A stretch of 64,000 nt of DNA from positions 434,001-498,000 of the forward strand of contig NC_021921.1 of the NCBI RefSeq assembly GCF_000470655.1, read 5' to 3'. Within the stretch, counting starts at the first letter, position 1. Every line of letters begins with the position of its first letter. Origin of the DNA: Halorhabdus tiamatea SARL4B (GTDB lineage Archaea > Halobacteriota > Halobacteria > Halobacteriales > Haloarculaceae). The notes under the pieces were generated by a model. That model was not told where the DNA came from. It ran no database searches and saw only the letters and a program-made list of their open reading frames with translations. Of the stretch, positions 1 through 64,000 are shown in pieces. The position numbers and the translations under genes were made by a program.

Positions 1-41
1 GTTGGGTTTGATGGCGCTCGACCCACCGGACGCCAACTCGC

Positions 42-320
42 TCAGTTATCTTCCGTGTTGGTCTCGGTCATCGTTTCCCGCTCGGTATCCGCCGCGCCGA
101 ACTCGTCTTCGGTGCCCTCGTCCGAACCGCCGCCCTGAATCTCTTCGAGTTCCTGTTCGACCTGTTCGCGCCCCTTCTGGAACTCGCCGATGGCCTGACC
201 GCTCGAGCGAGCGAGTTTCGGAATCTTGTTCGCCCCGAACAGGAGGACGGCAAGCAACAGGAGGAGGAGTACCTCCGGCCCGCCGGGGATACCCAGTTGC
301 AGGATGGTTGTTTCGATCAT
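42..320 (-). CDS. tatA: Sec-independent protein translocase TatA/E-family subunit
   Basis: A 92-residue protein with the TatA plan: a short N-terminal membrane helix (about residues 15-29, rich in Leu/Val), the FGANKIPKLARSSGQAIGEF amphipathic segment (the family FG hinge followed by K-P-L), and a long acidic charged tail typical of haloarchaea. It forms the pore-side component of the twin-arginine pathway, which exports folded proteins such as the Tat-signal proteins in this window (the DsbA-like lipoprotein and the cellulase). An AT-rich box (about 341-352) lies roughly 27 bp upstream of the ATG, consistent with a leaderless transcript. The family is clear; which TatA paralogue it is cannot be told. 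Confidence 0.9.
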   Translation of the reverse strand: MIETTILQLGIPGGPEVLLLLLLAVLLFGANKIPKLARSSGQAIGEFQKGREQVEQELEEIQGGGSDEGTEDEFGAADTERETMTETNTEDN

Positions 321-461
321 CGCTATCTGATTCTTACCTACTGTCTATTATAGTCTTTTTGCTAGTCGCCGCGTTGTCGGGGTGGTCGCTCGTCCACGAC
401 TGCGGACACAGTTGTCGAGAGCGGTACACCTTTCGGTGGCTCATCCGTATGCTGACACGCA

Positions 462-938
462 ATGGTATCCGAAGGCGACACTGCCCCTGACTTCACCGCA
501 CCACTCGCGAACGGCGACATCGGCTCCGTTACCCTCTCGGAGCATCTCGACGACGCGCCGCTCGTGCTGGCGTTCTTCCCGGGCGCGTTCACGAGCGTCT
601 GCAGCCACGAGATGGCCGCGTTCCGCGATCGCATCGCGGAGGTCGAGGACGCCGGCGCGACGCTGTACGGCATCAGCGTCGACTCGCCGTTCGCGCTCAA
701 CGAGTTCCGCGAGAAGCTCGAACTCCCGTTCGACCTCATCAGCGACGCCGAAAAGGAGATCGTCGACGCCTACGACCTCACGATGGACTTCGACGACCTG
801 GGCGTCTACGACGTCGCCAAACGCTCGGTGTTCGTCATCGACAAGGACGGCGAGGTCACCTACGCGTGGGTCAGCGACGATCCCGGTGTCGAGCCGGACT
901 ACGACGAAGTGATCGAAGCCGCAGCCGACGCAGCCTGA
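462..938 (+). CDS. Peroxiredoxin (AhpC/TSA redoxin family, 1-Cys type)
   Basis: 158 residues with the thioredoxin-like redoxin fold of the Bcp/AhpE-type peroxiredoxins. The active-site segment FPGAFTSVCSHE (about residues 44-55) holds the peroxidatic cysteine with the family Thr and Pro. This is the only cysteine in the protein, so the enzyme should work as a 1-Cys peroxiredoxin, resolved by an external thiol. It reduces hydrogen peroxide or alkyl peroxides in the cytoplasm. It stands alone, divergent from tatA. Family assignment is firm; the physiological reductant is unknown. Confidence 0.92.
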   Translation: MVSEGDTAPDFTAPLANGDIGSVTLSEHLDDAPLVLAFFPGAFTSVCSHEMAAFRDRIAEVEDAGATLYGISVDSPFALNEFREKLELPFDLISDAEKEIVDAYDLTMDFDDLGVYDVAKRSVFVIDKDGEVTYAWVSDDPGVEPDYDEVIEAAADAA

Positions 939-983
939 TCGCGTAGCCGACCGATTTTTCTCGACCGCGCCGTTTGGGTCCGT

Positions 984-1820
984 ATGAGCGACGCGACAGA
1001 CCCCACAGGAGACAACGACGATACCGAGGGCCGGATTTACGATTCAGCGAGCGACCACGCGTTTCCGGACGAGCGGCTCAACGAGGTCTTGACGTACATC
1101 AACGGTGACGCCGAAATCCAGGCGTATCTCTCCGCACAGAACGTCAATCCCGTCGCGCGCAAACAGTACAACGACCACGGCGAGAAACACATCGAGATCG
1201 TCCGCAACCGCGCGCTGTGTCTGTACGACCTGCTCAAAGAGGGTGGCGTGACGTTCAACGGCGCACGGCAGCAGGGACTCGACGAGGCTGACGAACCGGT
1301 CATCGTCGCTCTGGCGGCGACGCTACACGATATCGGTCACGTCGTCCATCGGGACGATCATCCCTACTACTCGATCCCACTCGCGGCGGACTTGCTGGAT
1401 CGGGTCCTCCCGGAGTTGCCCTTCTACGACGTGGCCGAGGCGGTTCGGCTCAAGGGCGAAGTCCTCCACGCAATCCTGGGTCACGACACGGCAGAGGAAC
1501 CACTGACGCTCGAGGCCGGCGTCGTCCGCGTGGCCGACGCGCTCGATATGGAGAGCGGGCGCTCGCGATTCCCCTACGAACAGGGTGGACGTGGGATCAA
1601 CACGGTCTCCAGCCAGGCCATCGAGGCAGTCAACCTCCGGCCCGGCGATAGCGTGCCGGTCCTCGTCGAGATCGAGATGACCAACGCCGCAGGCGTCTAC
1701 CAGGTCGACAACCTCCTGAAGGCGAAACTCCGGGACTCGGGACTCGAGGAGTTCCTCCGGATCGTCGCCGTCAACACCCGCCAGGACACCGAGCGGATCG
1801 TCGAGCGGATCGAACTGTGA
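984..1820 (+). CDS. HD-domain phosphohydrolase
   Basis: 278 residues. The HD metal site is visible in order: a histidine in the NDHGEKH segment (about residue 65-70), LHDIGH (about 113-118) and the later VADALD aspartate (about 178). HD proteins hydrolyse phosphomonoester or phosphodiester bonds, often of nucleotides; the substrate cannot be read from the sequence. The C-terminal third (after about residue 205) looks like a small alpha/beta domain that may bind a ligand. It stands 45 bp after the peroxiredoxin in the same orientation and may be cotranscribed with it. Confidence 0.85.
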   Translation: MSDATDPTGDNDDTEGRIYDSASDHAFPDERLNEVLTYINGDAEIQAYLSAQNVNPVARKQYNDHGEKHIEIVRNRALCLYDLLKEGGVTFNGARQQGLDEADEPVIVALAATLHDIGHVVHRDDHPYYSIPLAADLLDRVLPELPFYDVAEAVRLKGEVLHAILGHDTAEEPLTLEAGVVRVADALDMESGRSRFPYEQGGRGINTVSSQAIEAVNLRPGDSVPVLVEIEMTNAAGVYQVDNLLKAKLRDSGLEEFLRIVAVNTRQDTERIVERIEL

Positions 1821-1885
1821 CCGACTCTCACAACGAATCCAACACCGGACGGTTTTAGAGTGGCGCGCCCCTATTTCCTATTGTT

Positions 1886-2059
1886 ATGGGCTTCGGAAGC
1901 TACGATGAAACCGAGCAGGAGAATCAGGCCAGTGGATCGGACATCGACGACAGCGAGAGCGTCGACGTCGATGCGACCGACCACGACGGGGACGTGAGCT
2001 TCGAAGCGGACGCCTCACAGGACGAACTCCTGGACAAACTCCAGGACATGAAAGACTGA
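1886..2059 (+). CDS. Small acidic protein, 57 aa (DUF5786-like)
   Basis: A 57-residue reading frame beginning MGFGSYDETEQ and ending LLDKLQDMKD, with a strongly acidic middle. Length, the M-G-x-G-x-Y-D start and the C-terminal amphipathic segment match a small conserved haloarchaeal family that I recall as DUF5786; the family name is from memory. Codon use and Asp/Glu content are those of a real haloarchaeal gene, and a short AT-rich tract lies just upstream of the ATG. Function unknown. Confidence 0.7.
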   Translation: MGFGSYDETEQENQASGSDIDDSESVDVDATDHDGDVSFEADASQDELLDKLQDMKD

Positions 2060-2083
2060 ATCGGCTGTCGGCGGATGCTTTCT

Positions 2084-2884
2084 CTACTCGCTTCTCTCGT
2101 ACTCCTCGGCCAGTTCGTCGAGTGCCTCGTGGCGCTCCGTCGTGTGGGGGGCAGTCAGCGGCGAGACGCTGATCCGGTCCTCGACGACGGCTCGGCGATC
2201 GGTCCCGTCGGGATCGGGAATGGTCCCCTCTGCCATCCACTCCCAGATACGATCGTGGAGTTCGATCTCATCGCCGTTTTTGAGGGCCCCCATCTCGTAG
2301 ACCCGTGACGGCGTCGTAATCTCCATCGGTGCAGTCGCCGCTCCGTCGACGGCCAGCGGTGCGTTGACGTTGAGGTAGTCAGCGTGCTCGAAGACGCCCG
2401 ACTCCAGCGCCTGTTCGACGAGATACCGCGTGGCGCGTGTCGCGTTCGCGTAGGACTCGGGGGCTTCCGTGAGTGGCTCCCACTTGTCGTCGTCCCGGAC
2501 GGGGACGTACATCGAGACGGCGATCGCCGGCACGTCGAAGAACGTCGCTTCGACGGCTGCACTCACCGTCCCGGATCGGCCCAGGACGTACGCCCCCAGG
2601 TTCGCGCCGTCGTTACAGCCAGCGACGACGAGGTCGACGTCGTCGAGGAGAACCTCCATCCCGGCGACGACACAATCCGTCGGCGTCCCGTCGATGGCGT
2701 ACCCGAGTTCGTGTTCGGTCACGCCGACGTTTGTCGATATCGACCGACCGACGGCGCTCCGGTCGTCAGCCGGCGCGACAGCTGTGACCTCACCGACAGG
2801 AGAGAGCGCGTCGTAAAGCGCCCGAATCCCGACGCTGTCGATGCCGTCGTCGTTCGTCAGCAAGATCGTGGGCTCGTCGGTCAT
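2084..2884 (-). CDS. surE: 5'/3'-nucleotidase SurE
   Basis: 266 residues from the ATG at 2884. The N-terminus reads ILLTNDDGIDSVGI, the SurE metal-binding signature, followed by V-A-P-A-D-D-R-S-A-V-G and a G-T-P-T-D-C-V segment, then VVAGCNDGANLG with the expected N-x-G. SurE dephosphorylates nucleoside 5'/3'-monophosphates and short polyphosphates. The frame is open further upstream, but that extension has no SurE similarity, so the internal ATG is chosen. It is the third gene of a minus-strand run tyrA - rsm22-like - surE, 67 bp after the second. Confidence 0.93.
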   Translation of the reverse strand: MTDEPTILLTNDDGIDSVGIRALYDALSPVGEVTAVAPADDRSAVGRSISTNVGVTEHELGYAIDGTPTDCVVAGMEVLLDDVDLVVAGCNDGANLGAYVLGRSGTVSAAVEATFFDVPAIAVSMYVPVRDDDKWEPLTEAPESYANATRATRYLVEQALESGVFEHADYLNVNAPLAVDGAATAPMEITTPSRVYEMGALKNGDEIELHDRIWEWMAEGTIPDPDGTDRRAVVEDRISVSPLTAPHTTERHEALDELAEEYERSE

Positions 2885-2951
2885 GGACTCGTTCTGGCCG
2901 GCGGGCGCAAAAGTCTTCCTCGCCGGGTACCCGGCGTTGACCCTCTCCCGC

Positions 2952-4367
2952 TCAGGGGACTGCCACGCTGTCGACAACCGTCTCGGCGTCGACGACCAGG
3001 TTGTACGCCTCCTCGTCGTCGTTCCACAGCGCCAGGACGTTCTCGAAGGAGAGCAAGTCGCCGTACTGACTCGCGACCAGATCACGATTGAGTGTCGATT
3101 CCCGCGTCAACACGGCGAAGTGGTCTGTCCGCTCGCTACCGTCACTCACCAGAAAGAGCGGGTTCGCGTCGGGGCCCGACCGCAGGTCCGGACTGAGTTT
3201 GATCCCGACGACGTCGATCCGGTCGGTGACGTAGCCGTCTGCGTCAGCCATCTTCGAGACACGTGAGCCGTCCGGCGTGTACTCGATCGCCGTCGCGCCG
3301 TCCGACCGGAGGATCGAATAGGCGTACTGGACGTCGGCGTTCTCGAACTCGCCGTCGTCGTGGTCCGCATCGTCACAAGCGTCGTCGAGTCGTTCCTGGA
3401 ACGGTGGCATTGCCAGATCGGGTCGGCGGTCGAACGACCAGCACGCTCCGGCAGGGGTCTCGCCGGGCCAGAGACGCACGGTCGGCGCGTAGATCGTGTA
3501 GGTGTCCTCGACGGCGCGTTCGGTCGTCCTGAGGCCGGTCGCCGTTCGCTTGTCGGCTGGCGAAAGTGCCAGAATTGACCCATCAGGTTCGAGCGCGTCA
3601 GCGTACTTGCGGAGGACGGTCGCGGGCGAATCGAGTTCGTCGAGGACGTTCGAGAAGACGATGAGGTCGAAGGTGTCGTCCGGCTCGAAGTCTTGGGCTC
3701 GCTCGCGATGGACGGTCGTGTGTGCGTTTCGCCCCGTTTCGTCCAGGACCTCCGAGAGAACGTCGGCGGCGTCGCTGGGCTCGACGGCGTGGTAGTCGAC
3801 GATGCCGCCGGCTTCACACACGAGATCGAGCAGTCCCAGTGCCGGGCCGCCGACGCCGGCCCCGACATCGAGTACCCGGAGCTGTGCCGGCAGTCGATCG
3901 TCGGCCAGGAGTGGCTCCAGCGCGTATTGCCCGACGGCGTAGTAGTCCGGGAGGTGATAGACGGCGTAGGCGAGCGCAGTCTCCCGGTCGTAGGTGACGT
4001 CGGCCCCTTCGAGGTAGGATTCCTTGACTGATCGGATGCGCGAGCGGAGTCGCTTACCTGACTCTCCCTCGGGCCAGCCAGCCCCGAACTCCCCGACGAG
4101 CAGATCCTCCAGAATACGGGCGTAGCGTTCCGGGAACGCCGCGACCTGTTCGACAATTGCGTCGAGCGGTCCCTCGGGGGCCGGCACGAACCGGCCGTCC
4201 TCGCGCTCCTTGAGTCCGAGTTCGACGGCCGACTCCCGGATCGTCTGGGTGACGACGCCCGGATGGGGCCGATCCGGCACGTACTCCCTGATCTCGTCTG
4301 GATCGATCGGTCTGACATTCCGGAGGTACCGAACGCTGTCGAGGATTGCGTCGCGCTCGTCACTCAT
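2952..4367 (-). CDS. Rsm22-like SAM-dependent methyltransferase
   Basis: 471 residues. The N-terminal third is helical and carries T-A-L-A-Y-A-V-Y-H-L-P-D-Y-Y, like the stretch seen in Rsm22-type proteins. The methyltransferase core follows: LRVLDVGAGVGGPALGLLDL (SAM motif I, about residue 170), an acidic ribose-binding residue in YHAVEPSD, and FDLIVFSNVLDEL (motif IV). The C-terminal part is divergent and lacks the cysteine cluster I would expect of mitochondrial Rsm22. Likely an rRNA methyltransferase or assembly factor of the small subunit. Its start overlaps the end of tyrA by 8 bp. Confidence 0.72.
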   Translation of the reverse strand: MSDERDAILDSVRYLRNVRPIDPDEIREYVPDRPHPGVVTQTIRESAVELGLKEREDGRFVPAPEGPLDAIVEQVAAFPERYARILEDLLVGEFGAGWPEGESGKRLRSRIRSVKESYLEGADVTYDRETALAYAVYHLPDYYAVGQYALEPLLADDRLPAQLRVLDVGAGVGGPALGLLDLVCEAGGIVDYHAVEPSDAADVLSEVLDETGRNAHTTVHRERAQDFEPDDTFDLIVFSNVLDELDSPATVLRKYADALEPDGSILALSPADKRTATGLRTTERAVEDTYTIYAPTVRLWPGETPAGACWSFDRRPDLAMPPFQERLDDACDDADHDDGEFENADVQYAYSILRSDGATAIEYTPDGSRVSKMADADGYVTDRIDVVGIKLSPDLRSGPDANPLFLVSDGSERTDHFAVLTRESTLNRDLVASQYGDLLSFENVLALWNDDEEAYNLVVDAETVVDSVAVP

Positions 4368-5121
4368 CGGTCGGTTCCCCCGGGCGGGCGCTCCGGTAGA
4401 GCTCCTCGAACGTTTCGTCGTCGGCCTCGGCGAGTCGCTCGGCAGCCGTCGCCACGTCCTCGGCCCCGTCGAAGGCGGCCTGGATGTCGGCGTAGACGCG
4501 CGGTTCGCCGGCGGTGACGGTTTCGAGCAGGTCCAACAGCCCGGCAGAGATCGGCGTCTGGAACCGTTCGGGAACGGACTCGGCGGCCAGGCCGAACGCC
4601 AGGATCGCGGCGTGTGTCCGGGCCTGGACGGTCTCCATCGCCGCGTCGTGCTCGGCTGGCGTCGTCTCGAAGAGGTCGTTGCCGGCGGCTGTCAGCGCCG
4701 CACGAACCTGATTCGTGACGGGTCCCGGTTCTTCAGCCACCAGCGGCACGTTACCGGGCGCGTTCGATGGTGCAAAGAGCGGGTGAAAGCTGACTCGTTC
4801 ACAGTCGGGCGCGTGCTCGGCCATCGCTGCGACGGGGTCGGCCATGATCCCCGCGAGGTCACAGATTGCCCGGTCGGCGTTCGCGGCGTACGTTTCGATC
4901 GCGTCGACAGTCACTGGCATCGGAACGGCGACGCAGACGAGATCGAAGTGCTCGGTCGTCTCAGGCGAGACGGTTCGGCCGCCGACGGTGTCGCCAGCGG
5001 TCCGAGCTACTGTCGAATCGGTGTCGAGAAACGCGAGATCCGGTGGGTCAGCGGCGTGTGCGTCGAGGGCTCGGGCGAACCACTGGCCCATGTCCCCCGC
5101 CCCGACGACGAGTACGTCCAT
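4360..5121 (-). CDS. tyrA: Prephenate dehydrogenase (TyrA-type)
   Basis: 253 residues. A Rossmann NAD(P) site opens the protein (VLVVGAGDMGQWFARAL), followed by the family segments VCVAVPMPVT, ICDLAGIMADPV and RVSFHPLFAPS, where the histidine in S-x-H-P-x-F is the usual substrate-binding residue. The enzyme oxidatively decarboxylates prephenate to 4-hydroxyphenylpyruvate in tyrosine synthesis. It has no fused chorismate mutase or ACT domain, as is usual in archaea. First gene of the minus-strand tyrA - rsm22-like - surE run. Confidence 0.88.
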   Translation of the reverse strand: MDVLVVGAGDMGQWFARALDAHAADPPDLAFLDTDSTVARTAGDTVGGRTVSPETTEHFDLVCVAVPMPVTVDAIETYAANADRAICDLAGIMADPVAAMAEHAPDCERVSFHPLFAPSNAPGNVPLVAEEPGPVTNQVRAALTAAGNDLFETTPAEHDAAMETVQARTHAAILAFGLAAESVPERFQTPISAGLLDLLETVTAGEPRVYADIQAAFDGAEDVATAAERLAEADDETFEELYRSARPGEPTDE

Positions 5122-5243
5122 GCTGATTCGGTACTCCGGGGCGATTCAAAAGGAGTTCGCCTCGCCACTCCGCGATAGCAGCGAACGGTACCGGTAAATT
5201 ATGGGTCGAAAGCGCTAACACCCCCGAATGGATAACCCGGTCC

Positions 5244-6020
5244 ATGAAGCGCGTCCGCTTTCGTGACCCGGCAGGAACGATTCGGGGGGGCCGATGGATC
5301 ACCGAGGACGAGACAGCGTACGTCACGACTGCGCTCGGTGAGCCCGACTCCGTGGCGGCGGACGAACACACCTATCCGGCCGACGACGTCGACGTCCTCT
5401 CGCCCGCCCAACCGACGAAGACCGTCTGTATCGGGCGCAACTACGTCGATCACGCCGACGAGCAGGACGCCGACGTGCCCGATCGCCCGCTACTCTTCTT
5501 GAAGCCGCCGAACACCGTCGCGAGCCACGGCTCGACGGTCTCGCTTTTGGCCGGCAAGGAACGCATCGACCACGAGGCCGAACTCGCCGTCGTCATCGGC
5601 GAGACCTGCCACGACGTGAGCGAGAGCGACGCCGAAGACGTCATCGCGGGCTACACCTGCTTCAACGACCTCTCGAATCGCGACGACCAACGCCGCGAGA
5701 CCAACTGGGTCCGGGGGAAGGCCTTCGACAACGCCGCACCGATGGGGCCAGTGCTGGCTACTCCCGAAGAAGTTCCGGCGGACGCGAGCATCGAACTCCG
5801 GGTCAACGGCGAACAGCGGCAGTCGGGAAGCCGCGAGGACATGGTGTTCTCCGTGCCCGAGTTGATCGCCGAGATCACCGACTACATGACCCTCGAGCCC
5901 GGCGACGTGATCGCGACGGGAACTCCCGCCGGGGTCGGGCCGCTCGAAGACGGCGACACCGTCGAGATCGAGATCGAGGGGATCGGGACGCTTCGCCACG
6001 GCGTTCACATCCCCGAGTAA
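5244..6020 (+). CDS. Fumarylacetoacetate hydrolase family protein
   Basis: 258 residues. The C-terminal catalytic domain starts at KTVCIGRNYVDHADEQ (about residue 59) and carries the metal-binding carboxylates in DHEAELAVVIG, the GYTCFNDLSNRD segment, and the terminal VIATGTPAGVGPLEDGDTVEIEIEGIGTL. Members cleave C-C bonds of beta-diketo or oxo acids (fumarylpyruvate, acylpyruvates, oxaloacetate); the substrate is not determined by sequence alone. The first 58 residues form the usual short N-terminal domain. Divergent from tyrA, with a 122-bp intergenic region. Confidence 0.9.
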   Translation: MKRVRFRDPAGTIRGGRWITEDETAYVTTALGEPDSVAADEHTYPADDVDVLSPAQPTKTVCIGRNYVDHADEQDADVPDRPLLFLKPPNTVASHGSTVSLLAGKERIDHEAELAVVIGETCHDVSESDAEDVIAGYTCFNDLSNRDDQRRETNWVRGKAFDNAAPMGPVLATPEEVPADASIELRVNGEQRQSGSREDMVFSVPELIAEITDYMTLEPGDVIATGTPAGVGPLEDGDTVEIEIEGIGTLRHGVHIPE

Positions 6021-6054
6021 ACCACCCGCCAACCGACGCTACCGCCACTGAGCT

Positions 6055-6297
6055 ATGGAACAACTCGACGTCGAGGACGGGTTCGATTTTCACGAGTACC
6101 GCCACGGACTCAAGTTACTCACAGACGATCGGGAGACGACCCACCTCGAAAACCGCGAGGGGTTCGCCTGTCCGGCCTGCGGTCGCCCGTTCGAGCGTCT
6201 GCTGGTGTCCGAAAAGCGGCTGCACACGTTCAACTCGCCACCGGGCCCGTTCTGTCTGGTTCGGACGGACGAGCAGTTGCTGGTGCTGACGCATTGA
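6055..6297 (+). CDS. Small zinc-ribbon-like protein, 80 aa
   Basis: 80 residues with a CPACGRPFERLL half-knuckle (Cys40-Cys43), then PPGPFCLVRT near the C-terminus. A haloarchaeal family of this size and pattern is often labelled 'flagella cluster protein' because one member sits in the archaellum locus; that name is from memory and says nothing of function here. No archaellum genes are present in this window. It follows the FAH-family gene by 34 bp and probably shares its transcript. Confidence 0.7.
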   Translation: MEQLDVEDGFDFHEYRHGLKLLTDDRETTHLENREGFACPACGRPFERLLVSEKRLHTFNSPPGPFCLVRTDEQLLVLTH

Positions 6298-6309
6298 CTT
6301 GCCGGTGGC

Positions 6310-6766
6310 GACCGATCGAAGGTGAGCCCCAGAAGCCGGACGTCACGGATTGAGCCTGGACGGGAGACGTTGTCCCCGGCCGGTCGGCCGGCGACGGCGT
6401 TACCCGGATTTCGACCGGGTCTTGCCAGCCAAGGGCGTTGCCCGGATTCCCACCGGGTGTTCCCTTCGCGAAGCGAAGGGGTGTAGCCGGAACGGCCGGC
6501 TGTGCCCGCATCAGCTGACGTGAGCCGGATTTTCGCCGGCGTTGCCGTCCGTGTTCCCGAAGCCCGTTTGCACGTGCTCCGGTAGTTGGCCTTCGTTTTC
6601 GACCGCCATGGCGGTCGACGGTCAGGCCGGTTCGGTCCTCCTTCGAGACCTGTGTCCTTGCCGCCTTTTTACGGGCGTTTCGGTTGTGGCCCCTACCTCG
6701 CTCCGTCTCGTCGCTTCGATCCGGAGCGTCGGCGTCCAGTGTGCCCCCGCGACTTCCGTGGGGGAC
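6310..6766 (-). ncRNA. Candidate structured non-coding RNA (hairpin array)
   Basis: A non-coding stretch of about 460 bp. On the minus strand a TTAATAAG box (6793-6786) lies about 25 bp upstream of a G at 6766, where a C5/G5 hairpin begins (6764-6760 with 6748-6744). Many further stem-loops follow: a 16-bp palindrome at 6601-6616, an 8-bp stem with a 3-nt loop at 6462-6480, a 6-bp stem at 6485-6501, and three similar stems with 7-nt loops at 6524-6540, 6441-6457 and 6402-6420, which share the minus-strand form CCGG-nnnnAAT-CCGG and are joined by GGYAACGCC-like linkers. No haloarchaeal-type protein frame is present. The 3' end is undefined. I do not recognise RNase P, SRP or any other known RNA. 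Confidence 0.4.
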
Positions 6767-6785
6767 GTTACAATACGACGTGGTA

Positions 6786-6793
6786 CTTATTAA
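6786..6793 (-). promoter_or_regulatory. TATA box for the candidate ncRNA
   Basis: On the minus strand this reads TTAATAAG. It lies about 25 bp upstream of the base where the first hairpin of the candidate RNA begins, the usual archaeal spacing between TATA box and start site. The box is nearly self-complementary, so it could also serve rightward transcription toward hmgA, whose start codon is about 110 bp away. Confidence 0.4.
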
Positions 6794-6836
6794 CACTTTC
6801 TGATGGCGGCTGACGTATCACCATATTGATTTGATC

Positions 6837-6857
6837 GGCAGACCGTGTCAGTCTGCC
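6837..6857 (+). promoter_or_regulatory. Inverted repeat upstream of hmgA
   Basis: GGCAGAC (6837-6843) and GTCTGCC (6851-6857) are perfect 7-bp inverted arms around a 7-nt loop, 43 bp before the hmgA start. It could be a repressor or activator site in the hmgA promoter, or a hairpin in a 5' leader if transcription starts upstream. Nothing further can be said from one copy. Confidence 0.35.
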
Positions 6858-6900
6858 CGGAAGGCAAACTGTTAGGGGCCGGGCTGTCGAGTGTACGGGC

Positions 6901-8112
6901 ATGGCAGCGGTAACTGACCTGGTCGAGCGCCTCCGCAGCGGGGAGCTTCGGCTATACGAACTCGAGGACATCGCCGATCCGGACGACGCGACGGCTGCAC
7001 GTCGTGCGTACGTCGAAGAAGAGACCGACGCCGACCTGGAGAAAGTTGGCTCGTATACGATCGACGCCGCCGACGCCGAGCCGAACATCGAGAACATGAT
7101 CGGGGCGGTCCAGATCCCGATGGGTGTCACGGGGCCTCTGCCCGTCGACGGCGAGGCGGCCGACGGCGAGTACCACGTCCCGCTGGCGACGACTGAAGGT
7201 GCCCTGGTCGCGAGCGTCAACCGTGGCGTCACGGCGATCCGGGACGCCGGCGGGTCGACCGCCCGCATCATGAAGTCGGGAATCACCCGCGCGCCGGTGT
7301 TCAGCGTCGAGGACGTCGGCGAGGCCAAGGCCGTCGCCGACTGGGTTCGCGAGAACGAGGCCGAACTCGCCGCCGTCGCCGAGGACACCGACCCGCACAT
7401 CGCCTTCGAGGACGTCACGCCGTACGTCGTCGGCGATTCGGTGTTCCTCCGGTTCCGCTATGACACCGGCGACGCCATGGGGATGAACATGGTCACCATC
7501 GCCAGCGAGGCGGCCGCCGAGTTCGTCGAAGAAGAGACGCCTGCCGAACTCGTCGCGCTCTCGGGGAACCTCTGTTCCGACAAGAAGCCGGCCGCGATCA
7601 ACGCCGTCGAGGGACGGGGGTATACAGTCGCTGCCGACGTCTTCATCCCCGACGAACTCGTCGAGGACACCTTCCACGCGACCAGTGAAGACATCGCCGC
7701 CGTCAACACCCGCAAGAACCTCGTCGGGAGTGCGAAGGCGGGGAGTCTCGGGTTCAACGCCCACGTCGCCAACATCGTCGGCGCGGCCTTCCTCGCACTG
7801 GGCCAGGACGAGGCCCAGGTCGTCGAGGGGTCCAACGCGATCACGAGTCTCGAAGCCCGCGAAGACGGCCTCTACGCCAGCGTGACGCTCGCATCACTCG
7901 AAGTGGGAACCGTCGGCGGCGGGACCGCATTGCCGACGCAGTCCGAAGCACTGTCGGTCCTCGGCCTCGCCGGCGGCGGCGATCCGGTCGGCTCGAACGC
8001 CGAAGCACTCGCGGAAATCATCGCGACAGCCGCACTCGCCGGCGAGCTCTCGCTGCTGGGCGCGCTGGCGTCGCGCCACCTTTCCAGCGCCCACGAACAG
8101 CTCGGTCGGTGA
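6901..8112 (+). CDS. hmgA: Hydroxymethylglutaryl-CoA reductase (class I, NADPH)
   Basis: 403 residues. Catalytic segments are intact: ENMIGAVQIPMGVTGPLP, TTEGALVAS (active-site Glu), GDAMGMNMV (Asp, NADPH site), LCSDKKPAAIN (Lys), and the C-terminal RHLSSAHEQLG histidine. The enzyme makes mevalonate from HMG-CoA, the committed step to archaeal membrane isoprenoids, and also feeds the carotenoid and retinal genes at 47-54 kb. In haloarchaea it is the target of statins. It stands alone with a 600-bp upstream region holding an inverted repeat and the candidate RNA on the other strand. Confidence 0.97.
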   Translation: MAAVTDLVERLRSGELRLYELEDIADPDDATAARRAYVEEETDADLEKVGSYTIDAADAEPNIENMIGAVQIPMGVTGPLPVDGEAADGEYHVPLATTEGALVASVNRGVTAIRDAGGSTARIMKSGITRAPVFSVEDVGEAKAVADWVRENEAELAAVAEDTDPHIAFEDVTPYVVGDSVFLRFRYDTGDAMGMNMVTIASEAAAEFVEEETPAELVALSGNLCSDKKPAAINAVEGRGYTVAADVFIPDELVEDTFHATSEDIAAVNTRKNLVGSAKAGSLGFNAHVANIVGAAFLALGQDEAQVVEGSNAITSLEAREDGLYASVTLASLEVGTVGGGTALPTQSEALSVLGLAGGGDPVGSNAEALAEIIATAALAGELSLLGALASRHLSSAHEQLGR

Positions 8113-8164
8113 TCGGCTGCCGAGCGGCTCGGTCGACACCCCCACCGCTTTTCCGGGCTGTCGA

Positions 8165-8572
8165 TCACTCGTCGTCGGCCGGCGCTTGTGCCGTGTCGTC
8201 GACGACGACGGCGTAGCCGAACCCGGTCGCGATCAGGAACAGACCACTGAGGACCAGAAAGAGGCCGCCGACGGCGGCGAACAGGACGGCAGACCGCGCG
8301 AGTGGGGCGAGAAAGACGAGCGTGAAGCCGGCCGCCCCCGAGAGTGAGCCGACGCCAGTCCGGTATCGGCCCTCAGTCGCCGCGTATAGCCCCCACGTCC
8401 CCAGGCCGATCGCGGCGGCGGCAGCCACGACGCTGAGTAACTCGTAGCCACCGATTCGAATGGTCGCGCCCACGGCGTGGACGCTTGCGGCGACGATGCC
8501 AGCGAAGACGAGGGCGATCCCGCCGATCACCGGTTCGGCGGCCATCCAATCGTCTGACTCACGAGTAGTCAC
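8165..8572 (-). CDS. Four-helix membrane protein of unknown function
   Basis: 135 residues starting at a GTG; an ATG at 8545 would give 126 residues and a start nearer the first helix. Four hydrophobic segments are visible (about residues 14-31, 42-62, 78-96 and 98-121) with a short acidic C-terminal tail. No catalytic motif or recognisable family. It is convergent with hmgA. Composition is that of a genuine haloarchaeal integral membrane protein. Confidence 0.65.
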   Translation of the reverse strand: MTTRESDDWMAAEPVIGGIALVFAGIVAASVHAVGATIRIGGYELLSVVAAAAAIGLGTWGLYAATEGRYRTGVGSLSGAAGFTLVFLAPLARSAVLFAAVGGLFLVLSGLFLIATGFGYAVVVDDTAQAPADDE

Positions 8573-8749
8573 GTCTCCGTGTACACGGCCGCCCCTCTTG
8601 AAACTGTGCGATCCCGGAGTGGGTCGCTGGGACTCCGAACACCTTCACTTTCACCGGGCGCGGACGGCTGAGCGGTTTATGTCCCGTCCGCGAAGGAACA
8701 CTCGGCGGCCGTCGGCGAGCACCGACGGGCGTCTCCAGGAGTGAAAGAC

Positions 8750-8869
8750 ATGGCCACAGACGACGATTCGATCCCCGGACGCGTCCAGCCCTGGCTCGGC
8801 ATGATCAAGCGGGCGTTGACGATCCTGCTGCTCGCTTGCGGCGTGCTCCGAGCACTCGGAATCGCATAG
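8750..8869 (+). CDS. Possible 39-aa single-helix membrane microprotein
   Basis: A 39-codon frame: an acidic, Pro-containing N-terminus (MATDDDSIPGRVQPWL) followed by one hydrophobic helix (about residues 22-38) and an immediate stop. A purine-rich GGAGTGA sequence stands just before the ATG and can act as a ribosome binding site. It sits between a divergent membrane-protein gene and the convergent DUF5817-like gene. Real small haloarchaeal proteins look like this, but conservation is untested. Confidence 0.45.
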   Translation: MATDDDSIPGRVQPWLGMIKRALTILLLACGVLRALGIA

Positions 8870-8874
8870 CGCAG

Positions 8875-9399
8875 TCAAACGAGTCGATACGTTCCGCGAC
8901 TTTCGCTGACGTCACCGGCCTGGACCAGCGACTGGAGCGCTCGCTGGGTGTAGCCCTCGGGAACCCCACGCTCGGCGGCGTATTCGACAATCGAGTCCTC
9001 GTCCGGATCGTCGAGTTCAGCGAGTGCTTCACGGACGATCTCCTCGCGACTGGTCGATCCGCCGGTCCCTTCCGTGGCGCGTCGTCCAGCCTCGAACGCG
9101 GCGTCGCTGTCGACGCCCTTCGATTCGAGATATTCGTCGTCGCCGATCACCGCCTCGGACACCTCCGCCTCCATCTCGGCGTAGGAATCTAACCCATCGA
9201 ACGCCTCGCCCAGATCCTGGCGTTCGGCAAGCATCGCGGCGCGGGCTTGCCGTGCGGCGTCGGCAGTTTCGGTCTGTGCGAACTTCCGCAGGAGGTCGAA
9301 CTGCCGACGTTTGCCACATCGTGGACACTGCGAGGTTTCGGGTCGCCCTTCGATCACCCACAGCGCGCTGCACTCCGTACAGCCGACCACCGAGTACAT
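8875..9399 (-). CDS. Zinc-ribbon protein (DUF5817-like)
   Basis: 174 residues from the ATG at 9399 (a GTG at 9408 would add three residues and overlap the upstream gene). The N-terminus MYSVVGCTECSALWV...SQCPRCGKRR holds a CxxC-x(n)-CxxC zinc ribbon; a helical, acidic middle follows, and the last 60 residues resemble a small winged-helix domain (SREEIVREALAELDD... ending SESRGTYRLV). The family is, from memory, haloarchaeal DUF5817. It may be a nucleic-acid-binding protein. It lies 5 bp after the GNAT gene in the same orientation, so the two form an operon. Confidence 0.75.
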   Translation of the reverse strand: MYSVVGCTECSALWVIEGRPETSQCPRCGKRRQFDLLRKFAQTETADAARQARAAMLAERQDLGEAFDGLDSYAEMEAEVSEAVIGDDEYLESKGVDSDAAFEAGRRATEGTGGSTSREEIVREALAELDDPDEDSIVEYAAERGVPEGYTQRALQSLVQAGDVSESRGTYRLV

Positions 9400-9404
9400 G
9401 CTCG

Positions 9405-9872
9405 TCACGTCCGACCGGGGGCGCTTGAATCCTCCGCTCGGTCGATCGATTTGGCCATTTTCACATGTGTGATACCAGCTTCCTCGAACTCGTCGCTTTC
9501 CTGTTCGTAGCCCAGGTGTTCGTAGAACTCGACGACGCGAACCTGGCCGTGGAGGGTGAGTCGCTCCAGGCCCTCCCGCCTGGCCTCGGCCTCGACGGCG
9601 TCCATGAGTTGTCGGCCGAGTCCCTGGCCGCGGTGAAACCCGAGAACAGCCAGGCGTTCGACCTTGCCGATGCCGTCTTCTGGTTCACGCAATCGTGTGG
9701 CACCGACCGGTTCGTCGTCGGCGTAGGCGACGAAGTGCGTAGCTGTATCCTCGTGCTCGTCGATCTCGATAGCAGGATCGACGCCCTGTTCCTCGACGAA
9801 AACGGCAAAGCGGACGTCGTAGGCGTCCTCACGGTCGCCGTCGACTTCGATCCGATAATCGGTATTGTCCAT
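9405..9872 (-). CDS. GNAT-family N-acetyltransferase (ElaA-like)
   Basis: 155 residues with the GNAT core: an N-terminal FAVFVEEQGVD (seen in ElaA-type members), HFVAYADDEPVGATRL, then RLAVLGFHRGQGLGRQLM, where R-G-Q-G-L-G is the acetyl-CoA pyrophosphate loop, and VVEFYEHLGYE near the end. It transfers an acetyl group from acetyl-CoA to an unknown amine. First gene of a two-gene unit with the DUF5817-like protein. Confidence 0.88.
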   Translation of the reverse strand: MDNTDYRIEVDGDREDAYDVRFAVFVEEQGVDPAIEIDEHEDTATHFVAYADDEPVGATRLREPEDGIGKVERLAVLGFHRGQGLGRQLMDAVEAEARREGLERLTLHGQVRVVEFYEHLGYEQESDEFEEAGITHVKMAKSIDRAEDSSAPGRT

Positions 9873-10012
9873 CGTTGTGAGTGACGGAGGTACTCCACCG
9901 AAGCCAAAGGGCGTTGCGTTCGAACGAGTGCGAGAAGGGTCGCTGGAACGGCCGTCTTACGCCATCTCTTCGATGTTCTGGCGGCTACGCCGCCAGAGCC
10001 CGAGAGACTGGT

Positions 10013-11290
<1,278 letters not shown>

Positions 11291-11486
11291 ATCCCGATCC
11301 TCGCCCGTGGTCCACAAAGGCCTGCCGCTTTCCGCGAGAATCACGCTTCCGGCACGCCTTTCCGCGATTCCGTCTTCGGCTGTGACTTCCCGGACGACGG
11401 CGACGGACTCCTCAGCCGACAGATTTTCGATCAGAAGGGGCCGCGAACGACAGACATTTCATCCGTGGCTGTCCGAACAGTGACAC

Positions 11487-12143
11487 ATGCCTGACGACAA
11501 CGCTGCTCGGTCGACACGCCGGGCGTTTATCGGGGGGCTTGCGATCGCGGGGACGGCTGGCCTCGCCGGCTGTTCGGCCCTGTCCGGCGACGACGACGGT
11601 ATACCGACGATCACCGTCGACCCGGAGACCGAGACCCTCCCGACGCCCGTTCGCGGTGATCCGGACGCCGACGTGACGGTCGCTGCCTTCGAGGACTACG
11701 CCTGTGGCCACTGTGCGACCTACGTCCTCGAGCACCTCCCCTCCATCGTGAACGACTACGTCGAACCGGGCGTGATCCGCTACGAGCATTACGACTTCCC
11801 GCTGCCGCTCTCTCAGGAGTCCCTGCGGGCCCCCAGCGCTGCTCGGGCCGTTCAGGATACGGTCGGACTCGACGCCTACTGGGAGTTCTCTCATGCCCTG
11901 TTCGAGAACCAGGGCCGACTCGGTCTCTCGCTGTACGAGGAACTGGCGAGTGAGGTCGGCGCGGATCCAGCGGTCGTTCGGGCGGCGGCCGAAGAACGGC
12001 GCTACGACCCGACGGTCGCCGAGAGCAGACAGTACGGACTGCAGCGGGGGGTCGAGGCGACGCCGACGGTGATCGTCAACGGTACCGTACTCGACAGTTA
12101 CGCCGCCGACGTGATTGCCCAGGCGATCGAGGCCGAGCGCTGA
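11487..12143 (+). CDS. DsbA-family thiol oxidoreductase, Tat-exported lipoprotein
   Basis: 218 residues. The N-terminus carries a twin-arginine signal (STRRAFIGGLAIAGTAGLAGC) whose L-A-G-C is a lipobox, so the mature protein should be anchored outside the membrane at Cys29. The thioredoxin fold follows with AFEDYACGHCATYV (active site CGHC, about residue 72) and EATPTVIVNG with the cis-proline. It probably forms or isomerises disulfides in exported proteins. The substrate of the Tat system fits with tatA at the window start. Confidence 0.9.
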   Translation: MPDDNAARSTRRAFIGGLAIAGTAGLAGCSALSGDDDGIPTITVDPETETLPTPVRGDPDADVTVAAFEDYACGHCATYVLEHLPSIVNDYVEPGVIRYEHYDFPLPLSQESLRAPSAARAVQDTVGLDAYWEFSHALFENQGRLGLSLYEELASEVGADPAVVRAAAEERRYDPTVAESRQYGLQRGVEATPTVIVNGTVLDSYAADVIAQAIEAER

Positions 12144-12186
12144 GCGTTCCGAAACCGGCTAACCGCTCGGTCGCATTTCTCCGGAC

Positions 12187-12723
12187 ATGCAAGACGAACC
12201 CGCGGTCGTCGTGCTCCGACTGGGCCACCGACCCGGCCGAGACGAGCGAATGACGACCCACGTCGGACTCACGGCGCGCGCCCTCGGTGCTGACCGCCTG
12301 CTTCTCGAGTCTGTGGCCGAAGGCCGCCGGGAGACGATCGACGATATCACCGACCGCTTTGGCGGCCCCTTCGAGGTCGAGATCACCGACTCGCCGCTCG
12401 GTCGGCTCCGATCCTGGAAGGGGCCGATCGTCCATCTCACGATGTATGGCCAACCGGTCCAGCGCGTCGAAGACGAAATTCGGGCGAGCCATCGCGAGGA
12501 GCCGCTGTTAGTCGTCGTTGGCGCGGAGAAAGTCCCCTTCGAGGTGTACGATCGCGCCGACTGGAACCTCGGCGTGACCAACCAGCCCCACTCCGAGATC
12601 GCCGCCCTCGCCGTCTTTCTCGATCACCTGTTCGACGGGCGCGAACTCGATAGAGAGTGGACGGACGCAGAGAAGCGCGTCATTCCGAAGGAGACCGGCA
12701 AACGCGTCGAGGACGTCGAATAG
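12187..12723 (+). CDS. trm56: tRNA (cytidine(56)-2'-O)-methyltransferase aTrm56
   Basis: 178 residues, usual for this archaeal SPOUT enzyme. Signature segments: VVVLRLGHRPGRDERMTTHVGLTARALGA at the N-terminus (RLGHR-x2-RD-R), then VHLTMYGQP, and the knotted SAM site LLVVVGAEKVPFEVYDRADWNLGVTNQPHSE. It methylates C56 in the T-loop of tRNAs using SAM. It follows the DsbA-like gene by 43 bp, with no clear reason to think them functionally linked. Confidence 0.93.
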   Translation: MQDEPAVVVLRLGHRPGRDERMTTHVGLTARALGADRLLLESVAEGRRETIDDITDRFGGPFEVEITDSPLGRLRSWKGPIVHLTMYGQPVQRVEDEIRASHREEPLLVVVGAEKVPFEVYDRADWNLGVTNQPHSEIAALAVFLDHLFDGRELDREWTDAEKRVIPKETGKRVEDVE

Positions 12724-12748
12724 TGGACGACGTGGCGAGCGCTGGGCC

Positions 12749-12826
12749 CCCTCAACTGGCGTGACACGCTCGCGCCCTCAACTGGCGTGACACGCTCGCG
12801 CCCTCAACTGGCGTGACACGCTCGCG
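12749..12826. repeat. Perfect tandem repeat, 3 x 26 bp, before tfe
   Basis: Three identical 26-bp units at 12749-12774, 12775-12800 and 12801-12826. Each contains GCGTGACACGC, an inverted repeat with 5-bp arms around one base. The array fills the gap between trm56 and the tfe promoter, ending about 16 bp before the tfe TATA element. It could be a triple operator, a set of transcript hairpins ending trm56 transcription, or recent slippage. The units are identical, so the array is recent or actively maintained. Confidence 0.9.
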
Positions 12827-12840
12827 CCCATCGTTCGGTG

Positions 12841-12848
12841 AATTTAAA
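12841..12848 (+). promoter_or_regulatory. TATA box of tfe (leaderless start)
   Basis: AATTTAAA about 29 bp upstream of the ATG at 12874. With the usual 24-26 bp spacing, transcription would begin at or within a few bases of the start codon. This decides against the in-frame GTG at 12838, which would lie inside the promoter. Confidence 0.65.
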
Positions 12849-12873
12849 CGAGTCACCGCCCCATGGATACGTA

Positions 12874-13398
12874 ATGGCTTTTGAGGAATACCTCGAGGAC
12901 CCCGTCATACAGAAGTACCTCCACGAACTCGTGGGACCGACGGGCATGCCGGTCGCGGCCGCACCGCCCGACGGCGAAGTCACCGACGAGGAACTCGCCG
13001 AGGAACTCGGGCTGGAACTCAACGATGTCCGCCGGGCGCTGTTCATTCTCTACGAGAACGACCTGGCGAGTTACCGCCGGCTCAGAGACGAGGACTCGGG
13101 GTGGTTGACGTATCTCTGGACTTTCGAGTACGACAACATCCCCGAACAACTCGAATCGGAGATGTACGACCTCCACGCGGCCTTAGACGAGCGTCGGGAG
13201 TACGAACTCGACCACGAGTTCTACCTGTGTGAGAACTGTGGCATCCGCTTCGAGTTCGGCGACGCGATGGACTACGGCTTCGAGTGTCCGGACTGTGGCT
13301 CGTCGCTCGAAGCGATGGAGAACACCGCGCTCATCGACTCGATGGACGAACGCATCGACGAACTCGAGAGCGAACTCAACCTGGACATCGAAACCTGA
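12874..13398 (+). CDS. tfe: Transcription factor E (TFIIE-alpha homologue)
   Basis: 174 residues. The winged helix fills residues 1-100 (MAFEEYLEDPVIQKYL, GMPVAAAPPDGEVTDEELAEELGL, DVRRALFILYENDLASYRR), followed by a linker helix and a zinc ribbon with FYLCENCGIRFEF and GFECPDCGSS. TFE joins the archaeal pre-initiation complex with TBP and TFB and helps open the promoter. The ATG at 12874 is preferred to the GTG at 12838 because the TATA box lies between them. It is translationally coupled to the next gene through TGATG. Confidence 0.96.
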   Translation: MAFEEYLEDPVIQKYLHELVGPTGMPVAAAPPDGEVTDEELAEELGLELNDVRRALFILYENDLASYRRLRDEDSGWLTYLWTFEYDNIPEQLESEMYDLHAALDERREYELDHEFYLCENCGIRFEFGDAMDYGFECPDCGSSLEAMENTALIDSMDERIDELESELNLDIET

Positions 13399-14087
13399 TG
13401 GTCGTCCTCGCAACCAAGTGCTACGTCGACGGCGACGCACGCGACCGAGCACTCGACTCGCTGGGCTCGCTACTTGCGAACGACCTCGGCGAACTCGACG
13501 TCGAATACGAGCTCGGGCTCCGTGAGGACGACTTCCCGTCGGTGACCGTCACCGGACCTGACGCCGCGGTGGCCCGAAACCTCCTGCGGGAGGCGTACGG
13601 CGAGATCACCCCGCATCTCACCCCCGAAGAGACGTACGTCGGGACGCTCGAATCCTGGGACGACGACGGGTTCGTCCTCGACGCCGGCCGGCCCGTCCGG
13701 ATCCCGGCCGACGAGATCGGGCTGGGACCGGGAACGCCAGAACAAATCCGGACGCGTTTCGGTCTCGTCCAGCACCTGCCGCTCCGGTTCGTCTGTCTCG
13801 CCGACGGCGACGGTGAGACGCCGCCGACGGGCCGACTGGCCGACGACGAGCGCGACCGCCTCTACGAGTGGACCCGGCGAGAAGGACGACTCAACGTCAA
13901 CAGCGCAACCCGCGCGGAGGTGCGGGCGACGCTCAACCGCGCCGGCCACGCACAGGATATCGTCACCGTCGAGCGCCTCGGGTTGCTCGAACAGAGCGTC
14001 GTCTGCCGGGAGGGAACCGATCCGCCCGGCCTACTCGCCAGCGTGGGTGAGTACCTCCCCGCCGAACTGCTCGCTGTCGTGCCATGA
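13398..14087 (+). CDS. DUF2110-family protein
   Basis: 229 residues from the ATG at 13398, which overlaps the tfe stop codon. The sequence begins MVVLATKCYVDGDARDRALDSL. The middle (about residues 75-110) reads like a small beta-barrel (EETYVGTLESWDDDGFVLD), and the C-terminal half has helix-hairpin-helix-like features (RLNVNSATRAEVRATLNRAGHAQDIV). Conserved linkage to tfe in haloarchaea suggests a role near transcription or RNA, which is inference. The family number is from memory. Confidence 0.8.
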   Translation: MVVLATKCYVDGDARDRALDSLGSLLANDLGELDVEYELGLREDDFPSVTVTGPDAAVARNLLREAYGEITPHLTPEETYVGTLESWDDDGFVLDAGRPVRIPADEIGLGPGTPEQIRTRFGLVQHLPLRFVCLADGDGETPPTGRLADDERDRLYEWTRREGRLNVNSATRAEVRATLNRAGHAQDIVTVERLGLLEQSVVCREGTDPPGLLASVGEYLPAELLAVVP

Positions 14088-14842
14088 ACGCTCGAACGCG
14101 TCTCTTGCTGGGAATCGTCGGTCTCGTCGGCTTGCTCGCGTTAGCGGGCTGTCTCTCGCCGGTCAGCGACGCCGACCTCGCCGAGAACGCCACCTACGAC
14201 TGGGAGGCAGACGCGAACGCGTCCTACCGGCTCTACGCCGGCAACTACACGGCTGTCGTCGATATCCAGGACCGCGAGTCTCTCGAACTGTTCCTGCCGG
14301 ACGGACTCGGCTCGCGACAGGCGATCCCGATTTCGGGACTCAAGTTCCGGTATCCCAACGGGACGGTGGCGAACGACTCGGTGTACGAGGTGTCGACGGG
14401 GCGCTCGGAAGTCGTGCTCGAACCGCCCGTCTCGAACGGGACGGTCGCGTTCACGGCCCGGCGGTCCGGTTCTGACTTCCGGACGCGAGTCCTCGTCGAG
14501 GGGACCCACGAGGTGGCGTTGCCGCCGAACAAGCGCGTCGGCCTGCCGGTCTTCTCGCGAGTCGTGCCCGGCGACTACGAGACCGGACGGGTCGGGGATC
14601 GCACGATAATCTCCTGGAACTCGATCGACCGAGACCTGATCACGATTCAGACGTACCTCGAGCGCGACCTCCTGCTGTTCGGCGGGATCGTCGTGATCGC
14701 GCTGGTCGTCGGCGCGTTCGGACTGGTGTATTACCGCCGGGAGATCGCCAAACTCCGTACGGAACGCGAGGAACTTGGTTTGGACGTCGACCAGGACGAA
14801 GACGACCCGCGGGACCGCGGTCCACCGCCAGGGATGCGGTAG
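14084..14842 (+). CDS. Membrane-anchored lipoprotein (DUF5803-like)
   Basis: 252 residues. A hydrophobic N-terminus ends in LALAGC, a lipobox; a beta-rich extracellular domain with many N-x-T/S sequons follows (ENATYDW, DANASY, GNYTAV, NGTVAND), then one membrane helix at about 202-222 and a charged, Pro-rich cytoplasmic tail. Both ends are thus membrane-attached. Its start overlaps the DUF2110 gene by 4 bp, so it is the third gene of the tfe operon. Function unknown; the DUF number is from memory. Confidence 0.78.
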   Translation: MNARTRLLLGIVGLVGLLALAGCLSPVSDADLAENATYDWEADANASYRLYAGNYTAVVDIQDRESLELFLPDGLGSRQAIPISGLKFRYPNGTVANDSVYEVSTGRSEVVLEPPVSNGTVAFTARRSGSDFRTRVLVEGTHEVALPPNKRVGLPVFSRVVPGDYETGRVGDRTIISWNSIDRDLITIQTYLERDLLLFGGIVVIALVVGAFGLVYYRREIAKLRTEREELGLDVDQDEDDPRDRGPPPGMR

Positions 14843-14940
14843 GCCAGCGCGCTACTGAAATCGAGACGATGGCGCGGCCGTCTCCCTGAAACGAACCGAA
14901 CAGGCGTCACCTCTTTGGTCGCCGGGTGCCCAATCGCAGT

Positions 14941-15636
14941 ATGCGCGTGGCGTTGCTCACTGTCGGTGACGAAATTCTCGCGGGGGACACCGTCAATACA
15001 AACGCGGCCTGGCTCGCCGAACAGGTGACCGACCGCGGTGTCGACGTCGAGCGGATCACGGTCGTACCCGACCGAACAGCCGACATCGCCGAGGCGATCG
15101 AGGCGTTCCGGACGCGATACGACGCGGTGATCGTGACGGGTGGGATCGGTCCGACGCACGACGACGTGACGATGGACGCCGTCGCCGCCGCCTTCGACGT
15201 CGCCCTCGTCGAAGACCAGGCCGCGCTCGACTGGCTCGCCGAACACCGGGAGTACGCTCGCGAGGATCTCGCCGATGGGACGGCCGCGATTCCAGCCGGT
15301 GCCCGGATGATTCCCAATCGCGAAGGGGTCGCACCGGGATGCGTGCTCGCGAACGTCTACGTCTTCCCGGGCGTCCCTGCTGAGATGAAAGCGATGTTCG
15401 AGGCGGTCGCCGACGATTTCTCGGGTGCGGATCGACACGTCGAGGTCGTCCACGTCGACGAACCCGAGAGCGCCCTGCTTGATCGGATCGAGACGCTCGA
15501 CGAGCGCTTCGAGGTGACGGTCGGCAGCTATCCCGGCGAGACAGTGCGGATCAAACTCTCGGGCCGGGATCAGGACGCAGTCGAACGCGCGACAGCGTGG
15601 CTCCGCGAGCGGGTCGAGCTGGCGGACTCGGTGTGA
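14941..15636 (+). CDS. Molybdopterin-binding-domain protein (CinA N-terminal type)
   Basis: 231 residues from the ATG at 14941. MRVALLTVGDEILAGDTVNTNAAWLAE and VIVTGGIGPTHDDVTMDAVA are the hallmarks of the MoaB/MogA/CinA fold, and the domain continues with GVAPGCVLANVYVFPGVPAEMKAMF. The C-terminal deamidase domain of bacterial CinA is absent; instead a short alpha/beta extension follows, as in archaeal stand-alone members. It may act on an ADP-ribose-like nucleotide or molybdopterin; the reaction is not known for this form. Confidence 0.88.
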   Translation: MRVALLTVGDEILAGDTVNTNAAWLAEQVTDRGVDVERITVVPDRTADIAEAIEAFRTRYDAVIVTGGIGPTHDDVTMDAVAAAFDVALVEDQAALDWLAEHREYAREDLADGTAAIPAGARMIPNREGVAPGCVLANVYVFPGVPAEMKAMFEAVADDFSGADRHVEVVHVDEPESALLDRIETLDERFEVTVGSYPGETVRIKLSGRDQDAVERATAWLRERVELADSV

Positions 15637-15639
15637 GTG

Positions 15640-15756
15640 TCACCGGGCGAGATACCGCCACCACGAAAGCGCGAGGACGATACTGCCGAGTCCGACGACT
15701 GCGCCGGCGACGTTGATCAGCGTCGTATCGACTGCCCCGGAAAGCGGCGTGAGCAT
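15640..15756 (-). CDS. Membrane microprotein, 38 aa
   Basis: A 38-codon frame, MLTPLSGAVDTTL followed by a hydrophobic helix (about residues 14-31) and a WWRYLAR end. A CTTAAAA box (15781-15787, minus strand TTTTAAG) is centred 28 bp upstream of the ATG, the spacing of a leaderless haloarchaeal promoter, which supports a real gene. It is convergent with the CinA-like gene, with only 3 bp between the stop codons. Function unknown. Confidence 0.65.
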   Translation of the reverse strand: MLTPLSGAVDTTLINVAGAVVGLGSIVLALSWWRYLAR

Positions 15757-15780
15757 GACGCGATCTACCACCCCGCGGCA

Positions 15781-15787
15781 CTTAAAA
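15781..15787 (-). promoter_or_regulatory. TATA box of the 38-aa membrane protein gene
   Basis: On the minus strand TTTTAAG, centred 28 bp upstream of the start codon at 15756. Transcription would begin at or next to the ATG. This is the main support for the small gene. Confidence 0.5.
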
Positions 15788-15806
15788 GGAAGCGCTGCTA
15801 CAGCAC

Positions 15807-15830
15807 GTGCCGGAACTCACTGTCCGGCAC
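15807..15830. repeat. Inverted repeat between the small membrane gene and dnaJ
   Basis: GTGCCGGA (15807-15814) and TCCGGCAC (15823-15830) form a perfect 8-bp inverted repeat with an 8-nt loop. It lies in the divergent promoter region, about 80 bp upstream of dnaJ. It may be a regulator site for the chaperone gene; no second copy was noticed upstream of dnaK or grpE. Confidence 0.5.
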
Positions 15831-15910
15831 AGTCGGCTTCGCGACCGGTTCCCGCGATATCCCCAACCCGGTCTTTTGAAGTGTCTCAATCGCCTATCCA
15901 CGGCTAACGA

Positions 15911-17074
15911 ATGAGCGAGGACTTCTACGACGTACTCGGTGTCTCCCGGGATGCGAGTGAGGAGGAGATCCAGGAGGCCTACCGTGAGAAGGCACGCCAG
16001 TACCACCCGGACGTCAGCGACGACCCCGACGCAGAAGAGAAGTTCAAGCAGGCCAAGAAGGCAAAGGAAGTCCTGACCGACGACGAGAAACGGCAGGCCT
16101 ACGACCGGATGGGCCACGAGCGCTTCGAACAGGCAGAAAAGCGCGGTGGCTTCGACGACCGCGGCGGGAGAGGCGGTGCCGGCGGTCGACGCGCCGGTGG
16201 CGATCCCTTCGGCGGCGGGGGCTTCGGGAGCGTCGAGGACATCTTCGACCAGTTCTTCGGCGGTGGTGGCGGTGGCCGACGCCGGGATCGACCGCGGCAG
16301 GGCCAGGATCTCAAGACGCGCCTCTCGATCGACCTCGAAGAGGCCTACGACGGTGTCGAGAAGCAGTTCACCGTCACCCGGCCCGAGTCCTGTCCCGACT
16401 GCGACGGCGAGGGACATCCGCCAGACGCCGACTCGCGGACCTGCCCCGAGTGTGAGGGTCGCGGCCAGGTCACGCGCGTCCAGCGGACGCCGATGGGCCG
16501 CGTCCAGCAGACGACGACCTGCTCGCGGTGTGAGGGAGAGGGAACCCTCTACGAGGAGACGTGTTCGACCTGCGGCGGCGACGGCGTGGTGCGAAACGAG
16601 GCGACCCTCAGCGTCGACGTCCCGGCGGGCATCCGTGACGGCCAGACTCTCCGGATGGAACGCGAGGGCGCGCCCGGCGAGAACGGCGGGCCGAACGGCG
16701 ACCTCCTCATCGAGGTCGAGATCGAGGATCACGACGACTTTGCGCGCGACGGCGACGACCTCCGCTACACCGCGCCGATCACGTTCCCGCAGGCTGCGCT
16801 CGGCGATACGATCGAGATCCCGACCTTCGACGGTGCTGTGGAGTTCGACGTCCCGGCCGGTACCCAGAGCGGCGAGACCTTCCGCCTCGAAAGCAAGGGG
16901 ATGCCTCGCCTGCGCCGGCGCGGGCAGGGCGACTTGCTGGTGACGGTCCAGGTCTATACGCCCGAATCCCTCAACGAGGACCAGCGCGAGGCGCTCGAGG
17001 ACTTCGCGGAGGCCAGCGGCGAGGAGATCGACGTCGAACAGGGCTTTTTCGACCGGCTGAAGCGTTCGTTGTGA
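15911..17074 (+). CDS. dnaJ: Chaperone DnaJ (type I Hsp40)
   Basis: 387 residues with all type I domains: the J domain (residues 1-70, EDFYDVLGVSRDASEEEIQEAYREKARQYHPDV with HPD), a Gly/Phe-rich linker (about 78-118), four CxxCxGxG-type zinc repeats (SCPDCDGEG, TCPECEGRG, TCSRCEGEG, TCSTCGGDG; about 158-220), and the C-terminal substrate domains. It delivers clients to DnaK and stimulates its ATPase. Unlike the common grpE-dnaK-dnaJ order, dnaK and grpE lie over 40 kb away in this window. Confidence 0.97.
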   Translation: MSEDFYDVLGVSRDASEEEIQEAYREKARQYHPDVSDDPDAEEKFKQAKKAKEVLTDDEKRQAYDRMGHERFEQAEKRGGFDDRGGRGGAGGRRAGGDPFGGGGFGSVEDIFDQFFGGGGGGRRRDRPRQGQDLKTRLSIDLEEAYDGVEKQFTVTRPESCPDCDGEGHPPDADSRTCPECEGRGQVTRVQRTPMGRVQQTTTCSRCEGEGTLYEETCSTCGGDGVVRNEATLSVDVPAGIRDGQTLRMEREGAPGENGGPNGDLLIEVEIEDHDDFARDGDDLRYTAPITFPQAALGDTIEIPTFDGAVEFDVPAGTQSGETFRLESKGMPRLRRRGQGDLLVTVQVYTPESLNEDQREALEDFAEASGEEIDVEQGFFDRLKRSL

Positions 17075-17102
17075 CGGTGACGCGGTGGCGCGGCGGTCCG
17101 CG

Positions 17103-17675
17103 TCAATCGACGACGCGCCAGAGATACAGCGACGCGATCGACCGGTAGGGTCGCCACCGTTCGGCCCGTTCGACCATCGCGGCCCGGTCCATCTCGTCGT
17201 CGAAAACGGCCCACATCCCCTTTCGGATCCCCAGATCCTCGACCGGGAAGACGTCTTCGCGTCCCAGCCCGTAGACCAGAAACATCTTCGCCGTCCAGGG
17301 CCCGATTCCGGTGATCTCGGTCAGTTCGGCGACGACCTCGCCGTCTGTGTGCTCGGCGAAATAATCCCGAGAGTAGCCGCGTTTCTCGAAGGCGACGGCG
17401 ACGTTGCGGATCGTCTCGGCCTTCCGTTCTGAGAGCCCGACGTCGGCCAGTGCGTCGATCGAGGGAGCCCGTAGCGAGGATGGCTCGACGGTGAAGCGCT
17501 CGAACAATCGCTCCCGGATGGCGTCGGCTGACGCGATCGAGAGCTGCTGGCGAACGATCGAGACGACGAGTCGCTCGAAGGGGTCCCGAGCGGGCTCGAG
17601 CGTGAGTTCGCCGTGCTCGGCGACCAGTGGCTTTATGCCAGGGTCGTCCCGGAGGATATCGTGGGGGTCGCTCAC
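17103..17675 (-). CDS. DNA-3-methyladenine glycosylase (AlkA-type, HhH-GPD)
   Basis: 190 residues. The HhH-GPD fold is clear: ERLVVSIVRQQLSIASADAI, LSERKAETIRNVA, the hairpin LTEITGIGPWTAKMFLVYGLG, and FPVEDLGIRKG, whose Asp is the usual catalytic residue. It removes alkylated bases such as 3-methyladenine from DNA, starting base excision repair. No iron-sulfur cluster cysteines are present, which separates it from Nth/MutY. Convergent with dnaJ. Confidence 0.9.
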   Translation of the reverse strand: MSDPHDILRDDPGIKPLVAEHGELTLEPARDPFERLVVSIVRQQLSIASADAIRERLFERFTVEPSSLRAPSIDALADVGLSERKAETIRNVAVAFEKRGYSRDYFAEHTDGEVVAELTEITGIGPWTAKMFLVYGLGREDVFPVEDLGIRKGMWAVFDDEMDRAAMVERAERWRPYRSIASLYLWRVVD

Positions 17676-17726
17676 GGTCGAGGGAAGCCAGGGCGCAGAG
17701 AAATTGGTTGCGAAACGTGACGCCGA

Positions 17727-18278
17727 TCAGTCCTGGGGCGGCGAGACACACCGTTCGACGGCGACTTCGTCGTCGATCGGTTCGGCGGGGACGCCGGCGA
17801 CAGTCACGCCTGGGGGGACGTCCTCTAAGACGGTCGCGCCGGCCCCGACGGTCGCCTCCTCGCCGATCGTGATGTCGCCGATGAGCGAGGCCCGGACGCC
17901 GATGGTCGCGCCGTCCTCGACGGTCGGGTGGCGCTTCTTCCGGCGCATGGAGTTCCCGCCGAGCGTGACGCCGTGGTACATGAGCACGTCGTCGCCGATC
18001 TCGGCGGTCTCGCCGATCACGACGCCCATGCCGTGATCGATGAACAGCCGATCGCCGATGTCGGCCGCCGGATGGATCTCGACGCCCGTCAGAAACCGAG
18101 CGAACTGCGAGACGACGCGTGCTATCAGGTGGAGATCCCGCTCCCAGAGCACGTGCGCGAGTCGGTACAGCCAGACAGCGTGCAGTCCGGAGTAGGTCAA
18201 CAGGACTTCGGCGGTGCTTTCGGCCGCCGGGTCCTTCGCTTTGGCCGTGCGAACGTCGTCGAGTATTGCCTGGAGCAT
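17727..18278 (-). CDS. cysE: Serine O-acetyltransferase
   Basis: 183 residues. An N-terminal helical part (YSGLHAVWLYRLAHVLW) is followed by a left-handed beta-helix of hexapeptide repeats: GVEIHPAADIGDRLFIDHGMGVVIGETAEIGDDVLMYHGVTLGG, KKRHPTVEDGATIGVRASL, ending VPPGVTVAGVPAEPI. Catalytic His/Asp residues in FIDHGMGVVIGETA and the MYHGVTLG histidine are kept. It acetylates L-serine for cysteine synthesis. It is 51 bp upstream of the glycosylase gene on the same strand. Confidence 0.92.
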   Translation of the reverse strand: MLQAILDDVRTAKAKDPAAESTAEVLLTYSGLHAVWLYRLAHVLWERDLHLIARVVSQFARFLTGVEIHPAADIGDRLFIDHGMGVVIGETAEIGDDVLMYHGVTLGGNSMRRKKRHPTVEDGATIGVRASLIGDITIGEEATVGAGATVLEDVPPGVTVAGVPAEPIDDEVAVERCVSPPQD

Positions 18279-18510
18279 ACCTATCAGAGAGTGACCGGCA
18301 TACGGGTTTCAGCCCGCCCGGGCCGCGGACGAGTCAGCTGTCCCTTTTGGTCCAGTCACAGTTGAGACAGCTAGTGCGCCAACCGGCTTAAATCTATCAG
18401 AACAGGTGAGTATCTACCGGACCTCTTCGACCGCTCTACAGCCAGACACAGCCACTGGATCGGCACTGAACGGCACGACAATCAATCGAACGTGAATAAT
18501 CATCTATAAT

Positions 18511-18518
18511 TAAATTTA
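18511..18518 (+). promoter_or_regulatory. TATA box of the beta-oxidation operon
   Basis: TAAATTTA, centred about 36 bp before the ATG of the 3-hydroxyacyl-CoA dehydrogenase gene, in a strongly AT-rich tract (18490-18522) unlike the surrounding DNA. The predicted transcript would have a leader of roughly ten bases. The rest of the region 18279-18510 shows no gene or clear repeat. Confidence 0.5.
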
Positions 18519-18549
18519 TCCCTCCCTCAGTCCTACTATTGATCGACAA

Positions 18550-19710
18550 ATGACCGCAGATATTGACACGATCGCCGTACTCGGTGCGGGAACGATGGGA
18601 CACGGGATCGCCGAAGTGGCGGCACTCGCAGAATACGAAGTCAGGCTCCGGGACATCAACGAGGAACTGGTCCAGAATGGATACGACCAGATCGACTGGA
18701 GCCTCGAGAAGATGGCCGACCGGGAGTACATCACCGAGGCGGAGGCCGACGCCGCCCGCGAGCGAGTCACACCGGTCGTCCCGGTCGAGGACGCCGTCGC
18801 GGACGCCGACGTCGTGATCGAAGCCGTCCCGGAAGACATGGACATCAAGGCCGAGGTTTACGCCGAAGTCGACGCGTACGCCCCCGACCACGCGATCTAC
18901 GGGAGTAACACTTCCAGCCTCTCGATCACGGACCTCTCAGAGCTTACCGACCGTCCGAACCGGTTCTGTGGGATGCACTTTTTCAACCCGCCGGTCCGGA
19001 TGGACCTGGTCGAGGTCATCCGGGGGGCACACACCGACGACGAGATCCTGGAGACGATCGAGACACTCGCCGAAGACCTCGGGAAGACGCCGGTCCGCGT
19101 CCGCAAGGACAGACCAGGGTTCATCGTCAACCGGATTCTCATCCCGATGCTCAACGAAGCCGCCTGGCTCGTCGAGGACAACCTCGCGACCGTCGAGGAA
19201 GTCGACGCGACCGCGACCGAGTCGCTGGGACTGCCGATGGGTGCCTTCGAGTTGAGCGATCAGATCGGCAACGACGTCACGTTGCACATCCTCGAGCACT
19301 TCCAGGATGTCGTGGGCGACGCCTACGATCCCGCACCGCTACTCGAGCGAGCTGTCGCGGAGGAGCGCCTCGGCCGCAAGACCGACGAAGGGTTCTACGA
19401 CTACGACGACGGCGGTGTGGACTACGAGGCTGTCGACCCACGTACGGACGTCGAACACCGACTGCTCGCGGCCATGGCGAACGAAGTAGCCACGCTCCTG
19501 GCGGAGGACGTGGCGACGAATGAGGCCATCGACCAGGCGATGGGGCTCGGCGCTGGCTTCTCCGAGGGGCCCGTCGCCCTCTTCGAGGCAGCCGGACTGG
19601 AGACGCTGGTCGAGACGCTGGACGCAGCCCACGAGGACACGGGTGCAGAGCGATACGTCGCCGCCGAATCTCTCCGCACGGCGGCCGAAACGGGAGGGTT
19701 CGGCGCATGA
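18550..19710 (+). CDS. 3-hydroxyacyl-CoA dehydrogenase
   Basis: 386 residues. The NAD domain begins IAVLGAGTMGHGIAEVAA; SNTSSLSITDL, FCGMHFFNPPVRMDLVEVI (catalytic His) and RVRKDRPGFIVNRIL follow. The C-terminal half contains two 3HCDH C-domains (the second from about residue 295, HRLLAAMANEVATLLAEDVAT), longer than the 280-residue minimal enzyme. It oxidises 3-hydroxyacyl-CoA to 3-ketoacyl-CoA in fatty acid beta-oxidation. Overlaps the next gene by 4 bp. Confidence 0.95.
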   Translation: MTADIDTIAVLGAGTMGHGIAEVAALAEYEVRLRDINEELVQNGYDQIDWSLEKMADREYITEAEADAARERVTPVVPVEDAVADADVVIEAVPEDMDIKAEVYAEVDAYAPDHAIYGSNTSSLSITDLSELTDRPNRFCGMHFFNPPVRMDLVEVIRGAHTDDEILETIETLAEDLGKTPVRVRKDRPGFIVNRILIPMLNEAAWLVEDNLATVEEVDATATESLGLPMGAFELSDQIGNDVTLHILEHFQDVVGDAYDPAPLLERAVAEERLGRKTDEGFYDYDDGGVDYEAVDPRTDVEHRLLAAMANEVATLLAEDVATNEAIDQAMGLGAGFSEGPVALFEAAGLETLVETLDAAHEDTGAERYVAAESLRTAAETGGFGA

Positions 19711-20495
19711 GCGACGCCGACTACGAGACGCTGCTGGTCGATGTCGAGGACAGCGTCGGCCGCGTCACGATCGACCGGCCCGAACGGATGAACGCGATCA
19801 GCCCTACGCTGCTCGAGGAACTGGCCGACGCGATCGAAGGGCTCGAAGCGAACGACGACGTGCGAGCGGTCGTCCTCGCCGGCGCGGGCGACCGGGCGTT
19901 CTCGGCAGGTGCTGACCTCTCGGCGATCACCGAGGGCGATGCCGTCGACGTCGCCGAACTCTCCCAGCGGGGTCAGGAGACCTTCGCGGCCGTCAAGGAG
20001 TGTTCGATGCCGGTCCTGGCCGCGATCGACGGGTTCTGTCTCGGTGGCGGGATGGAGTTGGCGACCCATGCAGACCTCCGGATCGCGACCGAGGACGCCG
20101 TCTTCGGCCAGACTGAGCACAACCTCGGCCTGATGCCCGGCTGGGGCGGCACCCAGCGCCTCCAGCGGATCGTCGGCGAAGGGCGCGCGAAGGAGGTCAT
20201 CTTCACCGCCGATCACTTCGACGCGGCCACGATGGCCGAGTACGGCTTCCTCAACGAGGTGCTCCCGGAGAGCGAGTTCGAGGATCGCGTCGACGAACTC
20301 GCTGCCGATCTCGCTGCTGGCCCGCCGATCGCCCAGAACCTGACCAAGCGCGCGATGCACAGGGGCCAGGACGACATCGAGGCCGGTCTGGAGATCGAAT
20401 CACGGGCCTTCGGGTTGTTACGAGACACTGCTGACCTGCTGGAGGGGATCGACGCCTTCCAGGAGGACCGCGATCCGGAATTCAGCGGCGAGTGA
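19707..20495 (+). CDS. Enoyl-CoA hydratase/isomerase family protein
   Basis: 262 residues with the crotonase fold: RVTIDRPERMNAIS, GAGDRAFSAGADLSAI (oxyanion hole), AAIDGFCLGGGMELATHADLRIA, and QTEHNLGLMPGWGGTQRL containing one catalytic Glu position and the CoA-binding region. It hydrates trans-2-enoyl-CoA, the step before the dehydrogenase encoded just upstream, with which it overlaps by 4 bp. Together they form a two-gene beta-oxidation operon; substrate chain length is unknown. Confidence 0.93.
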   Translation: MSDADYETLLVDVEDSVGRVTIDRPERMNAISPTLLEELADAIEGLEANDDVRAVVLAGAGDRAFSAGADLSAITEGDAVDVAELSQRGQETFAAVKECSMPVLAAIDGFCLGGGMELATHADLRIATEDAVFGQTEHNLGLMPGWGGTQRLQRIVGEGRAKEVIFTADHFDAATMAEYGFLNEVLPESEFEDRVDELAADLAAGPPIAQNLTKRAMHRGQDDIEAGLEIESRAFGLLRDTADLLEGIDAFQEDRDPEFSGE

Positions 20496-20609
20496 CCGTC
20501 TCGTCCCCGAGCTATCCCCAGCATTGGGCACTGTCTGTCGCCGTAGCTGACCGCCAGCCACGTCGACTGGGTTGCCAATCCTTATTATTCGACCGGCCGC
20601 AGTTAACAT

Positions 20610-21038
20610 ATGGCCGTCGTCAGCGTCTCGATGCCCGACGAGTTGCTCGATCGCATCGACGAGTTCGCGTCCGAACACGGGTACACTGGCCGCAGCGAGG
20701 TCGTCCGCGAGGCTGCCCGGAACCTGATGGGCGAGTTCGAAGACCAGCGTCTCGAGGGGCGCGACCTGATCGCACTCGTGACCGTGGTGTTCAACTACGA
20801 GACGACCAGCGTCGAGCAGCGCCTGATGGCGTTGCGTCACAGCCACGACTCGCTGGTGACCGCGAACCTCCACAGTCACGTCAGCGACGCCTACTGTATG
20901 GAAGTGTTCGTTCTGGAAGGCGAACTCACAGACATCTCCGAGTTCGTCGGCCAGATCCGGGCGATCCAGGACACGCTCACGGTCGACTACTCGGTCACGC
21001 CCGTTGACAGTATCGAGCACATGATCGAGTCGGCCTGA
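20610..21038 (+). CDS. nikR: Nickel-responsive regulator NikR-type (ribbon-helix-helix + ACT)
   Basis: 142 residues, the usual NikR length. The N-terminal ribbon-helix-helix reads [37 protein letters not shown]. The C-terminal ACT-like domain keeps the metal ligands: a His in RHSHDSLV, the H-x-H of [11 protein letters not shown], and that Cys, followed by EVFVLEGE. NikR represses nickel uptake when nickel is bound. A TTATTATT box about 25 bp before the ATG gives a leaderless promoter. No nickel transporter or nickel enzyme is in the window, so its targets are elsewhere. Confidence 0.88.
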
Positions 21039-21069
21039 CGCGGCGACGACGTATCGAAGAGCACAGCAC

Positions 21070-21750
21070 TCAGTACACCCAAAGACGCTCGATCCGATCG
21101 CTGATAGCAGGGTACTCCGCCTTCAGCACCTCGGGATCGGTCTCGCCGTCGACGTTGACGACGTGGACTTCCCCACGTCGGCCGTCGTAGCGGTCCTGGA
21201 AGTCGTAGACGACACCGACGACGTCGACGGACTCGGGGATGTCCGGACTATTCTGGAGGAACTCGACCTGTCGGTCGACGTTGTACTCGACGAGGTGGTC
21301 GATTGCCCGTTCGCGCTCCAGCTCCTCGGGGAGCGCCTCGACGCCCGCCCGGAGGTGAGGCACGAGCAGCCCGACGGAGTATTCGATGCCCGGCGGTTCG
21401 GAGAGGCCGTCAGTCAGGGCGTCGTAGGTCGCGGTGACCGCGCCACAGCCGGTGTGGCCCACGATGACGGCCGTTTCGGTGCCAGTATGTTCGATCGGAT
21501 AGAGGACGTCACCCGAGACGACGGCCTCGCCGTCGACGTGCTGGATGACGCGGTTACCGATGTTGCTGACAGTAAAGAGGTGGCCCGGCCGAGCGTTCCC
21601 CCAGGCGTGATCGGCGAGGACGCGCGAGTCCGAACAGGTCACGGTGACGGCGTCCGGCCGCTGGCCGTCCTGGACGGCGTCGAACTGATCGTCGAATGCG
21701 CGCGCGTGGTCGTCGTTGCCGGCGAGCATGGACACGAAGACGTCCCGCAT
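21070..21750 (-). CDS. Beta-class carbonic anhydrase
   Basis: 226 residues. Zinc ligands and the activating dyad are present: TCSDSRVLADHAW (Cys, then the Asp-Arg pair) and GHTGCGAVTATYDAL (His-x2-Cys). The Asp-Arg pair and the length agree with beta-CAs that interconvert CO2 and bicarbonate in the cytoplasm. It lies divergent from the Lrp-type regulator and just upstream of the DabB-DabA bicarbonate accumulator, which suggests a joint role in inorganic carbon handling. Confidence 0.92.
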   Translation of the reverse strand: MRDVFVSMLAGNDDHARAFDDQFDAVQDGQRPDAVTVTCSDSRVLADHAWGNARPGHLFTVSNIGNRVIQHVDGEAVVSGDVLYPIEHTGTETAVIVGHTGCGAVTATYDALTDGLSEPPGIEYSVGLLVPHLRAGVEALPEELERERAIDHLVEYNVDRQVEFLQNSPDIPESVDVVGVVYDFQDRYDGRRGEVHVVNVDGETDPEVLKAEYPAISDRIERLWVY

Positions 21751-21936
21751 ACGCAGCCAGAACCCTGCCGATGATTTAGGCGTTGAGATTTTCCGATCGG
21801 TTCGACCGGGCCGATTCAGAATCGCTGTCCTGGGATCGAATTGGCGTGCCCGTGGGCAATCTCAGGTCGACGAGTGCCTGCGTTCGAGCAGCGATCAACG
21901 CACAAAGGTAAGTAGCTTCCTCGTGGAAACGTCCGT

Positions 21937-22422
21937 ATGGTCGAACGGGAAATCGACGACGTGGACACGGCGATTCTGTACGCGCTCCAGGAGGACGCCC
22001 GGAACCTGTCTTCGGGGGACATCGCGGAGCGAACCGGGACTTCCGACAGCACCGTTCGCAAGCGAATCCAGCGCCTCGAATCCGAGGACGTGATCAAGGA
22101 TTACAGCGCACGCGTCGATTACCAGAAGTCGGGCTACCCCCTCCGGATGTTGCTCTACTGTACCGCCTCGATCCCCGAACGCGGCGAACTCATTTCGGAC
22201 ATCCTGGCCATCGACGGTGTCGTCTCCGTCCAGGAACTCGTCACCGGCGAACAGAACTTACTCGTTACCGTGGTCGGCGAGTCCGACAGCGACATCACGC
22301 CCGTCGCCCAGGAATTGCTCGACATGGGGCTCACCGTCGCCGACGAGGTACTCGTTCGAACCCACGAAACCACCCCTTTTGGCCGGTTCGACCCTGAAAC
22401 GTCGACCGGGGACGACGCCTGA
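21937..22422 (+). CDS. Lrp/AsnC-family transcriptional regulator
   Basis: 161 residues. An AsnC-type winged helix opens the protein (DDVDTAILYALQEDARNLSSGDIAERTGTSDSTVRKRIQRLESEDVIKDY); an effector domain follows (DGVVSVQELVTGEQNLLVTVVGESDSDI) with a short acidic tail. Members sense amino acids or other small molecules and bind palindromic sites. It lies between the divergent carbonic anhydrase and the downstream dabB-dabA operon, which has palindromes in its promoter, so it is a natural candidate for their regulator; that is inference. Confidence 0.88.
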   Translation: MVEREIDDVDTAILYALQEDARNLSSGDIAERTGTSDSTVRKRIQRLESEDVIKDYSARVDYQKSGYPLRMLLYCTASIPERGELISDILAIDGVVSVQELVTGEQNLLVTVVGESDSDITPVAQELLDMGLTVADEVLVRTHETTPFGRFDPETSTGDDA

Positions 22423-22477
22423 ACGACGTCTTCGACGTCCGACTCTCGACCCCAGTCGCCCCAAAGCCCTGCTCTTG

Positions 22478-22556
22478 ATACTGCCGGCTGTACGTTCGTA
22501 CAGATATGCATCACACCGGGTGGCGAATTCCGTCAGTCTGTTACAGCCGGCAGTAT
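22478..22556. repeat. 79-bp element with perfect 15-bp terminal inverted repeats
   Basis: The arms ATACTGCCGGCTGTA (22478-22492) and TACAGCCGGCAGTAT (22542-22556) are exact reverse complements, with a 49-bp centre. The left arm overlaps a second near-palindrome CTGTACGTTCGTACAG (22488-22503). No target-site duplication flanks it. It could be a miniature transposable element, a terminator for the lrp gene that lies 56 bp upstream, or a paired binding site. Only one copy was noticed. Confidence 0.8.
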
Positions 22557-22592
22557 GAGTCGCCTGTCATCAGTTCCCGCTCGTGCGTTCAC

Positions 22593-22616
22593 ACTATAAT
22601 CATAATGTTCTATAGT
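22593..22616. promoter_or_regulatory. AT-rich dyad ACTATA-N12-TATAGT
   Basis: ACTATA (22593-22598) and TATAGT (22611-22616) form a spaced dyad in the AT-rich region upstream of dabB; ACTATA recurs at 22641-22646. A TTTTAAA tract follows directly (22616-22622) and may be a distal promoter element. The repeated half-site suggests a regulator with several contacts. Confidence 0.35.
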
Positions 22617-22626
22617 TTTAAACCCG

Positions 22627-22673
22627 GAGAACAGATTGTGACTATAACAAGATTTAATATTCAATCTGTTCTC
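22627..22673 (+). promoter_or_regulatory. Operator-like inverted repeat around the dabB promoter
   Basis: GAGAACAGATTG (22627-22638) and CAATCTGTTCTC (22662-22673) are perfect 12-bp inverted arms. The 23-bp spacer contains GATTTAATATT, a good TATA element, about 90 bp before the dabB start codon, with a GAGG ribosome-binding sequence near 22735. A regulator bound to both arms would straddle the core promoter. The neighbouring Lrp-type gene is the obvious candidate. Confidence 0.6.
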
Positions 22674-22745
22674 GTAGGGTTGTAGATGCGACCGTATCCG
22701 GACGGTGGCTGCGTTCAGTCGCCCGGGCGGTCGTGAGGGACAACG

Positions 22746-24227
22746 ATGGCAGGACGCACTTCGAAACCGACGGTCGGAGCGCTCCCGGACGCGACGGTGA
22801 AGTCTCCCGTCGTCTCCGTCGTACTGACGTGGCTCGCGTGGGCGTTGTTCGCCGCCAGCGTCGCTGCGCTGGTCACACGAGTGCGATTCGGGATAACGGG
22901 GGAGATTCCGGGCGTGGTCGCGGTCGACGGGTTGACCGTTCTACTCTGGGTAGTCGTGTCGTTCTTCAGCGGGATCGTCCACAGTTACTCGCGTCGCTAC
23001 ATGGCGGGTAGCGCTCACGAAGAGCGGTTTTTCGCCGGCGTGTTCGGATTCACGGTGATCGTGATGGCGCTGGTCGCCGCCGACCACCTCGCGCTGTTCT
23101 GGGTGCTCTGGCTCGCGATGGGGCTGGTCATGGCAGCCCTCGTCGGTATCGTCGAGGGGTGGCACCAGGCACGGGCGGCCGCCAGCGTCGCCCGCCGGTA
23201 CTTCCTCGCAAGCAGCGCGTTCCTCGGAATCGGGTTCGTGACGCTGTGGTGGGCGACCGGTGCCCAGACAGTCTCGGGCGTCGCCGCGGCTGCCGACGGG
23301 CTGGCCGGTCCAGTCTGGCTTGTGAGTGCTGGAGCCGTCGTCCTCGCGGCGATGATCCAGTCCGCCCTGCTCCCGTTTCACACCTGGCTGCTGGCCTCGA
23401 TGACTGCGCCCACGCCGGCATCGGCGCTGATGCACGCCGGGTTCGTCAACGCCGGCGGCATCCTCCTGACTCGATTCGCGCCGGTCGTCACTGGTGATCC
23501 GACGCTCATGCTCGTGATCGTCGTTCTGGGGGCGATCAGCGCGCTCGGCGGGAAGTTCCTCAAAGCCGTCCAGCCGGACGTCAAGAGCAGGCTGGCCTGT
23601 TCGACGGTCGGGCAGATGGGCTTCATGATCATGCAGGCCGGCCTCGGTTTCTTCGGGGCCGCGATCACCCACCTCGTCCTCCACGGGTTCTACAAGGCCC
23701 ATCACTTCCTGAGTGCGGGCGAAGAAGTCGAACACACCGCTCCGGGCGGCGAGTCTCGTGACCTGGGCGTCGTCGGATTCGGCATCACGCTCCTAACCGG
23801 ACTCGCCGGCGGCGCGGTGTTCGCGGTTCTGACGGGCAAAGGGCTCCATTTCGACAGCGGGCTCGTGCTCGCGCTGATCGTGACCCTCACGACACTCCAG
23901 GCGGCCCGCAGCGTCGTCGCGCGGATGTCGCTGCCGGCAGTCCTCCGGTACGGGGCGATTCCGGTCGTCTTTCTGCCGGCGATCGCTGGCTACGCCCTCG
24001 TCTACTCGGTCGTCTCGACGCTCCTCGGCGACCTTCCTGTCCTCGCGGCACCGACTGAATTGACCGTCGTCCACGGCGTCGTCGTCGCCGGATTCCTCCT
24101 CGCGTACGCTGGCGTGGAGACTGGCGTTTACAAGCGCAGCGCGCGCCTCTACGTCGCGCTCGTGAACGCGAGTCAGCCGCCGACCGACACCCTCCTGACC
24201 GACAGAGGTGACTACAATGAGCAGTGA
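22746..24227 (+). CDS. dabB: DabB-type proton-translocating membrane subunit (NuoL/MrpA-like)
   Basis: 493 residues, about 13-14 hydrophobic segments. The antiporter-like core is visible: SYSRRYMAGSAHEERFFAGVF, the HxWLLASMTAPTPASALMHAGFVNAGGILLTRF segment (the NuoL-type P-x-P-x-S-A-L-x-H-A pattern), KSRLACSTVGQMGFM and HGFYKAHHFLSAG. In established DAB systems this subunit couples ion flow to the soluble partner DabA. It is not part of a complex I or Mrp cluster here: the next gene encodes DabA and overlaps it. Confidence 0.92.
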   Translation: MAGRTSKPTVGALPDATVKSPVVSVVLTWLAWALFAASVAALVTRVRFGITGEIPGVVAVDGLTVLLWVVVSFFSGIVHSYSRRYMAGSAHEERFFAGVFGFTVIVMALVAADHLALFWVLWLAMGLVMAALVGIVEGWHQARAAASVARRYFLASSAFLGIGFVTLWWATGAQTVSGVAAAADGLAGPVWLVSAGAVVLAAMIQSALLPFHTWLLASMTAPTPASALMHAGFVNAGGILLTRFAPVVTGDPTLMLVIVVLGAISALGGKFLKAVQPDVKSRLACSTVGQMGFMIMQAGLGFFGAAITHLVLHGFYKAHHFLSAGEEVEHTAPGGESRDLGVVGFGITLLTGLAGGAVFAVLTGKGLHFDSGLVLALIVTLTTLQAARSVVARMSLPAVLRYGAIPVVFLPAIAGYALVYSVVSTLLGDLPVLAAPTELTVVHGVVVAGFLLAYAGVETGVYKRSARLYVALVNASQPPTDTLLTDRGDYNEQ

Positions 24228-26619
24228 TACCACGATCGAAGACAGCATCGACAAGGCCGCGAGTACCGTGGCTGGCGCGTGGCCGATCCACTCGTTCGTG
24301 ACGGCCAACCCCCTCTCGGGATTCGAGGACGCGCCCTTCGAGGAGGCCGTCCGACAGGCAAGCGACCTGCTGGGTGGGCGCGGGTACCCGTCCCCGGAGA
24401 CGTTCCGGTCGGCGCTTGCAGACGGGCGGATCGACCGCGAGGTCCTCGCCGCGGAACTCGCGGCGCGTGGTTACGACGCCGAGCCCGAAACGCTGCTTGC
24501 ACAGATGGACGACGATAGCGACCAGGACGGGACCGGCGCTGCCACAGCGCGTGTCGATCACGTCCTGACGAAGTGGCTGTCGGCGTTTCTCGATACGGGG
24601 CAGGCGACGTGGCCGATGCCCAACCGCGAGGACGGATTCTACGCCGCCTTCCGTCAGATGGCCGACCACGACGGACAGATCCCCGAACGCGGCATTCTCA
24701 CCGATCTTCCATCGGATCCGGTTGCAACTATCGAGACCGTTCTGGAGTCGTCGCCGGAGAGCCAGTGGGTGCCGATCCTCGAGGAACAACTGGCTGCCCT
24801 GCCCGGCTGGACCGCCCTTCTCAAGCAACGTGCCAGCGACGGGAGCGCCTGGCAGTCGAAAGCCCCGATCACGCTGACCGGCTATCTGGCGGCCCGTTTC
24901 GCACTGCTCGAGGCGTTCGACGTCGACATCCGCCCCCAGAACTCGGCCACTACGAGGACCGAGACGGCTACGGATATCGCCCCGGCGTTCCTGACCGCGT
25001 GGGAGCGCAGTTACCGGAACGAGCTCCTCGACAGTGTCGCCGCCGAAAGCGAGTCCCTCGCGGAATCCGAGCCCGCGGGTCGCCCGGACGCCCAACTGGT
25101 GTTCTGTATCGACACGCGGTCGGAGGTGATCCGCCGCCACGTCGAGGCGACCGGGGACTACGAGACCCACGGCTACGCCGGTTTCTTCGGCGTCCCGATG
25201 GAGTATCAGGCCTACGACGCCGACGTGTCGGTCGACGCCGCTCCGCCAATCGTCGATCCGGCACACCGGATCACCGAGATGCCGACCGAGGACGACGCCA
25301 GAACGAGTCACGACCGCTGGTCGGCGATCCGTGAAGCTGCCGGTGAGGCGATCGAAACGTTGACAGCGAACCCGACGACGGCCTTCGGGTTCGTCGAGCA
25401 ATCGGGCAGCGGGTACGGACTGTCGCTTGCGGCCCGGACGCTGCTCCCTCGTCGTGTTCGGGAGCTGTTGGACGCCGCAGGTGACGTGGCCCCCGAGACT
25501 CACGAGTTCAGCGAGCCACTCCTCGACCACCAGCACACCTACGCCGGCGACCTCCCGGTCGGGTTGACCCACGAGGAGAAAGTCGAGTACGCCGAGACCG
25601 CCTTCGAACTGATGGGTATCGAGGCGTTCGGCCGCCTCGTCGTCTTCGTCGGGCACGCGAGCGAGACGACGAACAACCCCTTCGATTCGAGCCTGGATTG
25701 TGGGGCCTGTGCCGGCAATCCCGGTGGCCCGAACGCGCGCGTCCTCGCGGCCATCTGCAACGACCCAGCAGTCCAGACGGCGCTGGCCGACCGCGGTATC
25801 GACGTCCCCGGCGACACCGTCTTCCTCGCCGGCGAACACAACACGACGACTGACGAGGTCGAACTCTTCGACGACGAGGTTCCCGAGAGTCACGCCGAGG
25901 ACCTCGAGAAGCTCCGTGCGGACCTCTCGGTGGCTCGGGAGAACGCCGCTGGCGAACGTGCCGCGGCGATGAAGACAGACGACTCGGCAGGCGTCCGGGA
26001 GATCGAACGTCGCGCTGGCGACTGGGCCGAGACGCGCCCGGAGTGGGGGCTGGCCGGTAACGCCGGGTTCGTGATCGGGCCTCGTGAGTTGACGAGCGAT
26101 CTCGATCTCGATGGACGCGCGTTCCTCCACTCCTACGACCACACGACCGACCCCGACGGCGACGCGCTGGCGGCGATCTTCACGGGCCCGCTGGTCGTCA
26201 CACAGTGGATCAACGCCCAGTACTACTTCTCGACGGTCGACACCGCTGTCTACGGCAGTGGGTCGAAGATCACACAGAATCCGGTCGGCAACGTCGGCGT
26301 CTACCAGGGCAACGGTGGCGACCTGATGACCGGGCTCCCGTTGCAGTCGCTGAAAGCGAGCGTCGACCGGCCCCACCACCAGCCGCTGCGGCTCTCGGTC
26401 GCCGTTCACGCGCCCGTCGAGCGTGTCACCGACGTGCTGGCCGAGAACCCGGCGGTGACCGAACTGCTCGACAACGATTGGCTCTCGCTGTCGGTCGTCG
26501 ACCCCACGCAGGACCATCGCCGCTTCCACTACGAGGAGCACCGCGAGTGGAGCGCGGTCCCGGAGCGTGCCGAAGCGACTGCCGGCGCTCCCAACGCGCC
26601 CGCCGTCGCGGACGACTGA
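24217..26619 (+). CDS. dabA: DabA-type inorganic carbon accumulation protein (DUF2309)
   Basis: About 800 residues. The zinc site of the beta-carbonic-anhydrase-like core is intact: LVFCIDTRSEVIRRHVE (Cys and Asp), then FVGHASETTNNPFDSSLDCGACAGNPGG (His and Cys). The N-terminus has HSFVTANPLSGFEDAPFE, typical of DUF2309. With DabB it forms the DAB complex, which hydrates CO2 vectorially and accumulates bicarbonate. The ATG at 24217 is chosen because GAGGTGA stands 6-7 bases upstream; it overlaps dabB by 11 bp. The GTG at 24208 is less likely. Confidence 0.93.
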   Translation: MSSDTTIEDSIDKAASTVAGAWPIHSFVTANPLSGFEDAPFEEAVRQASDLLGGRGYPSPETFRSALADGRIDREVLAAELAARGYDAEPETLLAQMDDDSDQDGTGAATARVDHVLTKWLSAFLDTGQATWPMPNREDGFYAAFRQMADHDGQIPERGILTDLPSDPVATIETVLESSPESQWVPILEEQLAALPGWTALLKQRASDGSAWQSKAPITLTGYLAARFALLEAFDVDIRPQNSATTRTETATDIAPAFLTAWERSYRNELLDSVAAESESLAESEPAGRPDAQLVFCIDTRSEVIRRHVEATGDYETHGYAGFFGVPMEYQAYDADVSVDAAPPIVDPAHRITEMPTEDDARTSHDRWSAIREAAGEAIETLTANPTTAFGFVEQSGSGYGLSLAARTLLPRRVRELLDAAGDVAPETHEFSEPLLDHQHTYAGDLPVGLTHEEKVEYAETAFELMGIEAFGRLVVFVGHASETTNNPFDSSLDCGACAGNPGGPNARVLAAICNDPAVQTALADRGIDVPGDTVFLAGEHNTTTDEVELFDDEVPESHAEDLEKLRADLSVARENAAGERAAAMKTDDSAGVREIERRAGDWAETRPEWGLAGNAGFVIGPRELTSDLDLDGRAFLHSYDHTTDPDGDALAAIFTGPLVVTQWINAQYYFSTVDTAVYGSGSKITQNPVGNVGVYQGNGGDLMTGLPLQSLKASVDRPHHQPLRLSVAVHAPVERVTDVLAENPAVTELLDNDWLSLSVVDPTQDHRRFHYEEHREWSAVPERAEATAGAPNAPAVADD

Positions 26620-26686
26620 GAGCCGGCCCCCTGCTGCTCGCGGTCGGGGCGCGCCTTTCAATACCAGTGGCCACCAAGCCGACGAC

Positions 26687-27244
26687 GTGAGCGACGACGC
26701 CACCTCGCGACACGACCGCCTCGACCGCCACGACACTCCCGGGTCGCGCAACTCGCTGCGTCACTGGATTTGGACCCGGAACCCGGTGTGGATGCTCGTC
26801 GTGCCGGCGATCATCTGGGCGCTCCAGTTGGTCCCGAGTGTCCGGCTGAAGAACGTCGTGTTGCGGTTGCTCGGGGCCGAAGTCGACGAAGGTGTCGCGC
26901 TGGCGTTCGGGGCGACGCCCGACATGCTCTGGCCGGACCTGCTGGAACTCCGTGCGGACGCCATCGTCGGGTACGACGCGACGCTGCTGTGTCACGAGTA
27001 CCTCCAGGACGAGTACCGCACGGGGACGGTCGTCGTCGGCGAGCGCGCCATGATCGGGGCTGGCGCAGTCGTCCTGCCGGGCGTCCACATCGGGGCGGAC
27101 GCCCAGGTGGCGGCCAACTCGCTGGTCACCGAGGACGTCCCGCCGGGTGCGACGGTGGTTGGCGTCCCGGCTGAGGTTGTCCGCCGACCGGAGCGGTCGG
27201 TGCCCGACGACGGCGTACAGTCACCGGAATCGGGTGATGCCTGA
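26687..27244 (+). CDS. Membrane-associated hexapeptide-repeat acyltransferase-like protein
   Basis: 185 residues from a GTG start. A basic N-terminal region with one hydrophobic helix (NPVWMLVVPAIIWALQLVP) precedes a left-handed beta-helix domain: LLGAEVDEGVALAFGATPDMLWPDLLELRADAIVGYDATLLCHEYL, then VVVGERAMIGAGAVVLPGVHIGADAQVAANSLVTEDVPPGATVVGVPAE. This resembles acetyl/acyltransferases. The dab context invites comparison with gamma-carbonic anhydrase, but the three zinc histidines are not seen. Its end overlaps the convergent mscS gene by 24 bp. Confidence 0.75.
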   Translation: MSDDATSRHDRLDRHDTPGSRNSLRHWIWTRNPVWMLVVPAIIWALQLVPSVRLKNVVLRLLGAEVDEGVALAFGATPDMLWPDLLELRADAIVGYDATLLCHEYLQDEYRTGTVVVGERAMIGAGAVVLPGVHIGADAQVAANSLVTEDVPPGATVVGVPAEVVRRPERSVPDDGVQSPESGDA

Positions 27245-28024
27245 CTGGAAGACCCGCTGATTGGGGACGATAAATTCAGCCTCGTCGTTCTCGATGTGGG
27301 TGACGAAGACGTCGATCTCCTGGACGACGCCGCGTCGGTCGCCGATCTCGACTTCGTCGCCGATACAGTACGGTTCCGAGAGCAGAAGATAGAAGCCTGC
27401 CGCACCCGCTGCGAGTAAGTGTTTGAAGGCCAGTCCACCCAAGAACAGCACGCCGAAGACGTAGACGCCAAGGAGGACGAGCAACGCCGTCGTCGCCACG
27501 CCGAGTTGTCCCAGTGCGACGAGGGCAGCCACGTAGAAAATGCTATATTTCACGAGCGGGGCCAGCACCGACACCTGGGGGAGCTTGATCCCTCGAAGTC
27601 GCTCGCTGACGGCCAGCGCCGCCTTGTCGCCGACGATCAACCCGACGATGATGGCGAGAGCGGCGACGAATAGCTGGGAGAGATACGTACTGAATCCCGT
27701 CCAGAATTGGGTCGGATCGATGACCTGTGCCGTCTGGAGTGCGATGAAGATCGCCAGCGCGTAGACGAATATCGCCGCGAGTAAAGCGACCAGTCCGACT
27801 GTCGAGAAGCCGATATTTTGCAGTGAACGCTCGAAGACCGTCCCCTCGACGGCCGCTGGGACGCCCGCCTGCTCGAGCATCGAGCGTGTCATTCGCCAGA
27901 CGAGATAGCCGAGCACAGTCCCGACGAACAGAACGAGAATCGCCACAGCGACCGCGGTCTCTTCGGAAAACAGTGTCCGCACGAGCTCGGGGACGTTAAG
28001 CAGCGGTCGAAGCGCCAGCGCCAT
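27221..28024 (-). CDS. MscS-type mechanosensitive channel protein
   Basis: 267 residues, five or so membrane segments, and a C-terminal MscS-like beta domain: KHLLAAGAAGFYLLLSEPYCIGDEVEIGDRRGVVQEIDVFVTHIENDEAEFIVPNQRVFQSGI. The protein ends soon after the beta domain, shorter than E. coli MscS. It should release solutes on osmotic downshock. Its start codon shares a base with the dacZ stop codon, so the c-di-AMP synthase and this channel are translationally coupled; c-di-AMP is known to govern osmotic balance in several prokaryotes. Confidence 0.85.
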   Translation of the reverse strand: MALALRPLLNVPELVRTLFSEETAVAVAILVLFVGTVLGYLVWRMTRSMLEQAGVPAAVEGTVFERSLQNIGFSTVGLVALLAAIFVYALAIFIALQTAQVIDPTQFWTGFSTYLSQLFVAALAIIVGLIVGDKAALAVSERLRGIKLPQVSVLAPLVKYSIFYVAALVALGQLGVATTALLVLLGVYVFGVLFLGGLAFKHLLAAGAAGFYLLLSEPYCIGDEVEIGDRRGVVQEIDVFVTHIENDEAEFIVPNQRVFQSGITRFR

Positions 28025-28833
28025 CAGTATTCCTCCGGATCGAGTTCGAGGATCAACTCACCGCCTTTGAACGCCCGTACCAGCCCGTCGCTCTCGGAGA
28101 GCACGATCGCCGTCGCGTTCGTGTCGCGGGTGACTGCACCCGCTGCCATGTGTCGGGCACCGAGTCCCTTCGGGATGTCGACGCCCTCGGCCGAGGGTTC
28201 GAGGTAGCGGTAGGCGGAGACGATCTTCCCCGAATCGGAGATGACGAACGCGCCGTCGAGCCGCGAGAACTCCTTGAGCATGACGTTCACGATCGGATCG
28301 CCGACGTGGACGTGTGACTTCTCGAAGGGGTTGTAACTCAGCGGGCGGGACTTGTTCATCACCTTGCCGGCGTCGCCGACGACGAACAGCGCGCCGACCG
28401 GTTTGCCCTTCTGGCCTTTCTTCCCGAGCTCGACGGCGACCTCCAGCACGTTCCGGATGACGCCGGGCTCGGCCCGGGAGTTGACGAACAGATCGTAGAC
28501 GCCAGATTCGGTGAACTCACCGGCGCGGACACGGACGGCGGTGTCGAGGTCGTCGGCGTACGTTTTTCCCAGACAGAGCACGTCGTCGGTCTCTGTGACG
28601 AACTCGTTTTCGAGTGCGCCTTCGATGCCGAATCGAATACGGTCGTCGATCGCCGTGAAGTCGAGCGGCAACTCCACGAACCGCTCCGCGCCAGGGCCGT
28701 TCTCGGCCCCGACCACGACGACCGCCTCAACCTCTTCGGAAAGTTGTTCATAGAGGGCATCGCTCGGCGCGAACAGAAATACGGCGTCGATATCGGCCGA
28801 CAGCGTCCCCAGCACGTCGTCGATCTGACTCAT
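28024..28833 (-). CDS. dacZ: Diadenylate cyclase DacZ
   Basis: 269 residues from the ATG at 28833; the frame runs on upstream with no similarity. The DAC domain is in the C-terminal half: VGALFVVGDAGKVMNKSRPLSYNPF, FSRLDGAFVISDSGKIVSAYRYLEPS (D-G-A motif), and GLGARHMAAGAVTRDTNATAIVLSESDG (R-H motif). It makes c-di-AMP from two ATP. The N-terminal half is the archaeal DacZ-specific domain. Archaeal DacZ is established as the c-di-AMP synthase in Haloferax, where its level affects osmoadaptation; coupling with an MscS-type gene fits that role. Confidence 0.93.
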   Translation of the reverse strand: MSQIDDVLGTLSADIDAVFLFAPSDALYEQLSEEVEAVVVVGAENGPGAERFVELPLDFTAIDDRIRFGIEGALENEFVTETDDVLCLGKTYADDLDTAVRVRAGEFTESGVYDLFVNSRAEPGVIRNVLEVAVELGKKGQKGKPVGALFVVGDAGKVMNKSRPLSYNPFEKSHVHVGDPIVNVMLKEFSRLDGAFVISDSGKIVSAYRYLEPSAEGVDIPKGLGARHMAAGAVTRDTNATAIVLSESDGLVRAFKGGELILELDPEEY

Positions 28834-29049
28834 TGTGCTAATTTCACTCGGACACGAAAAAAGGGTTGCGGGCGTCCGACCCGACGTGGATAGTGATGGA
28901 TCGCTTGCGATCGCGACGACGGGGCAAGGCTGTGTCTGGTCCAGTCGTGAGACTTGCCCGGTGGGGCCTCCGTATCGAGGTACATCGCCTGTGCCAAGCG
29001 TGGAGCGCTGGACGGGACGTCTTCCACATCGATGGTCGCCCACCCACCA

Positions 29050-29062
29050 ATTATTAAGTATA
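29050..29062 (+). promoter_or_regulatory. AT-rich promoter box of the cellulase gene
   Basis: ATTATTAAGTATA, the only AT-rich stretch in the 291-bp region between dacZ and the cellulase. With archaeal spacing, transcription would start near 29080, after the ATG at 29068, which is why the start at 29125 is preferred. Between 28834 and 29049 no gene, repeat or other signal is seen. Confidence 0.45.
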
Positions 29063-29124
29063 ATCGAATGAAACAATCAGATCGGACAGGGCAGCAATCG
29101 TCGAAACACAAACATGGACTTCCA

Positions 29125-30624
29125 ATGAACGAACAACCCCAATCGATCCACGAGCGCGACAGCGAAACCGAACGTACCCGACCGACGACGTCACGGCGTC
29201 GGTTCTTGCAGGCAGCGGCCGGAGCCGGTATCGTCGTCGCGAGCGGAGGCGTCGTCGGGCACGCAGCGGCCGATTCTCACACGAACACGCTCCCGTCGCT
29301 TCGACGGAACGGTAATCTGATTGAGACGCCTGACGGCGAGACTGTCGAACTCCACGGCGTCAACATCGCCGATCCGAAGCGAGTCGACGTGACTGCCTCG
29401 GTACGCGGGAAAGACGCCGTCCAGACCATCGACCTTGCGACGGACGGCAGCCGGGGCTGGCACGCTGACGTCGTCCGACTGCCGGTCCAGCCGGTCGACA
29501 TCGGCGAACACGAGGCGGGCACGGGACCGGAGCCACCGGCCTTCGACGAATCGCAGTTACAGAGCTACCTCGAGGACCACCTCGATCCGGCCGTCGAGCG
29601 CTGTGGCGAAAACGGTGCCTACGCTATCATCGACTATCATCGCCACCGGGACATCCCCTGGACGAATGCGGCACTTGGGGAGGAAGTCCAGCTGTTCTGG
29701 GATATCGTCGCGGCGCGGTACGGCGAGATGAACCACGTTATCTTCGAAGTGTACAACGAACCACAGGGCAACCCAAACTACGGTGTCTCGGGCCAAGAGT
29801 TGGTGGACTTCTGGAGTGAGTGGAAGTCGACGGCCCAGCCGTGGGTCGACACCATTCGGGAGTACTCAAAGAATCTGGTGCTCGTCGGGTCGCCGCGATG
29901 GTCACAGATGACCTTCGGTGCGGTGATCGAGGAGTTCGACGGGGACAATCTCGGCTATACACTCCACCTCTATCCGGCACACGGACCGACGACACCGGCG
30001 GACTACGACGACTTCGTCACGCCGCCCAACGACGGCGGTGGGGCGGTTCCCTACGACGACGAGACGCCTGCCTGGGAGGTCACACCGGTCTTCATGACCG
30101 AGTGGGGGTTCGATTACGACGCGGGACCGGCCGCGGGCGGCGGCGTCAACGAGGAAACGGCAGCGGGCGCGGATTGGGCGGAATACGATCCAGATTACGG
30201 CCATCACGTGACAGAGTGGCTCTCGACGCGCCCGGTACACTCGACCGCATGGGAGTTCGACGTGCTCTGGGACCCCAGTATGTTCACGCGTGGGTTCGAC
30301 GTCCCCGACGACGAAAGCTGGTCGCCGTACACAGACGGCTCGATCCCGGAGTACGTCACCGATCGACCCGCCGAGTGGGAGCTCCAGACCGGTGGCGGCT
30401 ACATGGGCGACACGGTGAAGCAGTTCCTGCGGCGAGACCCCGACAACGACGGCCGGATCGAGGATGTGACTGGCGACGGTGAAACCACCATCGGGGACGT
30501 GCGGAGACTCCTGAACAACCGCGACAGCGAGGGGGTCCAGACGCACGCACACGCCTACGATTTCAACGGCGACGGGACCGTCAACGCCGGCGACGTTCTC
30601 GCGCTATTCAGAGAGATATATTGA
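29125..30624 (+). CDS. GH5-family cellulase with Tat signal and dockerin-like tail
   Basis: 499 residues from the ATG at 29125. TTSRRRFLQAAAGAGIVVASGG is a Tat signal. The GH5 barrel shows VRLPVQP, IIDYHRHRDIPW, HVIFEVYNEPQGNP (acid/base Glu in N-E-P), YTLHLYPAHG and VFMTEWGFDYD (nucleophile Glu). The last 60 residues hold two calcium-binding repeats, VTGDGETTIGDVRRLL and DFNGDGTVNAGDVLALF, as in type I dockerins. It hydrolyses beta-1,4-glucans outside the cell. An ATG at 29068 would add 19 residues but lies too close to the ATTATTAAGTATAA box at 29050-29062. Confidence 0.92.
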   Translation: MNEQPQSIHERDSETERTRPTTSRRRFLQAAAGAGIVVASGGVVGHAAADSHTNTLPSLRRNGNLIETPDGETVELHGVNIADPKRVDVTASVRGKDAVQTIDLATDGSRGWHADVVRLPVQPVDIGEHEAGTGPEPPAFDESQLQSYLEDHLDPAVERCGENGAYAIIDYHRHRDIPWTNAALGEEVQLFWDIVAARYGEMNHVIFEVYNEPQGNPNYGVSGQELVDFWSEWKSTAQPWVDTIREYSKNLVLVGSPRWSQMTFGAVIEEFDGDNLGYTLHLYPAHGPTTPADYDDFVTPPNDGGGAVPYDDETPAWEVTPVFMTEWGFDYDAGPAAGGGVNEETAAGADWAEYDPDYGHHVTEWLSTRPVHSTAWEFDVLWDPSMFTRGFDVPDDESWSPYTDGSIPEYVTDRPAEWELQTGGGYMGDTVKQFLRRDPDNDGRIEDVTGDGETTIGDVRRLLNNRDSEGVQTHAHAYDFNGDGTVNAGDVLALFREIY

Positions 30625-30731
30625 GCGTGGCGCTGTCGGTGGTTCTCCGCCGCTCCCGTTTGTCCGGTTCGAAATGAGCTCGTTCGAGAAACGACGTGAA
30701 CGACGGACGACGACGTGAACGCGTCAGAGAG

Positions 30732-31583
30732 TCAGGCTGCCGCCCCGACGTACAGCACGGCGACGAGGAACACCCAGACCGCGTCGACGAAGTGCCAGTA
30801 CATCGAGACGGTGCTGACCGAGGTGTGGCGATGCTCCGAGTACTGGCCGGCGAGCCCGCGCACGAAGACGATGCCGAGCAAGATTGCTCCAAGTGAGACG
30901 TGCGCCCCGTGGAGGCCAGTCAGGCCGTAGAAGGCGCTCCCGAAGGTGCCGGTCGACAGCGAGAAGCCGTCGACGACGATGAACTGGTAGTACTCGTAGG
31001 CCTGGCCGGCGATGAAGACGACGCCAAGCGCGAGGGTGACACCGAGCCACTGGAGGAACCGACGACGGTTCCCGCGCCGGAGCGCGAGGTGAGCGACGTG
31101 CAGCGTCACGCTCGAAGCGATCAGGATGGCGGTGTTGACGACGACGAGGCTCCCCAGCAGGTGGGGAAGGTGATCGGGCGGCCACGCGCCGGCCCGGATG
31201 AAGAAGTAGTAGACGAACCCGGCACCGAAGGTCGCGATCTCGGAGCCGAGGAAAAGCAACATCCCCAGCCGGAGGCCGCTGCCCCCACCTGCATCGACTC
31301 CGCGATGCCAGAAGTCCACGACGAAGGCGTGATACAGCCACCCGTACAACCCAACCAGAAACAGGAAGACGCTGGCGACGATGGCTGCCGGACCGGCCGT
31401 GGGGCCGATCAGCGGATCTTCGCCGCTTCCGAGCAGCCAGAGTGCGGCCCCGGCATAGATCCCCGCCGCGCCGATGGCCGTGATGAACGGCCACCAGCTC
31501 GCCTCCCCGAACCCGCGCGGCCAGTCCTCCTCGGCGGGCAGGTGATGTCCCTCGCCCGCATCCGAGTCTTCGACGATGCTCAT
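30732..31583 (-). CDS. coxC: Cytochrome c oxidase subunit III (heme-copper oxidase)
   Basis: 283 residues from the ATG at 31583. Seven hydrophobic helices. Subunit III markers: WHRGVDAGGGSGLRLGMLLFLGSEIATFGAGFVYYFFIRA (the E of the L-F-L-x-S-E motif), HLPHLLGSLVVVNTAILIASSVTLHVAH, QAYEYYQF, FYGLTGLHGAHVSLGAI, and SMYWHFVDAVWVFLVAVLY. It is the non-catalytic core subunit of an aa3-type terminal oxidase. Subunits I and II are not in the window. Divergent from the 476-aa membrane protein. Confidence 0.94.
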   Translation of the reverse strand: MSIVEDSDAGEGHHLPAEEDWPRGFGEASWWPFITAIGAAGIYAGAALWLLGSGEDPLIGPTAGPAAIVASVFLFLVGLYGWLYHAFVVDFWHRGVDAGGGSGLRLGMLLFLGSEIATFGAGFVYYFFIRAGAWPPDHLPHLLGSLVVVNTAILIASSVTLHVAHLALRRGNRRRFLQWLGVTLALGVVFIAGQAYEYYQFIVVDGFSLSTGTFGSAFYGLTGLHGAHVSLGAILLGIVFVRGLAGQYSEHRHTSVSTVSMYWHFVDAVWVFLVAVLYVGAAA

Positions 31584-31733
31584 AGCGCTGGGTTCCCAGC
31601 CAGCGGGCAAAAAGGCACCTTCGGGGGAGTCTTTTGCCGCCGTTGGTCGGCCCCAGGGGCGGCTGGCCCGCCAGATCACGAACTCGTTGCCCGAGTCGGA
31701 ACCTACACGGACCGGACCCGCGAAGGGGGCACG

Positions 31734-33164
31734 ATGACGTCGCCAGCGAACCGACGACTCGTGCGTCGAGTGGTCGCGATTGTGGCTCTCGGAGCAGCCG
31801 GCCTCGCGGCTCCGACAGTCGCCGCCCACGGCGGGAGCCTCGGGGCGAGTGCCCGCGAGAGCGTCACCGTCCCGACCTGGCTGTTCTTGCTGACCGGCGG
31901 AGCCGTCGTGGGCGCGTCGTTCCTGCTTGCGAGTTTCGTCACCGATCGCCGGCTCGTCGAGGAGATCCACGGCTGGCGGGCGTCGCTACCGTTTCCCGGA
32001 CGGCGGACGCTGGCGTCGATCGCGCGCGTCGGGGGTGTCCTCGGGGTGGCTTGCGTCGTCGCGATCGGGTACGTCGGCCCGCAGAACGGGTTGAGCAACC
32101 TCGCGATCCTGGTCGTCTGGGTCGGGTGGTGGGCCGGTTACACCATGAGCGCGTACCTGCTCGGCGAGACGTGGTCGACGGTCAACCCCTGGCGGACGCT
32201 CGCCGAAGTGCTCCCCTCACTGGATCGCTCGCTCCCGTCGGTCGGTGCCTGGCCGGCCGTCGTCGGGTTGCTCACGCTCATCTGGATCGAGGTCGTCAGC
32301 CCGCTCGCCGACGATCCCGCCCTGCTGTCGACGGTCGTGGTCGGCTACTCCGTGGTGACACTCGCGGGCGCAATCGTCTACGGTCCCGATCACTGGTTCG
32401 ATCGTGTCGACCCGATCGCGGCCGTTTTCAGCTACTACGGCCACGTCGCACCAGTCGTCACCGCCAAGAGTGGCGATGCCCGGCGCGACAGCGAGCACCC
32501 AGAAGACGCGAACTCCGTGGCCCTTCGACTGCCGGGTGTCGGACTGACTCGCGCCGATCTCGTGACGGATTCGAGTGAGGTCGCGTTCGTCGTCGCGCTG
32601 CTGTGGTCGACGACCTACGACGGGTTCGTGGCGACGCCTGCCTGGGAGTCACTGATTGCCCCGCTCGTCGAGATGGGGGTGCCGGCCCACCTCATCTATC
32701 CGTCCGCACTCGCCGCCGGGTTCGTCGTCTTTCTCGGCGTCTACCGACTCGCCGCCCGAGTCGCTCGCTCGACCGGCGAGACCTACCTCGCAGCCGACGC
32801 ACTCGCCCGGCGATTCGCGCCGCCGCTGATTGCGATCGCCGCGGGGTATCACCTGGCCCACTATCTGGCGTACTTCCTCTCACTCGCGCCCGTGCTGGCG
32901 ACGGTCCTGCCGTCGCCGTTGTCGCCGCCCGCGGTCGTGCCCGTGTACTCGCTGCCGGGGTGGTTCGGGGCGATCCCGGTCGCGAGCGTGCTGGCCGGCC
33001 ACCTGCTGGCGATCTGGATCGCCCACGCGGCCGCCTTCGATCTGTTTCCCGGCCGCCTCCAGGCCATCCGGAGCCAGTATCCCGTTACCCTGGTGATGGT
33101 CGCCTACACGATGACGAGCCTCTGGATCGTGACCCAACCGACGGTTCAGCCACCCTTCCTCTGA
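31734..33164 (+). CDS. Polytopic membrane protein of unknown function beside coxC
   Basis: 476 residues from the ATG at 31734. A cleavable-looking signal ends near TVAAHGG, followed by about 10-11 hydrophobic segments. Conserved-looking polar stretches include GPQNGLSNLAILVVWVGWWAGYTMSAYLLGETWSTVNPWRTL, FDRVDPIAAVFSYYGHVAPV, TTYDGFVATPAW and AAGYHLAHYLAYFLS with paired histidines. I faintly recall similar bacterial proteins mis-named as fenitrothion hydrolase; that label carries no functional weight. Histidines within helices, and the divergent coxC neighbour, hint at heme, copper or oxidase assembly, which is inference. Confidence 0.7.
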   Translation: MTSPANRRLVRRVVAIVALGAAGLAAPTVAAHGGSLGASARESVTVPTWLFLLTGGAVVGASFLLASFVTDRRLVEEIHGWRASLPFPGRRTLASIARVGGVLGVACVVAIGYVGPQNGLSNLAILVVWVGWWAGYTMSAYLLGETWSTVNPWRTLAEVLPSLDRSLPSVGAWPAVVGLLTLIWIEVVSPLADDPALLSTVVVGYSVVTLAGAIVYGPDHWFDRVDPIAAVFSYYGHVAPVVTAKSGDARRDSEHPEDANSVALRLPGVGLTRADLVTDSSEVAFVVALLWSTTYDGFVATPAWESLIAPLVEMGVPAHLIYPSALAAGFVVFLGVYRLAARVARSTGETYLAADALARRFAPPLIAIAAGYHLAHYLAYFLSLAPVLATVLPSPLSPPAVVPVYSLPGWFGAIPVASVLAGHLLAIWIAHAAAFDLFPGRLQAIRSQYPVTLVMVAYTMTSLWIVTQPTVQPPFL

Positions 33165-33166
33165 AC

Positions 33167-33445
33167 ATGACTGAAACACAATCGTCCGACCCAACGACGT
33201 ACGACGTTCCCGACGACGCCGAATCCGAGCGCTGTCCCGAGTGTGGCCGGCCGTTCGTCCGCGAGGAACTCCTGGCGCTCCATCGCGGAGGGGTCCACGC
33301 CGAAACGCTCGGTGCGGACGAGATCGAAACGTTCGAGGAGGCCTACGAGGACGAATCCGAACGACTCCGACTGTTCCGACTCAAGGCGCTGATCGCGCTG
33401 GTGGTGCTTTACTTCGGCCTCCTGATGACCTACGCGTTGGTTTGA
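33167..33445 (+). CDS. Small C2H2 zinc-finger protein with C-terminal membrane helix
   Basis: 92 residues. ERCPECGRPFVREELLALHRGGVH is a C2H2-like knuckle (CxxC, then His-x4-His), and the C-terminus is a single hydrophobic helix (LKALIALVVLYFGLLMTYALV). It starts 2 bp after the stop of the 476-aa membrane protein, so the two are cotranscribed. The pairing of a cytoplasmic zinc knuckle with a membrane tail beside oxidase genes suggests a metal or assembly role, unproven. Confidence 0.72.
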   Translation: MTETQSSDPTTYDVPDDAESERCPECGRPFVREELLALHRGGVHAETLGADEIETFEEAYEDESERLRLFRLKALIALVVLYFGLLMTYALV

Positions 33446-33457
33446 GCCTCGACCCGC

Positions 33458-34354
33458 TCAGGACTCCCGCTCGCCGACCGACAGCCCGGCGACGTTCTCG
33501 AAGAACTTCACGACTGCAGCCATGTCTTCCTCGCCGTGGCCCAGCCCACTCGTGGCGCTGAACGTCTCGCGTGCGGCGGCGGTCTGGGGGAGCGGGACGC
33601 CCGCGTCGTTGGCCTCATCGACGGCGTACCGGAGGTCCTTGAACTGCAGGTCGACGGGGAAGCGTGGCTCGAAGTCCCCGTCGGCGATGTTCTCGCCCTT
33701 GATCGAGTACAGCGGCGAGTCCACCGCGCCGGCCTCGACGACGGCCAGCATGTCGTCGTAGGAAAGGCCCTGGGACGTGCCGAAAGCGAGCGCCTCGGCG
33801 AACGCGCCCATCATGTCCCCGAGTAGCAGGTTGACGAACAGTTTCATGCGCGCGCCGTCACCGACCGCGCCGCAGTCGACGATCGGCTCGCCGATAGCCG
33901 CGAGGATCCCCTCGACGGAGTCGAGCAACGCCTCTGGACCCGCCGCGAGCACCGTGAGCGTTCCCTCCTCGGCGGGGCCGACCGTTCCCGAGACCGGGGC
34001 GTCGACGTAGCGCCCACCGGCGTCCCGGACTGCTTCGGCCGCGGCTTCGGTGGCCGCGGGCGTGACGGTGCTCATCTGGATGACCGTCGTGTCCGACGTG
34101 AGGCCAGCGAGCAGGCCGTCATCGCCGTCGAGCACCCCCTCGAGTGCCTCGTCGTCAGTGACCATCACGACCACGCTATCGGCGCGTTCGGCAACTTCGG
34201 CGGGAGAATCCGCGACTGTCTCGCCCCGTTCGGCGAACGGTTCGGTTCGGGATCGCGTCCGGTTGTAGACGACGAGTGGGTAGCCGGCGTCGGCGACGTT
34301 TTCGGCCATCGGCGCGCCCATCGCGCCGAGTCCGATGAATCCGACTGTTTGCAT
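33458..34354 (-). CDS. NAD(P)-dependent beta-hydroxyacid dehydrogenase (3-hydroxyisobutyrate dehydrogenase family)
   Basis: 298 residues. The Rossmann start TVGFIGLGAMGAPMAENVADAGYPLVVYNRT, the substrate segment YVDAPVSGTVGPAEEGTLTVL, the catalytic-Lys region GDGARMKLFVNLLLG and KDLRYAVDEANDAGVPLP are all as in the 3-hydroxyisobutyrate/tartronate semialdehyde reductase family. It oxidises or reduces a short beta-hydroxyacid; which one cannot be told. Divergent from the DUF5799-like gene. Confidence 0.9.
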   Translation of the reverse strand: MQTVGFIGLGAMGAPMAENVADAGYPLVVYNRTRSRTEPFAERGETVADSPAEVAERADSVVVMVTDDEALEGVLDGDDGLLAGLTSDTTVIQMSTVTPAATEAAAEAVRDAGGRYVDAPVSGTVGPAEEGTLTVLAAGPEALLDSVEGILAAIGEPIVDCGAVGDGARMKLFVNLLLGDMMGAFAEALAFGTSQGLSYDDMLAVVEAGAVDSPLYSIKGENIADGDFEPRFPVDLQFKDLRYAVDEANDAGVPLPQTAAARETFSATSGLGHGEEDMAAVVKFFENVAGLSVGERES

Positions 34355-34440
34355 GGTACCGAATCGTTCGGTCGCCAGGGAAAGAAACGTTGCGAACGCG
34401 GGCGAAAACGCTCATGGGTCCGGGGGGCCAACGCGGAGAT

Positions 34441-34869
34441 ATGACCGACGGATCGTGGACCGAACGGATCGCCGCAGAACGCATGCAGACCGACCAGGAG
34501 TTCACCGACCGCGTCGCGGCCTCGCCGCTATCCAGCCAGCAGTGGGGCCTGGTCATGACTGCTGTCGAGTTCGACATCGACGGCCCCGAAGACCCCGAGA
34601 CCGCAGAACTGGTCGTCGACGCGAGCAAACTCACCAGCGTCATGGACGAGATCCGGCGCATCGGCGACCGCCAACCCGGTGCCGCAGCGTCGTCCGACAG
34701 CGGCGGCGGGATCCTCGACAGCGTGAAGGGCGCACTCGGCGTCGGCGAGAACGACGACGAACTCCGTGAGACGGCCGAGGAACTCGCCGAGGAGTACGCC
34801 ACGGAGCTACAGGCACGCCTCGAAGAGCGCCGCCGCTGGGCGGAGGTCTGTGAACTCGCCCGATCGTGA
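34441..34869 (+). CDS. DUF5799-like haloarchaeal protein
   Basis: 142 residues from the ATG at 34441. The N-terminus MTDGSWTERIAAERMQTDQEFTDRVAASPLSSQQWGLVMTAVEFDI, a linker rich in Ser/Gly (about residues 80-95), and a long charged C-terminal helix (LRETAEELAEEYATELQARLEERRRWAEVC) match a conserved haloarchaeal family that I recall as DUF5799. Predominantly helical, soluble, probably a coiled coil at the C-terminus. Function unknown. Confidence 0.75.
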   Translation: MTDGSWTERIAAERMQTDQEFTDRVAASPLSSQQWGLVMTAVEFDIDGPEDPETAELVVDASKLTSVMDEIRRIGDRQPGAAASSDSGGGILDSVKGALGVGENDDELRETAEELAEEYATELQARLEERRRWAEVCELARS

Positions 34870-34891
34870 CTCGGCTCTCGTCGCTTCTGCA

Positions 34892-35008
34892 GTCGTGATC
34901 AGCGTTCGTCGCCACTAACTCGGTCACGATCCCGTCGGAGGATTCGTCGTCGACTCGAAGACAGTCGAGTCGCTCGATCGTTTCGGCTTCGAGTTCGACT
35001 GTCGGCAG
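34892..35008 (-). pseudogene. Remnant of a small ribbon-helix-helix/antitoxin-like gene
   Basis: On the minus strand, 39 codons read L-P-T-V-E-L-E-A-E-T-I-E-R-L-D-C-L-R-V-D then D-E-S-S-D-G-I-V-T-E-L-V. This resembles small haloarchaeal DNA-binding/antitoxin-like proteins that begin MPTVEL. At the position expected for Met there is CTG, no ATG/GTG/TTG lies just upstream in frame, and no stop follows at the usual length: the frame runs on antisense into the DUF5799-like gene. A decayed gene is the simplest reading; a CTG start is possible. Confidence 0.35.
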
Positions 35009-35072
35009 ACGCCAAAACTTCCGTTGGCAACGCCCTTAAGCGCCGTGGCGGCGTGCTCGGACGTGAGTAGCA

Positions 35073-35723
35073 GTGACCGGACCACATCAGGACCAACCAC
35101 TCGTCACCGCTGGTGCACCGCTGGAAGACGCCGACGCGGCTGCCGTCCTCGTCCACGGCCGCGGCGCAACCGCCCAAAGCATCATCCAGATGGCCGAGGG
35201 GTTCCCCGGCGAGGGAGTGGCGTCTCTCGCGCCCCAGGCCGCCCGGAACACGTGGTATCCCAACCCGTTTACCGCCCCCGTCGAGTCGAACGAACCGGGA
35301 CGGTCGTCGGGGCTGGCGGCGATCGACGACGCCGTCGAGGCGGCCGTCGACGCCGGCATTCCGACCGATCGCGTGCTGGTCCTGGGGTTCTCCCAGGGGG
35401 CGTGTCTCGCCAGCGAGTACGTCGCGCGAAATCCCCAGCGCTACGGCGGCCTCGCGGTGCTGAGCGGTGGACTCATCGGCGAAGCGATCGACGTCGAGGA
35501 GTACGACGGCGACCTCGAAGACACGCCGGTCTTTCTGGGCTGTAGCGACGTCGACCCACACATCGCGGCCGAGCGCGTCGAGGAGACCGCAGATGTCTTC
35601 GAGCAGTTGAACGCCGACGTGACGAAGCGGCTCTACGAGGGGATGGGCCACGGCGTCAACGACGACGAACGCGCGTTCGTCCGGGAGATGATCGAAGACC
35701 TGCTCGCTGACGCGATGTCGTGA
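35073..35723 (+). CDS. Alpha/beta-hydrolase (carboxylesterase/phospholipase family)
   Basis: 216 residues from a GTG start. AAVLVHGRGATAQSI opens the fold, the nucleophile elbow is VLVLGFSQGACLASEY (G-F-S-Q-G), the acid is in FLGCSDVDPHI, and the histidine in GMGHGVNDDE. This is the Abhydrolase_2 (acyl-protein thioesterase/carboxylesterase) pattern. A CTTAAG box lies about 37 bp upstream. The substrate is unknown; related enzymes hydrolyse small esters. Confidence 0.88.
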   Translation: MTGPHQDQPLVTAGAPLEDADAAAVLVHGRGATAQSIIQMAEGFPGEGVASLAPQAARNTWYPNPFTAPVESNEPGRSSGLAAIDDAVEAAVDAGIPTDRVLVLGFSQGACLASEYVARNPQRYGGLAVLSGGLIGEAIDVEEYDGDLEDTPVFLGCSDVDPHIAAERVEETADVFEQLNADVTKRLYEGMGHGVNDDERAFVREMIEDLLADAMS

Positions 35724-35755
35724 CGGTAGAGGAAAAACAGCCGGAGAACGTCGAC

Positions 35756-36025
35756 TCAGTCCGAGACAGCCTGATCCTGCTGGTCGGGCGCGTCGTCGGT
35801 CGTGAGTTCGTAGAGATTCTGGCGGGCGTCGGCGAAGTAAACGTCCTCGGAGACGACATCGACTTCCTCGAGTCGTTCGAGGGCGTACCTGACTGTTCGC
35901 GCCGAGAGCATCGATTCCTCGACGATTCCCTTCTGTGTCAGCGGCCCCTTGTATTCGAGAACCTTGTAGACGAGTTTGGCACTCGGCGGGAGGTCCGTGA
36001 TGTCTTCCTCGTCGGATTCAGCCAT
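35756..36025 (-). CDS. MarR-like winged-helix DNA-binding protein
   Basis: 89 residues from the ATG at 36025. LPPSAKLVYKVLEYKGPLTQKGIVEESMLSARTVRYALERLEEVDVVSEDVYFADARQNLYEL is a complete winged helix with helix-turn-helix (QKGIVEESMLSARTVRYALERL) and wing; an acidic tail follows. No effector domain, so it is probably a small global or local transcription regulator. Haloarchaea carry a conserved family of this form. Convergent with the hydrolase gene. Confidence 0.85.
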   Translation of the reverse strand: MAESDEEDITDLPPSAKLVYKVLEYKGPLTQKGIVEESMLSARTVRYALERLEEVDVVSEDVYFADARQNLYELTTDDAPDQQDQAVSD

Positions 36026-36154
36026 TGCCCGGACCAACGGTCGCCGCCCGTATAAATATTGAGGAGTTGGACTCAGCGTTTCCACGCCGGGGACCCGCCG
36101 AACGCTGTTCGATCGAACGAACGGCTTTTTAGCCCCCGTGGCCGACCATGCGGT

Positions 36155-36448
36155 ATGGCTACCGAAACGTCACGCACACTGACCGGCCACGCGAGAAGCG
36201 TCACGGTCACTGCCCTCTCGACGATCGGCGGGGTGATCGCCGGTGTCGCCTCCGACGCGCTGTTTACGGTCGGGGATTCCCAGTCGGCGCTCGGTCTCGT
36301 CATCGCCGCGGCAGTCCTCCAGTTCCCGGTCTTCTATGCCGTCGGTGTCGACGTCGGTGACTTCTCCGCGAAGGACTACCTCTACGTCGGCTTCATGACG
36401 TTCTCACTCTGGTTTGTCACCTGGAGTATCCTGCTGACCACGGCATAA
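36155..36448 (+). CDS. EMC6-like membrane protein
   Basis: 97 residues from the ATG at 36155. Three hydrophobic segments (about residues 18-37, 44-60 and 74-95), and the C-terminal stretch FSAKDYLYVGFMTFSLWFVTWSILL. Haloarchaeal proteins of this form next to abce1 are called EMC6-like, after a subunit of the eukaryotic ER membrane complex; the name is from memory. It may assist membrane-protein insertion. It is 24 bp upstream of abce1 and probably cotranscribed. Confidence 0.78.
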   Translation: MATETSRTLTGHARSVTVTALSTIGGVIAGVASDALFTVGDSQSALGLVIAAAVLQFPVFYAVGVDVGDFSAKDYLYVGFMTFSLWFVTWSILLTTA

Positions 36449-36472
36449 CGAGGACCGAGGAGGATTCAATAC

Positions 36473-38305
36473 ATGGCAGACGATTCTATCGCCGTCGTCG
36501 ACCTCGACCGATGCCAGCCCGACCGCTGTAACTACGAGTGTTCGAACTTCTGTCCGCCCAACCGGACGGGCAAGGAGTGTATCGTCACTCGCGAAGACCA
36601 CTACGACGACGGGGAACCCTTCGAAGGTGCTCCGGACCAGGTCTGGATCAGCGAGGAGATCTGTCTGGGCGAAACCTGTGGGATCTGCGTCGAGAAGTGT
36701 CCCTTCGATGCGATCCAGATCATCAATCTTCCCCAGGAACTCGAGGACAACCCGGTCCACCGCTACGGCGACAACGCCTTCTCGCTGTACGGTCTGCCGG
36801 CCCCCGGAGAGGGGCGCGTAACGGGTATTCTCGGGCCGAACGGGATCGGGAAGACCACGGCCGTCCACATCCTCGCGGACGAACTCACGCCGAACCTTGG
36901 AGACAGCGCCACGGGCGGAGACTGGGAGTCCGTCCTCGAGGAGTATCGCGGTACCGCACTCCAGGACTACCTCGAATCGCTGCTGGACGGTGACGTGACC
37001 GTCGCCCGCAAGCCCCAGTACGTCGACGAGATCCCCGATCAGTTCGACGGCACGACCCGCGCACTGCTGGAAGGCACCGACGAGCGCGGCGTCCTCGACG
37101 AGTTGATCGAGCGCGTCGGCATCGAACCGGTCGTCGACCAGGACATCGATACGCTCTCGGGCGGGGAACTCCAGCGGGTTGCGCTCGTGGCCGCCCTCGC
37201 GCGGGACGCGGACTTCTACTTCCTCGACGAGGTCTCGCCGTATCTGGACATCGGCCAGCGGATGACCGCAGCACGGCTCATCCAGGAGATGGCCGAAGAG
37301 GAGGATCGTTCGATGCTGGTCGTCGAACACGACCTGGCTATTCTGGATCTCCTCGCCGACGTGATCCACGTCGGGTACGGTGAGCCCGGCGCGTTCGGGG
37401 TCATCACGGACCCCAAGTCCGTCAAGAACGGGATCAACGAGTACCTCTCGGGGTATCTCGAGAACGAGAACATGCGGATCCGCCAGAACGCCATCGAGTT
37501 CGAGGAGCACGCTCCCCGATCGGTCTCGACGGGCGACGTCGTGATCGAGTATCCCGGTCTGGAGAAGAGTTACGGCGAAGGTGAGTTCTCGCTGTCAGTC
37601 GAGTCGGGGACGATCCGCGAGAGCGAAGTTCTGGGCGTCGTCGGGCCCAACGGGATCGGGAAGTCGACGTTCGCGAAGTTGCTGGCCGACCGGCTCGAAC
37701 CCGATACGGGCGAACTCGACGCGAGCGTCGACATCTCCTATAAGCCCCAGTACGTCGAGGTCGACCAGCCGATGCGCGTCGACGCCTTCCTCGGGTCGAT
37801 CGCCGAGGACTTCGGCACCTCCTACTGGAACACGGAGATCGCCCAGCCGCTCCAGCTCGACCGGATCATGGACCAACAGCTCACGGACCTCTCGGGTGGC
37901 GAACGCCAGCGCGTCGCGATCGCGGCGTGTCTCTCCCGGGACGCCGATCTCTACCTGCTCGACGAGCCCAGCGCCCACCTCGACGTCGAACAGCGCGTCC
38001 TGGCGACGTCAGCCATCCGCCGGTACGCCGAGAACCACGACGCGACGGCGATGGTCATCGACCACGACATCTACATGATCGACCTGCTCGCCGACCGACT
38101 GCTGGTCTTCGACGGCGAACCCGCCGTCGCCGGTCACGCCAGCACCCCCCAGTCGATGCGCTCGGGCATGAACGACTTCCTGAGTAACCTCGATATCACC
38201 TTCCGGCGTGACGAACGCACGGGTCGCCCGCGGATCAACAAGCCCGAGAGTCGCCTCGACCGCGAGCAGAAACAGGCCGGCGAGTACTACTACGCGCCCG
38301 AGTGA
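36473..38305 (+). CDS. rli: Ribosome recycling ATPase ABCE1/Rli
   Basis: 610 residues. The N-terminal iron-sulfur domain has two cysteine sets (C-x4-C-x3-C-x3-C-type near residues 12-30, and ICLGETCGICVEKCPF). Two ABC domains follow: Walker A ILGPNGIGKTT with signature LSGGELQR, and VVGPNGIGKST with LSGGERQR, each with a Walker B (FYFLDEVSPYL, LYLLDEPSAHL). It splits the ribosome into subunits after termination, together with aRF1/Pelota. Highly conserved in all archaea. Confidence 0.97.
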   Translation: MADDSIAVVDLDRCQPDRCNYECSNFCPPNRTGKECIVTREDHYDDGEPFEGAPDQVWISEEICLGETCGICVEKCPFDAIQIINLPQELEDNPVHRYGDNAFSLYGLPAPGEGRVTGILGPNGIGKTTAVHILADELTPNLGDSATGGDWESVLEEYRGTALQDYLESLLDGDVTVARKPQYVDEIPDQFDGTTRALLEGTDERGVLDELIERVGIEPVVDQDIDTLSGGELQRVALVAALARDADFYFLDEVSPYLDIGQRMTAARLIQEMAEEEDRSMLVVEHDLAILDLLADVIHVGYGEPGAFGVITDPKSVKNGINEYLSGYLENENMRIRQNAIEFEEHAPRSVSTGDVVIEYPGLEKSYGEGEFSLSVESGTIRESEVLGVVGPNGIGKSTFAKLLADRLEPDTGELDASVDISYKPQYVEVDQPMRVDAFLGSIAEDFGTSYWNTEIAQPLQLDRIMDQQLTDLSGGERQRVAIAACLSRDADLYLLDEPSAHLDVEQRVLATSAIRRYAENHDATAMVIDHDIYMIDLLADRLLVFDGEPAVAGHASTPQSMRSGMNDFLSNLDITFRRDERTGRPRINKPESRLDREQKQAGEYYYAPE

Positions 38306-38395
38306 GCGCGGCCAATCTTCCGCCGTCCTGGGGTGACGGCTCGTTCGCCGTCACGAGCGAAACCCGTATTCCCCTCCGAGCGGAAACCGGGACAG

Positions 38396-39160
38396 ATGTA
38401 CGATTATCACGTCCACACGACCTACTCCGACGGTTCGTTTCTGCCACAGATGATCGACGCCGCCGAGGAGGCCGGCCTCGAGGGCGTCGGCTTCGCCGAC
38501 CATTCCAACGTCTTCGACGCCGATCGGTCCTACCGAGAGACGATGGGCTTCAACCTCGACCTCACCTACGAGCGCCGACGACGGGCGATCGATCGTGCGC
38601 GCGAGCGGACAGATCTCCGGCTGTTCGACGCCGTCGAGATGGACTACCACGCCGACCGCGAGGGAGCGATCGAATCGTTCCTCGAAGACGCCGACTTCGA
38701 GTACGCAATCGGCAGCGTCCACGCCGTCGACGGGGTGAACGTCCACAACGAGCCGTATTTCGCCGACCTGTCTCAGGCAGACCGGGAGGCCGCCGTCGAG
38801 ACGTACGTCGAGCACCTGGTTTCGCTGGTCGACTCGGAACTGTTCGAGATCGCCGCCCACATTGATCTCGTCGAACGGAACGAGGCCCTCCGCGGCTTGC
38901 TGACCGACGACCACTACCGACAGATCGCCGACGCGTTCGCCGACTCCCGGACCGTCCCGGAGATCAATGCCGGCCGCGTGCTCGATTCCTACGGAAAGTT
39001 TCATCCACGGGAGCCCCTCGCGGAGACGCTTCTCGACGCCGGCGTGTCGTTTACGATCGGCTCTGACGCCCATGCCCCGGACTCGCTGGTCGAGTGCAGC
39101 GAGGAACTTCAGGCGGTTCGCGCGGAGTGGGATGTGCCAATCGTTGAATTGGACGTCTAG
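38396..39160 (+). CDS. PHP-domain phosphoesterase (histidinol-phosphatase-like)
   Basis: 254 residues from the ATG at 38396. Metal ligands: MYDYHVHTTYSDGS (H-x-H), GVGFADHSN, DAVEMDYH, YAIGSVHAVDG, IAAHIDLVER and the terminal IGSDAHAP. This is the HisK-type PHP fold, which hydrolyses histidinol phosphate, though many archaeal members act on other phosphoesters. It stands alone after abce1, with no histidine genes nearby. Confidence 0.87.
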   Translation: MYDYHVHTTYSDGSFLPQMIDAAEEAGLEGVGFADHSNVFDADRSYRETMGFNLDLTYERRRRAIDRARERTDLRLFDAVEMDYHADREGAIESFLEDADFEYAIGSVHAVDGVNVHNEPYFADLSQADREAAVETYVEHLVSLVDSELFEIAAHIDLVERNEALRGLLTDDHYRQIADAFADSRTVPEINAGRVLDSYGKFHPREPLAETLLDAGVSFTIGSDAHAPDSLVECSEELQAVRAEWDVPIVELDV

Positions 39161-39262
39161 CGGACGTCCAGCCGGAGGGGGACGGCTGGCCGGTGAACAG
39201 TCCCGACCGCCGTCGATGACGAACCCGATCGATCGTGGCAAATAGCGGAGAGAACCGTGTGA

Positions 39263-39270
39263 CTATTTAC
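39263..39270 (+). promoter_or_regulatory. TATA box of lctP
   Basis: CTATTTAC, centred about 29 bp before the lctP ATG, so the transcript is probably leaderless. It is flanked by the half-sites GTGAC and GTCAC, which are complementary but widely spaced and may be chance. Confidence 0.45.
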
Positions 39271-39295
39271 AGGGGACCGTGACAGTGAAGTCACC

Positions 39296-40987
39296 ATGGC
39301 GAACGTTGTGCTGCTGGCGCTCGCAGCGAGCCTGCCGATCGCGGTCTCGTTCGTGTTGCTGGCCGGGTTGCGCTGGTCGGCTGCCCGATCGATGGCCGTC
39401 GGCTGGGTGATCGCGGCGGCGCTCGGAGTGGGCGTGTGGGGAATGGAGAGTACGTGGTTCGCGGCGGCCGCCCTGAAGGGCGTCTTGGGGGCCGTCGACA
39501 TCATCCTGATCGTCTTTGGCGCGATCTTGCTGATGAACTACCTCGAAGTCGGTGGCGCGATCAGTACGATCCGGTGGTTCTTCCGGCAGATCGAGAGTGA
39601 TCGTCGCGTCCAGTTGCTGTTGATCGGGCTGGGCTTCGAGACGATCATCGAAGGCGTGGCTGGGTTCGGGACGCCCGGCGCGCTCGCCGCACCGCTTTTC
39701 ATCGGCCTGGGCTTCCCGCCGCTGGCCGCCGCAGTCTTCGGACTCTTCTTCAACGCCCCCAACCCGCAGTTCGGGGCCGCCGGGACGCCGATCATCGGCG
39801 GCGTCGATCAGGGGATGAGTCCCGAACTGATCGGGATTGGCACGGAAGAATTCAAGATGCTGGTCGGGCAGTGGACCGGCGTGATGACCGGGCTTACGTT
39901 CGTCTTCTGGGGGGTTCTGGGCGTCTTCCTGCTCATCTACTGGTTCGGCGACGACGACGACGAGCGAACGCTTCGCGGGGCGGCCCGCTCGACGGCACCC
40001 ATCGTCCCGTTCGCGCTAGTTCTGGGTGTGATCACTGGCCTGGTCCAGTGGGGCGTCGCGTGGTTCGTCGGCTACTCGCTGCCCGACATCGCGGCCGGGT
40101 TCGTCGTGATCGGCGTCGGCATCGTGATGGCCAACGCCGGCGTACTCGTCCCCGACCGGACGTGGTCGTTCCCGGATCGCGAGGGATGGTCGGACCTGTG
40201 GCTCGGCGGCCTCGACCTGGCCTCGATCAGCGACGACGAACCGACCAAGGAGATGCCAGTCTTGCTGGCCTGGACGCCGTATCTGCTGGTCGCGGGCTTC
40301 CTGCTGGTGACGCGCTGGCCCGGCCTCGGCATCGAGAGCCAGCTCCAGGAGTTCACGGTCGGCTTCGCCAGTCTGCTCGGGACCGAGCTGGGCTGGGAAC
40401 TGCAGTACCTCTACCTGCCGGGGACGATGCCCTTCATCCCGATCGCGCTGGGAACAGGGCTGCTCTACCGCCTCGACGTCGAGGGCACTGTCGAAGCCTG
40501 GCGCGAATCGGTCCGGCAGGTCGCGCCGGCCGCGATGACGCTGGTGATCGTCGTCTCGCTCACCCAGATCATGCGCCGGTCGGCCGAGAATCCCGAAAAC
40601 ATCGCAGGCATGATGCAGGTGCTCTCTGAGGTGCTCGCGAATGCAGCCGGCGGTGCGCTGCCGATGGTCGTCCCGTGGATCGGCGCGCTGGGGACGTTCG
40701 TGACTGGGTCGAACACCGTCTCTGACATCCTGTTCAACGCCTTGCAGTACAACGCGGCCGAGAACGTCGGCCTCTCGCGGGGCATGATCGTCGCGATCCA
40801 GAACGTCGGCGGCGGCGTCGGCAACATGATCTCGGTCCAGAACATCGCGGCGATCTGTGGCGTCGTCGGGATCGCCGGCCGAGAGGGCGATATCCTCCGG
40901 AAAGTCGCCGTCCCGACGGTCATCTTCGCGCTGTTCGCCGGCGGGGTCGGGACGCTACTAGTGTACGTCGTCCCCGGTGTGTTCTGA
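39296..40987 (+). CDS. lctP: L-lactate permease (LctP family)
   Basis: 563 residues with about 13 hydrophobic helices. Family segments: GLGFETIIEGVAGFGTPGALAAPLFIGLGFPPLAAAVFGLFFNAPNPQFGAAGTPI near the N-terminus and TGSNTVSDILFNALQYNAAENVGLSRGMIVAIQNVGGGVGNMISVQNIAAICGVVG near the C-terminus, the twin loops of LctP carriers. It imports lactate, and perhaps glycolate, with protons or sodium. Monocistronic. Confidence 0.94.
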   Translation: MANVVLLALAASLPIAVSFVLLAGLRWSAARSMAVGWVIAAALGVGVWGMESTWFAAAALKGVLGAVDIILIVFGAILLMNYLEVGGAISTIRWFFRQIESDRRVQLLLIGLGFETIIEGVAGFGTPGALAAPLFIGLGFPPLAAAVFGLFFNAPNPQFGAAGTPIIGGVDQGMSPELIGIGTEEFKMLVGQWTGVMTGLTFVFWGVLGVFLLIYWFGDDDDERTLRGAARSTAPIVPFALVLGVITGLVQWGVAWFVGYSLPDIAAGFVVIGVGIVMANAGVLVPDRTWSFPDREGWSDLWLGGLDLASISDDEPTKEMPVLLAWTPYLLVAGFLLVTRWPGLGIESQLQEFTVGFASLLGTELGWELQYLYLPGTMPFIPIALGTGLLYRLDVEGTVEAWRESVRQVAPAAMTLVIVVSLTQIMRRSAENPENIAGMMQVLSEVLANAAGGALPMVVPWIGALGTFVTGSNTVSDILFNALQYNAAENVGLSRGMIVAIQNVGGGVGNMISVQNIAAICGVVGIAGREGDILRKVAVPTVIFALFAGGVGTLLVYVVPGVF

Positions 40988-41018
40988 GGGGAAGAAACGA
41001 ATCTCAGAAGTTCCTGCT

Positions 41019-41540
41019 TCAGAGGACGCGACGTTGACAGCTGCCACACAGCGTCTGCTCTTTGACGTCGACTTCCCGGACGGTCGGTGAAAAGTTCATG
41101 ACACAGCGCTTGTTGTCACAGTGTTCGAGTCCGAGCGTGTGACCGATCTCGTGGACGATCTCCTTGCGGACGCGCTCGGCGAAGACCTCGGAGGCGGATT
41201 TGTTCGAAATGCCGCCGTCGGACGTCATCTGGAGGCGATGGGTCGAGATGACGCTGCCGTTGCCATCGAGATACGCAAGCCCGAAGACGTAGTTGCGACG
41301 GCGATAGAACAGGTCCCGGTCGGTGATGGCGATGTTCTTCTCGCCAGTCCCCTCTCGCTTGGCGAGATCGATGAACTCCTCGGCGCGGTACTGGTCGCGG
41401 TCGGGATCGTAGGACCCAGCGGGGATCGACTGGGTGTCGTGAACGCTGACGTCACAGTCATAGACGGACCGGAGACCGGCAGAGGCTTCGCGTTTGACCA
41501 TCGCAGGGAGGTCACCGACCGGCACGATGTCGACGTGCAT
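41019..41540 (-). CDS. amzA: Archaemetzincin metalloprotease
   Basis: 173 residues. The zinc motif and cysteine cluster are complete: EIVHEIGHTLGLEHCDNKRCVMNFS (H-E-x2-H-x2-G-x2-H, then Cys-x4-Cys-x-Met) and a terminal LCGSCQRRVL. The two extra Cys pairs bind a second structural zinc, the mark of archaemetzincins. The proteolytic substrate is unknown. Convergent with lctP, divergent from the HAD hydrolase. Confidence 0.95.
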   Translation of the reverse strand: MHVDIVPVGDLPAMVKREASAGLRSVYDCDVSVHDTQSIPAGSYDPDRDQYRAEEFIDLAKREGTGEKNIAITDRDLFYRRRNYVFGLAYLDGNGSVISTHRLQMTSDGGISNKSASEVFAERVRKEIVHEIGHTLGLEHCDNKRCVMNFSPTVREVDVKEQTLCGSCQRRVL

Positions 41541-41644
41541 GTACCTCTGTATGAACGGGGGGCGCTTAAAAACCTCGCCAATATGAGTGGCGTACTCGAC
41601 AGCCGGAAACTGCTTTAACCCGGAGCCTCTGTGCGGACATACCT

Positions 41645-42511
41645 ATGCAGTCAGACGCGGTCGTACTCGACGTGGACGGCGTGCTGGTTGACGTCGCCGA
41701 CTCCTATCGGCGAGCCGTGGTCGACACCGTGGCGCGCGTCCACGGCGAAACGATCTCGCGATCGACGCTGCAGGCGTTCAAAGACGCGGGCGGGTTCAAC
41801 AACGACTGGGAGCTCACCGACGCGCTCGCACTGTACGTCCTCGCCCGCAGCGAGGGATTCGACCTGTGTGTCGAAGAGTTCACGGGTCAGATTGCGGCCT
41901 CTGGCGGCGGGTTCTCCGGGGCGCGCTCGGTCGTCGACGACGAGATGGACGCCGCGGCTCGCGAACGCATCTACGCGGCCCTCGACCGGGACCAGCTCCG
42001 GGAGGTGTTCCAGCAACTCTACCTCGGGAGCGACAAATATCGGGAGATCGAGGGCGCTGAGCCGACCCTAGACGAGAACGGATACATCCACGACGAGACG
42101 GTTCTGGTAGAGCGGTCCACGCTCGACACGCTGCAATCGCGCTTCGAAGTCGGCGTCTTGACGGGACGGCCAGCGGCGGAGGCCGATATCGCGCTCGAAC
42201 GCGTCGGCCTGGACATCCCCGCGGACCATCGGTTCACCATGGACGACTGGGCGGCTGGCAAGCCGGACCCGAACGCGCTCGTGACGCTGGCCGAGCGGTT
42301 CGACGCCGACGCCGTCGCTTTCGCCGGCGACACCCTCGACGACGTTCGCACCGTCGTCAACGCGGCGGAGCACGATCTCGGCCGGATCTACTACGGGATC
42401 GGTGTCCTCACTGGCGGGCTGACCGGGCAATCGGGCCGCGAGAAGTTCGAGGACGCAGGAGCCGATGCCGTCGTCGAGTCGGTCAACAATCTACCGGAAC
42501 TGCTCGAATGA
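41645..42511 (+). CDS. HAD-superfamily hydrolase, subfamily IA (TIGR01548-like)
   Basis: 288 residues. HAD motif I is [23 protein letters not shown], motif [15 protein letters not shown], motif [11 protein letters not shown], and motif [16 protein letters not shown] large helical cap (about residues 20-140) sits between motifs I and II, and a [31 protein letters not shown] segment ends the fold. Such haloarchaeal HAD proteins are close to those fused with or next to imidazoleglycerol-phosphate dehydratase in other lineages (from memory). Substrate unknown. Confidence 0.87.
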
Positions 42512-42568
42512 GGCGAATACCGTGCCGGATCGCAGGGGGCTTAACGGACCCGGTTGCTACCACTAGCC

Positions 42569-43237
42569 ATGCGAGTAGCGATCCTCGGCGGCACGGGCGA
42601 CATCGGCGAAGGACTGGCGCTGCGGTGGGCGTATCACACGTCACACGACGTCGTGATCGGGTCGCGTGACGCTCAGCGCGCACGCTCGAAAGCCGACGAG
42701 TACGAGACCGAACTGGCGAGTCGCGGTGACGAGACAGCGATCGAGGGCGCGGAAAACCCCGAGGCGGCCGCCGAAGCCGACGTCGTCGTGGCCGCCGTCC
42801 CGGCCTATCACCTCGTGGATACGATCGAGGCGGTCGCGAAGGGTCTCGACGCCGAGACGGTTCTGGTGAGCCCGGCCGTCGGGATGCAACGCGACGAGAG
42901 CGGGATGCACTACAATCGGCCGGGTGCCGGGAGCGTCACCGCGCTGGCCGCCGAGGCGGCACCCGACGAGGTTCCGGTCGTCGGCGCGTTCCACAACCTC
43001 GCGGCCGACGAACTCGCGAACTTAGACGTCGAACTGTCGCTCGACGCACTACTCGTCGGTGACGACGAGGACGCCGTCGAACGAGTCGAAGTCCTCGCGG
43101 AGGGGATCGATGGCGTCCGGGCGCTCCGGGCAGGCTCTATCGATAACGCTGCGGAGGCCGAATCACTGACGCCGCTTTTGATCAACCTGGCGATGCACAA
43201 CGACGACCTCCAGGACGTCGGCGTCCGGTTCGTCTGA
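42569..43237 (+). CDS. npdG: NADPH-dependent F420 reductase
   Basis: 222 residues. MRVAILGGTGDIGEGLALRWA is the NADP-binding start of this family, followed by DVVIGSRDAQRA, VVVAAVPAYHLVDTIE and PVVGAFHNLAADELANL. It moves hydride between NADPH and coenzyme F420. Haloarchaea make F420 at low levels, so the enzyme supplies reduced F420 to dependent oxidoreductases. Monocistronic; convergent with the thioredoxin gene. Confidence 0.92.
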   Translation: MRVAILGGTGDIGEGLALRWAYHTSHDVVIGSRDAQRARSKADEYETELASRGDETAIEGAENPEAAAEADVVVAAVPAYHLVDTIEAVAKGLDAETVLVSPAVGMQRDESGMHYNRPGAGSVTALAAEAAPDEVPVVGAFHNLAADELANLDVELSLDALLVGDDEDAVERVEVLAEGIDGVRALRAGSIDNAAEAESLTPLLINLAMHNDDLQDVGVRFV

Positions 43238-43270
43238 GAAATCCGTCTGAGTACCTCGGCCGAAAAGAGT

Positions 43271-43537
43271 CTACGCGGAGGCTTCTTCGAGGGCGGTCTC
43301 GATGTCGTCACCCTGCGTGACGCCGATGAAACGCTCGACGACGCCGTCGTCGTTCTCGATGATTAGCGTCGGCAGCGAACGCACCTGATACTCGTTGGCG
43401 ATATCCTGTTTCTCCTCGACGTCGATGCGCTCGAAGTCGACCTCGGGCCAGTCGTCTTCGAGTTCCTCGAGAATGGGCTCTTGAGTCTTACACGGGCCAC
43501 ACCAGTCGGCCTGAAAATCCATCAGCGTAACCGTCAT
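43271..43537 (-). CDS. Thioredoxin
   Basis: 88 residues from the ATG at 43537. [17 protein letters not shown] gives the WCGPCK active site, and [21 protein letters not shown] the cis-proline. It is shorter than most thioredoxins because the first beta-alpha unit is reduced; the start fits a typical compact haloarchaeal form. It reduces cytoplasmic disulfides. Divergent from secG. Confidence 0.92.
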
Positions 43538-43652
43538 GCTATCTACAGCACATTGCCGAGGCGTGGAAATAAGCGTTTCCACTGCGTCGATTTCGGCAGC
43601 GAACTCGGACGAGGCCGAAAGGCTTAGGCGCACAGCCCTCAGACCGTTCCCT

Positions 43653-43811
43653 ATGAGCAGCAACGACGGCAGCGGACTGATGTCGAGTGCCGGTCTCGTC
43701 CGGTACTTCGACGCCGAGGACCGCAACGCGATCCGGATCGACCCGAAGACGATCGTCGCCTTCGGCGCGCTCTTTGGCGTGTTGATTCTGGTCTTGAACC
43801 TGGTCGCGTGA
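43653..43811 (+). CDS. secG: Preprotein translocase subunit Sec61-beta
   Basis: 52 residues: [52 protein letters not shown], in outline a polar N-terminus with G-L-x-R-Y-F and I-x-I-x-P-K-T, then one tail-anchored helix. This is the archaeal Sec61-beta pattern and size. It is the small accessory subunit of the SecYE channel. Confidence 0.93.
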
Positions 43812-43867
43812 TCGGCGGTCGGCGGCGTACCGCGACGCTTTCAAACGAGACAGTCATTTTGCCGCGT

Positions 43868-43990
43868 ATGGATTCGAATCGATCCCGACGAGCGTCCCGG
43901 GTCGGGACACCGACAGGTGGCGTCACACCCCCGGAATCGACGCCACACAGTGTGACCGATCACGACCCGTCGGCCGGAGCGTCTCGATAG
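43868..43990 (+). CDS. Possible 40-aa reading frame before fau-1
   Basis: A 40-codon frame starting MDSNRSRRASRVGTPTGG and ending one base before the ATG of fau-1. It is Ser/Arg/Pro-rich and not acidic, unlike most haloarchaeal proteins. Close spacing could mean translational coupling, or the frame may be chance. No recognisable family. Confidence 0.2.
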   Translation: MDSNRSRRASRVGTPTGGVTPPESTPHSVTDHDPSAGASR

Positions 43991-43991
43991 C

Positions 43992-45386
43992 ATGACCGAC
44001 CGAGAGCTACTCACCGTACGAATACGGGGCATCTACGCGACGGCACTGACCGAACGCCTGCGTGAGGCGGAAGGCGTCACCGTCGTCCAGGCATCGCCGC
44101 CGATCCGGCGACGCTTCGAGACGACCTTCGGCGACGGGCCGGCCGACGTCACGATCGAAACCGACGACCGGCGACTGGGTGTCGGTCTCGTCGGATCCCG
44201 GGATGGTGTCGATCGCGTCCGCGACGCGCTCGACGTCGGGATCGACACGCTCGGGTGGGACGATCCGACGCCACAGGGTGCGATCTTCGACGGCGTCGTC
44301 ACCGAAACGCTTGGCAGTGGGGCCGTCGTCGATCTGGGCGAGAGTGAGGGGTTTCTGCCCTTCCACGCGACCAGCGCCCACGTCGAGACCGACGACCGAC
44401 TCCGCGTGCAGGTCACAGAGCCGCCAGCCCCCTGGAACGACGACCGTCCGGCACTCGATACGACGCTGTCGGTGCGTGGTGACATGGCGACGCTCGTCCG
44501 CGAGGAGTCGACGAGTGCGGCTGGCCCGGATCTGCTCGACGTGCTCTCGGTCGACGTGCCCGACGGCTGGCGTGTCTTATGGGACCGGGACGCCGACGAT
44601 GCCGACTTCGACGTCCTCGAGGCGAGTCTCGACGGACTGCTCGACCGGGCCGCCCGGATCGACGACGCGCTTTCGACCCACGACGAGGATACGACGACCG
44701 ACCGGATCGTCGACAGTCGCGCCACGCAGTGGGTACTCTTTGGCCGCGAATCTCGCTTCGCACTCGACGAGGACCGCCGGGCGGTGACGCCGACGATGCC
44801 GGGTCACCACCGGATCAAGGCGGGCGACGAGGCCGCGAGCGCCGCCGTCGATTTCGTCGAGGATCTCGCGCCGGACCTCGATGGGGAGTTCCCGTTCGAC
44901 GTCGTGACGCGGCAGTTCGGCCCGCAGGAGGGGGATCGCGTCGCCATTGCTCACGGCAAACCCGACGGCCGGACGATCAGCCTCGGCCGCGGCGACGTCA
45001 CCGAGCGGAACCCGGCAGGGACCATCCGGGTCGAGCGCGAGATGTCGCCCGGCGGGACCTACGACGCGCTGGGCACGAAGCGCCGGGCGGGCGACGTCGC
45101 GGTCACGAAGTTCACCGAGGGCAAGTGGTGGTATCCGACCGTCTACCGCGGCGAGGACGGCGACAGGCGCGGGACCTACGTCAACGTCTGCACGCCCGTG
45201 GAGGTGTTCCCGGACGAGGTCCGGTACGTCGATCTACACGTCGACGTGGTCAAACACGCTGACGGGACAGTCGAGCGGGTCGACGACGACGAACTCGACG
45301 CGGCTGTCGAGGCAGGGAACGTCCCCGAGGAACTCGCCGAGAAAGCCCGCGATGTAGCGAGTGCGGTCGAGAACGCGCTGTCGTGA
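43992..45386 (+). CDS. FAU-1-type RNA-binding protein / probable ribonuclease
   Basis: 464 residues. The N-terminal part has an S1/RNase E-G-like domain (GAIFDGVVTETLGSGAVVDLGESEGFLPFHATSAHVETDDRLRVQVTEP, about residues 95-150). The C-terminal third is a DUF402-type domain with KWWYPTVYRGEDGDRRGTYVNVCTPVEVFPDEVRYVDLHVDVV. This two-part layout is that of FAU-1, which binds AU-rich RNA and processes 5S rRNA precursors in thermococci. Role in haloarchaea inferred. Confidence 0.88.
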   Translation: MTDRELLTVRIRGIYATALTERLREAEGVTVVQASPPIRRRFETTFGDGPADVTIETDDRRLGVGLVGSRDGVDRVRDALDVGIDTLGWDDPTPQGAIFDGVVTETLGSGAVVDLGESEGFLPFHATSAHVETDDRLRVQVTEPPAPWNDDRPALDTTLSVRGDMATLVREESTSAAGPDLLDVLSVDVPDGWRVLWDRDADDADFDVLEASLDGLLDRAARIDDALSTHDEDTTTDRIVDSRATQWVLFGRESRFALDEDRRAVTPTMPGHHRIKAGDEAASAAVDFVEDLAPDLDGEFPFDVVTRQFGPQEGDRVAIAHGKPDGRTISLGRGDVTERNPAGTIRVEREMSPGGTYDALGTKRRAGDVAVTKFTEGKWWYPTVYRGEDGDRRGTYVNVCTPVEVFPDEVRYVDLHVDVVKHADGTVERVDDDELDAAVEAGNVPEELAEKARDVASAVENALS

Positions 45387-45403
45387 TTCGGTGAAGGCGT
45401 CGA

Positions 45404-46111
45404 CTAGAAGTCGATGCTGAACCCGCCGCTGTCGTCACCGCCGTTGCCAGTCGGCAGGTTCGGGATCAGCCACGACAGGAAGGCGTCGGTACTTCTGGTC
45501 TGAAGCCAGACCGATCCCTCGCCGGAGAATTCACAGACGAGTCCTTCGCCGCTGAACAGCGTCGACTTGAGCCCGCCGACTTTCTTGACGTCGAAATTCG
45601 TCGACCCCTCGAAGGCGACGATGTGGCCGGTGTCGACCGTGTAGGTCTCGCCGGGGTCGAGGTCGACCCGTTCGATCGCGCCGTAACTCGAGAGGAACGT
45701 GCGACCGGTGCCGGACAGTTCCAGCAGGAACAGCCCCTCGCCGCCGAAGAAGGTCCGCCCGCCGCCGAACTTCGTGTCGATGTCGATCCCGGCGTCGGCG
45801 GCCAGGAACGACCCCGACTGGACCAGCAGGCGCTCGTCTCTGAGTTCCTTGCTGATCACGTCGCCGGGCAGGGGTGGGGCGAGCGTGACGTGGCCCGGCC
45901 GATCGGCGCTGAAGGTGTTCATGAAGAAGGACTCCCCGCCGAAGGCCGTCCGTTTCAGCGAGTCGACGATGCCGCCCTGAGCTTTCGTGTCGATGGTGAT
46001 CCCGTCGGTGTGGCTCACCATCGCGCCGGCTTCCGCCTGTAACTCCTCGCTCTGATCGAGGTCGACCGAGAGCAACGCGTAGGAGGGTCTGTGTTCGATG
46101 TCGTAGTCCAT
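45404..46111 (-). CDS. TIGR00266/AIM24-family protein
   Basis: 235 residues from the ATG at 46111. DYDIEHRPSYALLSVDL, LQAEAGAMVSHTDGI, GESFFMNTFSADRPGHVTLAPPLPGDV, FLAADAGIDIDTKFGG and LVCEFSGEGSVWLQTRS are the repeated beta-strand segments of the AIM24 beta-trefoil-like family. Bacterial and archaeal roles are unknown; mitochondrial AIM24 supports inner-membrane organisation. Convergent with fau-1. Confidence 0.88.
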   Translation of the reverse strand: MDYDIEHRPSYALLSVDLDQSEELQAEAGAMVSHTDGITIDTKAQGGIVDSLKRTAFGGESFFMNTFSADRPGHVTLAPPLPGDVISKELRDERLLVQSGSFLAADAGIDIDTKFGGGRTFFGGEGLFLLELSGTGRTFLSSYGAIERVDLDPGETYTVDTGHIVAFEGSTNFDVKKVGGLKSTLFSGEGLVCEFSGEGSVWLQTRSTDAFLSWLIPNLPTGNGGDDSGGFSIDF

Positions 46112-46190
46112 GCCCGGGGCGTCTCTCGCGCGTTCTATAAATCTACCCCGCCGTCCGGGCGGTTTTGTGCCCTGCCCGCCAACTGGGCAT

Positions 46191-46928
46191 ATGCTTTCGC
46201 CGACACTCGATGGACGGACCGCACTCGTGACCGGGAGTGCTCGCGGCGTCGGGCGCGAACTCCTGGTGGCGCTAGCCGATTGTGGGGCCGACGTGGCGGT
46301 ACAGTACCGAACCAGCGCCGAGGAAGCCGAAACGGTGGCTGAGGTCGCCAGAGAAGCGGGCGTCGAGGCGGTGACCGTACAGGCCGACGTAACCGACCCG
46401 GACAGCGTCGACGCGCTGTTCGAGGCCGTCGAGGCAGAACTCGGAAGCGTCGACGTCCTCGTAAACAACGTCGGCGCGTTCGCCCCGGAGCGCTGGGACG
46501 AACTCGACTACGACACCTGGCAGACCGTCATGCAGACGAACCTCGACGCGACGTACCTGTGCTCGAAACGCGCGCTCCCGGCGATGCGGGAAGCGGGCGA
46601 CGGGCGGATCGTCAACGTTGGCTACGCCTCGAGCGAGAAGGGGCTGGTCAGCCCGAAGAACTTCCCGTATTTCGTGGCGAAGGCGGGCGTGTTGATGTTC
46701 ACGCGGATGCTCGCGGCCGACACCAGCGACGACGGAATCACCGTCAACGCGGTCTCGCCGTACGTCGTCGAGAACTCCGCGGAGTTCCCGGCTGAACTCC
46801 CGCGTGGCCGCCCCGCAGCCTTCGAGGATCTGATCCAGGCCGTGCTGTTCTTCCTCGACCCCGACAGCGACTACATCTCCGGGGCGAACGTCGAGGTCTC
46901 TGGCGGGTGGCTGCCGGAGACGGTCTGA
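46191..46928 (+). CDS. Short-chain dehydrogenase/reductase
   Basis: 245 residues from the ATG at 46191. ALVTGSARGVGRELLVAL is the TGxxxGxG cofactor loop; LVNNVGAF and NVGYASSEKGLVSPKNFPYFVAKAG give the N-N-x-G, Ser and Y-x3-K catalytic residues; it ends ISGANVEVSGGWLPE. The pattern is that of FabG-like classical SDRs (acidic residue for NAD absent; NADP likely). The substrate is unknown. Confidence 0.9.
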   Translation: MLSPTLDGRTALVTGSARGVGRELLVALADCGADVAVQYRTSAEEAETVAEVAREAGVEAVTVQADVTDPDSVDALFEAVEAELGSVDVLVNNVGAFAPERWDELDYDTWQTVMQTNLDATYLCSKRALPAMREAGDGRIVNVGYASSEKGLVSPKNFPYFVAKAGVLMFTRMLAADTSDDGITVNAVSPYVVENSAEFPAELPRGRPAAFEDLIQAVLFFLDPDSDYISGANVEVSGGWLPETV

Positions 46929-46950
46929 GCGGCGCGGCGATCGAGACAGC

Positions 46951-47133
46951 CTAGAACCGGAACATGACGTAGCACTCGTGACCGTTCGGGCACGCGTTGG
47001 GCCGAACCTTCACCCGGTCGTCGTCGGGTTCCTCGCGGGCCTCCGTGGTGACGGACTGGACAGTCGCACTCCGTGGCAGTCCCATCTCGAAGGTCGCCCC
47101 GCAGGTCGGACACGACAACTGTTCGATCCCCAT
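46951..47133 (-). CDS. Small zinc-ribbon protein, 60 aa
   Basis: 60 residues from the ATG at 47133. Two cysteine pairs, LSCPTCGATFE near the N-terminus and NACPNGHEC near the C-terminus, would bind one zinc; the end is hydrophobic (YVMFRF). Small one-zinc proteins of this type are common in haloarchaea and often affect growth or stress responses. Convergent with the SDR gene, divergent from the Brp/Blh-like gene. Confidence 0.75.
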   Translation of the reverse strand: MGIEQLSCPTCGATFEMGLPRSATVQSVTTEAREEPDDDRVKVRPNACPNGHECYVMFRF

Positions 47134-47217
47134 CGGTGGGACCGTCGTTCCCAGCCGGGATAAACGTACGCCACTTGCCCGCGAGAATCGCGACAATCGG
47201 CCACCGGACCGCACGGC

Positions 47218-47242
47218 TACCGAACAGATTGGGGTGATATTT
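47218..47242 (+). promoter_or_regulatory. Bat-box-like motif and TATA before the Brp/Blh-like gene
   Basis: TACCGAACAGATTGGGG (47218-47234) followed at once by TGATATTT (47235-47242), about 30 bp before the ATG at 47271. The motif resembles the bop and crtY upstream sites in this window (see the bop site). In Halobacterium, Bat acts through a site directly upstream of the TATA box, which is the layout here. Confidence 0.5.
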
Positions 47243-47270
47243 GACCCTTCCCGACCTGCTTCGTTCGAGC

Positions 47271-48347
47271 ATGTCTCTGGGGAACTACCAGTGGTCGGTT
47301 CTCGACGTCCGATCGGGCTGGCCGGGGAATCGACCGATCGAAGCGTCACGGACGGCGCTCGTGGCGATTGCGATCGGTTTCCTCGCGCTCCGGGCGTTCG
47401 GGGTCGAACTCGGCCTGACGCTACAGGCAGCGATCTACCTGTTCGGCATGGTCGCTCTGAACCTCCCACACGGCGGGTACGAACACTTCAACAACATCCG
47501 CCAGCGCGGGCTGACCTTCCAGTGGCGCTACGTCGTCGGGTACCTCGCACTCGTCGCGGGATTCGTCGGTCTGTTCGCGCTCGCGCCGGTGGCCGGTCTC
47601 GCGCTCGCGATTCTCGTGGCCGTTCTCAAAGGCGGCTACGGGGGCGTCCACGTCATGGACGCCGAGACCGGGAGCGGGCACCTGCGAACACCCATTCAGC
47701 GCCACCTCGCGGCGTTCGTCCGCGGCGGTGTCGTCATGGCCGTCCCGATCGTCGCCTGGCCGGGGACCTTCGAAACGTTCAGCGCTTATATGGTGAACAT
47801 CTTCCAGCCTGGTGGCCTCGAAGCGGTTGGCCGGTACTTCGCGATCACTCGCCCGCTGATCGGGCTCGGGTTCGCGACACTCGCCATCGCACACGTCGGG
47901 CTCGGATACGTCCGCCGGGACGGCACCAGATCGTGGCTCGTCGATGCGGGGGAAACGGCACTCCTGATCGTCTTCTTCGCCGTCGTCCCCGTGGTCGTCG
48001 CCGTCGGGCTGTACTTCCCGCTGTGGTACTCCATGCGCCAGGTCGGGCGACACGTCGCGATCGAGGACGACGTCCCCGAGCAAGGTGGCGTCCTCACGCC
48101 GTTCCTCGAGAGTGACGACCCGCGTGTGATCGCCCTGACGGCCTGGGGCGTGCTCATCGCCGGGTCGATCGCGACGGTCGGCGTCGTCGGCACGATCTTC
48201 CTCGTGGCGAACGATCCCCTGGGCGGCGCACCCCTGCTCCCGGGCGCGGTGGCCTTCTGGAGTATCTCGATCAGCATCATCGCCCTCCCGCACGTGGTCG
48301 TCGGTTCATTTATGGACCGCGAGCGCGGCATCTGGTACGTGCCATGA
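47271..48347 (+). CDS. Brp/Blh-family membrane protein (beta-carotene dioxygenase-like)
   Basis: 358 residues with eight or so hydrophobic helices. NLPHGGYEHF (His67, His72) matches the family P-H-G-x2-x-H motif. The second metal motif, usually LWHSxRH, reads LWYSMRQ (Tyr253, Gln257), so two presumed iron-binding histidines are replaced. True Blh/Brp enzymes cleave beta-carotene to retinal for opsins. The context (crtI next, then bat, crtY and bop) fits a retinal role, but catalysis is doubtful. The ATG at 47271 fits the TATA position; its end overlaps crtI by 4 bp. Confidence 0.8.
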   Translation: MSLGNYQWSVLDVRSGWPGNRPIEASRTALVAIAIGFLALRAFGVELGLTLQAAIYLFGMVALNLPHGGYEHFNNIRQRGLTFQWRYVVGYLALVAGFVGLFALAPVAGLALAILVAVLKGGYGGVHVMDAETGSGHLRTPIQRHLAAFVRGGVVMAVPIVAWPGTFETFSAYMVNIFQPGGLEAVGRYFAITRPLIGLGFATLAIAHVGLGYVRRDGTRSWLVDAGETALLIVFFAVVPVVVAVGLYFPLWYSMRQVGRHVAIEDDVPEQGGVLTPFLESDDPRVIALTAWGVLIAGSIATVGVVGTIFLVANDPLGGAPLLPGAVAFWSISISIIALPHVVVGSFMDRERGIWYVP

Positions 48348-49924
48348 CAGGAACTCCAGTCGGGTCACTCGCCGGTCGGACCGTCGACGTCATCGGTGGC
48401 GGGATCGGCGGTCTCTCCACCGCTGCGTTTCTCGCCGACGCCGGCGCGGACGTGACCGTCCTCGAACAGCAGTCCCGCCTCGGCGGGGCCGCGAACGTCA
48501 TCGAAACCGATGGCTTTCGCTTCGACACCGGCCCGTCGTGGTACCTGATGCCCGACGTCTTCGAGCGCTTCTTCGACCAGTTCGACCGCGACCCCGAGGA
48601 GTACTACGAACTAACGAAGCTCGATCCCCAGTATCGGGTGTTCTTCCGTGACAGCGACCCTGTCCCAGGAGTGGGGACGCCATACGACGAGGACGTCGAC
48701 GCGCCCTGTGACTGGGTGACGATCACGCCCGACCGCGACCAGACCAAGCGGGTCTTCGCGGCCTACGAGGCAGGCGGCGGCGAGGCATTCGAAGAGTACC
48801 TCGCCGAAGCCGAACACACCTACGACGTGGGGATGGAACACTTCGTCTACGAGGACCGATCCCGGTTTCGCGACCTGCTGGACCCCGACGTCCTCCGGGC
48901 CGGCCCCGGCCTCACGATGCTCGGGTCGATGCAGGACCACGTCGAGGAGTACTTCGAGAATCCGAAACTCCAGCAGTTGCTGCAGTACACGCTTGTCTTT
49001 CTCGGCGGGTCCCCCCACAACACCCCGGCGCTGTACAACCTCATGTCTCACGTCGATTACAACATGGGCGTGTTCTACCCCGAAGGCGGGATGTACGGCC
49101 TCGTCGAGGGACTGGTCGACCTCGGCGAGGAACTGGGCGTCGCCTACCGGACCGGCGTCGAGGTGACGGACCTCCAGGAGACGACGACGGGCATCGCGAT
49201 GCAGACGACCGAGGGCCGCCGGCGCGCCGACCGGGTCGTCGCCAACGCCCCGCCGGCCCACGTCGAGCGCGAGTTGCTCTCGCCGGGCAAGCGCGATCAC
49301 GACCTGGATCACTGGGACGACCAGACCTACGCGCCCTCGGCGCTGCTGTGGTACTTCGGCGTCGAGGGCGACGTCGGCCCGCTCGAACATCACTCGCTGG
49401 TGTTTCCCGACGACTGGGATCCACACTTCGCGTCGATCTTCGAGGACCCGGCCTGGCCGGACGATCCGGCGTACTACCTGGCGGTCCCATCGCTCACCGA
49501 CGACACGGTTGCGCCCGAGAACCACCACACAGTGGTCGTCCTGATCCCGATCGCCACAGCACTGGAAGACACCGACGCGCGACGCGAGGAGTACCGGGAC
49601 TGGGTGCTCGAGGATCTCGCCACGAACGTCGGTGTCGACCTCCGGGATCGCGTCGTCACCGAGGAGTCGATGTGTGTCGAGGACTTCGCCGAGCGCCTCA
49701 ACTACCCCGAAGGGACCGCCCTCGGCCTCGCCCACACGCTGTTTCAGACCGGGCCGATGCGTCCCTCACATCGCGCCAGGCGCGTCGACGGGCTCTATTA
49801 CGTCGGCGGGTTCACCTCGCCAGGAATCGGCGTCCCGATGACGATCATCAGCGGCGAACACGCCGCCCAGGCGGTCATCGAGGACGAACACGACCGCGGT
49901 GTCCTCGGTCGGCTTCGCGGGTGA
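48344..49924 (+). CDS. crtI: CrtI-type carotenoid desaturase (phytoene desaturase family)
   Basis: 526 residues. The FAD site is TVDVIGGGIGGLSTAAFLADAGADVTVLEQQSRLGGAANVIETDGFRFDTGPSWYLMPDVFERFF; MYGLVEGLVDLGEELGV lies midway; and the C-terminal GLYYVGGFTSPGIGVPMTIISGEHAAQAV is the second dinucleotide-binding segment. It introduces the double bonds that turn phytoene into lycopene. Coupled by overlap to the Brp/Blh-like gene and followed by bat. A CrtD-like step on bacterioruberin precursors is an alternative. Confidence 0.9.
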   Translation: MTGTPVGSLAGRTVDVIGGGIGGLSTAAFLADAGADVTVLEQQSRLGGAANVIETDGFRFDTGPSWYLMPDVFERFFDQFDRDPEEYYELTKLDPQYRVFFRDSDPVPGVGTPYDEDVDAPCDWVTITPDRDQTKRVFAAYEAGGGEAFEEYLAEAEHTYDVGMEHFVYEDRSRFRDLLDPDVLRAGPGLTMLGSMQDHVEEYFENPKLQQLLQYTLVFLGGSPHNTPALYNLMSHVDYNMGVFYPEGGMYGLVEGLVDLGEELGVAYRTGVEVTDLQETTTGIAMQTTEGRRRADRVVANAPPAHVERELLSPGKRDHDLDHWDDQTYAPSALLWYFGVEGDVGPLEHHSLVFPDDWDPHFASIFEDPAWPDDPAYYLAVPSLTDDTVAPENHHTVVVLIPIATALEDTDARREEYRDWVLEDLATNVGVDLRDRVVTEESMCVEDFAERLNYPEGTALGLAHTLFQTGPMRPSHRARRVDGLYYVGGFTSPGIGVPMTIISGEHAAQAVIEDEHDRGVLGRLRG

Positions 49925-49997
49925 GCCCACCCGATCGATTGCCGTTCGGTCGATTCGGGCCCACCATTTACGGTGATCGTCTGCCAATCGGGGTGGC

Positions 49998-52031
49998 ATG
50001 AGCAACGCAGGGGACGCCCGGCGGATCCTCCGGGTCGGGGATCGACCGGAACGAGGACTAATCTCGGCGGACGCGCTCGGCGAATCGCTCGACGCAGTCG
50101 TCGTCGAGTCGGCCACGGACTTCCTCGCGGCTGTCGAGCGCGTCGAGACCGACGAGATCGACTGTGTCGTGACGGACCACGCGCCCGCAGGATTCGACGG
50201 GCTGGCACTCTTAGAGTCGATCCGCCGGAGCCGACCCCAGCTCCCGGTCGTCGTCGTCCCGGACGTCTCGGACGGAGCGATCGCCCGCCGGGCGGTGGCG
50301 GCGGACGCGACGGCCTACGTCCCGGCGGCGAGCGAAGATACGCTCGAACTCGTCGTGGACGCCATCGAGGACGCGGTCCCCGAACCGGTCGAGGCCGACG
50401 GGCAGGTCCGGATGCCGATCAACGACCGGACTGCGACCGAGGAACAGCGCCTGAAGGAGCGCGCACTCGACGAGGCCCCTGTCGGGATCACGATCGGCGA
50501 TGCGACGGTCCCCGATAAACCCCTGATCTACGTCAACGACTCGTTCGTCGAGATGACGGGCTACGACAAGGAGGAGGCGATCGGCGTCAACTGCCGGTTT
50601 CTCCAGGGCGAGGAGACCGACGCGGAGACGACGCTGCAACTCCGGGAAGCCGTCCGAGACCAGGAGTCGGCCGCCCTCGAGTTGTTGAACTACCGGGCCG
50701 ACGGGTCGACCTTCTGGAACAACCTCGAGATCTCGCCGATCCGCGACGAGGACGGCAACGTGACCAACTTCGTGGGTTTCCAGCAGGACATCACCGAGCG
50801 CAAGGAAGCCGAAGCAGCGATCAGACGCGAACGCGAGACCTTGCGCCGACTCCTGGACCGCGTCGAGGGACTCGTCAGCGACGTGACCGAGATCCTCGTC
50901 AGAGCCGACTCGCGGGCCGATATCGACCGGATGACCGTCGAGCGGATCGGCGACGGCGCGGAGTTCGACCGGGCGTGGATCGGGCGATACGATTCGCCCG
51001 CAGGAACGATAACGATTACCAGGGACAGTGCCGGCGGGATCGACCCGGAGACGGTCGATCTCACGGACGCCGACGCCCCGGCAGGGAGTGACGCCGTCGC
51101 GGAGGCACTGGATCGCGGCGAGGTACGACGATTCGAGGACAGTACGGCGATTGCCCCGCTCGCCGACGCCAGCGGCACGTCCGGGGCCGACGGACCGCTT
51201 GCGGGCGTCGTGATCCCGCTGGTGTACCGCGGGACGACCTACGGCGCACTCGCCGTCTACGACCGCGATTCGGAGGCCTTCGACGAGACCGAACGCACGA
51301 TACTGGCCGCCCTCGGCCGGGCGATCGGCGCAGCGGTCAACGCCGTCGTGAGCAAGCGAACGGTGACGACCGATACCGCCTTCGAGATCGAAGTCGCCCT
51401 GGAAGGGCCGACGCTGGTGCTGTCGGCACTCGCCGAGCGCCTCTCCGGGACGCTGGCCTATCGGAGTGCTCGTGCGACCGACGATGGCAGCGTCCGATTC
51501 CTGTTTCGCATCGACGCGGCCGACGAGGACGCGGTCCAGGCGGCGGCCGATCGCTTCGACGCCGTCACCGACGTCCGGATCCTCTCTCGAACCGACGAGG
51601 ACTGTGCCGTCGAAATCGTCATGGAGGATTCGCCCTTCGTCACGATCCTGTCTGGCTACGGCGGGGACCTTCAGGACGTCTCGATTGACGCCGACGGCGT
51701 CGATCTCTCGTTCCGTGTCGCGACCGAGCAGAACGGCCGGGCCATCGTCGACGATCTCGAGGACGCCTACGCCACAGTCACACTGATCTCATATCGCGAG
51801 GGAGAGCGCACAGACGAGAGTCCCCACGCCTTCCGGCGCGCCGTCGAAGACGACCTCACCGACCGCCAGCTCACGGCGCTCCAGAAGGCCTACGTCAGCG
51901 GCTTCTTCGAGTGGCCACGCGAGAGCGACGGCGACGAACTCGCCGATTCGATGGACGTCGTCCCGTCGACGTACTACCAGCACCTCCGAACAGCCGAGAA
52001 GAAACTCGCGAGAGCGTTCTTCGATGCCTGA
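49998..52031 (+). CDS. bat: Bat-type regulator: receiver-like, LOV, GAF and HTH-10 domains
   Basis: 677 residues. Residues 10-130 resemble a receiver (DCVVTDHAPAGFDGLALL, candidate phospho-Asp60). A PAS domain at about 155-270 has the LOV signature GVNCRFLQG (Cys199), LNYRADGSTFWNNLEISPI and FVGFQQDITE, with the Asn/Gln residues that hold flavin. A GAF domain (about 290-445), a Bat-specific linker domain (about 455-600) and an HTH-10 winged domain (LTDRQLTALQKAYVSGFFEWPRESDGDELADSMDVVPSTYYQHLRTAEKKL) follow. It should activate the carotenoid/opsin genes around it in response to light or oxygen. A CATTTACG box lies about 30 bp before the ATG. Confidence 0.92.
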   Translation: MSNAGDARRILRVGDRPERGLISADALGESLDAVVVESATDFLAAVERVETDEIDCVVTDHAPAGFDGLALLESIRRSRPQLPVVVVPDVSDGAIARRAVAADATAYVPAASEDTLELVVDAIEDAVPEPVEADGQVRMPINDRTATEEQRLKERALDEAPVGITIGDATVPDKPLIYVNDSFVEMTGYDKEEAIGVNCRFLQGEETDAETTLQLREAVRDQESAALELLNYRADGSTFWNNLEISPIRDEDGNVTNFVGFQQDITERKEAEAAIRRERETLRRLLDRVEGLVSDVTEILVRADSRADIDRMTVERIGDGAEFDRAWIGRYDSPAGTITITRDSAGGIDPETVDLTDADAPAGSDAVAEALDRGEVRRFEDSTAIAPLADASGTSGADGPLAGVVIPLVYRGTTYGALAVYDRDSEAFDETERTILAALGRAIGAAVNAVVSKRTVTTDTAFEIEVALEGPTLVLSALAERLSGTLAYRSARATDDGSVRFLFRIDAADEDAVQAAADRFDAVTDVRILSRTDEDCAVEIVMEDSPFVTILSGYGGDLQDVSIDADGVDLSFRVATEQNGRAIVDDLEDAYATVTLISYREGERTDESPHAFRRAVEDDLTDRQLTALQKAYVSGFFEWPRESDGDELADSMDVVPSTYYQHLRTAEKKLARAFFDA

Positions 52032-52053
52032 CTGCGTCGACGGGCGTGGCAGT

Positions 52054-52070
52054 CCCCAACAGAATAGGTA
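52054..52070 (+). promoter_or_regulatory. Bat-box-like motif upstream of crtY
   Basis: CCCCAACAGAATAGGTA, followed by CGGATTTGAG (52071-52080). It shares CC-x-AACAGA-x-T-x-GG with the site before the Brp/Blh-like gene and has an ATTTGA element at the same relative place. The crtY start codon is about 125 bp further on, so crtY would have a long leader or a second promoter. Confidence 0.4.
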
Positions 52071-52198
52071 CGGATTTGAGTCGGCTCGCCTCCGTAGTGA
52101 TACGGAATGACAGTCGGAACTGGCGAGAGCAGGCTACAGTCGAGTGACCGTCCAGAGCGGACGGACGGGCGCGAGCGTGGACGGTCCGGAGGGACGAG

Positions 52199-52957
52199 AT
52201 GGCCCCGATAACCTACCTGTCGTTCGTGGTCGTCGTCGTTGTCCTCCCAGTCACGGTCCTCTCGGTGGCACTCGCAGTTACTCGTCGATTTCACCCGGCT
52301 CAGTTGTCCGGAACTGCGTTGCTCGCGGGCGTCGCGCTGGTCTATACGATTCCGTGGGACGGCCAGTTGATCCGGGTCGGCGTCTGGACCTACGGATCGA
52401 CGCTGGTCGGCCGCCTCGGCGTCGTCCCCTACGAGGAGTTGCTGTTTATCGTCACCCAGTCGATCCTCACAGGGCTGTGGACCGCACTCGTCGACCGGCC
52501 CGATGGAAGCGGGGCAGTCACCCGACGACAGCGGGCTCTCGGCGTCCTGGCTGGAGGAGTGGTCGGCATCGCCGGCCTCACAGCTCTCTCGTTCCCGTCC
52601 GGAACGTACCTGGGCGCGATTCTGGTGTGGGCGGCCCCCGTCTTCGGGCTCCAGTGGGCGTTCGGCTGGCCGATCCTCGTCCACCGGCGTCGGACCGTTG
52701 GGCTGGCGCTTGCCGTCCCGACGGCGTCCCTCTGGGCCGTCGACCGACTGGCGATCGGGCTGGGACTCTGGACGTTCTCTCCGACGCACACGACCGGAAT
52801 CGCGCTCCTCGGATTACCGCTCGAAGAGGCACTGTTCTTCCTCGTGACGAACGCCTTTCTCGTCCAGGGACTGGTTCTCCTCGGGTGGGTCGTCGAACGT
52901 GAGGCGATTCCCACCGTGGCGGAGGTCGTCGATCGGACCGTCGATCGGGCGAAGTGA
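52199..52957 (+). CDS. crtY: Lycopene beta-cyclase (CrtY, heterodimer-type fused)
   Basis: 252 residues with about seven membrane helices arranged as two homologous halves. Each half carries the P-x-E-E motif: WDGQLIRVGVWTYG...GVVPYEELLFIVTQS and AIGLGLWTFSPTHTTGIALLGLPLEEALFFLVTN. This is the CarR/CrtYcd type, fused in archaea. It closes both ends of lycopene to give beta-carotene, the retinal precursor. Convergent with bop, 77 bp between the stops. Confidence 0.93.
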   Translation: MAPITYLSFVVVVVVLPVTVLSVALAVTRRFHPAQLSGTALLAGVALVYTIPWDGQLIRVGVWTYGSTLVGRLGVVPYEELLFIVTQSILTGLWTALVDRPDGSGAVTRRQRALGVLAGGVVGIAGLTALSFPSGTYLGAILVWAAPVFGLQWAFGWPILVHRRRTVGLALAVPTASLWAVDRLAIGLGLWTFSPTHTTGIALLGLPLEEALFFLVTNAFLVQGLVLLGWVVEREAIPTVAEVVDRTVDRAK

Positions 52958-53034
52958 GTAATTTCGAACGCAGACGCTGTGCGACGCGTTCGTCACTCTC
53001 GAAAAAGTCGGTGAGTGGTCTGTGGCTATCCGGT

Positions 53035-53790
53035 TCAACTCGCCGAGGGTGCGGCCTCGTCGAGGACGTCGTGACTCCGCAGCAGGATGATCCCGAAGAT
53101 CACCTTCGCAGTCACGTCGAGTACCGCGAAGCCGGCCGTCTCCGGACCGATGCCGATGACGCCCAGCCCTTCGGTGCCGGCGATCCACCAGACCGGGTAG
53201 ACCAGCCACAGCACCGCGATCATGTTCCGGAGGAGTTTGAACGTACTCTGGGTGCCCGAGGACAACTCCGCTGCTCTCGCCGTCAGCGACGAGAACAGGA
53301 AGTAAAGCAACACCAGCAGGAAGCCCGTAGAGACGCCCCACCAGAGGATGCGGACGCCTTCGACTTCCAACCCGGCTCCGCCGGTGAACGAAAGCGTCGC
53401 CACGACGCCCGTGAGGATCATCAAGACGTCCAGACCGACGAGCGTCCCGATCGTGTTGCGATCAGCACCCGCGAGCAACGCGATGTCGTACAGCAACAGC
53501 GGCGTCGTCAGGATCCAGTCGGTGTATCGCGGCCAGTAGATCTCCTCGGGGACGCCGCTGCCCAAGTCCGTGCCGAGGATGTTCTCGATGACCTCGATCG
53601 GCAGCCGACCGAAGCCTGTCGCCATCGCCAGGTAATTGACGAAGGCGATCGCCGCGATGAACGTCGTCACGACGTAGAACTTCTTTCGCCGGGAATCCCG
53701 TACGTTCCATCCGGTCGCGATGAAGTACAGCATTCCCAGGAACATTCCTGCCGTGCCTGCCCACAGGGATATCGTGGTTAGGTCTGCCAT
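53035..53790 (-). CDS. bop: Bacteriorhodopsin (light-driven proton pump)
   Basis: 251 residues, seven helices, ATG at 53790. The pump residues are all present: [15 protein letters not shown] in helix C holds the Asp85 and Asp96 equivalents with Thr89, Thr90 and Pro91 positions (D-W-x-x-T-T-P), a Leu at position 93 as in green-tuned pumps, [16 protein letters not shown] with the two proton-release glutamates, and [17 protein letters not shown] with the retinal Lys in helix G. It pumps protons out of the cell. The Bat-like regulator and carotenoid genes lie on the other strand downstream. Confidence 0.97.
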
Positions 53791-53831
53791 GCTACACCAA
53801 TTCGCTTGGTCTGGGGCGTGGGTAACAATCG

Positions 53832-53849
53832 TACCAAACTGATTCGGTA
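53832..53849 (-). promoter_or_regulatory. Bat-box-like upstream site of bop
   Basis: On the plus strand TACCAAACTGATTCGGTA; on the bop strand TACCGAATCAGTTTGGTA, a partly symmetric site 42-59 bp before the start codon, followed by a weak ATTGTTA TATA-like element. It follows the ACC-n2-A-n3-GTT-n-GG layout that I recall for the Halobacterium bop upstream activator, and resembles the site before the Brp/Blh-like gene (47218). The match is by eye. Confidence 0.5.
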
Positions 53850-53920
53850 AGAACTGCCGGGACCGCCGTACTCGGGCGTACCGACAGGGTTTCACGGATC
53901 CAACCCCTGGAGTCTACCGA

Positions 53921-56902
53921 ATGAGCAAGGACGTCATCGAGGTCCGCGGGGCCGAACAACACAACCTCACGGACGTCGACGTCGAGATTCCGCGCGAGGA
54001 GCTGACGGTCGTCACCGGCCTCTCGGGGTCGGGGAAATCCTCACTGGCCTTCGATACGATCTACGCCGAAGGCCAACGCCGCTACATCGAGTCGCTGTCG
54101 GCCTACGCGCGGAACTTCCTCGGACAGATGGACAAGCCACAGGTCGAATCGGTCGAGGGACTCTCCCCGGCGATCTCGATCGACCAGAAGAACGCCGCCA
54201 ACAACCCCCGATCGACCGTGGGGACGGTCACGGAACTTCACGACTATCTCCGGCTTCTCTATGCCCGGGTCGGAACACCACATTGTCCCGAGTGTGGCCG
54301 CGAGGTGGGCGAGCAGAGCGCCGAAAACATGGTTTCCCGGATCCTCGAACTCCCAGAAGGGACAAAGCTCAAGATCGCCGCACCGATCGTCCGCGACCAG
54401 AAGGGGGCCTTCGAGGATCGCTTCGACGAACTCGTCGGCGAGGGCTACAGCCGCGTCGAGGTCGACGGCGAGGAATACGATCTGACCCTGGATCGCCCGG
54501 ATCTCGACGAGAACTACGACCACACGATCGACGTGATCGTCGATCGCGTCCAGGTCGGCCCCGACGCTCGCTCCCGGATCACCGATTCCGTCGAGACAGC
54601 CCTCGAAGAAGCTCACGGGATCCTGAAAGTTATCGTCCCCGATCCACCCGAGGGTGTCGAACTGGGCGGCGCGAGCGCTCGTTCGACGGGTGATCTGGCC
54701 GACGAGACAGACTCCGACGAGGACGACGAAATCACTGGCGAGGATCGGCTCGTCGTCGAGTTCTCCGAGGACCTCGCCTGTACGCACTGCGGCATCGACA
54801 TCAGCGAGATCGAGACCCGAAGTTTCTCGTTCAACTCGCCCCACGGAGCCTGTCCGGAGTGTGAAGGGCTCGGCGAGACAAAGGAAGTCAGCGAGGATCT
54901 GGTGATCACCGATCCCGAAAAGCCCCTCAAGCACGTCTTCGAACCCTGGAGCTACAATCGGACGTACTACTCCCGACAGCTCGACAACGTCGCCGAACAC
55001 TTCGGGGTCGACCTGGAGACGCCCTTCGAGGAGCTCGATTCGGAGATCCAGCGCCAGTTCCTCTACGGGACCGACGACGTCGTCCACTTCCAGTGGCAGA
55101 CCAAGAACGGCACCCGCGAGAAGACCGAGCGCTTCGAGGGCGTCATCCCGAACCTCAAGCGTCGACACGTCGAGACCGACTCCGACCGCGCTCGCGAGCA
55201 CATCGAGGAGTTCATGGCGACGACGACGTGTCCGAACTGCGAGGGTACGCGCCTGAAGGCTGAATCGCGGGCCGTTCTGGTCGACGGCACGTCGATCACC
55301 GAGGTCAACGAGCTGTCGATCGGCGACGCCCTCGAGCACTTCGAGGGGATGGAAGAAGGGATGAGCGAACGGGACGCGAAGATAGCTACGGAGATTTTAA
55401 AGGAAATCCGGGCCAGGCTCGGGTTCATGCAGGAAGTCGGCCTGACGTATCTCACTCTCGATCGGGAAGCCTCGACGCTCTCGGGTGGTGAGAGTCAACG
55501 CATCCGATTGGCAACCCAGATCGGCAGCGGCCTCGTCGGCGTGCTGTACGTACTGGACGAACCCTCGATCGGCCTCCACCAGCGGGACAACGATCGACTC
55601 TTGAACACCCTAGAGGAACTGCGCGACCTCGGGAATACACTGCTCGTCGTCGAGCACGACACCGCGACGATGCGCCGGGCGGACAACATCGTCGATATGG
55701 GGCCTGGTCCGGGCAAGCAGGGCGGCGAGATCGTCGTCAACGGGCCACTCGCGGACGTCCTCGAGACCGACGAGTCCGTCACCGGCGAGTACCTGTCTGG
55801 TGACCGGGCGATTCCCGTTCCGGACGAGCGCCGCGATCCCGATGGGTCGCTGACTATCCGCGGTGCCCGCCAGCACAACCTCGACGACCTGGACGTCGAG
55901 ATTCCGCTGGGCACGTTCACCGCGATTACGGGCGTCTCGGGATCTGGCAAGTCGACGCTGATGCACGACGTCCTTTATAAGGGACTCGCCCGCGAGATGA
56001 ACGACAACACGAGCGTCAACCCGGGCGAGCACGACGCGATCGACGGGATCGACGGGATCGAGACGGTTCGACTCATCGACCAGTCGCCGATCGGTCGCAC
56101 TCCCCGATCGAACCCGGCCACCTACACCGACGTCTTCGATCACATCCGGGAACTGTTCGCCGAGACGAAACTCGCTAAACAGCGTGGGTACGAGAAGGGG
56201 CGCTTCTCGTTCAACGTCAAAGGTGGGCGATGTGAAGCCTGTGGCGGCCAGGGGACCGTCACCATCGACATGAACTTCCTCAGCAACGTCGAAGTGCCCT
56301 GCGAGGAGTGTGGTGGTGACCGGTACAACGCCGAGACGCTGGATGTTACCTACAAGGGAAAAAATATTGCTGACGTCCTCGAGATGACCATCGCCGAGGC
56401 ACACGACTTCTTCGAGGGCCACCCCGGGATCCGCCGCCGCCTCGAACTGCTCGAAGACGTCGGCCTGGGTTACATGAAACTCGGCCAGCCGTCGACGACG
56501 CTCTCGGGCGGCGAAGCCCAGCGCGTGAAACTCGCCGAGGAACTCGGCAAGAAGGACTCGGGTGAGACGCTGTATCTCCTCGACGAACCGACCACCGGGC
56601 TCCACCCCGAAGACGAGCGCAAGCTGATCGACGTCCTCCATCGCCTCACCGAGGACGGCAACACGGTCGTGGTCATCGAGCACGAACTCGACCTCGTGAA
56701 GAACGCCGACCGACTCGTCGACCTGGGTCCGGAGGGCGGCGAGAACGGTGGCGAGATTGTCGCGACTGGCACACCGGAGGAAGTGGCACAGACGGACGGC
56801 TCCTACACCGGCCAGTACCTGCGTGATCTACTTCCGGCAATCGACCTCGACGGGCCCCGTTCCGATCGCGAACAGGCCGCCCCGCCCGCTGCTGACGACT
56901 GA
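53921..56902 (+). CDS. uvrA: Excinuclease ABC subunit UvrA
   Basis: 993 residues with two ABC modules: Walker [21 protein letters not shown] and [19 protein letters not shown], signatures [19 protein letters not shown] and [17 protein letters not shown], plus zinc modules ([45 protein letters not shown]...[10 protein letters not shown]). An acidic insert near residues 240-275 is a halophilic touch. UvrA recognises DNA damage in nucleotide excision repair; haloarchaea took this system from bacteria. UvrB and UvrC are not in the window. Divergent from bop, useful beside a light-dependent lifestyle. Confidence 0.97.
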
Positions 56903-56988
56903 TCGTCCGTCGCGTATACGAAAACAGACATCGTATCACACGGGACAGATTCCTCAGAATCCGTATCGATCCTCCCCCGCAGATCGCC

Positions 56989-58023
56989 TCACCGAAGCGT
57001 GATGTGTTCGGATTCCTCGTTGAGCGCGAGGTTCGTCGCGATCTCGGCGTTGCGGACCGAATACTGGGCTGTATCCTGCAGGCCGACCAGCACCTCCCGG
57101 ACCGCCAGCACCTTTTCGTTGGGCATCTCCTCGAGGCCATCGAGGATAGCGGCCCCCTGCTCGTCGATCTCCCGGAATTGTGAGCGCGCCTCGTTGGCAG
57201 CAGTGTAATCCCGTTCGACCGCCGCGCGGACGGCCTGGGCTGACATCTCGTCGACCTTCTCGACCATGTCGCGGATCCGTTCCATCGTCCCCGTGTCGAC
57301 GTCGAGGCGGTGACCCTCGGCTTCGAGCGCGATTTCGGCGATATCCTCGGCGTTGTCGGCCGCCAGCTCGAGGTTCTTCGCGACAGACCGGTAGCCGATC
57401 AGCGGGAACGCATCTTCGAGTCCGATCCCGCGGGCGACGTTGGGGTTCTGGTGAGCAGTAAAGATGAGCCGCAACAGCAACACGAAGATCTTGTTGGCCT
57501 GGCGCTCCCGGTTCAGGGCTCGCTGGGCGAGGTCCGGGTTGCCGTGATCGAGTGCACGGATCGCCTCGTTTCGCATCGTCGATCCGGTACTCTCCAGTCG
57601 CTCGAGCAGATTGTGCAACGAGAAGTCGCCGGGATCGACCGAACACCGGACGGTGATGCGCTCGGGTGTCTCCTCGATCACGCCAAGCCCCATCAACTGC
57701 GTCTCGGCGTTGTAGACGGCGTTGATGTGCGCACTCTCGAGGGTCTCCCCTTCGTCGGCCTCGACGTGGATGACCTGCCGGCCCAGAACGTACTGGGCGA
57801 CGATCGCCCGCTCGACCGCGTCGGCGTCGAGCCCGGAAGCGTGGATCGTCGCCTCGGTGTCTCCCGACTGGACGGACTCGGGGAGGACCGTCAACGTCCC
57901 GTTCTCGCCGACCCGGATCGAGACCTCGTCGCCCTTCTCGACGTCGGTCTCGGTCGTCCACTCCGCGGGCAGCGTCATCGCGAGCGTCGAGGGTCCGAGT
58001 TGCTGGACCTTTCTCGTATCCAT
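56989..58023 (-). CDS. AbrB-PhoU domain regulator (phosphate uptake regulator-like)
   Basis: 344 residues. An AbrB/SpoVT-like swapped-hairpin DNA-binding domain starts the protein (MDTRKVQQLGPSTLAMTLPAEWTTETDVEKGDEVSIRV), then a middle alpha/beta part and a PhoU-type helical domain in the last 170 residues (ESTGSTMRNEAIRAL...AADNAEDIAEIALE...VEKVDEMSAQAVRAAVERDY). Such haloarchaeal fusions are annotated as phosphate regulators. A CTTAAG box centred about 27 bp before the ATG indicates a leaderless start. No pst genes are in the window. Confidence 0.87.
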   Translation of the reverse strand: MDTRKVQQLGPSTLAMTLPAEWTTETDVEKGDEVSIRVGENGTLTVLPESVQSGDTEATIHASGLDADAVERAIVAQYVLGRQVIHVEADEGETLESAHINAVYNAETQLMGLGVIEETPERITVRCSVDPGDFSLHNLLERLESTGSTMRNEAIRALDHGNPDLAQRALNRERQANKIFVLLLRLIFTAHQNPNVARGIGLEDAFPLIGYRSVAKNLELAADNAEDIAEIALEAEGHRLDVDTGTMERIRDMVEKVDEMSAQAVRAAVERDYTAANEARSQFREIDEQGAAILDGLEEMPNEKVLAVREVLVGLQDTAQYSVRNAEIATNLALNEESEHITLR

Positions 58024-58079
58024 ATGTGTCCTAGGATCGCTCGCTCCCTTAAGATTGTGAGTATGAGAACGACGACCGT

Positions 58080-58883
58080 CTACTGATGCCAGGGGGCGGC
58101 CTGGTAGTCGATGTGGCGGGTCTCGCGGTCGATCGCGTCGATCGTTGCGACGTCTTCGTCCTCGAGTTCGAGATCGAGACTCTCGAAGTTGTCCCGAATG
58201 TGTGCCTCGCTGGTGGCCTTCGGGATCGGATAGGCCCCCTTCTCGCGCACCCAGGCTAAGCTGACCTGGGCCTCGCTGACGCCGTACTTCTCGGCGATCT
58301 CCGTGATCTCGGGGATGTCGAAGACGTCGCCTCGGGAGAGTGGCGAGTACGCGACGAGGTGATAGTCGTGTTCTTCGGCGTGCGCGAGGAGTTCCTCCTG
58401 CTGGAGAAGGGGATGCATCTCGACCTGATTGGCGAACAACGGCGCATCGAGGACTTCAAGCGCGCGTTCGACGGTCGAGGGCTCGAAGTTCGAGACGCCG
58501 ATGCGCTCGGTGACGCCCTCCGCGCGGAGTTCCTCGAAGGCCGACAGCGTCTCCTCGGGGTCGTAATCGCCGGTCGGCCAGTGGACGTACAGCAGATCGA
58601 CGGATTCGACACCGAGCCGGTCGAGGCTGTTGTGGGCCGTCTCGATCACGCCGTCGTAGCTGAGGCTGGTCGACTCGCCGTGGACCTTCGTCGCGAGGAA
58701 GATGTCGTCTCGAGGAACGTCGGCCTTCGCCAGCCCGTCGCCGACGCTCTCCTCGTTACCGTATATCTCTGCCGTGTCGATATGCCGATACCCCATTTCC
58801 AGGGCCGTAGCGACACTGTCGGCACACTGCTCGGGGTCCTCGTTTTGCCAGGTGCCGAGTCCGATGTCGGGTAGATCCGTCAT
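58080..58883 (-). CDS. Aldo/keto reductase
   Basis: 267 residues. The AKR fold is clear: DIGLGTWQNEDPEQ, MGYRHIDTAEIYGNEESVG (catalytic Asp and Tyr), IFLATKVHGES (Lys), VDLLYVHWPTGDYDPEE (His), RIGVSNFEPS, and the cofactor end PIPKATSEAHIRDNFESLD. It reduces aldehydes or ketones with NADPH; the nearest well-known relatives are 2,5-diketogluconate reductases, but the substrate is uncertain. 56 bp upstream of the AbrB-PhoU gene on the same strand. Confidence 0.93.
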   Translation of the reverse strand: MTDLPDIGLGTWQNEDPEQCADSVATALEMGYRHIDTAEIYGNEESVGDGLAKADVPRDDIFLATKVHGESTSLSYDGVIETAHNSLDRLGVESVDLLYVHWPTGDYDPEETLSAFEELRAEGVTERIGVSNFEPSTVERALEVLDAPLFANQVEMHPLLQQEELLAHAEEHDYHLVAYSPLSRGDVFDIPEITEIAEKYGVSEAQVSLAWVREKGAYPIPKATSEAHIRDNFESLDLELEDEDVATIDAIDRETRHIDYQAAPWHQ

Positions 58884-59006
58884 GGAAATTCCTTCGAGAC
58901 CGGGACGTATGGGGATTACTGTTCTGGCTGAGAAATCACGTCATCCCTCGGAGAATACAACCCGTTCCGTCGGAGAAAAACTGCCGCGCCCGCTACTCGT
59001 CGTCGC

Positions 59007-59025
59007 CGTCCTCGTCGCTTTCGTC
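59007..59025. repeat. Second copy of the dnaK 3'-end sequence
   Basis: These 19 bases are identical to 59180-59198, inside the last codons of dnaK. On the minus strand the copy would read D-E-S-D-E-D followed by G-D-D-E and a stop, a plausible older C-terminus. The 155-bp stretch between the two copies includes GAGCGAAGCGAG-type filler common in haloarchaeal DNA. It looks as if an insertion or duplication displaced the original dnaK end. Otherwise the region 58884-59174 holds no gene. Confidence 0.6.
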
Positions 59026-59174
59026 TATCGAAGTCCTCACGACGCTCGGACTTCGAGACACCGATAGACTCGCTTCGCTCACGGGTCACTTCGTTCCCCG
59101 TTCGCATCGAAGTCTTCCTCCGGTCGACCTCGCCTCGCTCGTCTCTCGAGCCGACGAAAGCGCCTCGACTCGTG

Positions 59175-61106
59175 TTACTCGTCCTCGTCGCTTTCGTCGA
59201 CTTCCTCGAAGTCGGCGTCGACATACTCCTCGCCGGCGTCGTCGCCAGCGCCGCCCGGACCACCGGCGGGGCCGCCAGCACCTGCAGGTCCAGCGCCGCC
59301 CATGCCACCCATGCCGCCAGCACCCGCGCCGGCCGCGCCAGCGCCGGCAGCACCCTCAGCGGCCCCCTGGTCGTACATCTGCTTGCCGATCTCCTGGAGG
59401 GCCTCGGTCAGGCTCTCGGTCGCTTCTTCGTAGTCCTCCGTGGTCGCATCGTCGTCGTCGAGGACTTCCTCGACGGCCTCGATCTCGGATTCGATGTCCT
59501 CCCGGAGGTCGTCGTCGACGGCGTCCTCGTTCTCCTCCAGCAGCGTCTCGGCGCGCTGAATGGTGCTCTCGGCCTCGTTTCGGGCCTCGATACGCTCGCG
59601 GCGCTGCTGGTCCTCCTCGGCGTGTTCCTCGGCTTCCTCTTGCATCTGCTCGATCTCTTCGTCGCTCAGGCCGACGCCACCCTCGATGGTGATCTCCTCG
59701 GAGTTGCCCGAGCCCTGGTCCTCGGCGCTGACGTTGACGATGCCGTTCTCGTCGATCGAGAAGGTGACCTCGATCTGGGGCGTCCCGGCCGGTGCCGGCG
59801 GGATGCCCTGCAGCATGAAGGCCCCCAGAAGTTCGTTCTCCTCGGCGATCTCGCGTTCGCCTTGGAAAACACGGATCTGGACCGAGGTCTGATTGGCCGC
59901 CGCCGTGGTGAAGATCTTCGACTCCTCGGTCGGGATCGTGGTGTTCTTCTCGATGAGTCGCTCGAAGAGGCCACCTTTGACCTCGACGCCGAGACTGAGC
60001 GGCGTCACGTCGAGCAGCACGATGTCGTCGACGTCGCCCGAGAGGACGCCACCCTGGATCGCCGCGCCGAGCGCGACGGCCTCGTCGGGGTTGACGTTCT
60101 TCTTCGGTTCCTGGCCGGTGAGGTCCTCGACTTTCTCCTGGACCTGGGGCATCCGGGTCGACCCACCGACGAGCAACACCTCGTCGATGTCCGACTTCGA
60201 GTAGTCGGCGTCCTCGAGCGCCTGCTCGGTCGGTTCGACGGTACGTTCGATCAGGTCACTCGTCAGGCTCTCGAACTTCGCGCGGGTGATGTCCGTCTCC
60301 AGGTGGACCGGGCCGTCGTCAGTAGAGGTGATAAATGGCAGGTTGATCTCGGTCTCCTTACGGGAGGAGAGTTCGACCTTGGCTTCCTCGGCCGCGTCCT
60401 TGAGCCGCTGGAGGGCCTGGCGATCCTCCCGGAGATCGATGCCGTGCTCTTCTTCGAAGTCCTCGGCCAGCCAGTCGATGATCGCGCGGTCCCAGTCGTC
60501 GCCACCGAGGTCGTTGTCGCCGTTGGTCGCGACGACCTCGTAGACGCCGCCACCGAGGTCGAGAATCGAGACGTCGAACGTCCCGCCACCGAGGTCATAG
60601 ACGAGGACCGTCTGGTCGGACTCGTCGTCGAGGCCGTAGGCCATCGAGGCCGCCGTCGGCTCGTTGACGATGCGCTCGACCTCGAAGCCGGCGATCTCGC
60701 CGGCGTCCTTCGTGGCCTGGCGCTGGCGGTCGTTGAAGTACGCCGGGACGGTGATCACGGCCTTCTCGATCTCGTCGCCGAGGTACTCCTCGGCGTCGCG
60801 TTTGATCTTCTGGAGGATCATCGCCGAGACCTGCTCGGGCGTGTACTCCTCGCCGTCTAGCTCGACGGTGTAGTCCTCCTCGCCCATGTGGCGCTTGATC
60901 GACTGGATCGTGTGATCCGGGTTCTTGACGGCCTGATTCTTCGCCGGCTTGCCGACGAGTTGCTCGCCGTCGTCGAACGCCACGACCGAGGGCGTCGTCC
61001 GTTCGCCCTCGCTGTTGACGATGATCTCCGGGTCGCCACCTTCCATGACCGCGAACGCCGAGTTGGTCGTTCCGAGGTCGATACCGAGAATCTTGTTACT
61101 CGCCAT
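59175..61106 (-). CDS. dnaK: Chaperone DnaK (Hsp70)
   Basis: 643 residues from the ATG at 61106. The ATPase domain has [73 protein letters not shown] and [14 protein letters not shown]; the substrate domain follows, then an Ala/Gly-rich linker (about residues 590-620) and an acidic tail ending V-D-E-S-D-E-D-E. It folds proteins with DnaJ and GrpE; like UvrA it came to haloarchaea from bacteria. A GTTTAACC box (61133-61140) lies about 30 bp upstream. grpE lies 159 bp before it on the same strand. Confidence 0.97.
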
Positions 61107-61132
61107 GTTGTGCTCACGTACCGGCTTGTCCC

Positions 61133-61140
61133 GGTTAAAC
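61133..61140 (-). promoter_or_regulatory. TATA-like box before dnaK
   Basis: On the minus strand GTTTAACC, about 30 bp before the dnaK ATG. A second AT-rich box, CATTATAAAG on the minus strand (61227-61236), lies about 125 bp before the ATG, so dnaK may have two promoters, as is common for heat-shock genes. Confidence 0.4.
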
Positions 61141-61265
61141 ATTACTAGATAGCGCGAACGAGCGGTTCAGACGATACGGCTCACGTATTGCGGTTTTTCG
61201 ATCAACAGCCGGACGTAGTCGGGGGCTTTATAATGAAGTAGCGATCCACAGGTCGTGATCGGCAG

Positions 61266-61973
61266 TCACTCCTCGGTCGATTCAGTCTCGTCCGCTTCGT
61301 CCGCCCCGGTTCGCTCGTCCTCGTCCGCTGGCGAGCCGTCACTGACCGCGACCTGTGCCGTCCGGATCACCTTGCCGGCCATCTCGTAGCCTGCGCGGTG
61401 AACTTCGGCGATCGTGCCCTCGGGCTGGGCGCTGTCCATCCGCACCAGCACCTCGTGGCGCTCGGGGTCGACCTCGTCGCCGGGTTCGGGTTCGATCGGC
61501 GTGACGTTCTCGCGGTCGAGTTCGGTCTCGAACTGCCGAAGGGTAGACTCGACGCCGTCCCGGAGGTCGGCGACGTCGTCCTGGTCGAGTGCGCGCTTGA
61601 GGTTGTCCCGGACGTCGAGCAGGCGTTCGACCAGATCCTCGGTCGCGCGTTGTTTCTCGTCCTCGCGCTTTTCCTTCATTCGCTTCTTGTAGTTCTGGAA
61701 GTCAGCCTGCTTGCGCTTGAGACGGCTCGTCAGGTCGTCGATCTCCGCGTCTTTCTCGTCGAGTTTCTCTTCGAGATCGGCGAGTGCTGCCTCGAGTTGT
61801 TCGATTTCGAGTCGCTGAGCTGCGAGTTCGTCGGCGAGTTCCTCGGCGTCGGTCTCCCGGACAGTTTCGAGCTGGGCTTCGCGGAGGGCTGCGATCTGCT
61901 CGTCGGTCCGCTCGCCGTCCGCGTCAGCTCCGGCCGCGCCGGATCCATCCTCGTCCTGCGTGGTCTCGGTCAT
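61266..61973 (-). CDS. grpE: Nucleotide exchange factor GrpE
   Basis: 235 residues from the ATG at 61973. An acidic disordered N-terminus precedes a long coiled coil (about residues 30-115, LAAQRLEIEQLEAALADLEEKLDEKDAEIDDLTSRLKRKQADFQNYKKRMKEK), then the GrpE beta domain (LVERLLDVRDNLKRAL, EPGDEVDPERHEVLVRMDSAQPEGTIAEVHRAGYEMAGKVIRTAQVAVS). It drives ADP release from DnaK, encoded next on the same strand. The acidic tail is extended, typical of halophiles. Confidence 0.95.
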   Translation of the reverse strand: MTETTQDEDGSGAAGADADGERTDEQIAALREAQLETVRETDAEELADELAAQRLEIEQLEAALADLEEKLDEKDAEIDDLTSRLKRKQADFQNYKKRMKEKREDEKQRATEDLVERLLDVRDNLKRALDQDDVADLRDGVESTLRQFETELDRENVTPIEPEPGDEVDPERHEVLVRMDSAQPEGTIAEVHRAGYEMAGKVIRTAQVAVSDGSPADEDERTGADEADETESTEE

Positions 61974-62083
61974 ATCCGATAGATGCTCGTTCGTGGATAA
62001 AAGGGTTGAGAAAGCCGGGAGACGAGGCCGGAACTCCCACATTGGGAAGTAAGCTTTAGACCGTCGCGGGCTGATCTCGGATC

Positions 62084-63433
62084 GTGGAACGCGTCACGCT
62101 GCGCTACGAGGACGGGACCATCCGGATCGACGGGCTGGACGCGGAGACGGCCGAGTCTCTCTCGAACGCCGAGCGCGACGAGCGTTCGAAGACCTGGCGA
62201 GCTCCAGGATTTCGATACTCGGCGGTCCGTGACGCCATCGAGGCGACGGGCGCGGCCATCGACGACGAGATACTCGACCTCTCCACGCTCGACCTCGATT
62301 CGGCCTACGAACTCAGATCATACCAGCAGGAGGCACTCGACGCCTGGCGAGAGGCAGGCGATCGTGGCGTCCTCGAACTCCCGACCGGGAGCGGCAAGAC
62401 CGTCATCGGCATCGCGGCGATCGAAGCGCTCGGCACGCCGACGCTCGTGGTCGTCCCGACGATCGACTTACTGGAACAGTGGCGTGGGGAGTTACAGCGG
62501 GAGTTCGACGTGCCGATCGGCCAACTCGGCGGCGGAACCCAGCGGCTCGAAGCCGTGACCGTCGCCACGTATAAATCGGCGTATCTCCGCGCTGGGGAGA
62601 TCGGCGATCGTTTCGGCCTCGTCATTTTCGACGAGGTGCATCATCTCGGTGGCGAGGGATACCGCGACATTGCCAGACTGCTCGTCGCACCCGCTCGTCT
62701 GGGACTAACCGCGACCTTCGAGCGACCGGACGGCGCGCACGAAATCGTGGCGGACCTGATCGGCGAGGTCGTCTATCGCCTCGACCCCGAGGAACTGGCC
62801 GGCGAGCACCTCGCGCCGTACGACGTCAAACGCCTCGAAGTCCCGCTCACCGACGACGAGCGGGCCGCTTACGAACGCGATCAGGAAACCTTCACCGACT
62901 ACCTCGCCCGATCTGACATCGACATGCAAAGCGGCGCGGACTACCGCCAACTCGTCATCCGCTCGGGGACGGACCCGGCGGCCCGGGAGGCACTCCTCGC
63001 CAAGCAACGCGCCCGATCGATCGTCCGGACAGCCGAGCGCAAGGTCGACGTCCTCGCAGAATTGCTCGATCGTCACGCCGACGATCGGGTGCTCGTGTTC
63101 ACCGCCTCGACCGACTTCGTCTATCGCCTCTCCGAGCGGTTCCTCCGGCCGGCGATCACTCACGAGACGGCGACCGACGAACGCACGGAGATCCTGCGTG
63201 GCTTTCGGACCGGGGCCTACTCGACGGTCATCACGGCGAACGTCCTCGACGAGGGGATCGACGTGCCCGACGCGAACGTGGCGATTCTGCTCGCAGGCAG
63301 CGGCAGCCAGCGGGAGTTCACCCAGCGGCTGGGCCGGATTCTCCGACCCACTGAGGACGGCGGCCGCGCGCTGCTGTACGAGGTCGTCTGTGCCGATACC
63401 GCCGAGGAGCGCGTCGCGAGCCGTCGGCGTTGA
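62084..63433 (+). CDS. XPB/Rad25-type DNA helicase
   Basis: 449 residues from a GTG start. An N-terminal damage-recognition-like domain (about 1-85) precedes the SF2 core: LRSYQQEALDAW (Q motif), VLELPTGSGKTVIGIAAIEAL (Walker A), VIFDEVHHLGGEGY (DEVH box), GLTATFERPDG, LVFTASTDFVYRLSERF, TVITANVLDEGIDVPDANVAILLAGSGSQREFTQRLGRILRP (motifs V and VI). Archaeal XPB homologues work in DNA repair, possibly with a Bax1 nuclease, which is not seen nearby. Confidence 0.92.
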   Translation: MERVTLRYEDGTIRIDGLDAETAESLSNAERDERSKTWRAPGFRYSAVRDAIEATGAAIDDEILDLSTLDLDSAYELRSYQQEALDAWREAGDRGVLELPTGSGKTVIGIAAIEALGTPTLVVVPTIDLLEQWRGELQREFDVPIGQLGGGTQRLEAVTVATYKSAYLRAGEIGDRFGLVIFDEVHHLGGEGYRDIARLLVAPARLGLTATFERPDGAHEIVADLIGEVVYRLDPEELAGEHLAPYDVKRLEVPLTDDERAAYERDQETFTDYLARSDIDMQSGADYRQLVIRSGTDPAAREALLAKQRARSIVRTAERKVDVLAELLDRHADDRVLVFTASTDFVYRLSERFLRPAITHETATDERTEILRGFRTGAYSTVITANVLDEGIDVPDANVAILLAGSGSQREFTQRLGRILRPTEDGGRALLYEVVCADTAEERVASRRR

Positions 63434-63478
63434 TCGTCGCTGTGGCCACGTAGAGATCAATAATTTAAGTTAGGAATA

Positions 63479-63487
63479 CAATTATAT
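63479..63487 (+). promoter_or_regulatory. TATA box of the right-edge winged-helix gene
   Basis: CAATTATAT-like tract centred about 27 bp before the ATG at 63511, inside a conspicuously AT-rich stretch (63455-63492). It supports a leaderless transcript starting at the second of two nearby ATGs (63511, not 63501, which is out of frame and soon stops). Confidence 0.5.
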
Positions 63488-63510
63488 AGCTATCGGCCCA
63501 ATGGACTCAC

Positions 63511-64000
63511 ATGGTGCCGATCGACCGGGACAACACGAAAGACGACGCTGACGAGAACAGTGAGTCCCCCGGTGACGCCGCCTGGAAAGCACACACGAGT
63601 GCGTTCGACCGTGTTCGCTCCGTTGCCCTCTCGATATCCGAACCGCGGCCTGCGGCCTGGATCGCTGAGGACGCACTCGTCGCCGAGAATACCGCCCGTC
63701 GACACCTGGAACGCCTCGCAGATCTCCATATCCTCAGTACGGACACGACTGGCGATGCAGTCACGTATTTTCCGGACCCGGTGTACGTCCGCACGCGTGA
63801 TCTGCGCGAGCTCGTCACCGAATACGATAGAGACGAGCTTGCGGGACTTGCTGGTGATCTCAAAGCAGACGTCGAATCCTGGCGGGACGAATACGACGTG
63901 GCTTCCCCGGATGAACTCCGTAGCACGGCGGCTACGGGCGGAACGAGTGCTGCGGAAGCACACGAACGCCGGCGTATCGCGAGTGACTGGGAACTTACGG
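63511..64000 (+). CDS. Winged-helix regulator, cut by the window edge
   Basis: Partial: 163 codons with no stop before the window ends. A polar N-terminus is followed by a helix-turn-helix (SEPRPAAWIAEDALVAENTARRHLERLADLHIL) and a wing (DAVTYFPDP), then a helical stretch (LRELVTEYDRDELAGLAGDLKADVESWRDEY) with a Ser-Pro-Glu-containing turn. This is the form of haloarchaeal ArsR-like regulators that I recall as DUF7342. The DNA is somewhat less GC-rich and its protein less acidic than neighbours, which may indicate an accessory region beyond the edge. Confidence 0.75.
   Translation, partial: MVPIDRDNTKDDADENSESPGDAAWKAHTSAFDRVRSVALSISEPRPAAWIAEDALVAENTARRHLERLADLHILSTDTTGDAVTYFPDPVYVRTRDLRELVTEYDRDELAGLAGDLKADVESWRDEYDVASPDELRSTAATGGTSAAEAHERRRIASDWELT

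Follow-up and report, generated by a model that had tools for sequence, protein, structure and literature searches.

What does the gap between the DUF7385 gene and hmgA in Halorhabdus tiamatea SARL4B contain, and what might its content do in the cell? In the window, which is the whole stretch of 64,000 nucleotides that was analysed (genome G000), the DUF7385 gene ends at position 6297 and hmgA starts at position 6901, leaving 603 bp without a plausible gene. A minus-strand ORF of 188 aa spans this gap; it has no Pfam match and covariation favours RNA, and the protein-coding reading was therefore rejected. The minus strand has a predicted fold of -223 kcal/mol (z -4.7), which none of 100 dinucleotide shuffles equalled, and by the same measure the fold of the plus strand is weak (z -1.8). 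We conclude that the gap holds an RNA gene of ~420 nt on the minus strand, at about 6340-6765 within 6297-6900, its approximate ends being placed by homology to distant members, by a terminal stem and by the spacing of a TATA-like box (GTTAATAA, 6787-6794, minus strand). This box lies 23 nt before the first hairpin in the sequence, relatives have TTTATA or TTTATG at the same position, and the spacing suggests that the transcript would start with a short leader. An earlier note on this DNA had proposed a structured RNA that is undescribed and has a promoter of its own, and had seen a promoter-like box before the first hairpin; both proposals are supported, with no Rfam match, strong compensatory change and TATA-like boxes that align in the relatives. 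Directly 3' of the TATA-like box, a TGGTANCGTACCA-like palindrome scores at least 10 of 13 in 20 of 62 promoters, with ~2 expected from shuffles (L095, L105, L117, L122, L127, L128, L135, L137 and L139 are included), and it is probably the operator of a dedicated regulator.

The RNA was compared with known families and with published transcripts. Using Rfam 15, no family reached its gathering score, distant members included, and the best match, to IMES-1, had an E-value of 1.9 and 14 bits against a cut-off of 81. ARAGORN called no tRNA or tmRNA, and the archaeal RNase P RNA model RF00373 gave no match. No description of this RNA was found in the open-licence literature, nor a transcript mapping to it in other haloarchaeal RNA papers; s194 of H. 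volcanii was considered as a published transcript and rejected, as it is 97 nt long. The large ornate RNAs GOLLD, ROOL, OLE and IMES-1 are likewise long and intricate, with roles that are unknown or were recently clarified, but the RNA described here lacks an Rfam match.

We then asked how widely the RNA is distributed. A DNA search of 59 relatives gave matches at 78% identity in the congener G001, at 73% in G045 of another family of the order, and also in other genera. With covariance model R1 the RNA was found in 51/146 genomes of the family and, using strict filters, in 114/392 genomes of the order, usually once per genome. Outside the order, model R2 detected it in G453 (E 1.5e-13), G462 (1.6e-10) and, more weakly, G471 (4e-5), all three belonging to the same phylum, and G453 and G462 retain the conserved 3' tail described below. 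A pattern search named several Haloferax species and species of Haladaptatus, Halorussus, Natrialba, Natrinema, Haloarcula, Halapricum, Halobellus and Halorarius as holders, while two of its 62 matches were bacterial and look like chance. The Haloferax species with the RNA include H. denitrificans and H. gibbonsii, in which its predicted length is ~320 nt, and H. volcanii DS2 was not among these exact-pattern matches. The earlier note had allowed for a decayed mobile element; sequence and structure proved to be conserved, collections of plasmids, phages and viral contigs contained no match to the RNA, and a mobile-element remnant or phage RNA was rejected on the latter ground. Some loci show local irregularities. 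The 3' part of L052 is replaced by a sequence resembling the end of an insertion element, and so the sole RNA of this draft genome (G157, HARP not detected) appears to be broken. Tandem copies occur at L116 (G318, spacing ~440 nt) and L163 (G036), and a clear 5' terminal-stem strand was not found in the second copies L106 (G381) and L123 (G432), which may be truncated or decayed. In the Haloferacaceae (f4) a tRNA-Leu(CAA) gene is present within about 1.5 kb of the RNA at L133, L134, L135, L136, L138, L104 and L122.

From 5' to 3', members of the family have the TATA-like box, the short leader, an outer terminal stem, a 7x7 internal loop, an inner terminal stem, a core of five helices, an insert and a conserved tail (GUGGAAAACGUCUCCCGUCCGG) which closes the terminal stem. 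The outer stem has 7 bp and is often extended to about 12, the internal loop has the consensus GGANNCA / GUCCNAA, the inner stem also has 7 bp, and the insert ranges from 5 to about 215 nt. In the window, where all of these features are on the minus strand, the outer stem is formed by GUCGCGG (6747-6753) and CCGUGAC (6342-6348), which covary with each other. Inside it, across the internal loop, CUGGACG (6733-6739) pairs with 6356-6362, a strand that is part of the conserved 3' tail CCGGCCGACCGGCCGGGGACAACGUCUCCCGUCCAG (6356-6391) kept in distant members. Covariation of the inner stem is 18 vs 5.5 when shuffled, and the outer stem has 91 two-sided changes over 61 members vs 27 when shuffled (shuffle maximum 54), with the 5' anchor misplaced in several members in these terminal-stem counts. 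A 5' hairpin of the CCCCC/GGGGG type, recognised by sequence in the window (6744-6764) and in several relatives from some lineages only, shares bases with the terminal stem's 5' strand, and hence two mutually exclusive 5' structures are possible.

The conserved core of 150 nt (6549-6698) was defined by alignment and is the basis of models R1 and R2. Within it, the hairpin of helix 2 (CGCC..GGCG, 6662-6677) is enclosed by helix 1 (GGGGC..GUCUC) and supported by compensatory changes, helix 4 is a perfectly palindromic hairpin (UCGACCGCCAUGGCGGUCGA, 6599-6618) with two-sided changes at 9/9 pairs, and the hairpin of helix 5 (6557-6582), 3' of the conserved GAAGGCCAACUACCGGA, mostly has a GNRA-type loop at its tip. 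A first core alignment (150 columns, 11 members) had two-sided changes at 14/29 pairs; two aligned sequences, the chance match L025 and the partial L021, were excluded from the model. The covariance search and alignment in related haloarchaea, which the earlier note had suggested, were extended to 63 members and uncovered the compensatory changes it had hoped for: core pairing is kept in 95.3% of cells, and there are 349 two-sided compensatory cells vs 108 after shuffling and no more than 74 in controls made by sliding. This is a real and new structured RNA family. The palindrome that had been noticed in the gap is present, but not at the 16 bp given to it, the clearest being the 20 bp of helix 4. 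It extends over at least 8 bp through its centre in 40/63 members, and the centres vary (AU, UA, CG, GC) yet stay self-complementary. As a hairpin alone does not need an even palindrome, RNA dimerisation or a dyad acting at the DNA level is possible; universal dimerisation via this hairpin was rejected, since the palindrome is missing in 23/63 members.

The insert of the window RNA contains three hairpins with 7-nt loops, which the earlier note had recognised together with their GGYAACGCC-like linkers and had likened to tRNA T-arms. They are located at 6524-6540 (loop CGAAAAU), 6441-6457 (UGGGAAU) and 6402-6420 (UCGAAAU), and are supported by their sequence and by the loop consensus of the family, in which long inserts usually hold one to three such hairpins. 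The T-arm likeness is borne out in the family: 43 seven-base loops follow UGNRANN, with U1, R4 and A5 each found in 41/43, and two of the three window loops have all the T-loop features (7-nt loop, U1, R4, A5), the third having C1. Shared with the tRNA T-arm are the 5-6 bp stem, the 7-nt loop with U1, a purine at position 4 and A5, and the G-C closing pair; in contrast to tRNA, loop position 2 is mostly G, and the hairpins are lineage-specific and stand in tandem within a larger RNA. T-loop motifs also occur in the TPP riboswitch and in RNase P RNA.

A clue to the role of the RNA came from its neighbours and from the gene content of its hosts. An unbiased comparison of the ORFs around the RNA, all against all, singled out one main recurrent real gene, TIGR03875 (HARP; RNA ligase partner), found at 14/58 RNA loci and close by at 13 of them. 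HARP is a small PIN-domain protein, an RNA-free (protein-only) homologue of RNase P. Its gene and the RNA core are separated by no more than about 1 kb in f1, f4, f5, f13 and f17 and by about 1.4 kb in f6; the HARP gene may stand on either side of the RNA, with or without a ligase gene. The pairs are convergent in f1 (Halorarius, g15), f5 and f13 and divergent in f17 (Halorussus, Haladaptatus) and f4, and the gene order is HARP, ligase, RNA in G216 (f6) and RNA, HARP, ligase in G046 (f13). In the genome of the window, HARP is encoded at C2:1665221-1665832, which is not adjacent to the RNA.

Among the 392 genomes, 106 of the 114 with the RNA also have HARP, 57 have HARP only and 221 have neither; a plain Fisher test of this co-occurrence gives 4e-43, a value that overstates the case because the genomes share ancestry. 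In several genera it is the same minority of species that has both genes. Across seven hand-picked genera with mixed HARP content, all counted RNA-positive genomes have HARP (joint chance about 3e-5, for listed genomes at least 90% complete, with two RNA-positive, HARP-negative drafts of g9 left out). In G103, G129 and G112 the RNA and HARP genes are far apart and unlinked, and joint transfer of one segment is thus no explanation. Outside the order, HARP is present in 3/3 RNA-positive genomes vs 16 of the other 54 tested, and a search of 40 HARP-negative genomes with looser filters gave no credible RNA match. Eight RNA-positive genomes lack HARP, six being drafts at most 89% complete, with G007 and G178 about 99% complete. 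In G178 and G223 (L155 and L157, compared with L159) the RNA is kept, but the HARP-ligase pair that G216 has at the corresponding site is missing, which means that either the RNA outlives HARP or HARP came later.

The distribution of the Rnl3 ligase gave a further dimension to this pattern. Above the cut-off, Rnl3 genes were found in HARP-positive genomes only. The RNA is present in 45/46 HARP-positive genomes without Rnl3, the exception being G439, a draft of 85% completeness in which the HARP match is weak, whereas 56 genomes with both HARP and ligase are without it. In all, the RNA went undetected in 57 HARP-positive genomes, of which five belong to the genus of the window, and when searched again with looser filters these mostly remained without the RNA, with G297 as a possible weak member. 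The study of HARP and Rnl3 by Seshadri and Gopalan (2025, PMC12153264) concerns the same protein partner, with a similarly patchy distribution in halophiles and similar evidence from co-occurrence and adjacency; the accessible parts of that paper deal with the protein partner only and mention no dedicated RNA, while the RNA described here is present in almost every HARP genome that lacks the ligase.

Taken together, a functional tie between the RNA and HARP is likely, and this tie is better supported than any one mechanism, be it that of a substrate, a decoy or a scaffold. The reading we favour is that halophilic archaea have a new family of large structured RNAs that act in trans and jointly with HARP. 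This protein is reported to recognise chiefly the TpsiC loop, by its shape, with a dependence on the length of the acceptor stem (PMC9051087). It is also reported to work as an oligomer whose dimers share the task, one binding and another cutting (PMC9051087, PMC8266387), and to bind the tRNA elbow, with room for several tRNAs to dock (PMC8266387). Paired ends, a short leader and, in some lineages, tandem T-loops fit a ligand or substrate of such an enzyme, and HARP's bound ligand or substrate is what the RNA most likely is; binding, cleavage, circularisation and transcription are all steps that we infer. In such a scheme the short-leadered primary transcript would fold with its 5' and 3' ends brought together in an acceptor-like stem, and HARP would dock via tRNA-like features, namely the terminal stem and in some lineages the tandem T-loop hairpins. 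It would then trim the 5' leader and stay bound, and the joined ends could be ligated where Rnl3 is present, making the RNA a dedicated substrate or ligand that would determine the task of HARP in its host. The T-loop hairpins are missing in 37 short-insert members, including all 14 HARP-adjacent ones, and cannot therefore be a general handle for HARP; a long insert is found in 0/14 HARP-adjacent members vs 25/48 others (p 3e-4, uncorrected for ancestry). The terminal stem and core, which are common to nearly all full-length members, are better candidates for such a handle. A more specific version, to which we hold only tentatively, is that archaeal HARP supplies the protein to a ribonucleoprotein whose large, tRNA-mimicking RNA is dedicated to it, and that this RNA is matured by HARP and circularised where Rnl3 is present. 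The absence of a growth defect in Haloferax volcanii HARP knockouts (PMC12153264) counts against the model, as do the RNA-positive genomes that lack HARP and the HARP-positive ones in which no RNA was detected.

The same observations can be read in other ways. The tandem T-loop hairpins, and the ability of HARP to bind the elbow and dock several tRNAs (PMC8266387), would also suit a decoy or brake, that is a tRNA mimic that fills the surface with which the HARP oligomer binds the elbow, so that tRNAs are not cut, and it fits this idea that ligase-free lineages almost never have HARP without the RNA; we nevertheless consider it rather unlikely, as the short-insert members lack these hairpins, the HARP-adjacent ones among them, and the 56 genomes with HARP and ligase manage without the RNA. 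Alternatively, the RNA may have its own function, for instance in a salt-stress ribonucleoprotein, and merely share habitat and transfer routes with HARP. Both are rich in halophiles, G178 and G007 have the RNA without HARP and many genomes have HARP without the RNA, but adjacency in six families, co-variation within genera at unlinked loci and the complementarity with the ligase are hard to explain in this manner, making an independent function quite unlikely.

Two further readings fare worse. Archaeal RNase P RNA (RF00373) is likewise large and structured, occurs in the same cells and is tied by name to RNase P, and by eye the core stretch AAGGCCAAGUA seems to resemble a part that is conserved in bacterial RNase P RNA. 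That the family diverged from RNase P RNA, or is its paralogue, is still very improbable: sequence and structure are unlike, three members gave no match to bacterial or archaeal RNase P models at E<=10, and the window's genome has a normal RNase P RNA elsewhere (C2:1912250-1912709). A role in cis, as a leader or riboswitch of hmgA or of a different neighbour, can practically be dismissed. The RNA does lie just upstream of hmgA in G000 and G001, but five congeners have DUF7385 and hmgA side by side without the RNA and several other genomes carry it away from hmgA with different neighbours, so that this position is not general. For hmgA itself, a leader or riboswitch is refuted by position and orientation, the RNA being on the opposite strand, and the stem closed by the tail and the RNA's own TATA-like box also argue against a cis-acting role.

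We return to the RNA as a partner of HARP, and to what this would mean. The role of HARP in archaea is described as unclear, with knockouts that show no phenotype (PMC10941002, PMC12153264). An RNA that tracks HARP across species, often beside its gene, gives this question a concrete and testable object, and the Haloferax species offer genetically tractable hosts in which to pursue it. If the ribonucleoprotein reading is true, the so-called RNA-free enzyme would have an RNA partner after all, and archaeal HARP would not be a spare RNase P. The RNA may thereby reveal what HARP does in archaea.
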